Source: an uncultured Alphaproteobacteria bacterium
GTDB lineage: Bacteria > Pseudomonadota > Alphaproteobacteria > Sphingomonadales > SMXR01
Length of the DNA stretch: 38,259 nucleotides
Direction: 5' to 3'
Assembly (NCBI GenBank): GCA_937126915.1
Contig: CAKZLM010000142.1
Coordinates: 1-38,259 of the forward strand
Under the pieces are notes generated by a model. The model was not told where the DNA came from and did not search any database. It saw nothing but the letters and a program-made list of their open reading frames with translations. Positions 1 to 38,259 of the stretch are shown one piece after another (position 1 is the first letter of the stretch; the number at the start of each line of letters is the position of its first letter). A program made the position numbers and the translations under genes.

Positions 1-291
1 GTGGTTCTTTATAATGGCTCAAAAAAACCTTTAACAACGATTGAAAGAGAAATCATTTCATTGATGAAAAAGTACTCAGTTTTAGTGGTTTCTTCCCACG
101 AGAGTAACGTTTTCATAACGACAAATATTACAAAACGGTCACGGGACTTGAAAGCATTTGATGCGATTACGGATTGCTCAAGTCAAACGCCAAAAATGAA
201 AGGTGAAAAAAGGTTATTGTCTGAGGGAATATGTTTATTTCAATTTGAAGCGAGCTTCTGGGATTTATATAAAGGAGTGCCTTTTGCCTGA
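1..291 (+). CDS. Unknown protein, probably cut at the window edge
   Basis: The frame is open from base 1, where a GTG happens to sit, to the TGA at 289-291, giving at least 96 residues. The true start may lie upstream of the window. I do not recognise the family. The C-terminal half (KGEKRLLSEGICLFQFEASF) looks like folded protein, not a chance reading. The base composition is AT-rich, like the next two genes and unlike most of the window. The stop overlaps the proposed TTG start of the next gene at 284, which argues that both are expressed together by translational coupling. That it is a real gene rests on this overlap and on codon texture, so confidence is moderate. Confidence 0.45.
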   Translation: MVLYNGSKKPLTTIEREIISLMKKYSVLVVSSHESNVFITTNITKRSRDLKAFDAITDCSSQTPKMKGEKRLLSEGICLFQFEASFWDLYKGVPFA

Positions 292-799
292 GGTCCAAAA
301 GTTAAAGTTGATGGATTTTGTGACGTTAAGAAATATCTTTGCACTGGTTATTTGGTTTTTCTTATTTAATGGTCATCAATCTGATAAGGAATGGATTGAG
401 CAGTTTGATTACGAGCAAATGGAAAAAATTAATCAAATTGTCGGATCACATCAGCAGGATATTAAATATTATATGGATGAAGATGTCGCTTCCTTATCAG
501 AGAATGGAAAAAACTTGTTTAAGCATTTAGATCTCGCGGGTCTTGATTTTGGGCCGATTTCATATTTCCATGATAGAAATGAATATCAATATATTCTTGA
601 TAGCTGGGGCTTGTCTATTTCTGGTGGCTATTACGCTTATTATTATAGCGAAAATGAGCAAAATTATTGTGATGTTTTTACGCTCGATATCAGGCAGTTC
701 GAGATATTCCTTAGAAGCTTTAACAGTTATTTGGGGCCAACATATATTTGTACCACACTTAAAGATAATTGGTATTTGCACTATCATGTCGATGATTGA
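284..799 (+). CDS. Unknown protein with an N-terminal hydrophobic segment
   Basis: About 171 residues if translation starts at TTG 284. I chose this start because AAAGGAG at 271-277 lies 6 bases upstream, a near-ideal Shine-Dalgarno site; the frame also has a GTG at 203 and an ATG at 311 without such a site. A short hydrophobic stretch (FALVIWFFLF) near residue 20 could be a signal anchor or uncleaved signal peptide, so an exported or membrane-attached product is likely. The rest is acidic and rich in aromatic residues, with a Tyr cluster (GGYYAYYY). No family is recognised. It overlaps the upstream gene by 8 bases and is followed 34 bases later by another exported unknown, so the three may form an operon. 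Confidence 0.55.
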   Translation: MPEVQKLKLMDFVTLRNIFALVIWFFLFNGHQSDKEWIEQFDYEQMEKINQIVGSHQQDIKYYMDEDVASLSENGKNLFKHLDLAGLDFGPISYFHDRNEYQYILDSWGLSISGGYYAYYYSENEQNYCDVFTLDIRQFEIFLRSFNSYLGPTYICTTLKDNWYLHYHVDD

Positions 800-833
800 T
801 AATCATGTTGGCTTTATCTTTGAGGATTAACAA

Positions 834-1535
834 ATGAGAGATATAATACCGACTATTTTCAGAACGACTTTTTTACTCACTTTATGGTTTGGGGGGTTGT
901 CTAGTGCAATTGCTGATACCAAGCGGCAAACTTTATCGTTACCTGAAATAAATCAAATTTTGTCAACTAATATTGGCATGACAGTTACTGATCATTCCCA
1001 AGCCAAAGGCTATAAAGCAACCACAGCACAAGAAGAATATTTTCAAATTAAATACCATACACAGCCATATCAAGCTGAAAATGATCTTTGTAGGCGTGAA
1101 TACTATCTTTTGAGGGTAGACATTGTGGATAATAAAAAGTCAGCCTTCCATTTCTTAGAAAGCTATGCATATCAAGTAGGTGGCTGCCACTCAAATAGAC
1201 AATGGATTTTTGGTGATGCCAATTACATCAGTAATGGTGCATTTTTAGAATTGCATGATGCCATTCAAAGCTGGTTTTATGAGCTTAAATCGTCCTCATC
1301 TGTCACAAATCCTATTTTAAGAGACTTAATCTCAAATTGGTCATTAGAGCATTTTAAGGCCATTCGATTTAAAGCTGATGATAAAACAAAGATAAAAGTT
1401 TTCTTTCAAAAGCCTAGTGAAAATGACCCAACTTATCAAAGCCTTGTTGAGGTGCTTTTTAAAATTGATGATGACTTGTCAATTTCACCAATCAGCTATC
1501 ATAAAGAAGACGTGCATTTTCGAACCTTAAAATAA
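834..1535 (+). CDS. Unknown exported protein
   Basis: 233 residues from ATG 834, with a GAGG-type Shine-Dalgarno site shortly upstream. The first 27 residues form a signal peptide: a basic start, a hydrophobic core (TTFLLTLWFGG) and a likely cut after SSAIA. The mature part is soluble with two Cys residues (near ENDLCRREYY and VGGCHSNRQW) that could form a disulfide, and an internal run of Ser. I do not recognise the family. It is AT-rich like the two genes before it and lies 34 bases after the second, so it probably belongs to the same transcription unit. No clear terminator follows in 1536-1680. Confidence 0.6.
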   Translation: MRDIIPTIFRTTFLLTLWFGGLSSAIADTKRQTLSLPEINQILSTNIGMTVTDHSQAKGYKATTAQEEYFQIKYHTQPYQAENDLCRREYYLLRVDIVDNKKSAFHFLESYAYQVGGCHSNRQWIFGDANYISNGAFLELHDAIQSWFYELKSSSSVTNPILRDLISNWSLEHFKAIRFKADDKTKIKVFFQKPSENDPTYQSLVEVLFKIDDDLSISPISYHKEDVHFRTLK

Positions 1536-1933
1536 ACAGAAGTGTTTGTGTTGTTTAAAATCAAGATTACTCATTTTCACCTCTGATCTTAGTTCCAAAA
1601 ATTGAGTTCTGTTAACTGGATTTTCTTTGTTTGCTTGGTTCGATTATTGGATAAAATCCAAAAGGAGTTTGATTTAACCTTAACTTGGACAACCTCATTA
1701 AAAGCGACAGTCATAGGTTTTGCGTCGTAAAATTCTGTGAGCAGTCACTATTAATAGCGAGCATTGTGCGAAGCGTACCGAGCGACTGCGAGGCCGCAAC
1801 GTTAGTGAGGTTAAGCCTAAGTGGCGTTCTAACGACATATTCAATAATACTGCTCAAATCGTCTCCCACACACGGCCCGAAGATTGCATGGGGTTTTGGT
1901 GTGATATGGCAACTTCATTTTTTGGCAATGATT

Positions 1934-1942
1934 TGCTATGAT
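1934..1942 (+). promoter_or_regulatory. Candidate extended -10 promoter element
   Basis: TTGCTATGAT contains TGC followed by TATGAT, a good extended -10 element, ending 27 bases before the chosen ATG at 1970. The -35 region is weak, which is common for extended -10 promoters. Similar TTGCTA-type elements precede the genes at 10840 and 28957. Confidence 0.4.
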
Positions 1943-1969
1943 GGTGCCTTAATGAATAGGAGATGGATG

Positions 1970-2392
1970 ATGAGTTTGGTTAAAAGATTGATGGCTTTTG
2001 GTGCTGTATTCCTTATGGCTTTTGCTGTCGTGGGGCTGTTGTGGGTAAATTCCGCTGTGGCGCAACAAGTTTTAAAAGAGCCGTTTCCCATTCAAACGCA
2101 AGCAACCTTTGCCTGTACTCAAGCCAATGAAGGCCAGCTTTCATGCCAAGTGGGCACCCAGTGCGAATGTAAATATTATAAAACCACCCGCGAGCGTGAA
2201 GCCCATTTTAAATGGGATTGCGGGATTAAGCGTCCATCTTGCCCAATGGTTTATCATGTCATCCCCGGCGCACAGCAATTACCGCCGGGCTTTACCATTG
2301 GTCGTTTGCCGGGCACCAACGGTGCGGCAGGCAAAACCCTTGACCAACGCCAGCGTAACAATGGCAATAACGGAAATGGCAACGGCGGTTAA
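1970..2392 (+). CDS. Small Cys-rich exported protein of unknown function
   Basis: 140 residues from ATG 1970, chosen because AGGAG (1958-1962) lies 7 bases upstream and the product then begins with a signal peptide (AFGAVFLMAFAVVGLLWV, likely cut after NSAVA). The frame is open back to 1685, but that part encodes no plausible protein. The mature chain carries six Cys within about 50 residues, in the context FACTQ, LSCQ, CEC, DCG and SCP, suggesting a disulfide-bonded domain in the periplasm or outside the cell. The C-terminus is a low-complexity Asn/Gly tail (NNGNNGNGNGG). No homologous family is recognised. It is followed by a 216-bp gap and the large Asp-box protein on the same strand, with no clear terminator between. 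Confidence 0.65.
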   Translation: MSLVKRLMAFGAVFLMAFAVVGLLWVNSAVAQQVLKEPFPIQTQATFACTQANEGQLSCQVGTQCECKYYKTTREREAHFKWDCGIKRPSCPMVYHVIPGAQQLPPGFTIGRLPGTNGAAGKTLDQRQRNNGNNGNGNGG

Positions 2393-2535
2393 TTTAGGGC
2401 TAATTCCGAGATCTAATTTGTTGGTCAATTCGTGAACGACCAAGAGGGTGGCAGTTATAGATTTAATCTCCGCCCCCCCTCATTGAAGTCTTATGATCTT
2501 TTCTGACATTCTTATCCCCAAGTACTGCTTTGGCA

Positions 2536-2565
2536 TTGACTTGCCCGTTGTTGGGTGTGCATAGT
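2536..2565 (+). promoter_or_regulatory. Candidate promoter of the Asp-box protein gene
   Basis: TTGACT at 2536-2541 and CATAGT at 2560-2565 are separated by 18 bases. The -35 is close to consensus and the -10 matches at 4 of 6 positions. The ATG is 44 bases downstream. Confidence 0.35.
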
Positions 2566-2608
2566 CGCTGAAATAAGATTTTAGCAAAAAATATTGCGAG
2601 GGGGTTCC

Positions 2609-5600
2609 ATGAAAATATCATCATTAGCATTGGCCGTTGGCCTTGGGTTGAGCGCTGTTGCCTTGCCTGCATCCTTTCAACCCGTTATGGCAAAGGACAT
2701 TGTTGATCCAGCCCTTTATAAGGCGATGAATTGGCGCTTTGTAGGGCCATATCGCGGTGGTCGTGCGGTCACAGCTGTGGGTGTTAAAGGCGACCCGATG
2801 ACCTATTATATGGGCACCACGGGCGGCGGTGTTTGGAAAACAACCAACGCTGGTATGACGTGGGATAATATTTCTGACGAGCATTTTAACGTTGGTACCA
2901 TTGGTGCCATTGCGGTGGCAGAAAGTGACCCCAATGTCCTTTATGTTGGCACGGGGGAAAGCCCTATTCGCGGTGTGACAACATCCCATGGTGATGGGGT
3001 TTATAAATCCACCGATGGCGGCAAAACGTGGACCCATATGGGGCTGAAAGACACCCGCCAAATTTCCCGCATTCATGTTGACCCGACCAACCCTGACATT
3101 GTTTATGTGGCGGCACAGGGAAATATCTGGGGCCCCAATGATGATCGCGGCATTTATAAATCAGTTGATGGTGGCAAAACATGGAAGCAAACTTTGTTCA
3201 CCAATGGTCAAAGCGGGGCGGCTGATTTGTCGATGGACCCCACTAACCCGCGTATTATGTATGCTGCCATGTGGCATCATGGTCGTAAACCTTGGTACAT
3301 GTTATCAGGCGGCGAGGGCGGTGGTATTTATAAAACCACCGACAGCGGCGAGACATGGCAAAAGCTGGGCGGTGGCTTACCGGGCTTAGTCGGTAAAATT
3401 GGCGTAAAGGTATCACCGTCCAACCCAGACATTGTTTATGCCGTGGTTGAAGCAGAAGAAGGCAAGGGCGGTATTTATCGCTCAAACAATGGCGGGCGCA
3501 CATGGTCGCACGTTAACAAACAGCGTATCATTCAAGCGCGCGCGTGGTATTACAACCATATTAGCGTTGACCCCAACGATGAAAACACCCTTTATATTTT
3601 AAACGCGCCTATTTTAAAATCCATTGATGGCGGTAAAACCTTTGTTAATATGGCAAAAGATGGCATGGCCCCACCGCACGGTGACCACCATGATCAATGG
3701 ATCAACCCTGACAACAGCCTGAATATGATCAACGCCAATGATGGTGGCGGGTCTATCACGTTTGATGGTGGCAAAACATGGTCGCCAAATACCAACCAAC
3801 CCACTGCACAGTTTTATCGGGTGATCACAGATAATCAATTCCCATATCGCATTTATGGGGGGCAGCAGGATAACTCAACGGTGTCTATTGCCTCTGAAAC
3901 CTTTGATGGTGGCATTGGGCGCGAAGATTTCTTCCCTGTGGGCGGCGGTGAAAGTGCGCATATTGCCTTTGATGAGAACAATCCTGAGCTAATTTATGCA
4001 ACCACCATTAACGGCACCTTGACCGAATATAACAGCAAAACGCAGGAAATGCGCCCAATTAAGCCTTATCCTGAATATGTTTTCGGTCGTAACCCGAAAG
4101 ATCATAAATATCGCACCAACTGGAACGCGCCAGTGATCACATCACCGCATGACCCAAGCGTTATTTATTATGGCACGCACAAATTGCTAAAAAGCATGGA
4201 TCGTGGCGTAACATGGGCAGAAATTAGTGGTGACTTAACCCGTAATGATAAAGCCAAACAAGGCCAAAACGGTGGCCCTTTGACCAACGAACAAGCAGGG
4301 GCTGAGTTTTATAATACCATTTTCTATATCGTTGAAAGTCAACATGAGAAGGGCACCATTTGGATCGGATCAGATGATGGTTTGGTTCACATCACCCGCG
4401 ATGAAGGCGGTAGTTGGGATAATGTTACTCCTAAGGGCCTGAAAGAAACCCAGATTAACGCCATTGAGGTGTCACCCCATAACCCTGCCAAGGCCTATTT
4501 GGCTGTAACGGGTTATAAAATGAATGACTTCAAGCCCTATATTTATGTCACCGAAAATTACGGCCGTACCTGGAAACGCTTGGATAAGGGCCTGCCAGAA
4601 GACACCTTCGTGCGTGTGGTGCGTGAAGACCCCGTTCGTGAAGGCCTTTTATATGCAGGCACTGAGGCGGGCATGTTTGTGTCATTTGATGCGGGTAAAA
4701 ACTGGCAAAGTTTAGAGCAAAACTTGCCACCCGTTCCCATTACAGACCTAACCATTCGACAAGGTGACTTGGTTGCCGCTACTCAAGGTCGTGGTTTTTG
4801 GGTGATGGATAACTTGTCACCGCTACGTCAAATTCAGGTGGGTGACAGTAAAGAGGACCTTAAACTTTATCAGCCCATAGACACCGCCCAAGTAGCAGGT
4901 GGCGGCGGTGGCGGTGAATTTAATGGTCGCAATCCAACCCGTGGTTTGGAAATTTTCTATTATTTGGATGAAGATTTATCTAGCCCGCTCAGCATTGAGA
5001 TTTTAAATGCCGATGATCAAGTGGTGCGCACTTATTCAAGTGAGGAGCGCGAAATTGACCGCTGTATTTTAAGCAATATGGATCAACGCTCGCCGTTTAG
5101 CCTAAGCTATCCATCTACCAAAAAAGGCCTAAACCGCTGGGTATGGAACTTTGGTCGTAATGAATTAAATTGTGTGTTTGATATCACCATGTTCCATGGT
5201 TTTGGTGGGGCGCGGGTTCAACCAGGTGATTATAAAGTGCGGGTTAGCTTTGGCGATGAAAGCCAAATCCAAAGCTTTAGCGTGCTGCCCGATCCACGCA
5301 GCAGTGCCACGCCTGATCAATATGCCGCCCTTGAAGCGCGCATTGTTGAGGTCACAGATCTGATGAATGAGCTGTTAGATGGCATTGGTTCTATGCGTGA
5401 CGCGCGTGAACAGGTAAAAGCCTTGATTAAAGCCCAAAGCGATGATGAGGTCATTGCGGCGGCAAATGCAGCGGTTAGTGCCATTGATGCGTGGGAGCAA
5501 TCTGTGCGTCAAGTGAAGTATGAAACTTTCGAGGATGACTTAACCTGGCCAAACTTGCTTGATGTGCAAATCAAGCACTTGTTGGATAGTATCGCCCGTG

Positions 5601-5761
5601 CTGGTGTGCCCGTAACCCGCGGCGCGCTTGATCGCTTGGCTGACCTGAAAGGGCAATGGGCAGATCGCAAAGCCGCCATGAATGCGGTTAAGGGTGGTGA
5701 AATAGCCGCCTTGAACCAATTGATGGCAACAAAAGGCATTGCCCACGTGCCTGTGCGTTAA
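2609..5761 (+). CDS. Exported beta-propeller protein with Asp-box repeats (VPS10/sialidase-like glycosyl hydrolase family)
   Basis: 1050 residues from ATG 2609, preceded by a GAGGGGG Shine-Dalgarno site. An upstream in-frame TTG (2594) is ignored because it lies before that site. A signal peptide (SLALAVGLGLSAVALPA) is cut near PVMA. The chain carries about ten Asp-box motifs of the form S/T-x-D-x-G-x-T-W, among them KSTDGGKTW, KSVDGGKTW, KTTDSGETW, RSNNGGRTW and VTENYGRTW. Each marks a hairpin in a beta-propeller blade, so residues 30-700 are probably two propellers. The C-terminal third has a Gly-rich linker, a beta domain and a helical end. Proteins of this build are usually annotated as VPS10-domain or glycosyl hydrolases; the substrate is unknown. 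Export and the neighbouring peptidases suggest extracellular polymer binding or breakdown, which is inference. Confidence 0.85.
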   Translation: MKISSLALAVGLGLSAVALPASFQPVMAKDIVDPALYKAMNWRFVGPYRGGRAVTAVGVKGDPMTYYMGTTGGGVWKTTNAGMTWDNISDEHFNVGTIGAIAVAESDPNVLYVGTGESPIRGVTTSHGDGVYKSTDGGKTWTHMGLKDTRQISRIHVDPTNPDIVYVAAQGNIWGPNDDRGIYKSVDGGKTWKQTLFTNGQSGAADLSMDPTNPRIMYAAMWHHGRKPWYMLSGGEGGGIYKTTDSGETWQKLGGGLPGLVGKIGVKVSPSNPDIVYAVVEAEEGKGGIYRSNNGGRTWSHVNKQRIIQARAWYYNHISVDPNDENTLYILNAPILKSIDGGKTFVNMAKDGMAPPHGDHHDQWINPDNSLNMINANDGGGSITFDGGKTWSPNTNQPTAQFYRVITDNQFPYRIYGGQQDNSTVSIASETFDGGIGREDFFPVGGGESAHIAFDENNPELIYATTINGTLTEYNSKTQEMRPIKPYPEYVFGRNPKDHKYRTNWNAPVITSPHDPSVIYYGTHKLLKSMDRGVTWAEISGDLTRNDKAKQGQNGGPLTNEQAGAEFYNTIFYIVESQHEKGTIWIGSDDGLVHITRDEGGSWDNVTPKGLKETQINAIEVSPHNPAKAYLAVTGYKMNDFKPYIYVTENYGRTWKRLDKGLPEDTFVRVVREDPVREGLLYAGTEAGMFVSFDAGKNWQSLEQNLPPVPITDLTIRQGDLVAATQGRGFWVMDNLSPLRQIQVGDSKEDLKLYQPIDTAQVAGGGGGGEFNGRNPTRGLEIFYYLDEDLSSPLSIEILNADDQVVRTYSSEEREIDRCILSNMDQRSPFSLSYPSTKKGLNRWVWNFGRNELNCVFDITMFHGFGGARVQPGDYKVRVSFGDESQIQSFSVLPDPRSSATPDQYAALEARIVEVTDLMNELLDGIGSMRDAREQVKALIKAQSDDEVIAAANAAVSAIDAWEQSVRQVKYETFEDDLTWPNLLDVQIKHLLDSIARAGVPVTRGALDRLADLKGQWADRKAAMNAVKGGEIAALNQLMATKGIAHVPVR

Positions 5762-5785
5762 GGTGCTGAAAAATAAAGAGAAAAA

Positions 5786-5810
5786 GGCGGGGTTTTGCCC
5801 CGCTTTTTTT
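5786..5810 (+). terminator. Intrinsic terminator after the Asp-box protein gene
   Basis: GCGGGG (5787-5792) and CCCCGC (5798-5803) form a GC-rich stem with loop TTTTG, followed by seven T. Confidence 0.9.
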
Positions 5811-5858
5811 GTGTCTGATAAAAAGATAAAAAAAACGCATAAATCATGCAAAAACCAC

Positions 5859-5887
5859 TTGCACTTAGTTTGGGATTTTATTATGTT
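5859..5887 (+). promoter_or_regulatory. Candidate promoter of tRNA-Thr
   Basis: TTGCAC at 5859-5864 and TATGTT at 5882-5887 are 17 bases apart. A start near 5894 would leave a leader of about 35 bases before the tRNA, removed by processing. Confidence 0.4.
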
Positions 5888-5928
5888 CCGCTTCGTTCAG
5901 GGCTCAGCCTAGAATCATTTTGGAATAT

Positions 5929-6004
<76 letters not shown>

Positions 6005-6033
6005 TTCCTCCTTTAGTTAAATAGACATGTATG

Positions 6034-6064
6034 TGGTAGAAACCTTGGTTTTCTGCCTTTTTTT
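6034..6064 (+). terminator. Terminator after tRNA-Thr
   Basis: GGTAGAAACC pairs with GGTTTTCTGCC and is followed by a run of T (6058-6064). It lies on the island side of the attachment site. Confidence 0.6.
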
Positions 6065-6167
6065 ATGTTTGAAAGAAATGCGTCATTAAAATGACCTAAG
6101 GCGTCTTCAATGGTGCCCTTCAGATACTGTCCTTTTAATTTGTGAGTTGAGGCGATTGTTTGGGGGC

Positions 6168-6251
6168 ATGGCGATGAAAGAAATTGATCTTAGATGGACC
6201 GTGGGTGCCGCTGACAAGAAAGGCGATGAGCTGCTGATCTGGAATAAATGA
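6168..6251 (+). CDS. Possible 27-residue small protein
   Basis: ATG 6168 (or ATG 6174) opens a frame of 27 (or 25) codons ending at TGA 6249-6251. The product (ending GDELLIWNK) is charged and has no signal peptide. GGGGG at 6161-6165 could serve as a ribosome site for the second ATG. It is the only sizeable plus-strand frame before a strong plus-strand terminator at 6285-6323, which implies that something is transcribed rightward here. It could equally be the end of a lost gene or a small RNA. No family is recognised. Confidence 0.25.
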   Translation: MAMKEIDLRWTVGAADKKGDELLIWNK

Positions 6252-6284
6252 TCGCAAAAATGATATAAAATATATCAGTTAGGA

Positions 6285-6323
6285 AAGGCTGCACCTGGGC
6301 GAACCAAGTGCGGCCTTTTTTTT
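6285..6323 (+). terminator. Plus-strand intrinsic terminator inside the island
   Basis: AAGGCTGCAC (6285-6294) pairs with GTGCGGCCTT (6308-6317) around a 13-base loop and runs into eight T. In the minus direction the T tract is poor, so its main use is for rightward transcripts. Confidence 0.75.
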
Positions 6324-6324
6324 G

Positions 6325-6987
6325 TTAGGCATATTTAGTAGTAAACGATCTACCAGAGCTTTTGATCCAAGCTAAAAACTCAGCACCGGTATCGGTTAGA
6401 ATGAGAGTTTGCCCATCTTGATTGATTAGATTTGTATTAAGTAAATAGGATAGCCAGGTATTAAACTGGAGATTTTGGTAAAGGGTGGGGTTTAAGCCTA
6501 TCCCCATATTATAGGATGAAATTGCTTCATGTTCAGAGATTCTATGTTGATCAGCATCAGTTAATCTGAGCAATAAATTTATTTGGCTACTATATATAGC
6601 ACCATAAATTTCGAGGAAATTATTGTGAAGAGTCTGTATTGTTAACTCAGTAATGAGCCTATTGATCTTATCACTATCGTTAGCTACATTTGATAGGCTT
6701 TGGTTTAAAATATCTGCATACTGTTTATAAGTGCCTTTAAGCTGATCTAAGTTGTATTCTTTTTTGTGTGAATTGTCTTTAGCTAGTTCAACCTTGGTTA
6801 CATTAAGTGCGGGTGGTGGTGGTGCTTGGAATTTTAACTCTGCGTTTGAAAGTTTAAGATATTCAATTTTGTCTATTATTAACTTAACCAATGGTTTGAG
6901 TAAGATTAATGAAACAATAACTGTTACAGGCCAAATCAATATATCAGAAAGCTCTAATATCTTTTGTATCCACAGATAAAGTGTCAT
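6325..6987 (-). CDS. Membrane-anchored protein of unknown function, third gene of the island cassette
   Basis: 220 residues from ATG 6987, with an AGGAAG Shine-Dalgarno site upstream. A single strong membrane helix lies at about residues 15-37 (ILIWPVTVIVSLILLKPLV). It is followed by a Pro patch (APPPPA) that may act as a hinge, then a soluble helical domain. The last 60 residues, with the strand-like TLILTDTGAEFLAWI, resemble a winged-helix end as seen in effector or sensor domains. The family is not recognised. It is co-directional with, and 29 bases after, the Abi_alpha-like gene, so the two are almost certainly co-transcribed. A membrane-tethered partner beside an Abi-type protein suggests a sensor or effector role in an abortive-infection system; this is inference from context. 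Confidence 0.65.
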   Translation of the reverse strand: MTLYLWIQKILELSDILIWPVTVIVSLILLKPLVKLIIDKIEYLKLSNAELKFQAPPPPALNVTKVELAKDNSHKKEYNLDQLKGTYKQYADILNQSLSNVANDSDKINRLITELTIQTLHNNFLEIYGAIYSSQINLLLRLTDADQHRISEHEAISSYNMGIGLNPTLYQNLQFNTWLSYLLNTNLINQDGQTLILTDTGAEFLAWIKSSGRSFTTKYA

Positions 6988-7016
6988 TTTTTTCTTCCTA
7001 AAAAATTGTCTTTTGA

Positions 7017-7766
7017 TTAAGTGAATTCGTTAGAATTGATAAATGTTGCCCTTAAAAGGGAAATGCCGAACGCTGTTAATAGATATTCCTCACGTTTAAT
7101 CATATCGTATATAGCCTCAACAGTTTTCTCTAGATGAATTTCACCTGTAACTTTCTTAATAATTGACAGTCGCTCTAAATTTAGAAATGACAAGTCTACA
7201 TCTTTATTTGAAAGCTCAATATTTTTGAATTTTCGAACTAAATGGGTTACATGAGATCTGGTTAGTTTGAAGTGGTAAATAAAATTAAAGCGATCAGCTT
7301 TTTTAATAAACTGTAATATGGTGCTTAAGATTATCACGTCATTTGGTTGCAGTTCCTTCATGATAGAAACATGCATTGGAGTTATGTCATGCTTATAATT
7401 GGGATCCATTGCATTGGCTAATAACTGTGCCCAAAGCGAATGTAAGGTTTCATTATCTTCAAGTGTTGCATTTTCAATTAAGGGAATGGCGATTTTGGGA
7501 TGCACGCTGCGTGTTTGGTCTTCTATGCCTCTATCTTTCAGTATTTTCTTGGTTTTCTCAGATAGTTTTATAGCTTGTTCTATGCGATAAAATTTAACTC
7601 TATCAGCTATTATGCCAACGCCGTTAACTACAAGAGGCCCAAAAACTCGGCCTAAGAATTTACCAGCGTCTCCAAGACCATCAACAACCTTTCCCGTGGC
7701 CTTGGCTGCCTCTTGAACAGCTTTGGCGCCTTCAATGATTTCGTTAATCTGGCCTTCGTCGTCCAT
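7017..7766 (-). CDS. Abi_alpha / DUF4393-like protein
   Basis: 249 residues from ATG 7766, with AAAGGG 6 bases upstream. The N-terminal 50 residues are a Gly/Ala-rich amphipathic segment (GAKAVQEAAKATGKVVDGLG ending near GPLVVNGVG). A helical domain follows, containing the run LHSLWAQLLANAMDP at about residues 108-122. That element (L-W-A-x-L-L-A-N-A-x-D-P) and the preceding IPLIENATLED are what I recall of the DUF4393/Abi_alpha family, named for abortive-infection genes. The second half is alpha-helical without a catalytic motif I can name. It is the middle gene of a three-gene operon in an island. Family assignment is from memory of the motif, fairly confident; the mechanism is unknown to me. 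Confidence 0.7.
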   Translation of the reverse strand: MDDEGQINEIIEGAKAVQEAAKATGKVVDGLGDAGKFLGRVFGPLVVNGVGIIADRVKFYRIEQAIKLSEKTKKILKDRGIEDQTRSVHPKIAIPLIENATLEDNETLHSLWAQLLANAMDPNYKHDITPMHVSIMKELQPNDVIILSTILQFIKKADRFNFIYHFKLTRSHVTHLVRKFKNIELSNKDVDLSFLNLERLSIIKKVTGEIHLEKTVEAIYDMIKREEYLLTAFGISLLRATFINSNEFT

Positions 7767-7776
7767 CTAGTGCCCT

Positions 7777-7995
7777 TTATTCGCCAAGAATAGCAATCGT
7801 CGTATGATAGATGTTTCCATTATTATCGTGTGTAGTTTGGGTACCAACATGAAAGAGCGTAAAGTCATGTTGCTGGATCATATGATTTATGCCAGCAGAA
7901 ACATCTTCTTCAAATCGAAAGTCGCCGCATACACTACAGTTGTGATGTGTATCCGAGCTAATTCTTATGGTGTTCTTAGTGTCTGACAGTTCCAT
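7777..7995 (-). CDS. Zinc-finger-like microprotein, first gene of the island cassette
   Basis: 72 residues from the ATG at 7993-7995. Residues 20-43 hold C-x2-C-x14-H-x4-H (CSVC, then NHMIQQH), which fits a small C2H2-type zinc site. The rest is a short beta-rich tail (FTLFHVGTQTTH, then IYHTTIAILGE). The stop lies 10 bases before the start of the Abi_alpha-like gene, so the two are translated from one message. It could be a DNA- or nucleic-acid-binding regulator of the cassette, or a sensor subunit. I do not recognise a named family. The conserved-looking short protein, its tight spacing and a clean zinc motif make it unlikely to be a chance frame. Confidence 0.65.
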   Translation of the reverse strand: MELSDTKNTIRISSDTHHNCSVCGDFRFEEDVSAGINHMIQQHDFTLFHVGTQTTHDNNGNIYHTTIAILGE

Positions 7996-8254
7996 ATAAC
8001 CTCTCCTAATTTATAGTATTACGCGAATGATTACAGCTTTAAGGCGACTGGTCAACTGTTTTGGCTATGAAAGATGGATTGTGATCAAGAAATTGTTGCA
8101 AGAGCCAGTCTCGATTGATCAGTGGTGCTTATAGGGCTGTAGATAAAAGCTTCGCACTTTCCCTCGCCCCGCCTTCGATCAAAATATCGGGCGATTTCTT
8201 CACTGCTTTTGATGCTCAAACACTAATTAATCACAGCAGTTGATAGCTGGTTTT

Positions 8255-8269
8255 CATTACACACGAATT
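8255..8269 (+). repeat. 15-bp direct repeat, copy 1
   Basis: CATTACACACGAATT; the second copy at 8702-8716 differs by one base. Together they flank the inverted-repeat element. They may be recombinase arm sites near the right attachment copy. Confidence 0.4.
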
Positions 8270-8336
8270 TTTCAGTTTTTTGCAGCTGTTTCTGCATGAT
8301 TCGATTAGGGGTGTTTGGCCTAAATATCATGGGGGC

Positions 8337-8625
8337 TCGGAAAAAGGTAATAAAGGTAATTTGGCTAAAAATTGCATCTAACATACTGATTTATAATGAT
8401 AAAAAAATTACCTTTTAAAGGTAATAAAAGGTAATACAAAAGGTAACTTGTTATAAGTCATTGAAATTAAATGATTTTATTTTTAGAAAAATTACCTTGA
8501 AAAAAGGTAATCTAATTACCTTTTGGTTACCAAAAAATTACCTTTTAAGAAATTAAAATAATATATAAATATCAATTAGTTAAATATACTTTTCAAAAAA
8601 AATCACCTTTATTACCTTTTTCCGA
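8337..8625. repeat. Non-coding element with terminal inverted repeats and about a dozen AAAGGTAAT units
   Basis: The left end (8337-8362, TCGGAAAAAGGTAATAAAGG...) and right end (8600-8625) are inverted copies of about 26 bp with one mismatch. Inside, AAAGGTAAT or its complement recurs at about 8343, 8352, 8407, 8417, 8427, 8439, 8491, 8503, 8515, 8538 and 8611, in both orientations and often head to head. No frame is open. This could be a MITE-like element, a replication or excision iteron cluster, or a binding array for a cognate protein. No target-site duplication is evident. The remainder of 7996-8762 has no gene I can support. Confidence 0.7.
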
Positions 8626-8701
8626 TGGTCAAACATTGTAGCGGCTATATAGGAAAAATCTTATTACTCTTTCTAATCTGCTCAGAGTTTTATATTTCTG
8701 T

Positions 8702-8716
8702 CATTACACACAAATT
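8702..8716 (+). repeat. 15-bp direct repeat, copy 2
   Basis: CATTACACACAAATT, 47 bases before the right attachment copy; copy 1 is at 8255-8269. Confidence 0.4.
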
Positions 8717-8762
8717 ACACATGATTTCTTATAACTTAATGTTATTAATGGCTAACTTGGTG

Positions 8763-8782
8763 CTTGGTGCCGGCACCATTCC
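8763..8782 (+). repeat. Right attachment site copy (tRNA-Thr 3' fragment)
   Basis: CTTGGTGCCGGCACCATTCC, identical to 5989-6008, without the rest of a tRNA upstream. Chromosomal sequence is presumed to resume after it. Confidence 0.8.
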
Positions 8783-8887
8783 CCTCTTATTTCCTGAAAG
8801 TTGAATAGCACTTCAAACAGCTACCAGTCCTGTTGTTTGGCCTCTATATAAATTTTTGTTCCCTCATATTGTCGGTGCCTATTTTAC

Positions 8888-9820
8888 CTATGGTAACCTT
8901 GGTAAATGGATGGCGGCCATCATGCAGCGCACCGAGCCACCTGATTTTTCGATGGTGGGCACGGACAGGGGCAGGGGCTTTGCATGGGCTTCAATGCGGG
9001 TTAGTTGGTCATGATTCAAGCTGTTGTAAGCAGATTGAGACATCGCCACAATGGGGCCATCTGGGGTGTTTAGTTCGAAAACATTACCGGCAAACTGATT
9101 AATTTGATCCATGCTGAGAGAGATAATCTCTTTATCGCTGTTGGTAAGCGATTGTTCTAAAGCATGTCGCTGGGCGCTGTCCTTAACGCATTCTAACCCC
9201 ACCATGGCGAAATGGGCGCCTATGCCCATCACCACATTGGTGTGATAAATGGGGTCACCATCAGGCCCGAAACTGTCAAAGACAAAAGGGGAATAGCCTA
9301 AATGCTGGCAGAAATGATTCAATAAGTCCTCATTAGCGCGCTTTGAGCGTGTCATATAGGCGACTTTTGCTACATTATCTAAAACCAAAGCGCCAGTGCC
9401 CTCGAGGATTTTACCGTCATTTTCATAAGGGCTGAGGTCCCAAGATTCCTTGATGTTATAGTCTTTGGCCAACAAGTCTAAAACATCAGGGCGACGTTCT
9501 AAGCGCCGTGAATGGGCATGCATGGGGTAAAAAACGGCGGTGCCGTTATGGTGACAGGAAAACCAATTGTTTGGAAAAACGCTATCGGGGGTGATCACAT
9601 CATCGCGGTCATCCAGCACATAGACTTTAACACCTTCACGCTCCAAAATGTGAACTGCCGCATCAAACGCAGCTCTTGCTTGGCTGTGAATGGCTGTTTT
9701 TAGGGCAGGGTTTTCTATGGCCTGAAATTTATTATCGGCAGCAGTTTCGTCGTTGGGGAAAAAGTGCTTTGGGCGCACCATCAAAATGGCATCAGGCGAT
9801 TGTTGCGGCGAATTATCCAT
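8888..9820 (-). CDS. ctlX: CtlX-like citrulline/arginine-family amidinotransferase fold hydrolase
   Basis: 310 residues from ATG 9820; an in-frame TTG at 9835 is possible, and neither has a strong ribosome site. The sequence follows the CtlX pattern of the guanidino-group-modifying superfamily: MVRPKHFFPNDETAADNKFQ at the N-terminus, then PDSVFPNNWFSCH, FYPMHAHSRRLERRP, LEGTGALVLDN, IYHTNVVMGIG with the likely catalytic His, FAGN, and GGSVRCMMA with the likely nucleophilic Cys near the C-terminus. Members hydrolyse citrulline or related arginine derivatives in the cytoplasm; no signal peptide is seen. It lies just outside the island and is transcribed toward it. No clear terminator follows. 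A role in arginine/citrulline catabolism fits the amino-acid-using theme of the window. Confidence 0.85.
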   Translation of the reverse strand: MDNSPQQSPDAILMVRPKHFFPNDETAADNKFQAIENPALKTAIHSQARAAFDAAVHILEREGVKVYVLDDRDDVITPDSVFPNNWFSCHHNGTAVFYPMHAHSRRLERRPDVLDLLAKDYNIKESWDLSPYENDGKILEGTGALVLDNVAKVAYMTRSKRANEDLLNHFCQHLGYSPFVFDSFGPDGDPIYHTNVVMGIGAHFAMVGLECVKDSAQRHALEQSLTNSDKEIISLSMDQINQFAGNVFELNTPDGPIVAMSQSAYNSLNHDQLTRIEAHAKPLPLSVPTIEKSGGSVRCMMAAIHLPRLP

Positions 9821-10019
9821 AAAGATAGCTTTCAAACAAGATGGTTACTTGGCAAGGAATTGTTAATAAATTAGATGTATAAGCCACAGGCGCACACGCT
9901 GTAAAATAAAAACAACCAACTTTCCTTTGTGTTAGTAAGTTTTGGGTTGCGCATTGTGTCGATAGATTTAAAGTAAGTGGTAACAAAATATAATGAATAA
10001 ACCATTAGGTGCGCACATA

Positions 10020-10763
10020 ATGAAACGCTACTGGATCGTTTTATTAACTTGGCTATGTCTGCTAGTCCCCAATCTTGGGTATACGGCAGAAGATGACTTG
10101 TTGGTTTACCATGAACCAAGTATTCCTTATTTTTACACGCCCACCCGTGAGTTAAGTGGCACCTATTACCGTCTAGGCAACCGCATCTTCCAAAAAGCGG
10201 GCTATAAACCTAAATGGCTTGAAGTGACAGGTCAGCGCATTGTAACGGTGTTAAAATCTGACGACCATCGTGCTTGCACCATTGGTTATCGCCGCCTGCC
10301 AGAGCGTGTTGGGGTTTACCAATTTACCAAACCCATTGCCCAAGCCGAGCATAATGTTTTATTGATTAAAAAAGATAAGGCCGAGCAAGCCCGCGCCTTG
10401 GGTAGTTTTAAAGCGATTATGGAAGACCAATCGTTGGTGGGCGGCTTTATAGGCAACACCACCTACACGGTCGAACATCAGGCATTACTTGATAAATATA
10501 AACAAAACCATGTCATTGTGCCGACCTTTAAATTTGGTTTGATGCGGTTAATTTTATTGGGACGCATTGACTTTACAATGGCAGGAAGTGAAGACATTGA
10601 TTTTATCACTCAATCTGATGTGAATGATCAAGTTACTGTCCTGGAAATGCCCGATCTAGTTGGCGAACGTTTGCATTATGTAATGTGTAGTAAAGCCATT
10701 GCCGATGATGAAATAGCTAATATTAATCAGGCTATTAGTGAAATTGTTGGGGCTGTTGAGTAA
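10020..10763 (+). CDS. Periplasmic solute-binding-like protein (SBP family 3 type)
   Basis: 247 residues from ATG 10020, or 256 from the in-frame ATG 9993; neither has a convincing Shine-Dalgarno site. From 10020 the protein begins directly with a signal peptide (RYWIVLLTWLCLLVPNLG, likely cut after GYTA), which is why I prefer it. The mature part has the build of small family-3 solute-binding proteins: an early beta strand (DLLVYHEPSIPYFYTP), the GYRRLPERVGVYQFTKPI region, and a second lobe with LILLGRIDFTMAGSEDIDF. No permease or ATPase is adjacent, so it may be an orphan sensor or binding protein instead of a transporter subunit. The ligand is unknown. Confidence 0.7.
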   Translation: MKRYWIVLLTWLCLLVPNLGYTAEDDLLVYHEPSIPYFYTPTRELSGTYYRLGNRIFQKAGYKPKWLEVTGQRIVTVLKSDDHRACTIGYRRLPERVGVYQFTKPIAQAEHNVLLIKKDKAEQARALGSFKAIMEDQSLVGGFIGNTTYTVEHQALLDKYKQNHVIVPTFKFGLMRLILLGRIDFTMAGSEDIDFITQSDVNDQVTVLEMPDLVGERLHYVMCSKAIADDEIANINQAISEIVGAVE

Positions 10764-10793
10764 GGTTTTAAAGCTTGCTCTATCCTTGGTTTT

Positions 10794-10802
10794 TGCTACA
10801 CT
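10794..10802 (+). promoter_or_regulatory. Candidate extended -10 promoter of the CocE-like gene
   Basis: TGCTACACT (TGC plus TACACT) at 10794-10802, with TTGCTC at 10775-10780 as a possible -35 (16-base spacer). The ATG is 37 bases downstream. Confidence 0.35.
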
Positions 10803-10839
10803 TTCCCCCTATTTGAGAGCATAAAAGGTGGGGGATTAA

Positions 10840-12711
10840 ATGAAAACCGTACTTAAGACCATTCTTGGTGCCACCATGTTGGTTAGCACCGTTAATGTTG
10901 CCTTGTCGCAAACCGAAGAGGATATTGCCAAGGTCGCAACCATCAATAAAAAATTTATGATGCCCATGCGTGATGGAACGCGCCTTGCGTCTGATATTAT
11001 CATTCCAAAAGGAATGGAAGGTAAAAAGTTGCCAACCATTTTTTGGAAAACACCTTATAACATGAATAAAATAACAGGCACACGGGCGAAGTTTGCGCTT
11101 AATGCGGTTAATAATGGCTATGCCATTATCTTTCAAAATGAACGCGGGCGCTATTTTTCAGAGGGCGATTGGAACATTCTTGGTGTGCCTGTTACCGATG
11201 GTTATGACGCCCTTGATTGGATTGAAGATCAGTCGTGGTCAAATGGTAATGTGGGCACGGTAGGGTGCTCATCATCGGCTGAATGGCAAATGTCGTTGGC
11301 AGCGATGGACCACCCTGCGCACAAAGCCATGGTACCCATGTCGCCAGGGGCGGGTATTGGTCGCGTTGGTGAATATTGGGAAATGGGTAACTGGTATCGT
11401 GGTGGCGTTGACCAAATTTTCTATCTACCTTGGATGTATGGGGTGCAAAGCTCGGTCAAGCCACGTGTACCTGAAGGCACCAGTCAAGAAGACATTAATC
11501 ATATGGCGCAATATTATGACCTGGCCCCCAATTTACCGCAGGTTGATTGGACCAAGGCCATGTGGCATCTTCCCTATATGAACGCGATGGAAAGTGTTAA
11601 TGGTCCAAAACGTGATATCTTTAAAGAAATGGCGATGCGCAAACCAAATAGCAGTGAATGGTTTGATGGCGCCCTTTATCATGATGATAAGCCCATTGGT
11701 GTGCCAGGCCTTTGGTATTTTGGTTGGTATGACGTGTCAACCAGCCCGAATCTTGAATTGGTTAACAGTGTTCGTCAATCAGGCGTCGACCAAGAAACCC
11801 GCGATAATCAATATATGGTGATGGCGCCCATCTTACATTGCCGTTATTACCGCGATGAAGGTGAGATTTCGGTGGGTGATCGTTTCATGGGCGATGTCAC
11901 GTATGACTATTTCGGCATGATGAACGACTTTTTTGATAAATGGCTGAAAGGTGATGAAAAAGCGTGGGATGAAAACACCCCGAAAAACACCTATTATACT
12001 ATGGGCAAAAATGCCTGGGATACATCAGACCAATGGCCGCCCGCGGCTGCACAAAAAACTGTTTGGTATTTAGATTCATCAAAAGGCGCAAACAGCCTTT
12101 ATGGGGATGGTACTTTGTCTATGGATAAGCCAAGCGACGCTAGTGTGAAGGACAGCTTTACCTATGCCCCCAATAATCCTGTTATGAGTTTGGGCGGCGG
12201 TATTTGCTGTGCTGGCGGCACGGTGACAGGGGGAGTATTTGATCAACGTCCATCAGAAGCTCGTCATGATATCTTGGTTTATACCTCAGACCCGATGAGT
12301 GAAGACACCACCGTCACCGGTAAGGTTGAGGTGGTGCTTTATGTATCATCAGATGTGAAAGACACTGACTTTATGGTGAAATTGGTTGATGTGGCCCCTG
12401 ATGGCACCGCCTTTAACATTGATGAAACCGCCCAGCGGGTACGTTATCGTGAAGGCTATGACAAAGAAGTGTTTATGAAAGAAGGCGAGGTTTATAAGGT
12501 CAAGGTTTCTAGCATGTCGACCTCAAACACTTTCAAGAAAGGTCATCGTATTCGGGTGGAGGTAACATCGTCAAACTTCCCGCGTTTCTTACGTAACCTA
12601 AATACAGGCGGCGATAACTATAATGAAAGTGAAGGCGTGGTTGCCCACAACAATGTGCATCACACCCCAGAGCATGCCTCACACATTATCCTACCGATCA
12701 TGCCTAAGTGA
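10840..12711 (+). CDS. Exported CocE/NonD-type hydrolase (S15 X-Pro dipeptidyl-peptidase superfamily)
   Basis: 623 residues from ATG 10840, with a GGTGGGGG ribosome site upstream. A signal peptide (residues 1-24, cut near NVALS) indicates export. An alpha/beta-hydrolase domain begins at MMPMRDGTRLASDI; the nucleophilic Ser lies in GTVGCSSSAEW near residue 146, the acid Asp probably in WYDVSTSPN near 297, and the His in ILHCRYY near 332. The C-terminal third is the beta-sandwich jelly-roll typical of the family (LVYTSDPMSEDTTVTGKVEV and onward). Relatives cleave X-Pro peptides or acyl esters; which applies here cannot be told. The usual G-x-S-x-G elbow reads G-C-S-S-S, common in this subgroup. 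A terminator follows directly, so it is a single-gene unit. Confidence 0.88.
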   Translation: MKTVLKTILGATMLVSTVNVALSQTEEDIAKVATINKKFMMPMRDGTRLASDIIIPKGMEGKKLPTIFWKTPYNMNKITGTRAKFALNAVNNGYAIIFQNERGRYFSEGDWNILGVPVTDGYDALDWIEDQSWSNGNVGTVGCSSSAEWQMSLAAMDHPAHKAMVPMSPGAGIGRVGEYWEMGNWYRGGVDQIFYLPWMYGVQSSVKPRVPEGTSQEDINHMAQYYDLAPNLPQVDWTKAMWHLPYMNAMESVNGPKRDIFKEMAMRKPNSSEWFDGALYHDDKPIGVPGLWYFGWYDVSTSPNLELVNSVRQSGVDQETRDNQYMVMAPILHCRYYRDEGEISVGDRFMGDVTYDYFGMMNDFFDKWLKGDEKAWDENTPKNTYYTMGKNAWDTSDQWPPAAAQKTVWYLDSSKGANSLYGDGTLSMDKPSDASVKDSFTYAPNNPVMSLGGGICCAGGTVTGGVFDQRPSEARHDILVYTSDPMSEDTTVTGKVEVVLYVSSDVKDTDFMVKLVDVAPDGTAFNIDETAQRVRYREGYDKEVFMKEGEVYKVKVSSMSTSNTFKKGHRIRVEVTSSNFPRFLRNLNTGGDNYNESEGVVAHNNVHHTPEHASHIILPIMPK

Positions 12712-12736
12712 TAAGTAGATGTTTCTAAAAATAAAA

Positions 12737-12762
12737 GCGGCGCCTCTCGGCGCCGTTTTTTT
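12737..12762 (+). terminator. Intrinsic terminator after the CocE-like gene
   Basis: CGGCGCC (12738-12744) and GGCGCCG (12749-12755) form a perfect GC stem followed by seven T. Confidence 0.92.
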
Positions 12763-12857
12763 GTGTAGCGCGGCAAGAATTTGGATCAAACCTTTTGACA
12801 CTAATGACTCAAACTTTTTGTCACGCTACACGACAGTATTATATCCAATAACACACC

Positions 12858-12866
12858 TAATACACC
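12858..12866 (-). promoter_or_regulatory. Upstream half-site matching the GGTGTA operator
   Basis: TAATACACC is the complement of GGTGTATTA, the left half of the palindrome at 12987-13010. A related TAACACACC precedes it immediately. It may be an auxiliary regulator site. Confidence 0.3.
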
Positions 12867-12970
12867 TCTGTGCTGATTGTAATTAGAAAAAATGAAAAAT
12901 TAATTTAGTGTAAAATCAATGGTTTAACCGAAATTCGCGAAAAATAACGAAAATAAATCATAAAAACATC

Positions 12971-12999
12971 TTGCACATTCCACTATGGTGTATTACATA
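12971..12999 (+). promoter_or_regulatory. Candidate promoter of the structured leader and ABC operon
   Basis: TTGCAC at 12971-12976 and TACATA at 12994-12999 are 17 bases apart. The -10 lies inside the GGTGTA palindrome, and predicted transcription starts where the U-poor region begins. Confidence 0.4.
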
Positions 13000-13010
13000 A
13001 CTAGTACACC
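12987..13010. promoter_or_regulatory. GGTGTA palindrome, probable operator of the GntR/YtrA-type regulator
   Basis: A 24-bp imperfect palindrome: GGTGTATTAC on the left and CTAGTACACC on the right around a 4-base centre. Arms match at 8 of 10 positions. It overlaps the candidate -10, so binding would block transcription. YtrA-subfamily GntR proteins are known to autoregulate their ABC operons from such inverted repeats, and one is encoded 670 bases downstream. Confidence 0.5.
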
Positions 13011-13436
13011 GCATCAATAAAGCGGCATTAAGCAGCAAGCGGTGAACGACAGCGACAAAGGTCACAGACGCGAGAACAGCAGAAGAGGCCGACCCATAAT
13101 AAAAATGCCAAAAGGAAATAACCCAGCGGCGCCCAAATAAAGCATGACAAACATGCGAGGTAAAAATCCCAAAAGGGCCAAATAGAGCCATGAGGGAACG
13201 ACAGCAAACAAGGGCCAGCAAGAGCCCAAACGTAGCAACCCAGAAATGGGTTTAATAAGAAGGCGAAAAGCCCGCAATAACAAAAAAGACCCGGCAAGGG
13301 TCACGACAGAAAAGCCGAAAGGCCACCTTTGAGAAAAGGGCTGAGAAGACAAAAAGCGCCAGCCTCAATTCTTTTAAAACAAATAAGAAAAGAAACCGTC
13401 GTCACGACAGCGACATCGACCCATAAGGATAAAACA
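13011..13436 (+). ncRNA. Long U-poor, hairpin-rich leader RNA
   Basis: By hand count only 23 of 300 bases are T in 13021-13320. Short stems with A-rich loops follow one another: GCATG-ACAAA-CATGC (13142-13156), CCC-AAAA-GGG (13168-13177), GGGC/GCCC (13212-13227), AACCCA-GAAA-TGGGTT (13237-13252), GACCC-GGCAA-GGGTC (13288-13302) and GCC-GAAA-GGC (13314-13323). Two loops are GNRA tetraloops. ACGACAG occurs four times (13046, 13198, 13303, 13404). No long plus-strand frame is open; tiny basic ORFs at 13105, 13144 and 13190 lack ribosome sites. It lies between a promoter/operator and the 49-residue peptide, so it is most likely a structured 5' leader. I match it to no known RNA class. Confidence 0.5.
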
Positions 13437-13586
13437 ATGAAACACACTGTAGAGCAACAATTAATGACCCCAGAAAATCACAAAATTCGCCGTATGCGTC
13501 GCCGTGCGCGTCGCAGCCAAAGAATGGGATTCCAACCCTTTATGGCCCCTGGTTCGGTGGTTAACTGTGGTGGATTATCATTGTAA
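13437..13586 (+). CDS. 49-residue Arg-rich peptide ahead of the GntR-ABC operon
   Basis: ATG 13437 has AAGGA (13425-13429) 7 bases upstream, a convincing start. The N-terminal 17 residues are neutral to polar. Residues 18-29 are strongly basic (IRRMRRRARRSQR), and the end is hydrophobic with a single Cys (GSVVNCGGLSL). There is no signal peptide. The basic segment suggests nucleic-acid binding. Alternatively it could be a precursor peptide exported by the downstream ABC transporter, but no modifying enzyme is nearby. The frame extends upstream to 13329, though without a start that has a ribosome site. The gene is followed by a 93-bp gap and the regulator. I do not recognise a family. Confidence 0.6.
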   Translation: MKHTVEQQLMTPENHKIRRMRRRARRSQRMGFQPFMAPGSVVNCGGLSL

Positions 13587-13679
13587 GTCACGTTATGCAT
13601 TGTGTTTTTCCATGTGGATGACTAGCATGATGAACATCAAGCAAAATGAATTAACAACATAATAAGGATTGGACATGTC

Positions 13680-14051
13680 ATGAAACCTGAATGGAGAGAA
13701 GACCAACCAATCTATCGCCAATTGCGAGACAAAGTGGCTGAAGCCATTTTAAAAGGCTCGCTGCAGGAAGGGGATGCTTTACCATCAGTGCGTAACATCG
13801 CAGTGGAAATGCAAATTAATCCCTTAACTGCAAGCAAAGCTTATCAGGAGCTAGTGGCGGAAGAACTTGTCGAAAAGAGAAGAGGGTTAGGCATGTTTGT
13901 CATCGCAGGCGCTAAGGATCGCTTATTGTCTGCAGAACGCAAACAGTTTTTGGATGAAGAGTGGCCAACAATGGTGACCCGCATCAAAAGCTTGGGCCTT
14001 GATATAGAAGAATTACTTAAAAATGCCGAGCGTGAAGGAGGGCAAGAATAA
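13680..14051 (+). CDS. GntR-family regulator, YtrA subfamily
   Basis: 123 residues from ATG 13680. The N-terminal 70 residues are a GntR winged helix (PIYRQLRDKVAEAILKGSL, then LPSVRNIAVEMQINPLTASK), with the usual wing (LVEKRRGLGMFV). The C-terminal part is a short helical dimerisation segment of about 50 residues, not an effector-binding FadR- or HutC-type domain; this is what marks the YtrA subfamily. Such regulators typically repress their own ABC transporter operon. The stop TAA overlaps the ATG of the ATPase gene (TAATG), so translation is coupled. The GGTGTA palindrome at 12987-13010 is the likely operator. The inducer is unknown; in other bacteria it is often cell-envelope stress or antibiotics. 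Confidence 0.9.
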   Translation: MKPEWREDQPIYRQLRDKVAEAILKGSLQEGDALPSVRNIAVEMQINPLTASKAYQELVAEELVEKRRGLGMFVIAGAKDRLLSAERKQFLDEEWPTMVTRIKSLGLDIEELLKNAEREGGQE

Positions 14052-14908
14052 TGTCTTACGTGGTAGAAGCATCCGGCCTATCGAAAAGTTATGGTAAGTT
14101 TAAAGCCCTTAAAAACGTTAATGTAAATATTGAACGCGGTAAAATTGTTGGTGTTGTTGGTGCCAATGGTGCTGGCAAATCAACCATGTTAAATGCAATT
14201 TTAGGGCTTTCAAAATATGAAGGTTCGCTAAAAGTTTTAGGTCAAGATCCATCCACTGATCGTGCCAGTTTGATGGAAAATGTCTCGTTCATTTCAGATG
14301 TGGCAACCTTGCCACGTTGGATGAAAGTGTATCAAGTTTTAGATTTTGTTGAGGGCGTTCATAATAATTTTGATCGTGACTTGGCGCTTTCCTATTTGGC
14401 GAAAACCAAAATCCCTCTTGATAAGAAGATTAAAGGCCTCTCAAAAGGCATGGTGACCCAATTGCATCTTGCCGTTGTTATGGCCATCAAGGCTGATTTA
14501 TTGGTTTTGGATGAACCAACCTTGGGACTGGATATTTTATTCCGTAAACGTTTTTATGAAAGCGTGTTGGAAGACTATTTCGATCATGACCGCACTATTT
14601 TGATCACCACCCACCAAGTCGAAGAGGTGGAAAGCATTTTGACCGATGCCTTGTTTATCAAAGATGGTGAAATGGTTCTTTACAACACCATGGAAGAAAT
14701 TGAACAAGAGTTTGCCATGGTCACAGTTGAAAATGACATGAAAGAAAAAGCTGAAGCCTTAAATCCGATTTACAGCAGCGGGATGATGGGCATGACCAGC
14801 TATGTTTTCGATAAAGCTAACGAAAAAGACCTTGCTGGTTTGGGTAAGGTGAAAAAAGTTGGATTGGCTGATTTGTTTGTCGCCATCATGTCGGGAGACG
14901 AGGAATGA
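14051..14908 (+). CDS. ABC transporter ATP-binding protein
   Basis: 285 residues from ATG 14051. Motifs: Walker A GANGAGKST near residue 40, an LSKGM signature near 130 in place of LSGGQ, Walker B LLVLDEP near 153 followed by the D-loop (TLGLD), and an H-loop His in ITTHQVEE near 195. The C-terminal 70 residues are a variable accessory segment. This is the pattern of the single-domain ATPases partnered with ABC-2-type or YtrB-like permeases. It works with the membrane protein encoded next, with which it overlaps by 4 bases (ATGA). The substrate is unknown; lipid, peptide or drug export and envelope-stress protection are the family options. Confidence 0.92.
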   Translation: MSYVVEASGLSKSYGKFKALKNVNVNIERGKIVGVVGANGAGKSTMLNAILGLSKYEGSLKVLGQDPSTDRASLMENVSFISDVATLPRWMKVYQVLDFVEGVHNNFDRDLALSYLAKTKIPLDKKIKGLSKGMVTQLHLAVVMAIKADLLVLDEPTLGLDILFRKRFYESVLEDYFDHDRTILITTHQVEEVESILTDALFIKDGEMVLYNTMEEIEQEFAMVTVENDMKEKAEALNPIYSSGMMGMTSYVFDKANEKDLAGLGKVKKVGLADLFVAIMSGDEE

Positions 14909-15942
14909 GCAGCAGCAATATGACAGCAAGTCCCAATAATAACGACAGTAGCAAAAAAAGCGGAGGCTTCACCATGGATATGAATTTGGCAAGATTTGGC
15001 AAATATCCGGCGTTAATACAGCGGGAGTTTTTAGAGCATAAAATGGCCTTTTTCACGGTGCCATTGGTGATTAGCATTTTCATTGTTTTAGGCGCTGTAT
15101 TTACGGCTTTGTTTTCCAGCAACTTTATGGATTATGTTGATATCTCTGATGCTGACTTAAACAATATGCGCCTTGAAGCGGAAATGGAATTTTCCGACAT
15201 GGACGAAGGTGATTGGGCCAAGGTTGAGGCCGCAGCTTCTGCCGTTATGGGGATGATTGCAGCACCCTTGTTCATGATCTTCCCTTTCATTGTGATGTTT
15301 CCGCTATTAAATTCATTGTATGAAGAGCGGGTAGAGCGTTCTTATTTGTTTTGGAAATCAATGCCTGTTTCAGATGTTGAAGAAGTATTGATCAAAATGT
15401 TGTTGATCGTGGTATTAGGACCGATGTGTTTATTTGCCATGATGATCGTGGTTGATTTCTTGGCCTTGTTGATCTTTACCCCTGTGATCATGGGTTATGA
15501 TTTACCAATCTTGGGTGTTATCTGGTCAGCGCCATTTATCACCATGTGGATTGGTGCATATGTCAATTATTTGGCCTGGGTTCTATGGGCATTGCCTGTG
15601 TTGGCTTGGTTCATGTTGGCATCGTCTTATGCACCTAAAGCACCCTTGATGTATGCCTTGGTACCACCAGCGGCTATCATGATCTTAGAAGCGATCTTGT
15701 TTGATCGCACCATCCTTGGTGAACTGATCTTAAGCCGTATCGCCACAAAGTTTGGCTTGATTATGGAAGATGTCATTGACTTCCAACGCTTTGAAGATGG
15801 TGAGCGTATTGCCTCTTTATCAGCTCTTGATGGCTTGGAAGCCATGGTTGCAACCCTTGCAAACCCCAGTTTCTGGGCTGGTGCCGTGGTTGCAGGCGGG
15901 TTCCTAGCAGGGGCGGTTTATTTCCGCCGCTTTAGAACCTAA
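14905..15942 (+). CDS. ABC-2-type membrane permease
   Basis: 345 residues from ATG 14905, which overlaps the end of the ATPase gene. The first 30 residues are a Ser/Asn-rich cytoplasmic tail. A membrane helix follows at MAFFTVPLVISIFIVLGAVF, then an acidic extracytoplasmic loop (DISDADLNNMRLEAEMEFSD) and about five more hydrophobic helices, the last near VVAGGFLAGAVYF. This matches the six-helix layout of ABC-2 exporters. With the ATPase it should form a 2+2 complex in the inner membrane. An internal ATG before MDMNLARFGKYP could be an alternative start. It is the last gene of the operon and is followed by a terminator. Confidence 0.85.
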   Translation: MSSSNMTASPNNNDSSKKSGGFTMDMNLARFGKYPALIQREFLEHKMAFFTVPLVISIFIVLGAVFTALFSSNFMDYVDISDADLNNMRLEAEMEFSDMDEGDWAKVEAAASAVMGMIAAPLFMIFPFIVMFPLLNSLYEERVERSYLFWKSMPVSDVEEVLIKMLLIVVLGPMCLFAMMIVVDFLALLIFTPVIMGYDLPILGVIWSAPFITMWIGAYVNYLAWVLWALPVLAWFMLASSYAPKAPLMYALVPPAAIMILEAILFDRTILGELILSRIATKFGLIMEDVIDFQRFEDGERIASLSALDGLEAMVATLANPSFWAGAVVAGGFLAGAVYFRRFRT

Positions 15943-15964
15943 GCGCTGATAAAACAAGACATAA

Positions 15965-16000
15965 TAAAAAGGCGGGATGATTTGGTCACCCCGCCTTTTT
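15965..16000. terminator. Bidirectional terminator between the permease gene and putA
   Basis: GGCGGG (15971-15976) pairs with CCCGCC (15990-15995), with an A tract before and a T tract after, so it can serve both convergent genes. Confidence 0.88.
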
Positions 16001-16018
16001 GATTCTCAAGTCCGTGAT

Positions 16019-19000
16019 CTATTCTTCGTCTAATTGGAACAGATCGGTGTTACCGCCGATAGCGGTTGTGTTGATTGTTTTTGTTCTCTCTGTGGCAAAG
16101 CGGAACAAATAATGCGGACCACCAGCCTTTGGGCCAGTTCCAGAAAGCCCTTGCCCGCCAAACGGCTGAACACCCACCACAGCACCAACCATATTACGGT
16201 TGATATAAGTATTACCGACACGGTGACGTCTGAAAAGGTCTGACCAGCGCGATTCAATGCGGCTGTGAATACCAAAAGTTAGGCCAAATTTGGTGTCCAA
16301 AATATCGCGCATAACTTGGTCAACGTCACGCCAGCGAAAACGAACTATATGAAGGACTGGGCCAAAGTTTTCATCTTTCAAAGCCGCCAAAGAAGGTATT
16401 TCAATGATGGTTGGTGTCATATAGGTGCCATTGGTAGTTTCAGGCCCCATTTTTGCCTCAGCAATGATCTCATGGTTCACACGCATATTATTGACGTGCA
16501 TTTCAAGGCCACTAAGGGCTTCTTGGTCAATGATAGGGCCAATGTCAGTTTCTAAAAGGGCAGGGTTACCAACTTTTTGTTCTGCCAAGGCACCTTTGAT
16601 CATTTCAATCATTTGATCAGCAACGCTTTCTTGGATGTAAAGAACGCGCAAGGCTGAACAGCGTTGACCAGCAGATCCAAAGGCTGATTGAACCACATCA
16701 TCCGCCACTTGTTCTGGCAGGGCAGAGCTATCAACGATCATGGCGTTTTGACCACCAGTCTCTGCGATTAAGGGAACAATCGGCCCATCTTTTGCTGCCA
16801 ATGATTGGTTGATCATTTTCGCCACAGCGGTTGATCCAGTAAAGCATACCCCAGCAACACGTTGGTCTTCAATAAGCGGCGCCCCAACATTAAGGCCGTC
16901 ACCAGCCAGAAGGTGCATCACGTTATGTGGGATGCCTGCTTTATACATCAGCTTGGTTGCTTCTGTTGCGACCAGCGGCGTTTGTTCAGCAGGTTTTGCA
17001 ATGACAGCATTACCCGTAACCAAAGCAGCAACCACTTGACCAACAAAAATGGCCAATGGGAAGTTCCACGGGCTGATACAAATGAAGGTGCCGCGGCCAT
17101 GAAGGGATAACTCATTGCTTTCCCCCGTAGGGCTTGAAAGCTGCAATGGCTTGCCGAAATGCTTGCGCGCTTCCATGGCGTAATATCGGCAAAAATCTGC
17201 TGCCTCTCGCACCTCTGCAATACCATCTAAAATGGTTTTGCCTGCTTCACGGGTTAGAAGGTCAATAAACCGAGGGCATTCTTCTTCAATTAAATCAGCT
17301 AGGCGATCCAAAATATCAGCGCGGGCATTGCCGCCTAATTGATCCCAAATTGGCTGCGCTTTTTCAGATAATTTGAACGCCAACTCAATATCATCTTCTG
17401 TGGCTTCTGTAATTGTACCCACCACCAAATTGTTGTTTTGTGGCGAAACAATCTCGGTTTTATATTCACCTTTTGCTTTACCACCCACCAAGGTACTTTC
17501 TTCATAAACGGTATCGCTGTATGAGCGGACCTTTGTCATAAAGATCTCTTGATCAAGTGGGTTATCTAAATCAGGCCCCCAAGAGTTTAGGCGGTCACCA
17601 TAAATATCCTTTGGTAATGGTATGGCAGTATGGCGTTTAACATCATAACCTTTTACTTCTTCATATGGATCGGCAACTATGTCTTTTACAGGAACTTTTT
17701 CATCCATGAATCGGTTTACAAAGCTTGAGTTGGCACCATTTTCTAATAAGCGGCGCACCAAATAGGGCAACAGGTCACGGTGGGCACCAACGGGCGCGTA
17801 GGTGCGCACATGGGCCATGTCTTCTAGGGTTTCTTCGGCTGCGCGGTAAAGCAAATCACCCATGCCATGTAGGCGTTGAAACTCAAAGTCTTTACCCTTC
17901 GCCATATGAGCCACAGCTGCCAATGAATGGGCGTTATGGGTGGCAAATTGTGGGTAAAAAGCATCTGGGTGTTGTAATAATTTATGCGCACAGACAATAT
18001 AGCTTAAATCGCTGTGTGACTTGCGTGTGAAGACAGGGTAATCATCATGGCCAAATTCTTGTGCGTGTTTAATTTCGGTATCCCAATAAGCCCCTTTTAC
18101 CAAGCGAACCGGAAAGCGTCTGCCGCTGGTTTTGGACATTTCGACCAGAAGATCAATCACTTTAAAGCCACGTTTTTGGTAAGCTTGTAGTGCAAGGCCA
18201 AGGCCATCCCATCCGGCAAGATCTTTATCATGGGCAAGCTTATCCAGCATACGAAGGCTAATATCCAAAAGGGCTGCTTCTTCAGCATCAATGGTAAAAC
18301 CAATGCCGTATGACTTGGCTTTTAGGGCCAGTTCTTTAACATCTGGTAATAATTCATCCATAACGCGGTCTGCGTTGGCTTCTTCAAAACGCGGATGAAG
18401 GGCCGAAAGCTTAACTGAAACGGATGACCGTTTGCAGTGATCTTCTTTTGAATTTTTAGCATCCTTGCCCACCGCATGAATGCTTTCTTCATACAATGCG
18501 AAAAAGCGTTTAGCATCTTTCATCGTACGGGCGGCTTCACCCAGCATATCGAAAGAATAAACTTGCTTATGTTCAGGTTGGCGAGCTTTGCGCTTTAACG
18601 CCTCATTCATGGTGCGGCCAAAAACAAATTGTTTGCCCATAATTTTCATGGCTTGGTTGGTGGCTTCGCGAATAACAGGTTCGCCTAGCTTACGCGTTAA
18701 GCCCTTAAACCAATTAACCGGATTTGCGGTGATTGTTTTATCCATTTTAATCACGCCGCCGGTCATCATCAGCGCGTAAACAGAGGCGTTGACAAACGTG
18801 TCTTCTGAGTTGCCTTTATGACTTTTCCAGTTACCAGATAGGATTTTCTCAGCGATTAAGCTGTCTTGGGTTTCGCTGTCAGGAATGCGCAATAATGCCT
18901 CAGCCAAGCACATTAAGGCCACCCCTTCTTGGTTGGACAAACCAAATTCTTGCATGAAGGCGTCCATGGTGCCGCGTTCGTGTTTTAACGAACGGCTTTT

Positions 19001-19156
19001 ACTGACGATATCAGTGGCTGTTCTTTTGATCGAATCACGACTTGACTTATCAAGAGGAAAGTTATCCAAAAATTGTTGGATTAGGGTTTCTTCATCCATG
19101 TGCGTGGCATGGCGTAAGTCATTGAAAAAAGGTGGTAATTCGTTATTGCTTGTCAT
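16019..19156 (-). CDS. putA: Bifunctional proline dehydrogenase / L-glutamate gamma-semialdehyde dehydrogenase
   Basis: 1045 residues from ATG 19156, with AAGGAA just upstream. It oxidises proline to glutamate in two steps, passing electrons from FAD to quinone and then from the semialdehyde to NAD+. Residues of about 180-490 are the FAD barrel (SVKLSALHPRFEEA, RLVKGAYWDTEIKHAQ, FATHNAHSLAAV, EFQRLHGMGD, and the RRLLENGANSSFV end). Residues of about 560-1020 are the aldehyde dehydrogenase, with FTGSTAVAK, the Glu of LIAETGGQN, the nucleophilic Cys in GQRCSALR, and the PFGGQGLSGTGPKAGG end. There is no N-terminal ribbon-helix-helix region, so it is an enzyme only and not a self-repressor. The length is normal for such PutA forms. 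Confidence 0.96.
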   Translation of the reverse strand: MTSNNELPPFFNDLRHATHMDEETLIQQFLDNFPLDKSSRDSIKRTATDIVSKSRSLKHERGTMDAFMQEFGLSNQEGVALMCLAEALLRIPDSETQDSLIAEKILSGNWKSHKGNSEDTFVNASVYALMMTGGVIKMDKTITANPVNWFKGLTRKLGEPVIREATNQAMKIMGKQFVFGRTMNEALKRKARQPEHKQVYSFDMLGEAARTMKDAKRFFALYEESIHAVGKDAKNSKEDHCKRSSVSVKLSALHPRFEEANADRVMDELLPDVKELALKAKSYGIGFTIDAEEAALLDISLRMLDKLAHDKDLAGWDGLGLALQAYQKRGFKVIDLLVEMSKTSGRRFPVRLVKGAYWDTEIKHAQEFGHDDYPVFTRKSHSDLSYIVCAHKLLQHPDAFYPQFATHNAHSLAAVAHMAKGKDFEFQRLHGMGDLLYRAAEETLEDMAHVRTYAPVGAHRDLLPYLVRRLLENGANSSFVNRFMDEKVPVKDIVADPYEEVKGYDVKRHTAIPLPKDIYGDRLNSWGPDLDNPLDQEIFMTKVRSYSDTVYEESTLVGGKAKGEYKTEIVSPQNNNLVVGTITEATEDDIELAFKLSEKAQPIWDQLGGNARADILDRLADLIEEECPRFIDLLTREAGKTILDGIAEVREAADFCRYYAMEARKHFGKPLQLSSPTGESNELSLHGRGTFICISPWNFPLAIFVGQVVAALVTGNAVIAKPAEQTPLVATEATKLMYKAGIPHNVMHLLAGDGLNVGAPLIEDQRVAGVCFTGSTAVAKMINQSLAAKDGPIVPLIAETGGQNAMIVDSSALPEQVADDVVQSAFGSAGQRCSALRVLYIQESVADQMIEMIKGALAEQKVGNPALLETDIGPIIDQEALSGLEMHVNNMRVNHEIIAEAKMGPETTNGTYMTPTIIEIPSLAALKDENFGPVLHIVRFRWRDVDQVMRDILDTKFGLTFGIHSRIESRWSDLFRRHRVGNTYINRNMVGAVVGVQPFGGQGLSGTGPKAGGPHYLFRFATERTKTINTTAIGGNTDLFQLDEE

Positions 19157-19606
19157 TCACGTTCCTTGCAAGTTAGAATTTAAATGTCAGGGGGAGAAGT
19201 CTAATTTTTTATGTTTTTATTGTGCTGGCGAAATATCGTTGTTTTCATATCCGCTGTAAATAAAAATCACACCGCACATGTTATTTTCGCCACAGCCTTA
19301 GACTGAAGGTGGAAAAGCTTTGTGGCCCTTAAGGGCCGAAAGTGTAGCCTAAGCCATAAAAGTGTGTTAATTTTTCCACAGTTGTCTATGTTTTTCCCCA
19401 TATTCCTATAATCAATCAGAAAGTTTCTTGTGATGCAAGCTTTGTGTAAATAATAAAAAGATTCCCTGCGTAAAGCTTTGATAACTTACGTACTATATCT
19501 TAATGGGACAGTATGTTTTTTGAAAATAAGTTTTACAGGAAAATTCAACCATTGTGGTTAGTAACCACCTTAGTAATTTATAACACCTTTAACGAAGGAT
19601 TTAGAA
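19157..19606. other. Divergent intergenic region between putA and the TonB receptor gene
   Basis: 450 bases without a supported gene. It must hold the promoters of both divergent genes. A perfect 14-bp palindrome (GGCCCTTAAGGGCC, 19324-19337) and a short hairpin GTGGTT-AGT-AACCAC (19554-19568) in the receptor leader are visible. AAGGA at 19595-19599 is the ribosome site of the receptor. I could not settle on a convincing promoter. Confidence 0.4.
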
Positions 19607-22600
19607 ATGAACATTCGTCCAAAATTTAGCCGGGTCTTTTTGACTACGGCCATATGTTCAACACTAGCATTGCCTGTTGGGCTTAACGCCGCTATGGCTC
19701 AAGACGCCAATCAGGAAGCTGAGGAAATTGAAGAAGTAGTTGTTACCGGTTCTCGTATTGCACGTTCTAACCTAACAACTCCAACTCCTGTTTCAGCTGT
19801 CAGTGACGAAGACATGAAATTGTCTGGTAATCAAGATATGACTGAAACGTTGCAAGAAAACCCTGCGTTGTTGTCATCTGTAAACAACGAACAGGCTGGC
19901 GCTAACATTGGTGCGTCATTCCTTAACTTGCGCTCTTGGGTACTAAGCGTACATTGACATTGGTGGATGGACGACGCCATGTCTCTGGTCGTGCGGGCGA
20001 TACCGCGGTTGACGTATCAACCATCCCATCTGCGCTTGTTGAGCGAGTAGAAATTATGACTGGTGGCGCATCAGCTGTTTATGGTGCCGATGCGGTAACA
20101 GGTGTGGTTAACTTCATCTTGAAAAAAGACTATGAAGGTTTTGAAGTTGATGCACAAACGGGCACAAGCACTGAATTTGATGGCAACCGTTATCAATTGT
20201 CAGCAGTTGGTGGTACCAACTTCTCTGATGGCCGTGGTAACGTGAACTTCTCCGTTCAATACAGCCGTCAAGACAAGCTTGAGTGTGGCGAGCGTGACTG
20301 GTGTGCGGGTAACGGCCTTTGGTTTGCTTACCTAGATCCAGCTTATGTTTACCAACAAAGCGAAATTAACTTTGCTGATCCTGACCGTAACTGGGTTGGT
20401 GATCGTAAAGACATTCCAGATGGTGCGCCTACTAAATTGTATGCACCAAATGCAACCTTCAACATTTCATCTAAGCACGGTCGTATCGCCATTGACGTTG
20501 ACGGCGACGGTTATGGTGATGGTCCTTGGTTCGCTGGTCCAGACAGCTTCCCGCTTGACCTAAACAATGATGGTGTCCTTGATGTGCACCAAACAGGTGG
20601 TAACGCGCAATGGGGTTATGGTAGCTGGATTTTTGATAGCTATCAAAATCAACTTCGTTTGTTTAATGAAGGCAAACTATCTGACATTGCCCACGCTTAT
20701 GGCGGTGACGGTATTGAAAACACCCATGACACCGATATCCTGATGCCACAATATGATCGTTTTGTCGGTACAGGCTCATTCCGTTATGAAATGTTTGACG
20801 GCGTAAACTTCTTTGCAGATTTGAAAGTGGTTAATACAGAAGCACACACCAGCGCGACTATTGGTGGTTTTGGTGACTTCTACAACATTAAGCTTGATAA
20901 CGCTTTCTTGCCATCAGCTTTGTTTGATGCAGCGCAAGATTTCTTTGTTGATTATCCAGAATACGCTGATGACTTCCAATATGTTGTTACCCGTGACTTT
21001 ATTGACCTTGGTCCACAAGCCACTGAAAACAGCCGCTGGACTTACCGCGTTGTTGCTGGTTTTGAAGGTGAAACCGATAATGGTTGGAACTGGGAACTAT
21101 CTTTCAACCACGGTAAAACCGAGGAAACGTCAATTTTCCGCAACAACCGTGTTGAAGATCGTTACTTTGCAGCCATCGACGCTGTTGTTGATCCTGCCAC
21201 TGGCGAGGTTGTGTGTCGTGTTGACCTAGACCCAACAGCAACAATTTCTGGTGATGCTTATCCTGCTTTATTTGATGGTACGGCCAAAACCTTTACCCCA
21301 GGCGCAGGTGAGTGTGTACCTTTCAACATCTTTGGTTCTGGTTCACGTTCTGAAGCGGCCCGTGATTGGGTGACTATGGATGAAACTTGGACACAATCAA
21401 TTCAACAATCTGTTGTTTCTGGTTTCATGACTGGGGATTTCTCTGACTTCTTCACATTGCCTGCTGGTGATGTTGGTTTCGCCTTTGGTGGTGAATATCG
21501 TGAAGAAAAATCAGTGGCAACACCTGATAACTTGTCACAGCTTGGTTTGACCTTCGATGGGTCTAAATCAACGGGTGCGCAAGGTCGTTATGACACCACA
21601 GAAATGTTCGCTGAGATTGATGTGCCATTGATCGAAGATATGGGCTTCATTCAGCAATTGTCTGCTGATGCGGCTGTTCGTTATGCCGATTACAGCACGG
21701 TTGGTTCAACCACCAGCTGGAAAGTTGGCGGTAACTGGACTGTAAATGATGCTCTTCGTTTGCGTGCTAACTACTCAGTGGCTCTTCGCGCGCCAAACAT
21801 TGCTGAGTTGTTCCAGCCTCAAACCAGCACCACTTTCACACCGAACGATCCATGTGATGCTCGTTTCATCGGTACAGCACCCAACCAAGGTGTTCGTGAA
21901 GCAAACTGTATCGCTGATGGCTTGACCTTGCCATTTGATGATCCAAACACAGGTCGTATCACTGGTGCCCGTGGTGGTAACCCTGATCTGTTCGAAGAGA
22001 AAGCCAAGACTTATACATTAGGTGCTGTGTTAACGCCTGAGTTCCTTCCTGGTTTCTCTTTAACTGTGGATTATTACAACATTGAACTTGAAAATGCGAT
22101 TGACGAGCCTGGCCGTCAGCAATTGTTCGATAACTGTTATGATAACCCGAACGGCATTGATAACCAGTTCTGTGACCTTATCAGTCGTAACCCGACCACA
22201 GGCGGCTTGAACTTCTTTAAAGTGGTTCTTGTGAACATTGGTGGCAAGAAGGTTGAAGGTATTGACTTTGACGCTCGTTACCAATGGATGAGCGATGGTT
22301 ATGGTGACTTCATGTTCCGTCTATATGGCTCTAAGATGATCGATATCTATGATACGCCTGACAGTTTAGCTCCAACTGCTATTGACCCTCGTTTGCTTGA
22401 GCAAACACGTCCTAAATATGCCCTAAACGGTAGCGTTATGTGGCGTTTGGAAGAGACTACTCTTCAATACAAGGTGTCTTACCAGTCTAACCAAGCTGTT
22501 GGCGGTGGTGTAAACATCAAACAAGATCAAGATCCAGAAAACGAGTGGATCAACCCTTGGGGTGGTGACTCGTTCGTTCATGATATTTCTGCCATCCACA

Positions 22601-22734
22601 ATTTGAATGAACAAATTTCATTGCGTGCTGGTGTGAACAATATCTTTGATCGCACGCCATTCTTAGCGTCAGGTTCTTGGCCTGTAAGTTCATTAGGTCG
22701 TAACATCTTCTTTGGTGCGAACGTTAAGTTCTAA
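19607..22734 (+). pseudogene. TonB-dependent outer-membrane receptor, frameshifted
   Basis: Two frames encode one receptor: 19607-19957 (signal peptide cut near NAAMAQ, TonB-box-like EEVVVTGSRIAR, start of the plug) and 19936-22734 (rest of the plug, LTLVDGRRHVSG and GGASAVYGADAVTGVVNFILK, then the beta-barrel ending in NIFFGANVKF with a terminal Phe). The switch is at 19931-19938. Restoring one T (CGCTCTTTGGGT) gives the continuous LNLRSLGTKRTLTLVDGRR and a protein of about 1042 residues, normal for the family. No other lesion is seen across 3.1 kb, so a sequencing or assembly error, or a very recent mutation, is likely. Such receptors import large nutrients; the divergent putA and the peptidases hint at peptides, but this is inference. 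Confidence 0.88.
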
Positions 22735-22757
22735 TCATCGAATTTGATAAAATAGTG

Positions 22758-22790
22758 AAAGCCTCGGGATTACGTCTCGAGGCTTTTTTT
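22758..22790 (+). terminator. Intrinsic terminator after the TonB receptor gene
   Basis: AAGCCTCG (22759-22766) pairs with CGAGGCTT (22778-22785), followed by a T run. Confidence 0.9.
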
Positions 22791-22845
22791 ATTGTATAAT
22801 TGTTTGGTTGCTTTTAGTCTGTGGCTAAACATATAGGGGGAAATA

Positions 22846-24264
22846 ATGACACTAAAATCAAGTATGACACTATTAGCGCTGATGGGAACGGCCATGGCTG
22901 TACCATCACCTGTTTTGGCACAAGGTAACCCATTAACACCGGAACATTTGCGGGCCCAAGTTGCTGGCTATAAGGCAACCTTTACCTGCTCTGGCACTTT
23001 TAATGGTGGCAAATCAGTTGAGCAAATTGGCCGCGAAGAATTAAGCGGCATTCAGCGGGGGTATCGTGAGGATATGGCCACTTTGCCCGCCGCGGTGATT
23101 GATCACGAGAAAAAGCAAGTTGCAGTGTCTTATTCAGAGACTATGCCGCCACGATATGCTGTTTGGCGACCGCATTTGGGTTGTGTTCAATTACCCATTG
23201 GCACAGTGGATGTTGATGGAACAGCAGCCCTGATGCCTCAGGTTGAGCTGCCAGAACCACAGCAAAGCAATGCTGCATGGCCTGATGGCAATGGTGGCAG
23301 CATCAATGCTGAAACGTCGGCTAAATTACAGGCGGTATTGGATAAGGCGTTTGATGCCGAAACCTATGGCAAAGACACCTACACAACGGCGGTCCTAATC
23401 ACCACACCTGATCAAATTTTGGGGGAACAATACCGCGATGGCTTTAATATCCACACGGCCCACAGAACATGGTCGGTGGCAAAGTCTATCGGTGCAACGG
23501 TGGTGGGTGCCGCTGTTCAAGAAGGCTTGGTTGATGTCAAGGCACCAGCCACCATTAACGAATGGCAGCGCCCTGCTGACCCCCGCAAAAACATCACCCT
23601 TGAAAATTTACTGCATATGTCAAGCGGGTTAGAGCATCGCCGCGCTGGTAACAGCACTGATGATGTTTATTTTGGCGCTGGGTTGGTTTCTGATTGGGTC
23701 ACCACCCGCTCGCTTGAAGCCATGCCGGGGTCACGTTGGAAATATGCCAATAATGACACCATGCTGGCCTTGAAAGCAGTTCGGGATGCCATTGGTGATC
23801 GCACCGCTTATAACAAGTTTGCATTTGAAAAGGTGCTTTACAAAATTGGGATGAATGATACCAAGCTTGAAACCGATTGGGATGGTAACTTTATTTTGTC
23901 GTCACAAGTGTTTACCACTGCCCGTGACTTGGGCCGTTTGGGCATTCTATATTTGAATGATGGTGTTTGGAATAGCGAGCGTATTTTGCCTGATTGGTGG
24001 AATGATTATGTTGCAACGCCCGCACCACAGCAACCACAACGCAGCGATATGACAGGGTATGGCGCCCAGTTCTGGCTGTATGATAAGCATGAGCAATTTG
24101 TCCCCAAAGACACATATGCTGCCCGTGGCAACCGCGGTCAAACTGTGATGATTATCCCATCGAAAAACATTGTGATGGTGCGCCGTGGGCATGACGAAAG
24201 CCCTGTCGCCAGCTTTAATATGGCGCATTTTGCCGGCGATGTATTAAAGGCCTTAGAAGAATAA
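22846..24264 (+). CDS. Exported serine hydrolase of the beta-lactamase (class C/PBP-like) superfamily
   Basis: 472 residues from ATG 22846, with a GGGGG ribosome site 5-6 bases upstream. A signal peptide (SSMTLLALMGTAMAVPSPVL, cut near AQG) leads to a roughly 110-residue N-terminal extension with two Cys (FTCSG, HLGCVQ). The hydrolase domain follows: S-V-A-K in WSVAKSIGATVVG is the S-x-x-K nucleophile motif, WKYANNDT is the Y-x-N motif, and RGNRGQTVMI near the end replaces the K-T-G/H-x-G element. Relatives include esterases, D-aminopeptidases and beta-lactamases; the substrate cannot be assigned. A second serine hydrolase gene follows on the same strand, separated by a terminator, so the two are independent units. 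Confidence 0.87.
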   Translation: MTLKSSMTLLALMGTAMAVPSPVLAQGNPLTPEHLRAQVAGYKATFTCSGTFNGGKSVEQIGREELSGIQRGYREDMATLPAAVIDHEKKQVAVSYSETMPPRYAVWRPHLGCVQLPIGTVDVDGTAALMPQVELPEPQQSNAAWPDGNGGSINAETSAKLQAVLDKAFDAETYGKDTYTTAVLITTPDQILGEQYRDGFNIHTAHRTWSVAKSIGATVVGAAVQEGLVDVKAPATINEWQRPADPRKNITLENLLHMSSGLEHRRAGNSTDDVYFGAGLVSDWVTTRSLEAMPGSRWKYANNDTMLALKAVRDAIGDRTAYNKFAFEKVLYKIGMNDTKLETDWDGNFILSSQVFTTARDLGRLGILYLNDGVWNSERILPDWWNDYVATPAPQQPQRSDMTGYGAQFWLYDKHEQFVPKDTYAARGNRGQTVMIIPSKNIVMVRRGHDESPVASFNMAHFAGDVLKALEE

Positions 24265-24287
24265 AAATCATTAAAATTTAAGATAGG

Positions 24288-24320
24288 AAACCCGATGACT
24301 GAAACGTTGTCGGGTTTTTT
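24288..24320 (+). terminator. Intrinsic terminator after the first serine hydrolase gene
   Basis: AAACCCGA (24288-24295) pairs with TCGGGTTT (24310-24317), followed by a T run. Confidence 0.85.
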
Positions 24321-24397
24321 CTTGGTGAATCGGTTAATGGTGATGTATCGTTTTTAAAAGGCATCTTTGCCATGGGGCATTATTGGGGGACGTTATC

Positions 24398-25813
24398 ATG
24401 CCAAAACGATTTAGTTATCTGATATCTGCATTTTTCATTTTAGCTGCAGCGTACATTCTTTATGATAATTATGATGATGTTGCTGCCCCTCCTAATTGGA
24501 CCGCTGCCGCAGATCAGATTGTCGAACAGTCTTGGGCGGAGGATAAGCCGGGCGGCGTTGTGGTTGTTTATCATAATGGCGAAAAAGTGTACGAACAGGC
24601 AAGGGGGCTTGCAAATTTTGAAACCAAAGAAATGCTCACCACAGACCATGTGTTCCGTTTAGCATCACTAACCAAGCAATTTACTGCGGCAACCATCCTA
24701 ACCTTGGCAGAAGAGGGCAAGCTTGACCTTGATGCCAGCATTGATGCTTATGTTCCCAATTTCCCCCTGCAAGAGAAAACCGTGACTGTAAGACAATTGC
24801 TGACCCATACATCTGGCTTGTTTAGTTATACTAACCTGCCAAATTTGATGGATTTTTGGGATAAAGAACACAGTACACAAATGTTGCTGGACCTAACCAA
24901 GGATAAAGAGTTTGTGACCGAACCCGGCGCGCGATATGCTTATAATAACACGGGCTATACCCTGCTAGGGGCCATCATTGAAAATTTAACGGATAAATCA
25001 TGGCACCAAGCCGTATTGGATCGTTTGGCCACACCGCATAAAATTACCAGCCTAAACACAGGTTTAGAAGAAGCCAATACCGCCCTAATGGCCAGTGGGC
25101 ACACAAAAACCAAAGACGGGTTTTCCCGTGAAACAATGTTTCATATGAGCATTCCCCATGCAGCGGGGGCCTTGATCAGTACTGCTGAAGATATGGCAAA
25201 ATGGCAAGAGGCGCTGCACACGGGCCAAGTATTGCAACGCCGTATGTATCAACAAATGATTTCGCCAATGACGCTGACAGATGGTGAAGTGTCTGATTAT
25301 GGTTTTGGTTTAGGCATTTCAGAAATTCAGGGGGTGCGATCCTATGAACATTCTGGTGGTATACCAGGTTTTGCTACCTATGCCCTTTATGTCCCGGATG
25401 CGCGGGTTAATGTGGTGGTTTATACCAATGGTGGCTTAGATAGTTGGACCCCATCTGATACCGCCCGCGCCATTGCCGCCCTTGCCATGGAGCAACCGTT
25501 CGATCGGGGAGAGGCCGTTGCCTTTAATGCTGATCAACAAGGGCACCATTTAGGCGTTTATTTGAACGAACGTGGTCGTGCCATGGCCTTGATGATGGTC
25601 GAAGGCCAGTTGACATTAGGTCTTGGTGGCGAGCAGGGCTTTAAGCAACCGCTAACATATGTCGGTGACGGTCGCTTTGAAACCAGCGCCTTAACATGGC
25701 TTGAAATTCGCCCTGATGCCGATGGTAAAAGTGCCATGCATCTACATAGTTCCGGTGCCATGGAACCACGGATATATTATAAAAAACCCGATGAAGAAAA
25801 AGCCCAGAATTAA
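24398..25813 (+). CDS. Membrane-anchored serine hydrolase of the beta-lactamase superfamily
   Basis: 471 residues from ATG 24398, chosen because GGGGGA (24385-24390) lies 7 bases upstream; the frame opens earlier at TTG 24383, inside that site. An N-terminal helix (YLISAFFILAAAYILY) anchors it or acts as a signal. Catalytic motifs are complete: S-L-T-K in RLASLTKQFTAA, Y-N-N in YAYNNTGYTLLG, and H-S-G in YEHSGGIPGF. A C-terminal beta domain of about 110 residues follows the hydrolase domain, as in many penicillin-binding-like esterases and D-Ala-D-Ala peptidases. It is more canonical than its upstream neighbour. The 3' end faces the MBL gene, and the two convergent ends share a palindrome. 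Confidence 0.88.
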   Translation: MPKRFSYLISAFFILAAAYILYDNYDDVAAPPNWTAAADQIVEQSWAEDKPGGVVVVYHNGEKVYEQARGLANFETKEMLTTDHVFRLASLTKQFTAATILTLAEEGKLDLDASIDAYVPNFPLQEKTVTVRQLLTHTSGLFSYTNLPNLMDFWDKEHSTQMLLDLTKDKEFVTEPGARYAYNNTGYTLLGAIIENLTDKSWHQAVLDRLATPHKITSLNTGLEEANTALMASGHTKTKDGFSRETMFHMSIPHAAGALISTAEDMAKWQEALHTGQVLQRRMYQQMISPMTLTDGEVSDYGFGLGISEIQGVRSYEHSGGIPGFATYALYVPDARVNVVVYTNGGLDSWTPSDTARAIAALAMEQPFDRGEAVAFNADQQGHHLGVYLNERGRAMALMMVEGQLTLGLGGEQGFKQPLTYVGDGRFETSALTWLEIRPDADGKSAMHLHSSGAMEPRIYYKKPDEEKAQN

Positions 25814-25818
25814 GAAAG

Positions 25819-25838
25819 GAGGTGTTTTAAAACACCTC
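25819..25838. terminator. Perfect 20-bp palindrome across two convergent gene ends
   Basis: GAGGTGTTTTAAAACACCTC begins 5 bases after the plus-strand stop and contains the stop codon of the minus-strand MBL gene. It could act as a two-way hairpin terminator, but it lacks a proper T tract on either side. Confidence 0.4.
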
Positions 25839-26786
25839 TAAATCGCGGCCAGTGTGAACACGGCCCGCATATTTTTGGCGCAATTCTTCGGTGACCAGCT
25901 CAATACCATCACCAGCCCATGTTAGTTGGTGATAAAGCACCACTAATTTTGGTTTGGCCTCGCTGGCTATTTTTGCCAGATCACTGGTGCTGGTGTGATA
26001 GGCTTTATGATAACGCTTCCAATCATCGGGCAGCTTTAACCAGCTTTCTTCGGCATAGGCCTCATGAACCAAAATGTCGGCACCTTTGGCCTTTTCAGCA
26101 ATGATCGGGCAATAACTGGTGTCGCCAGAAATAACAATCACTCGGTCAGGCGTTGTAACTTTATAGCCCAAGGCATTTTCCCATAAGCCATGGCATACAG
26201 GAAAGGCCTCAATGGTAACATTGTCATCTTTATAAATATGACTGTCGGCAATTTCTGTTGTGTCTACTTTCCAGCCTGTAGGGTTTTGTGGTTGCAGTCC
26301 CTTGATGCGGCGTTCGATATCCATGCTATAGGCATCAATGATATTTTCCGCCATTTTGACTGATCCCAGCGGGCCAAACAATTGTAAGGGGGCTTCCCGC
26401 TCTAACACCCACGGCGTGAAAATAGCATCAGCCAACCCTAAAGTATGGTCGGTGTGTAGATGGGTTAAAAACACATGTTTTAAATTTTTGGCTTCAAGGG
26501 CGGGTAGGTCATGAATTTGGGCAGCAAGGGCGGCGCGGCGAACCACACCTGTGCCCGCATCAAACAAATAGGGCGTGCCGTTAACAATAATTGCCGTTGC
26601 CGGGCCAGAGCGGTCTGGGAATGGGTTAGGGTTACCTGTGCCTAAAAGAACCAACTTTGTGATGTCAGAGGCGGGCAGGGGCTTTGTTGCTTCCTCTTGG
26701 GTTTTAGCCCCACTTATGGACAGCCACAATAGACTTAAAGCAGCGACCAACAATAGTAAGGGTTTATTTTTAAGGGCAAAGGTCAT
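25827..26786 (-). CDS. Exported metallo-beta-lactamase-fold hydrolase
   Basis: 319 residues from ATG 26786. A signal peptide (LLLLVAALSLLWLSISGA) places it in the periplasm. The metal site is clear: H-x-H-x-D-H in FLTHLHTDHTLG near residue 110, a later His in PVCHGLWE, an Asp in ISGDTSY near 220, and a His in YHQLTWAG near the C-terminus. The early LLGTGNPNPFPDRSGPA motif is that of the RNase Z/arylsulfatase-like MBL branch, but the signal peptide argues for an exported hydrolase and against a tRNA-processing enzyme. It lies 40 bases after the amidase gene on the same strand, so the two probably form an operon. Confidence 0.87.
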   Translation of the reverse strand: MTFALKNKPLLLLVAALSLLWLSISGAKTQEEATKPLPASDITKLVLLGTGNPNPFPDRSGPATAIIVNGTPYLFDAGTGVVRRAALAAQIHDLPALEAKNLKHVFLTHLHTDHTLGLADAIFTPWVLEREAPLQLFGPLGSVKMAENIIDAYSMDIERRIKGLQPQNPTGWKVDTTEIADSHIYKDDNVTIEAFPVCHGLWENALGYKVTTPDRVIVISGDTSYCPIIAEKAKGADILVHEAYAEESWLKLPDDWKRYHKAYHTSTSDLAKIASEAKPKLVVLYHQLTWAGDGIELVTEELRQKYAGRVHTGRDLEVF

Positions 26787-26826
26787 GTGTTTTCCAGTGT
26801 TTATTGATGATGCTAATTTGTGAAAG

Positions 26827-28449
26827 TCAGTTCTTTAAAGGGCCAAATTGTGCTGGTGGTCTACGATGCAGGGTGGCTTGTTCATAGGCATAGGCAATTT
26901 CAAATAAGCTTTCTTCATCAAAAGCACGCGCTAAAATTTGTAAGCCTGTGGGCCATTTGTCTTGATACCAGCCCATGGGCACGGTGATGGCAGGCAACCC
27001 TGTGGCAGGGGCAACACGCTGGCTGTTATCGCCTTTATAATCTTCCCGTGCCGTTTCTAGGGGAGCTGGTGGGTTTGACCATGACGGGTATATTAAAACG
27101 TCTAGGTCTTCTTGATCCATCACCGTTTGAACATCTGCTTTAAAGGCTTGGCGGCCAGCATGGTTAATATAATCAGGGCAAGGCTTTTCCCAGTCTTTTG
27201 GATGCACATCAGCTGGATAGGAGGAGAAAAACTCGACCCCGCCTTTGGCAGAAGGGTGATACTGACCCGTTTCTAAAACCTGATTAACATCACTAATTGG
27301 CGCGTCAGGGCCTAATGATTTTAAATATTGCGCCATGTCATAGCGAAAGCGGCGGCAAAAATAATTTTCGCCTTCCATGTGAACTTCCCAATTTGGCACG
27401 GTGATGGGATCAACAATTTCGGCACCTAAATCACTTAAAATCTCAAGGCTTTTATAAAAAATCTCTTGAATTTCAGGGTCGGCGTCTTCGCGGTCAACCA
27501 AGGCTTTTAACACGCCAATGCGTTTACCTTCTAAATTGGCACGTTTTAGGGCCTCTAAATAATTGGGTAAGGGCATGTCTTTGACCGCTTCGGTATAGGG
27601 GTCTTTGGGGTCATAACCTGCAATGACTTGAAAAAGGCGAGCGTTATCTTCCACCGTGCGGGTCATTGGGCCGGCTATGTCGCGATCAAATGATAAGGGA
27701 ATAACACCATCACGGCTGGTTAGGCCAATGGTTGACCTGATACCCACCAAGGCTAAATGCGACGCTGGGCCACGAATACTGTTGCCAGTATCACTACCCA
27801 AGCCAACCAATGCGAAATTAGCCGCCACCCCTGATGCTGTGCCACCGGATGACCCCGCTGGTGTGCGAGTTAGGTCATAAGCATTGGCAGTTTGACCAAA
27901 AGAAGATGAGATACTTTCACGAGGCGAAAAGGCCCATTCAGCCATATTGGTTTTGGCAATGATGATGGCATCGGCGTCGCGCAATTTCTTTACCATAAAG
28001 GCATCATCAGGCGGATAGCTGGTTTTAAGGGCAAGGCTGCCACCAGAGGTGATCATGTCATGGGTGTCAAAATTATCTTTCGCCAGCACAGGCACACAAT
28101 AAAGTGACCCTAAATTTTGATTTTGTTTAAGGCGGTTATCAATGTCTTTTGCGCGGGTTAGGGCCTCTGGGTTTTTAACAGTTATGGCATTAAGACCGCT
28201 GGATTGGTCATAAGCGTCAATGCGATTTAAATAGCCTTGTACAACGTCTTCACAGCTTGTAACATCAGCTTTTAAGGCAGCGTGTAGGTCACTTATGGTT
28301 GCTTCTATGAGGGAGAAAGAGGTGGTTTCAGGGGGGGATTGCGTCGCGGTCCATTCGCTTTGATCGCTGGGTGTCTTTAAGGGCGCTAGATAAACATAAA
28401 GACCTAATGCAGTAACAATCGCTGTTAATAAATATATAATCTTACGCAT
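26827..28449 (-). CDS. Amidase-signature enzyme, exported or membrane-anchored
   Basis: 540 residues from ATG 28449, preceded by GGGGAGAG; the frame continues upstream to 28467 but that part overlaps the ribosome site. An N-terminal hydrophobic segment (IIYLLTAIVTALGLYVYLAP) targets it to or through the inner membrane. The amidase signature triad is present: Lys in VLAKDNFDTHD near residue 122, the cis-Ser in PAGSSGGTASG near 198, and the nucleophilic Ser in GSDTGNSIRGPAS near 223. The family hydrolyses amides of many kinds; GatA is excluded by the export signal and isolated context. It is the first gene of a two-gene operon with the MBL hydrolase. Confidence 0.9.
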   Translation of the reverse strand: MRKIIYLLTAIVTALGLYVYLAPLKTPSDQSEWTATQSPPETTSFSLIEATISDLHAALKADVTSCEDVVQGYLNRIDAYDQSSGLNAITVKNPEALTRAKDIDNRLKQNQNLGSLYCVPVLAKDNFDTHDMITSGGSLALKTSYPPDDAFMVKKLRDADAIIIAKTNMAEWAFSPRESISSSFGQTANAYDLTRTPAGSSGGTASGVAANFALVGLGSDTGNSIRGPASHLALVGIRSTIGLTSRDGVIPLSFDRDIAGPMTRTVEDNARLFQVIAGYDPKDPYTEAVKDMPLPNYLEALKRANLEGKRIGVLKALVDREDADPEIQEIFYKSLEILSDLGAEIVDPITVPNWEVHMEGENYFCRRFRYDMAQYLKSLGPDAPISDVNQVLETGQYHPSAKGGVEFFSSYPADVHPKDWEKPCPDYINHAGRQAFKADVQTVMDQEDLDVLIYPSWSNPPAPLETAREDYKGDNSQRVAPATGLPAITVPMGWYQDKWPTGLQILARAFDEESLFEIAYAYEQATLHRRPPAQFGPLKN

Positions 28450-28624
28450 GACAAATTCTCTCCCCAAAAACTAGTGACCCAGCCGCAATGTCATGGCAAA
28501 GACGATAAACAAGGCCCTTTCATGTGTAAACTTGAAAATGAGTGTCGGTTGCACCATATTATATAATAACAAAAACAAAGGGGATTTAATCCCCGTGAGA
28601 AAAACGACAGTTATAGGATAAACG

Positions 28625-28888
28625 ATGTTTAAATTGCTTGCCCGTATTGTGGGCTTTGTGCTGCTTTTTATTGGTATTATTGGTGTTTTAACGCCCATTC
28701 CGTTTGGCTTGGTGTTCATTATGCTTGCCCTAATGTTTTTGGTGCCAACAACCCCTGCAGTTCCGCGTGTTATTAAAAGATGGCGTCGCAAATCAGTGTG
28801 GTTGGATGAAAAGATGTTTGCCATCACGCGTAAAATGCCCATGCCATATCGCCGCATCTTACGTGAAACCGAGCATGGTGAGCTATAA
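28625..28888 (+). CDS. Small two-helix membrane protein (PGPGW-like)
   Basis: 87 residues from ATG 28625, with AGGAT upstream. Two adjacent membrane helices span about residues 5-45 (RIVGFVLLFIGIIGVL, a Pro turn TPIPFG, then LVFIMLALMFLVP). A basic, cytoplasmic C-terminal tail (RWRRKSVWLDEK) follows. This is the layout of the small PGPGW-type transmembrane family, though the signature here reads TPIPFG, so the assignment is tentative. It is divergent from the amidase gene and is followed 68 bases later by the amidohydrolase gene on the same strand. Confidence 0.65.
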   Translation: MFKLLARIVGFVLLFIGIIGVLTPIPFGLVFIMLALMFLVPTTPAVPRVIKRWRRKSVWLDEKMFAITRKMPMPYRRILRETEHGEL

Positions 28889-28919
28889 ACATTTAAGGCT
28901 TTTCCTTTTCAAATGCCCT

Positions 28920-28928
28920 TGCTAAGTT
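28920..28928 (+). promoter_or_regulatory. Candidate extended -10 promoter of the amidohydrolase gene
   Basis: TGCTAAGTT (TGC plus TAAGTT) ends 28 bases before ATG 28957, similar to the elements at 1934 and 10794. Confidence 0.3.
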
Positions 28929-28956
28929 ATCTACCTTATTTGGTATAGGGGAGATA

Positions 28957-30261
28957 ATGATGAAGATCGTTCAAAGATTTTGCCAAAAATTATTCGCTGT
29001 TGCTGGCTTTGTGGCTTTTTCTATGGGGTCTATGGTTCAGGCCCAGTCTAGCCAAACTTTGTTGGTGCCAAGTGCCCTTTGGGATGGTGACAGTAGCCAA
29101 TTAACCCGTGGCCACGCGGTCATAGTCGAAGGCAATAAAATCATTAAAATCGCCCCTGTGGCGGACTTTTCATCTAGCAAGGCCCACCGCATCAGTCTTG
29201 ATGGGCTAACCCTAATTCCGGGCCTTATTGAAGGTCACAGCCATATTCTGCTTCACCCCTATGATGAAACGGGTTGGAATGACCAGGTCTTGAAAGAAAG
29301 CGAGGCAGAGCGATCTATTCGTGCTGCTAATCATGTCAAAGCGGCTTTAATGGCGGGCTTTACCAGTTACCGCGATTTAGGCACCGAAGGTGCTGGTTAT
29401 GCCGATTATGGCATCAAGCAAGCAGTCCAAAAGGGTGTGGTGCCGGGTCCGCGTTTATTTATCAGCAGTAAGGCGTTGGTTGCCACGGGAAGTTATGGCC
29501 CGAAAGGCTTTGCCGATCATGTTAATGTGCCGCTTGGGGCAGAGGCCGCCGATGGTGCTGATTTGGTGCGGGTGGTGCGCGATCAAATAGGTCACGGCGC
29601 TGATTGGATAAAATTTTATGCTGACTATCGCTGGGGGCCAAATGGCCAGGCAATGCCATCTTTCTCGCTTGAAGAAATGAAAACCATGGTTGATACCGCC
29701 GCCTCAAGTGGGCGTTTGGCGGTGGCCCATGCGGCAACCGATGAAGGCATGCGCCGCGCCACCTTGGCTGGTGTTCGCACCATTGAACATGGTGATGGTG
29801 GCAGCCTTGAAACCTTTCAATTAATGAAAGAACGTGGTGTGGCATGGTGTCCAACCTTGGGTGCTGGTGAAGCTATTGCTGAATATCGTGGTTGGGTTCG
29901 TGGTGAAACCCCTGTACCAGCCCGCGTTACAGAACAAAGAGACGCTTTTAAACGCGCCCTTAAAGCTGGGGTAACCTTTTGCATGGGGTCTGACGTTGGT
30001 GTCTTTGACCATGGCGACAGCGCATGGGAACTGGGCCTGATGGTTGAATATGGCCTAAGCCCCTTAGCAACCATGAAGGCAGCAACCTCTGGCAATGCTG
30101 ATATTTTCAACCTTGGCAATCGTTTAGGCCGTTTAAAGACGGGATACTTAGCTGACATCATTGCTGTAAAAGGCAATCCTCTGGAGGATGTAACGGTAAC
30201 AGAGCACGTTCATTTCGTGATGAAGGACGGCGTTATTTATAAAAATGAAGCGAAGCAATAA
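28957..30261 (+). CDS. Exported amidohydrolase-family metalloenzyme (imidazolonepropionase/prolidase-like)
   Basis: 434 residues from ATG 28957 (or the adjacent ATG 28960), with a GGGGAGA ribosome site. A signal peptide ends near MVQAQS. The metal-binding motif of the superfamily is H-x-H in LIEGHSHILLHP near residue 95; further ligands are probably His in VAHAATDEGM near 257, His in TIEHGDGG near 277, and Asp in MGSDVGVFDHG near 350. Members with this build hydrolyse imidazolones or X-Pro dipeptides; the exported forms near peptidases are often annotated Xaa-Pro dipeptidases. It is followed 18 bases later by a cupin gene, so the two are co-transcribed. Confidence 0.88.
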   Translation: MMKIVQRFCQKLFAVAGFVAFSMGSMVQAQSSQTLLVPSALWDGDSSQLTRGHAVIVEGNKIIKIAPVADFSSSKAHRISLDGLTLIPGLIEGHSHILLHPYDETGWNDQVLKESEAERSIRAANHVKAALMAGFTSYRDLGTEGAGYADYGIKQAVQKGVVPGPRLFISSKALVATGSYGPKGFADHVNVPLGAEAADGADLVRVVRDQIGHGADWIKFYADYRWGPNGQAMPSFSLEEMKTMVDTAASSGRLAVAHAATDEGMRRATLAGVRTIEHGDGGSLETFQLMKERGVAWCPTLGAGEAIAEYRGWVRGETPVPARVTEQRDAFKRALKAGVTFCMGSDVGVFDHGDSAWELGLMVEYGLSPLATMKAATSGNADIFNLGNRLGRLKTGYLADIIAVKGNPLEDVTVTEHVHFVMKDGVIYKNEAKQ

Positions 30262-30279
30262 CCACTTGGAGGGACCATC

Positions 30280-30768
30280 ATGACACTTATCAGCCAGCAT
30301 AAACCAATATCATACCTGATAAAATCTATCTTTGTTGTCGGTGCTTTCATGTCAGTGCCTCAAACAGCTTTTGCCGACGGTGGGCTTTCGCCACAACAAG
30401 CAAAAATCTATAAACATGATGACATTCACTATCAAGCTGTGTCTGGTAAGCCCGGTATATATGCGGCTACATTGTTTGGTGATCCATCTAAGGAGGGTCC
30501 TTATGTGCAACGCCTTAAGTTTGATAAAGGAGTAACGGTTGCAACGCATTATCATAACGATGCTTTAAAGGTGGTTAATTTGGTTGAAGGAGTGCTTTAT
30601 TTTGCTTATGGCGATAAATTTGATGAAGATGCTTTAACACCCCTAACCCAAGGTGATATTTGGACCGAGGCCAAAGGTCAAGCCCATTACGCCATTACCA
30701 AAGACAGCAACGCCATCATTGAAATTCATGGTGTTGGGCCAGTATCATCTATTCTAGTGAAGGATTAG
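30280..30768 (+). CDS. Exported cupin-domain protein
   Basis: 162 residues from ATG 30280, with GGAGGG 6 bases upstream. A signal peptide (YLIKSIFVVGAFMSVPQTAF, cut near AFA) leads to a single cupin barrel. Conserved positions include VATHYHNDALKVVNLVEGVL (His pair and the Glu of the first cupin motif) and the second motif at GDIWTEAKGQAHYAITK with its His. Single-domain exported cupins may act as enzymes or sugar or ligand binders. The tight link to the amidohydrolase suggests a shared pathway, but nothing in the sequence names the ligand. The stop lies 3 bases from the convergent end of the ChaN-like gene, with no terminator between. Confidence 0.8.
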   Translation: MTLISQHKPISYLIKSIFVVGAFMSVPQTAFADGGLSPQQAKIYKHDDIHYQAVSGKPGIYAATLFGDPSKEGPYVQRLKFDKGVTVATHYHNDALKVVNLVEGVLYFAYGDKFDEDALTPLTQGDIWTEAKGQAHYAITKDSNAIIEIHGVGPVSSILVKD

Positions 30769-30771
30769 TCG

Positions 30772-31941
30772 TTACTGACTATAGTCACACGTTCGGTTTT
30801 GCATTCTTTGACCAGTACCCTTCATGAAGGCCATCATGTTTTTCATGGAAACAAACATTTTAGGTGCTGGCTGTAGAAGGGCCAGATAATTGCCCGCACC
30901 AAGGTCAGCCTTGGTAAAGCTGGGCGCGTTGCTGTCTTTGACTAAGACGGGGTGAATAACCGCAATTTTAGCATTGGGTAGGCGGCGCTTTAAACGCTCA
31001 ACCGTTCCTAAAAAGCCCGCAGAGTGGAAATTTCCCGTGATATGGACGATTTTTCTGTCAGGGTTTTCACTCAAACGCTCGGCAATTTTCCATGACATGG
31101 TTTCATCTCGGTTAACCTGCGCAGCGTAGCGCCATAGTTCTTCCTCTGTTGGCGCTGTACCCTGATCAGTACCATGGCTGCCATGGTTGCTGGATTTTAA
31201 AAATTTGATAAATTTGTCTTTGTAGGCCCCATCAGAAAGGTCCAAATCATGGGCGGTTTGGGTGCTAATATCCTGCGGTAACTTGGTTAAAACCGATGGC
31301 CCTTCAATACCAATACAACGTACCACTGATGTCGGACTTTCAGCGGCAATAACGGGCATCTTATGATACTTGGCAAACTCAACCAAGGGACGATAGCTTT
31401 GGCTATAATGGGGCCATGCGCGGGCTTCTTTTTTGAGGATGTTCTCACCAATACTGCCTGCCAGATATTGATCAACAATATCTTGTGTGTCGGTTTCAAA
31501 CTGTTCCATTGAAAGGGTAACTTTATGGCCTTTTTCCTGCAGGCCTTGCATCACAGCAAGCTGTAAATGATGATTACCAACATGGCCGTGTGCTTCGCCA
31601 ATGATAATGGCGTCATAATTGGCAAGGTCTGAAATCATTGTGTTAAGCCGAACGGGGATTGGTCTACCACCAGGGGTTGGTCTTTCAAGGCGCGCTCCTG
31701 TTTTGATAAGTTGATAATCATAAAACGTGTTGAGGGGCGCCGAAAGACTATAGCTGTCCGCTTCTTGATCATAGCTTAGAAAACTAGTTGACGCTGGTGA
31801 GGCGCTGGGGGCGGGTTGGACAACAGTTGATGATGACGAGCGATAACGCCGATCATTATCAGGGTCATCATTAATCACAATGGCACAGCCTGAAAGCATG
31901 CTTGCCAAAATCAAGCTTGAAATTATTTTTTGTTTAGACAT
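30772..31941 (-). CDS. ChaN-family lipoprotein
   Basis: 389 residues from ATG 31941. The N-terminus is a lipoprotein signal with lipobox L-S-G-C (residue 19), so the product is lipid-anchored, probably at the outer membrane. After a Ser-rich linker the ChaN domain starts near residue 100: DYDAII-like NYDAIIIGEAHGHVGNHHLQ, then VTLSMEQFETDTQ, RPLVEFAKYHKMPVIAAE, and IVHITGNFHSAGF near 300. This is the known ChaN pattern with its conserved Glu-His metal/haem-type motifs. Family members are linked to haem or iron acquisition in some bacteria; others are uncharacterised. It appears to be a single-gene unit, since the next 400 bases upstream are non-coding. Confidence 0.82.
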   Translation of the reverse strand: MSKQKIISSLILASMLSGCAIVINDDPDNDRRYRSSSSTVVQPAPSASPASTSFLSYDQEADSYSLSAPLNTFYDYQLIKTGARLERPTPGGRPIPVRLNTMISDLANYDAIIIGEAHGHVGNHHLQLAVMQGLQEKGHKVTLSMEQFETDTQDIVDQYLAGSIGENILKKEARAWPHYSQSYRPLVEFAKYHKMPVIAAESPTSVVRCIGIEGPSVLTKLPQDISTQTAHDLDLSDGAYKDKFIKFLKSSNHGSHGTDQGTAPTEEELWRYAAQVNRDETMSWKIAERLSENPDRKIVHITGNFHSAGFLGTVERLKRRLPNAKIAVIHPVLVKDSNAPSFTKADLGAGNYLALLQPAPKMFVSMKNMMAFMKGTGQRMQNRTCDYSQ

Positions 31942-32356
31942 TGTTCTAATCCCCGAAGAATAATCTTATTATAAGGCCAGTTGGCCCTGTTGTTTTGGTT
32001 AGTTTAAGTTTCTTTGAGGGTAACGCAATCCTTAAACTACATGTGCGACAAAAATTTGATGAACATCCTTAATTATGGTTTCAAGTGATTGGGGAAATCG
32101 TAACGAGGGACTAATGCTGATTGTGGCTGCTGAGCATGAAGCATGAGGACCGAATCATGTGTTGGTGAGATTTAAACTAGATGAACTGCATGACAAAAGC
32201 CCCTGAAGGTGGCTTTGATTGGGTGAAGAGAGTTGATATTATCCTTAAAATTGATGTGATTGGTCGCAAATAAGGCGACTATCTCTTGCATCTACTGGCG
32301 ATAATTTTCTAAAGTGTTTACTAATGAGAGAACTGTAACAATCAAGGGGATTTCTG
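31942..32356. other. Intergenic region between the ChaN-like and M14 peptidase genes
   Basis: 415 bases with no frame I can support. It separates divergent genes and should carry both promoters. GGGGA just before 32357 is the ribosome site of the peptidase gene. A short stem AAAGCC/GGCTTT near 32195-32216 lacks a T run and is not a terminator. Nothing else stands out. Confidence 0.4.
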
Positions 32357-35062
32357 ATGAAAAAGCTAAGTAAGGCTCTTTTCTTAGGAGCGTTGATGGG
32401 GGCCACAGCGATGGCGTCACCCACCACGCACGCTAATGAAGAGTTTCAAATGTGGCCGGGGGCGGTTTATGACCAATCGATTCCATCGGTAAAAGATGTG
32501 TTGGGCTATAAAATAGGTGAGCGCATCACATGGCATGGTGACATGGTTAAGTATTTTGAGGCGTTAGCCGAAGCAGCACCCGACCGCGTTAAATTATGGG
32601 ATTATGGTAAAACTTGGGAAGGCCGCCGCTTAATTTATGTGGCCATTTCTTCGCCTGAAAATATTGCGAATTTGGATCAATATCAGGCAGGCATGCAAGC
32701 CCTGTCTGACCCACGGGAAACCAATGAACGCGAAGCCCGTGAGATTATGCAAAATATTCCGGGCTCACTGTGGATTTCTTATGCTGTACACGGCAATGAA
32801 ATTTCGTCCGTTGATGCAGCGATGATGACCGCCTATCACATGTTGGCGGCAACCAATGACCCACGTACTAGCAAGATTATGGGCAATACCATTTTGTTCC
32901 TTGATCCGTTGCAAAACCCCGATGGACGTGATCGTTTTGTTCATAACTTTGAAATTGCTGAGGGTTTGGAAAATGACAGCAGCATGTACGCCGCTGAACG
33001 CAATGAACCATGGCCCGGTGGTCGCACCAATCACTATTTGTTTGATCTAAACCGTGATTGGTTTGCCCTAACCCAGCCTGAAACAAAAGGTAAGGTTCGC
33101 GAGCTGCAAAAATGGTTCCCATTAGGGTTTGTTGATGCCCACGAAATGGGTACCGACAGCACCTATTATTTTGCACCAGAAGCGGTGCCTTATAACCCGC
33201 ATCTTGTGCCACACCAACGCACATCACTTGATCTTTTTGGTAAAAATAATGCCAAATATTTTGATCAGTTTGGTTGGGATTATTTCACTCGTGAAATTTA
33301 TGATGCCTTCTATCCGGGATATGGTGCCAGCTGGCCTGCTTATCATGGCGCCGTTTCAATGACCTATGAGCAGTCCTCGTCGCGTGGCCTTAAAGCCCGC
33401 CGCACTAATGGTGATGAGTTCCATTATCGTGATACGGTTCAAGGGCATTTTGTGACCTCGCTTTCTAGTGCTGAGGTGATTTCTGATAATCGCGAAATGT
33501 TCCTAAACAACTTTTATCAATATCGCCAAAGCGCCATTGAAGAAGGCAAGAAAGAAGGTGCTTACATTTTCCCAGCGCAATATGACATGGCAGCTGTTGA
33601 AAAAATGATGGGTGTTCTTAGTTTTCAAGGCATTGAAGTGAAAGAAGCTCAAAATGAGTTTTCGGCTTGTGGTCAGAAATATCCTGCTGGCTCTTATGTC
33701 GTCGATCTTGCCCAACCTTCAAAGCGTTTAGCGCGCACGATTTTGGATTATCAGGTTGATATCGATCAGGCCTTTTTGGATGAACAAGAAAGCCGCCGAG
33801 ATCGTAATTTGCCAGACCAAATTTATGATGTAACAGGCTGGTCTTTGCCATTGATGTATAATGTTGACATGGTGACGTGCGAGCGCGGTGTTAAACTGGA
33901 TGATGATTTCAGTGACCGTAATGCCGACCCTGTGAAGCCTGGAACCTTAACAGGTAATGATGCCAGCGTTGCATATTTGGTGAAATGGGGCAGCGTATCA
34001 GGTGTTAAAACCTTGTCTGGTGCCCTTCGTAAGGGCCTTGTTGCAAAGTCATCTGATGCAGCATTTACCCATAATGGGGTTGAATATCCGGCTGGTTCTT
34101 TAATTTTCAAGGTTGAAGATAATCCTGAAAATATGGCGGAAATTTTAGCGGAATTAGCCGCTGAAACTGGTGCTGATATTGTTGGTACAAATACAAGTTG
34201 GGTAACCGCCGGTCCAAACTTTGGATCGCGCCGTGTCTATGATGTGACCGCGCCACGGGTTGGCATTGTGTGGGATATTCCTACAGCCAGTTATGGTGCT
34301 GGTAACACCCGCTTTGTAATTGAGCGTCAGCTTGGTTATCCGGTGATGCCTATTCGCGGTGAGACATTGCGATATGCGGAACTTGATCGCTTTGATGTGT
34401 TGATCTTACCACCTGGCGGTTTTGGTATGGGCTATGAACAGGTGTTTGGTAAGCCTGTCGCTGATAAACTAGCCGCTTGGGTCCGTAAAGGTGGCGTTCT
34501 TGTGGGGACCGGTACAGCAGTGAATTATCTTGCTAATCCTAACAATGGCCTAATGACCTTGCGACGCGAAAACTTGGTCACAGAAGAAAAGCCTGAACCA
34601 TCGCTTTCAGCAGGCGATAAAGCCCGTGTTGATGGCACCCTTATCACCAGCCCTGATCAGTTGAATAAAATGATCATGCCAGAACGTGATAACCCTGACA
34701 GTGTGGCAGGTGTGTTGGTGAAAGCCCATGTTGACCTTGATCACTGGTTAACGGCTGGTATGGCAAAAGACTTAAACGTCTTAATCCGTGGTAGCGATAT
34801 CTATACCCCTGTTCAATTGAATGCGGGTCGCAATGTTGCCTATTTTGCTGGTTCTGAAGAGCTCGTGACGTCTGGATATATGTGGGAAGAAAACCGCAAA
34901 CAATTGGCCTACAAACCCTTCTTGGTGGTCGAGCCAAAGGGTCGTGGTTTCATTGTTGGCTTTACCCAAGATCCTACTGTTCGTGCCTATTTAGACGGCT
35001 TGAACTTGGCTTTGGCTAACTCAATTTTCAGAACCTTTGCACATTCGCGTAAAGTTCGTTAA
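32357..35062 (+). CDS. Exported M14-family zinc carboxypeptidase-like protein with a C-terminal GATase-like domain
   Basis: 901 residues from ATG 32357, with GGGGA 6-10 bases upstream and a signal peptide (SKALFLGALMGATAMA, cut near THAN). The M14 domain occupies about residues 50-370: H-x-x-E zinc ligands in VHGNEISSVDAA near 145, the substrate-type region LDPLQNPDGRDRF, the third ligand His in FVDAHEMGTDSTYYF near 261, and the catalytic Glu in SMTYEQSSSRG near 337. A long middle region follows. From about residue 630 (RVGIVWDIPTASYGAG to LILPPGGFGMGYEQV) there is a DJ-1/glutamine-amidotransferase-like fold without an obvious Cys nucleophile. This architecture recurs in marine bacteria. It presumably trims extracellular peptides. 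Confidence 0.9.
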   Translation: MKKLSKALFLGALMGATAMASPTTHANEEFQMWPGAVYDQSIPSVKDVLGYKIGERITWHGDMVKYFEALAEAAPDRVKLWDYGKTWEGRRLIYVAISSPENIANLDQYQAGMQALSDPRETNEREAREIMQNIPGSLWISYAVHGNEISSVDAAMMTAYHMLAATNDPRTSKIMGNTILFLDPLQNPDGRDRFVHNFEIAEGLENDSSMYAAERNEPWPGGRTNHYLFDLNRDWFALTQPETKGKVRELQKWFPLGFVDAHEMGTDSTYYFAPEAVPYNPHLVPHQRTSLDLFGKNNAKYFDQFGWDYFTREIYDAFYPGYGASWPAYHGAVSMTYEQSSSRGLKARRTNGDEFHYRDTVQGHFVTSLSSAEVISDNREMFLNNFYQYRQSAIEEGKKEGAYIFPAQYDMAAVEKMMGVLSFQGIEVKEAQNEFSACGQKYPAGSYVVDLAQPSKRLARTILDYQVDIDQAFLDEQESRRDRNLPDQIYDVTGWSLPLMYNVDMVTCERGVKLDDDFSDRNADPVKPGTLTGNDASVAYLVKWGSVSGVKTLSGALRKGLVAKSSDAAFTHNGVEYPAGSLIFKVEDNPENMAEILAELAAETGADIVGTNTSWVTAGPNFGSRRVYDVTAPRVGIVWDIPTASYGAGNTRFVIERQLGYPVMPIRGETLRYAELDRFDVLILPPGGFGMGYEQVFGKPVADKLAAWVRKGGVLVGTGTAVNYLANPNNGLMTLRRENLVTEEKPEPSLSAGDKARVDGTLITSPDQLNKMIMPERDNPDSVAGVLVKAHVDLDHWLTAGMAKDLNVLIRGSDIYTPVQLNAGRNVAYFAGSEELVTSGYMWEENRKQLAYKPFLVVEPKGRGFIVGFTQDPTVRAYLDGLNLALANSIFRTFAHSRKVR

Positions 35063-35068
35063 TTTAAT

Positions 35069-35109
35069 AGGGCATGTCCTTTCTTTTGAAGAAGGTGCAT
35101 GCCCTTTTT
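35069..35109 (+). terminator. Intrinsic terminator after the M14 peptidase gene
   Basis: AGGGCATG (35069-35076) pairs with CATGCCCT (35098-35105), followed by a T run. Its right arm contains an ATG (35099) in frame with the next gene, which therefore is not the real start. Confidence 0.82.
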
Positions 35110-35134
35110 CTATCTAACGCAGGAAAGATACAGC

Positions 35135-36514
35135 GTGACACACCGCCCAATAAATAGCTTTAAGGCCTATGATGTTCGGGGCAAATTAGGCCCTGATATT
35201 AATGAAGATGTTGCATACCGTATTGGCCGCGGGATGGTGGAATTTTTATCAGCCAAAACCATTGCTGTTGGTGGTGATGTGCGTTTATCAACACCTGAAC
35301 TAAAAACAGCCCTGATGAGGGGAATTTGTGATGCAGGGGCCGATGCCTATGACATTGGCCTTGCTGGTACAGAACAGGTTTATTTTGCCGTTAATCATTT
35401 AAACTGTGATGGTGGTGTTGAGGTTACCGCTAGCCATAATCCTATTGATTATAACGGCTTTAAGTTGGTGAAACATCATGCCCGTCCCATAAGCAGTGAT
35501 ACGGGACTTTTTGATATAAAGGCCATTGCGGAAGCTGGCACTTTTAAAGACAGTGCTAATAAGGGCGCTGTCCATTCTATTGACATATTTGACGCTTATA
35601 TTGATAAATTAATGAGTTTTGTCGGAGCCTTTAGTGGTACAAAACCTTTAAAGCTGGTGATCAATTCTGGCAATGGTGCTGCGGGACCAGTGGTTAACGC
35701 CCTTGAAGATCGCCTTATACAAGCCAATTCACCTCTTCAACTAATCAAGCTTTATAATGACCCTGATGGTGCCTTTCCAAATGGGGTGCCAAACCCAATG
35801 CTGGAAGAGAATAGGGAAGACAGTTCTGAAGCTATTCTAAAACATAAGGCAGATATGGGTATTGCTTTTGATGGTGATTTTGATCGTTGTTTTTTCTTTG
35901 ATGAAAAGGGGCGCTATGTTGATGGCTGTTATGTGGTTAGCCTGTTAGCACGACACTTTTTAGAACAACAACCTGACAGTCATATTGTTTATGATCCGCG
36001 GGTTATTTGGAATACGCTGTATGAAATAGATCGCCTTGGTGGGCAGGCTGTAATCTCAAAGTCGGGTCATTCTTTTATGAAAGATGTCATGCGTGAGGTT
36101 GATGCCATTTATGGCGGTGAATTAAGCGCGCATCATTATTTTAGAGATTTTTATTATTGTGATAGCGGCATGATCCCATGGTTGATTGTTTGTCAAATAT
36201 TGATGACGAGTGACAAAAAAATGTCTGAGGTTGCGGATTCTTACTATGAAGCTTTTCCTTGTTCCGGTGAAATAAATTTGACGGTGGATGATTCATCGAC
36301 AGTTCTGAAGCAATTAGAAAAGCATTACGCAAGAGACGCAGTAACGGTGGATCATACCGATGGATTGTCGATGAGTTTTCAGCAATGGCGGTTTAATATT
36401 CGCCAGTCGAATACAGAACCGCTTATTCGATTGAACATTGAAAGCAAAGGCGATAAAAAACTATTGCAGATAAAAATAAATGAACTACAAACACTCATAC
36501 TGAATGACATTTGA
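35135..36514 (+). CDS. manB: Phosphomannomutase / phosphoglucomutase
   Basis: 459 residues from GTG 35135, chosen because AGGAAAG (35121-35127) lies 7 bases upstream; the ATG at 35099 sits within the preceding terminator. The protein interconverts hexose 1- and 6-phosphates, supplying GDP-mannose or UDP-glucose-type precursors. Conserved elements are FKAYDVRGKLGPDINED at the N-terminus, the phosphoserine loop TASHNPIDYNGFK near residue 100, the metal site FDGDFDRCFF near 247, the sugar-binding GELSAHHYFRD near 330, and the phosphate site RQSNTEPLIRLNIES near the C-terminus. It is followed 17 bases later by a YjbF-like lipoprotein gene, so a role in exopolysaccharide or capsule supply is likely. 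Confidence 0.93.
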   Translation: MTHRPINSFKAYDVRGKLGPDINEDVAYRIGRGMVEFLSAKTIAVGGDVRLSTPELKTALMRGICDAGADAYDIGLAGTEQVYFAVNHLNCDGGVEVTASHNPIDYNGFKLVKHHARPISSDTGLFDIKAIAEAGTFKDSANKGAVHSIDIFDAYIDKLMSFVGAFSGTKPLKLVINSGNGAAGPVVNALEDRLIQANSPLQLIKLYNDPDGAFPNGVPNPMLEENREDSSEAILKHKADMGIAFDGDFDRCFFFDEKGRYVDGCYVVSLLARHFLEQQPDSHIVYDPRVIWNTLYEIDRLGGQAVISKSGHSFMKDVMREVDAIYGGELSAHHYFRDFYYCDSGMIPWLIVCQILMTSDKKMSEVADSYYEAFPCSGEINLTVDDSSTVLKQLEKHYARDAVTVDHTDGLSMSFQQWRFNIRQSNTEPLIRLNIESKGDKKLLQIKINELQTLILNDI

Positions 36515-36531
36515 TTTAAGGAATATATTTG

Positions 36532-37203
36532 ATGTTTTCCCCTAAAGGGCAAAAAGCACTTGCCTTGTTGGCTTTAAACACCGCCGTTTCGGCCTGTGGT
36601 AATGATGCCGTTTATCGCAATGCTTATCAAGTTTTAGGCAATGCTTTTGGTGACCAACCTTATCCTATTGAGCGTAGCGCGGTTGATCAAAGCCCTTATG
36701 CATCAATCTCTGCTCAAATTAATAAAAATCCTAAAGCTTTTATTGTGCTAGCGACGATTGAGGAAAAGGGGAACACTTGGTTAGCAGCGGATTATAAAAG
36801 CCTGATTACAAAACGTGGGCGCCTCCTAAAAACGACAGGCTTTGATAATAATTTAGCAGAATTATTAATGGATGGGCGATTTGATGATTATTTTGAAGAA
36901 GACCGTCTGAACAAACCCTATGAATTAGGTTATACGTTTATGGAGCCGAAGCCAGCTGTTTATGCTTTAAAGTGTGAAATGACGAAAGTTGGCGATGAAA
37001 CCATAGAGATTCTTGATCGGTCATATGATCTCGTAAAATATGCAGAAAAATGTAAGGATCCCCGTTTCTGGTATTTTACCAATGAATATTGGATCGACCC
37101 ATCGAATCATCATGTCTGGAAGTCAAAACAGCATTTCCACCCTGAGTATGACCCCGTTGATATTGAAGTGTTAAAGGCGGTGAATATTAATTTACAACGC
37201 TAA
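36532..37203 (+). CDS. YjbF/GfcB-like capsule lipoprotein
   Basis: 223 residues from ATG 36532, with AAGGA upstream; the frame also opens with a TTG at 36529. A lipobox-like S-A-C-G near residue 22 follows a short hydrophobic stretch, so lipid anchoring is expected. The central part (ISAQINKNPKAFIVLATIEEKGNTWLAADYKSLITKRGRLLKTTGF) carries the W-x-(S/A)-A-D and R-G-R-x-x-(R/K)-T-x-G pattern I associate with YjbF/GfcB, an outer-membrane lipoprotein of group 4 capsule or Yjb exopolysaccharide operons. The usual yjbG and yjbH partners are not in the window; a terminator follows instead. Context with phosphomannomutase supports a polysaccharide role. Confidence 0.75.
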   Translation: MFSPKGQKALALLALNTAVSACGNDAVYRNAYQVLGNAFGDQPYPIERSAVDQSPYASISAQINKNPKAFIVLATIEEKGNTWLAADYKSLITKRGRLLKTTGFDNNLAELLMDGRFDDYFEEDRLNKPYELGYTFMEPKPAVYALKCEMTKVGDETIEILDRSYDLVKYAEKCKDPRFWYFTNEYWIDPSNHHVWKSKQHFHPEYDPVDIEVLKAVNINLQR

Positions 37204-37225
37204 TTTTATAAAGAGATGTTCTAAG

Positions 37226-37251
37226 AAGCCTGCTTTTAGCGGGCTTTTTTT
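37226..37251 (+). terminator. Intrinsic terminator after the YjbF-like gene
   Basis: AAGCCTGCT pairs with AGCGGGCTT (one G-T) around TTT, followed by a T run. Confidence 0.85.
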
Positions 37252-37277
37252 GGTTCTCTATTTAGATTGAAGGTTTG

Positions 37278-37309
37278 AAAAAAAAACGCGGCTAAAGAGC
37301 CGCGTTTTT
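37278..37309 (-). terminator. Terminator for a minus-strand gene ending at 37339
   Basis: ACGCGGCT (37286-37293) pairs with AGCCGCGT (37298-37305). The plus strand has nine A before the stem and five T after it, so on the minus strand the hairpin is followed by nine T. It is stronger leftward, implying real minus-strand transcription from the repeat-rich region. Confidence 0.8.
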
Positions 37310-37338
37310 ATAAAACTTAAAAGTCCATCTATCTACTA

Positions 37339-37737
37339 TTAAGTACCAGAACTAGATGTAGTGGTAGTCGAAGTCGTAGAAGTCGTAGACGTTGTCGACG
37401 TAGTAGTAGTGGTAGATGTAGATGTCGCAGTCGCAGTCGAAGCAGCTGTATCAGTACCAGTACCAGTCGATGTCGCCGTGCCAGTATCTGTAGCCGTAGC
37501 CGTAGCCGTGGTAGCTGGAGCAGTAGTAGCAGTCGCCGTAGTAGCTGTGCTAGTACTAGCAGGTTCCTCAGGCTCAGGTGGAGGCGGCGGCGGTGGTGGC
37601 GGCGGCGGTGGAGGTGGAGGTGGAGGTGGAGGTGGAGGCGGAGGCGGAGGTGGAGGCGGAGGCGGAGGTGGAGACGGAGGTGGAGACGGAGGTGGAGACG
37701 GAGGCGGAGGTGGAGCTGATAACTCGGGAGCTACCAC
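37339..37737 (-). CDS. C-terminal tail of a minus-strand protein, Pro-rich then Thr/Ser/Ala-rich, broken upstream
   Basis: Read leftward, the frame gives a Pro run with Ser spacers, then PEPEEPASTSTATTATATT, and a Thr/Ser tail ending TTTTSSSGT with a TAA stop at 37339-37341. A strong minus-strand terminator lies 30 bases past the stop, as expected for a real gene end. The frame is closed upstream at 37753-37755, so only a C-terminus of at most 138 residues is present, without a signal peptide or ribosome site. Pro- and Thr-rich tails of this kind occur on surface or envelope proteins. I infer that the upstream part of this gene has been lost at a false join in the GGN repeat. The alternative is that it is a shadow of the plus-strand frame. 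Confidence 0.4.
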   Translation of the reverse strand: MVAPELSAPPPPPSPPPSPPPSPPPPPPPPPPPPPPPPPPPPPPPPPPPPPPPPEPEEPASTSTATTATATTAPATTATATATDTGTATSTGTGTDTAASTATATSTSTTTTTSTTSTTSTTSTTTTSSSGT

Positions 37738-37978
37738 CCCTGCAGTTGAGTATCATTGGGAAGTAAAGAACTATAAGAAAATAACGACGGGACAACCATT
37801 TAAAACTATAAATAACGCATCTGTCAATGATTGCAGAAATAAGTGTGAAAAAAAGAACAAATGTGTGGGTTTTAGTATAGGACCTATAATAGGAACTAAG
37901 ACATGTGTTTTATATTCCGGGGATGTGAGTACTTCATTTCATGTGAATAAAAATACTCACTTATTAAGTAGAGTATAG
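37361..37978 (+). CDS. Gly-rich linker plus PAN/apple-like domain; 5' end uncertain
   Basis: The plus frame is open from 37343 to the TAG at 37976-37978. The first 70 codons are a Val-alternating low-complexity stretch with no ribosome site or ATG, probably not genuine. Then come about 46 Gly codons and a convincing C-terminal domain of about 80 residues: ITTGQPFKTINNASVNDCRN, KCEKKNKCVGFSI and KTCVLYSGD. Four Cys with the C-x3-C-x5-C-x-G-F spacing and a C-x-L-Y strand fit a PAN/apple fold, which binds proteins or carbohydrates outside cells. Codon use differs from the neighbouring genes: ATA for Ile is frequent and AGA is used for Arg. I read the PAN part as belonging to another genome, joined here through the GGN tract. 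Confidence 0.4.
   Translation: MVVEVVEVVDVVDVVVVVDVDVAVAVEAAVSVPVPVDVAVPVSVAVAVAVVAGAVVAVAVVAVLVLAGSSGSGGGGGGGGGGGGGGGGGGGGGGGGGGGGGGGGDGGGDGGGDGGGGGADNSGATTPAVEYHWEVKNYKKITTGQPFKTINNASVNDCRNKCEKKNKCVGFSIGPIIGTKTCVLYSGDVSTSFHVNKNTHLLSRV
37577..37716. repeat. GGN low-complexity tract (poly-Gly / poly-Pro coding)
   Basis: An uninterrupted run of GGA/GGC/GGT triplets with a few GAC, about 140 bases. It encodes Gly on the plus strand and Pro on the minus strand. Such tracts commonly cause false assembly joins. Confidence 0.85.
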
Positions 37979-38020
37979 ACCTAAGTAAATGTAAAAATCG
38001 TAAAACATAAGCAACATAAG

Positions 38021-38259
38021 ATGGAGAAGCTCACACACCTTATGCAACTTATAGATGCCAACTCGGGTGTTTTACCCGAGGGGGTCTACCTCGAAATGTG
38101 TAATGACATGAAAGAGGTCCATGAAAACATGAAGGAGGGGTGGGACCCGGAATATTATAGTTTTGATTCTGAACGATATACGTATTTGGAGACTGAACTG
38201 CACAAACTCGTCGCACTTATGGAGAAGATCAAGAAACGAATGAAACGATACAAGTTGAG
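38021..38259 (+). CDS. Short acidic/basic helical protein, cut by the window end; algal-virus-like
   Basis: ATG 38021 opens a frame that runs off the window after 79 codons. The product starts MEKLTHLMQLIDANSGVLPE, continues with GVYLEMCNDMKEVHENM and ends with a Lys-rich helix (MEKIKKRMKRYKL). It is helical with no signal peptide. The style (LMxLIDxNSxxLPEGxYLxMCNxMK) reminds me of short conserved proteins in phycodnaviruses and other large algal viruses, but I cannot verify that here. No ribosome site precedes the ATG; the 43-base gap after the PAN ORF is AT-rich, as in compact viral genomes. It supports a foreign origin of the last kilobase. Confidence 0.5.
   Translation, partial: MEKLTHLMQLIDANSGVLPEGVYLEMCNDMKEVHENMKEGWDPEYYSFDSERYTYLETELHKLVALMEKIKKRMKRYKL

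Follow-up and report, generated by a model that had tools for sequence, protein, structure and literature searches.

What does an operon gain from a leader that almost lacks uracil, and what would such an RNA bind? The question is raised by the window analysed here, a stretch of 38,259 nt from a draft alphaproteobacterial genome (176 contigs) that shares its order with the Kordiimonadaceae and with Iodidimonas/Rhodothalassium genomes. An earlier note had pointed to a U-poor region upstream of an ABC transporter operon and had proposed a riboswitch-like or protein-binding leader. The sequence comparisons below favour, with considerable confidence, another reading: the region is very probably a multi-site sRNA-binding 5' leader of a YtrA-repressed operon, target and probably also sponge of a SorX/SorY-like sRNA.

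Composition and setting of the leader

A direct count between 13021 and 13320 gives 23 T in 300 nt (7.7%), exactly as the earlier note had claimed, while in other 300-nt stretches of the window the lowest count is 46 and the mean 85 (28%). The loss is confined to T, since C and G are normal, with an AT skew of about +0.65 and a GC skew of about 0. The U-poor stretch begins right behind the operator (12988-13009) and extends to the start of the peptide gene (13437), and these coordinates bear out the order promoter/operator, U-poor stretch, Arg-rich peptide gene that had been described. Region 13011-13436 folds more stably than its dinucleotide shuffles (z -3.65) and forms a chain of short GC stems, in agreement with the hairpins noted before; two have GAAA loops, ACCCA-GAAA-UGGGU and GCC-GAAA-GGC. 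The four copies of ACGACAG reported earlier are found at 13046, 13198, 13303 and 13404, compared with 0.08 in dinucleotide shuffles. A fifth copy (12830-12836), located before the operator and not part of the presumed transcript, is probably due to chance.

Table 1. Features of the locus and of the candidate sRNA gene (positions refer to the window unless a contig is named)
Feature	Position	Strand	Basis or remark
Promoter-like TTGCAC - 17 nt - TACATA (putative)	12971..12999	+	read by eye from the sequence
YtrA/GntR-type operator GTGTATTACATAACTAGTACAC	12988..13009	+	palindrome, matches relatives' sites
U-poor structured leader	13010..13436	+	427 nt, 10% T
sRNA-pairing site 1 (predicted), ACGACAG(CGA)	13046..13052	+	motif, cofold
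GCGAGG half-site (predicted), partner of AUGACA upstream	13155..13160	+	cofold net -11.9 kcal/mol; weak split site
sRNA-pairing site 2 (predicted), ACGACAG(C)	13198..13204	+	motif, cofold
sRNA-pairing site 3 (predicted), GUCACGACAG	13303..13309	+	motif, 8-mer matches, cofold
sRNA-pairing site 4 (predicted), GUCACGACAGCGA	13401..13413	+	perfect complement of own-genome sRNA
49-aa Arg-rich peptide gene	13437..13586	+	ORF; similar RRxRR peptides at the equivalent place in ~45 genomes
YtrA-type GntR repressor gene	13680..14051	+	PF00392, E 2.6e-13
ABC transporter ATPase gene	14051..14908	+	PF00005, E 3.9e-24
Putative ABC permease gene	14905..15942	+	overlaps ATPase gene; no family match
Candidate sRNA gene, window's genome	G000 contig C36, seed 3551-3563	+	adjoins oxyR

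The -10 element of the promoter-like pair falls within the operator, and the transcript would start near 13006. This pair was not called by a consensus promoter scan; in relatives, TTGAC(A/T) is found directly upstream of the operator. In those relatives that possess an operator of the GTGTATTACATAACTAGTACAC type, it is the single best palindrome in front of gntR, with 0-8 mismatches. The operon resembles other YtrA-type GntR/ABC operons, of which ytr of Bacillus subtilis is an example, in its short GntR regulator, operator, ABC ATPase and permease; it differs from them in the leader, peptide and sRNA, which are specific to the group of families described below. Hfq is encoded in the window's genome.

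Searched at gathering score, Rfam yields a single match in the window, a tRNA at 5929-6001, and none in the leader, so the earlier statement that it fits no known RNA class holds against that database. A metabolite riboswitch or a ribosomal-protein-type leader would also be a structured, conserved leader upstream of an operon; such an identity is nevertheless very improbable, given the lack of an Rfam match and of a single conserved aptamer-like core, the repetition of modules in varying number and the wide range of leader lengths among relatives.

Distribution and structure in related genomes

A direct BLAST search with the leader gave nothing useful in plasmids, phages or 60 relatives, and the peptide used alone as query against genome contigs found no relatives. 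Relatives were instead reached via the neighbouring gntR gene, matched at E<=0.001 in 98 of 100. The layout of operator, U-poor leader, Arg-rich RRxRR peptide, ytrA-type gntR and ABC genes is present in about 45 related alphaproteobacteria, distributed over the window's own family (f1), the Kordiimonadaceae (f4) and two further families (f6 and f7), with the Iodidimonas/Rhodothalassium group among the carriers. Leader length varies from about 45 to 508 nt in these four families, and short leaders with only one or two sites occur in f1, f6 and f7. The median T content is 8.9% in 45 leaders, against 26.6% (family f8) and 20.6% (others) in control ytrA operons. ACGACAG is found in 41 of the 45 leaders and in none of 57 control ytrA-operon leaders, counts that ignore kinship; four leaders lack an exact copy. 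Its copies exceed those in shuffles, with 44 vs 1.5 in Kordiimonadaceae and 20 vs 0.5 in the other families.

Operons of like kind in f8 and in Gammaproteobacteria have neither the Arg-rich peptide nor a U-poor leader; the two features are present together and absent together. In f8 (L051, L053, L059, L064, L067, L068) a peptide of about 75 aa with a hydrophobic segment lies between operator and gntR, in place of the Arg-rich one. In Woeseiaceae and other Gammaproteobacteria (L115-L148) the operator-to-gntR regions span 200-400 nt, are not U-poor and contain no Arg-rich peptide. The leader L042 of Eilatimonas milleporae (contig of L100) apparently contains a tandem duplication which includes a second Arg-rich peptide frame.

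In Kordiimonadaceae leaders, hairpins alternate with two linear motifs, ACGACAG and CAGCGAGGA; in Kordiimonas the last CAGCGAGGA/CAGCGAGGAG is the Shine-Dalgarno region of the peptide. A covariance model, R1, comprising hairpin H1, CAGCGAGGA and hairpin H2, was built on six leaders; it finds held-out leaders with E of 1e-7 to 1e-11, values that are rough given the short calibration, and also second or third modules inside one leader. The covariance check suggested by the earlier note gave two-sided changes in 13 of 15 pairs tested among Kordiimonadaceae leaders, with 95.6% of cells paired vs 35-63% when the pairs were slid. These compensatory changes indicate genuine RNA structure in the Kordiimonadaceae leaders. 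R1 gives no match to the leader of the window itself, which resembles those of its relatives in anatomy and motif and is probably a structured RNA too, the covariation being that of the Kordiimonadaceae leaders only. A further R1 match, at G096:C147 (L190), looks like chance.

The joint presence of leader and peptide, together with the GNRA-like loops of several window hairpins, would also be expected if the Arg-rich peptide bound the leader and regulated its own synthesis, in the manner of lambda N/boxB or of a CcaF1-like RNA-binding peptide. Small Arg-rich DUF1127 proteins such as CcaF1 are found in Alphaproteobacteria and are linked to sRNA control (PMC10253847), and the peptide here is likewise small, Arg-rich and alphaproteobacterial; unlike them, it has no Pfam match, since six of the peptides searched at E up to 10 hit no family, DUF1127 included. 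A boxB would appear as a conserved hairpin with a GNRA-fold loop, whereas the H1 loop sequences are not conserved among Kordiimonas leaders and vary freely; what is conserved is a linear motif matching an sRNA seed. The lambda N/boxB idea was dropped because the conserved part is this linear motif, and autoregulation by the peptide is on the whole unlikely.

A candidate small RNA beside oxyR

Genome-wide searching for the fused motif ACGACAGCGAGGA led to the sRNA locus: genomes of f1, f4, f6 and f7 have roughly one additional conserved locus each. The opposite strand of this locus would encode an RNA in which hairpins are followed by AUCCUCGCUGUCGUGACUC, and this in turn by a GC-rich terminator with a U tail. 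AUCCUCGCUGUCGUGACUC is an invariant segment, predicted as single-stranded in the sRNA and complementary to the leader motif ACGACAG(CGAGGA). The neighbour of this locus is oxyR in the genome of the window and several more, and ahpC/ahpD in others still. In the hairpin 5' of the seed the sequence changes while pairing is kept.

With up to three mismatches allowed, the 26-nt sRNA core occurs in 43 of the 44 genomes from f1, f4, f6 and f7 and in none of 56 from f2, f3, f5 and f8; sRNA and leader motif co-occur with the same counts (43/44 vs 0/56), which are not independent if the four families form one clade, as they may. The folded sRNA loci were picked by an exact 13-mer, and the invariance of the seed in that set is therefore partly by construction; in a fairer test, the three-mismatch core search, the seed is unchanged in the main copy of each genome. 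As the seed never varies, no covariation between seed and site can be shown. A class-wide scan gave no convincing case of the sRNA outside the clade; two covariance-model matches there (L177, L178) have no seed and look like chance. One relative contains two copies of the oxyR-type core (G003:C20:2810 and G003:C66:30700). In Kordiimonas (L180, L187) the 3' UTR of an Hsp20-like gene contains a second RNA, in which the same UCCUCGCUGUCGU seed precedes a terminator; it resembles SorX-type 3'-UTR-derived sRNAs.

OxyS of Escherichia coli is an sRNA that adjoins oxyR in divergent orientation. The candidate described here also adjoins oxyR; unlike OxyS, in the window's genome it lies upstream of oxyR on the same strand, and no sequence relation between the two was found. 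Closer likeness exists with SorX (RF02784) and SorY (RF02651), oxidative-stress sRNAs of Rhodobacter (PMC6238624), which in R. sphaeroides share with it a hairpin, a CCUC.CUGU-type single strand, a GGCCG terminator and the oxidative-stress setting; the candidate has a different seed and a location beside oxyR/ahpCD, and it scores 28.7 bits against the Rfam model of SorX (gathering 46.6) and 32.3 bits against that of SorY (gathering 111), far below the gathering score in both cases. No description of sRNA or leader was found in the open-access subset of the literature, and the sRNA predicted beside oxyR is previously undescribed.

Predicted pairing sites and proposed function of the leader

ACGACAG is the reverse complement of the conserved sRNA seed, and the most economical ligand of the leader is thus an RNA. 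The earlier proposal stands as far as it described a structured leader, of no familiar RNA class, in front of the peptide and ABC genes; the absence from Rfam and the strong covariation in relatives agree with this. It gives way in its "riboswitch-like or protein-binding" part. A reading of ACGACAG as a 16S rRNA complement and possible ribosome-docking site was dropped once the sRNA emerged.

Nineteen leaders compared with the whole 150-nt sRNA of their own genome give 142 8-mer matches vs 23.6 in shuffles, and 105 of the 142 fall at seed offset 0-14, where about 2 (1.8) are expected. A count of duplexes with energies of -11 kcal/mol or lower failed to tell real from shuffled sequences in most leaders, whereas the 8-mer test succeeded. 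In the window, site 4, which lies 24-36 nt ahead of the start of the peptide gene, is a perfect 13-mer complement of the seed of the same-genome sRNA; in the whole genome GTCACGACAGCGA has only two perfect matches, this site (13401-13413) and the antisense of the sRNA gene. Its duplex reaches -27.2 kcal/mol, compared with -23.6 for the best of 200 shuffles. On the 5' side of site 3, ACCCGGCAAGG resembles the antisense of the foot of the sRNA terminator. In Kordiimonas the order ACGACAG - H1 - CAGCGAGGA is that needed for one sRNA to pair both half-sites, and cofolding closes both around H1 as a three-way junction, with net energies of -17 to -27 kcal/mol.

The predicted accessibility of the sites is 0.70 in native leaders, 0.60 in shuffles of the same composition and 0.41 with T at 25%; this drop with more T is a possible reason for the missing U. 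U-depletion could instead serve RNA stability, through the lack of U-containing single-stranded RNase E sites and the scarcity of pyrimidine-rich Rho sites; RNase E prefers U-containing single strands, and the depletion affects T only, with C and G at normal levels. As the main explanation this is rather doubtful, because it accounts neither for ACGACAG/CAGCGAGGA nor for the sRNA complement and the co-occurrence; stability may be an added benefit and not an alternative.

Other mRNAs with sites for the same sRNA were also found. Beyond the leader, 8 of 13 further perfect ACGACAGCGAGGA sites are followed 14-24 nt later by a start codon, and these other predicted targets, among them genes for an ABC-type permease and an adaptor-like protein, have a single RBS-overlapping site each. 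In the window's genome, an ABC ATPase gene is a further candidate target, with a one-mismatch site GACACGACAGCGA (L179, G000:C137:6229-6241) 30 nt in front of it. The leader, too, has a site overlapping or adjoining the RBS or start of the peptide in most lineages (ATGGTCACGACAGCGAGGAC in Iodidimonas, the Shine-Dalgarno CAGCGAGGAG in Kordiimonas, 13401-13413 in the window). Together with the one- and two-site leaders of f1, f6 and f7, this leaves a serious place, somewhat short of even, for a plain target in cis, where an oxidative-stress sRNA represses the ytr operon via redundant sites and no meaningful titration takes place; indeed, one site suffices for a simple repressive target. Against it are the presence of up to four sites, mostly far from the RBS, in a leader of special composition, and the single RBS-overlapping site of the other predicted targets.

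In the favoured multi-site reading, the leader would be a docking platform for a trans-encoded sRNA from the locus beside oxyR/ahpCD, whose unpaired segment AUCCUCGCUGUCGUGACUC would pair with the ACGACAG(CGAGGA) repeats; in Kordiimonas the sRNA would clamp ACGACAG and CAGCGAGGA on both sides of the conserved hairpin, generating the three-way junction. The site close to the RBS would act as a gate for peptide translation, with bound sRNA causing repression. U would be avoided because base-pairing with it would mask the A/G-rich sites, and the GC hairpins would act as spacers between sites. The extra upstream sites, together with the other single-site mRNAs, suggest that the derepressed transcript titrates the sRNA as a sponge and frees its other targets. 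That both RNAs are made and pair, and that regulation runs in this direction, we infer from the sequences. The more specific proposal of a new class of operon leaders, in which a U-depleted scaffold presents tandem, hairpin-split bipartite sites to be clamped by the oxyR-linked sRNA as three-way junctions and, once YtrA is released, takes up the sRNA, linking YtrA signalling with the sRNA network of oxidative stress and with translation of a new Arg-rich peptide family, is offered tentatively.

Known mRNA-borne sponges are the chb operon spacer, acting on ChiX, SroC, acting on GcvB, and the 5'-UTR-derived ChiZ and IspZ (PMC8383071). The leader shares with them an mRNA-encoded segment complementary to an sRNA seed, and SroC/GcvB is likewise linked to ABC-transporter mRNAs. 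Unlike them, it would be the intact 5' leader of a GntR-repressed operon, with tandem sites that are hairpin-split in Kordiimonas; it is U-depleted and precedes an Arg-rich peptide, and its sponge role is a proposal.

The analysis thus points to a new sRNA that is conserved, with an unchanging seed, in at least four alphaproteobacterial families together with a multi-site partner leader, and to a concrete reason for an RNA to avoid uracil, namely that its sRNA sites would stay unpaired. Hairpin-split sRNA sites would be an unusual pairing geometry, and tandem sites upstream of a repressor-controlled operon would tie an ABC-transporter signal to the oxidative-stress sRNA network.
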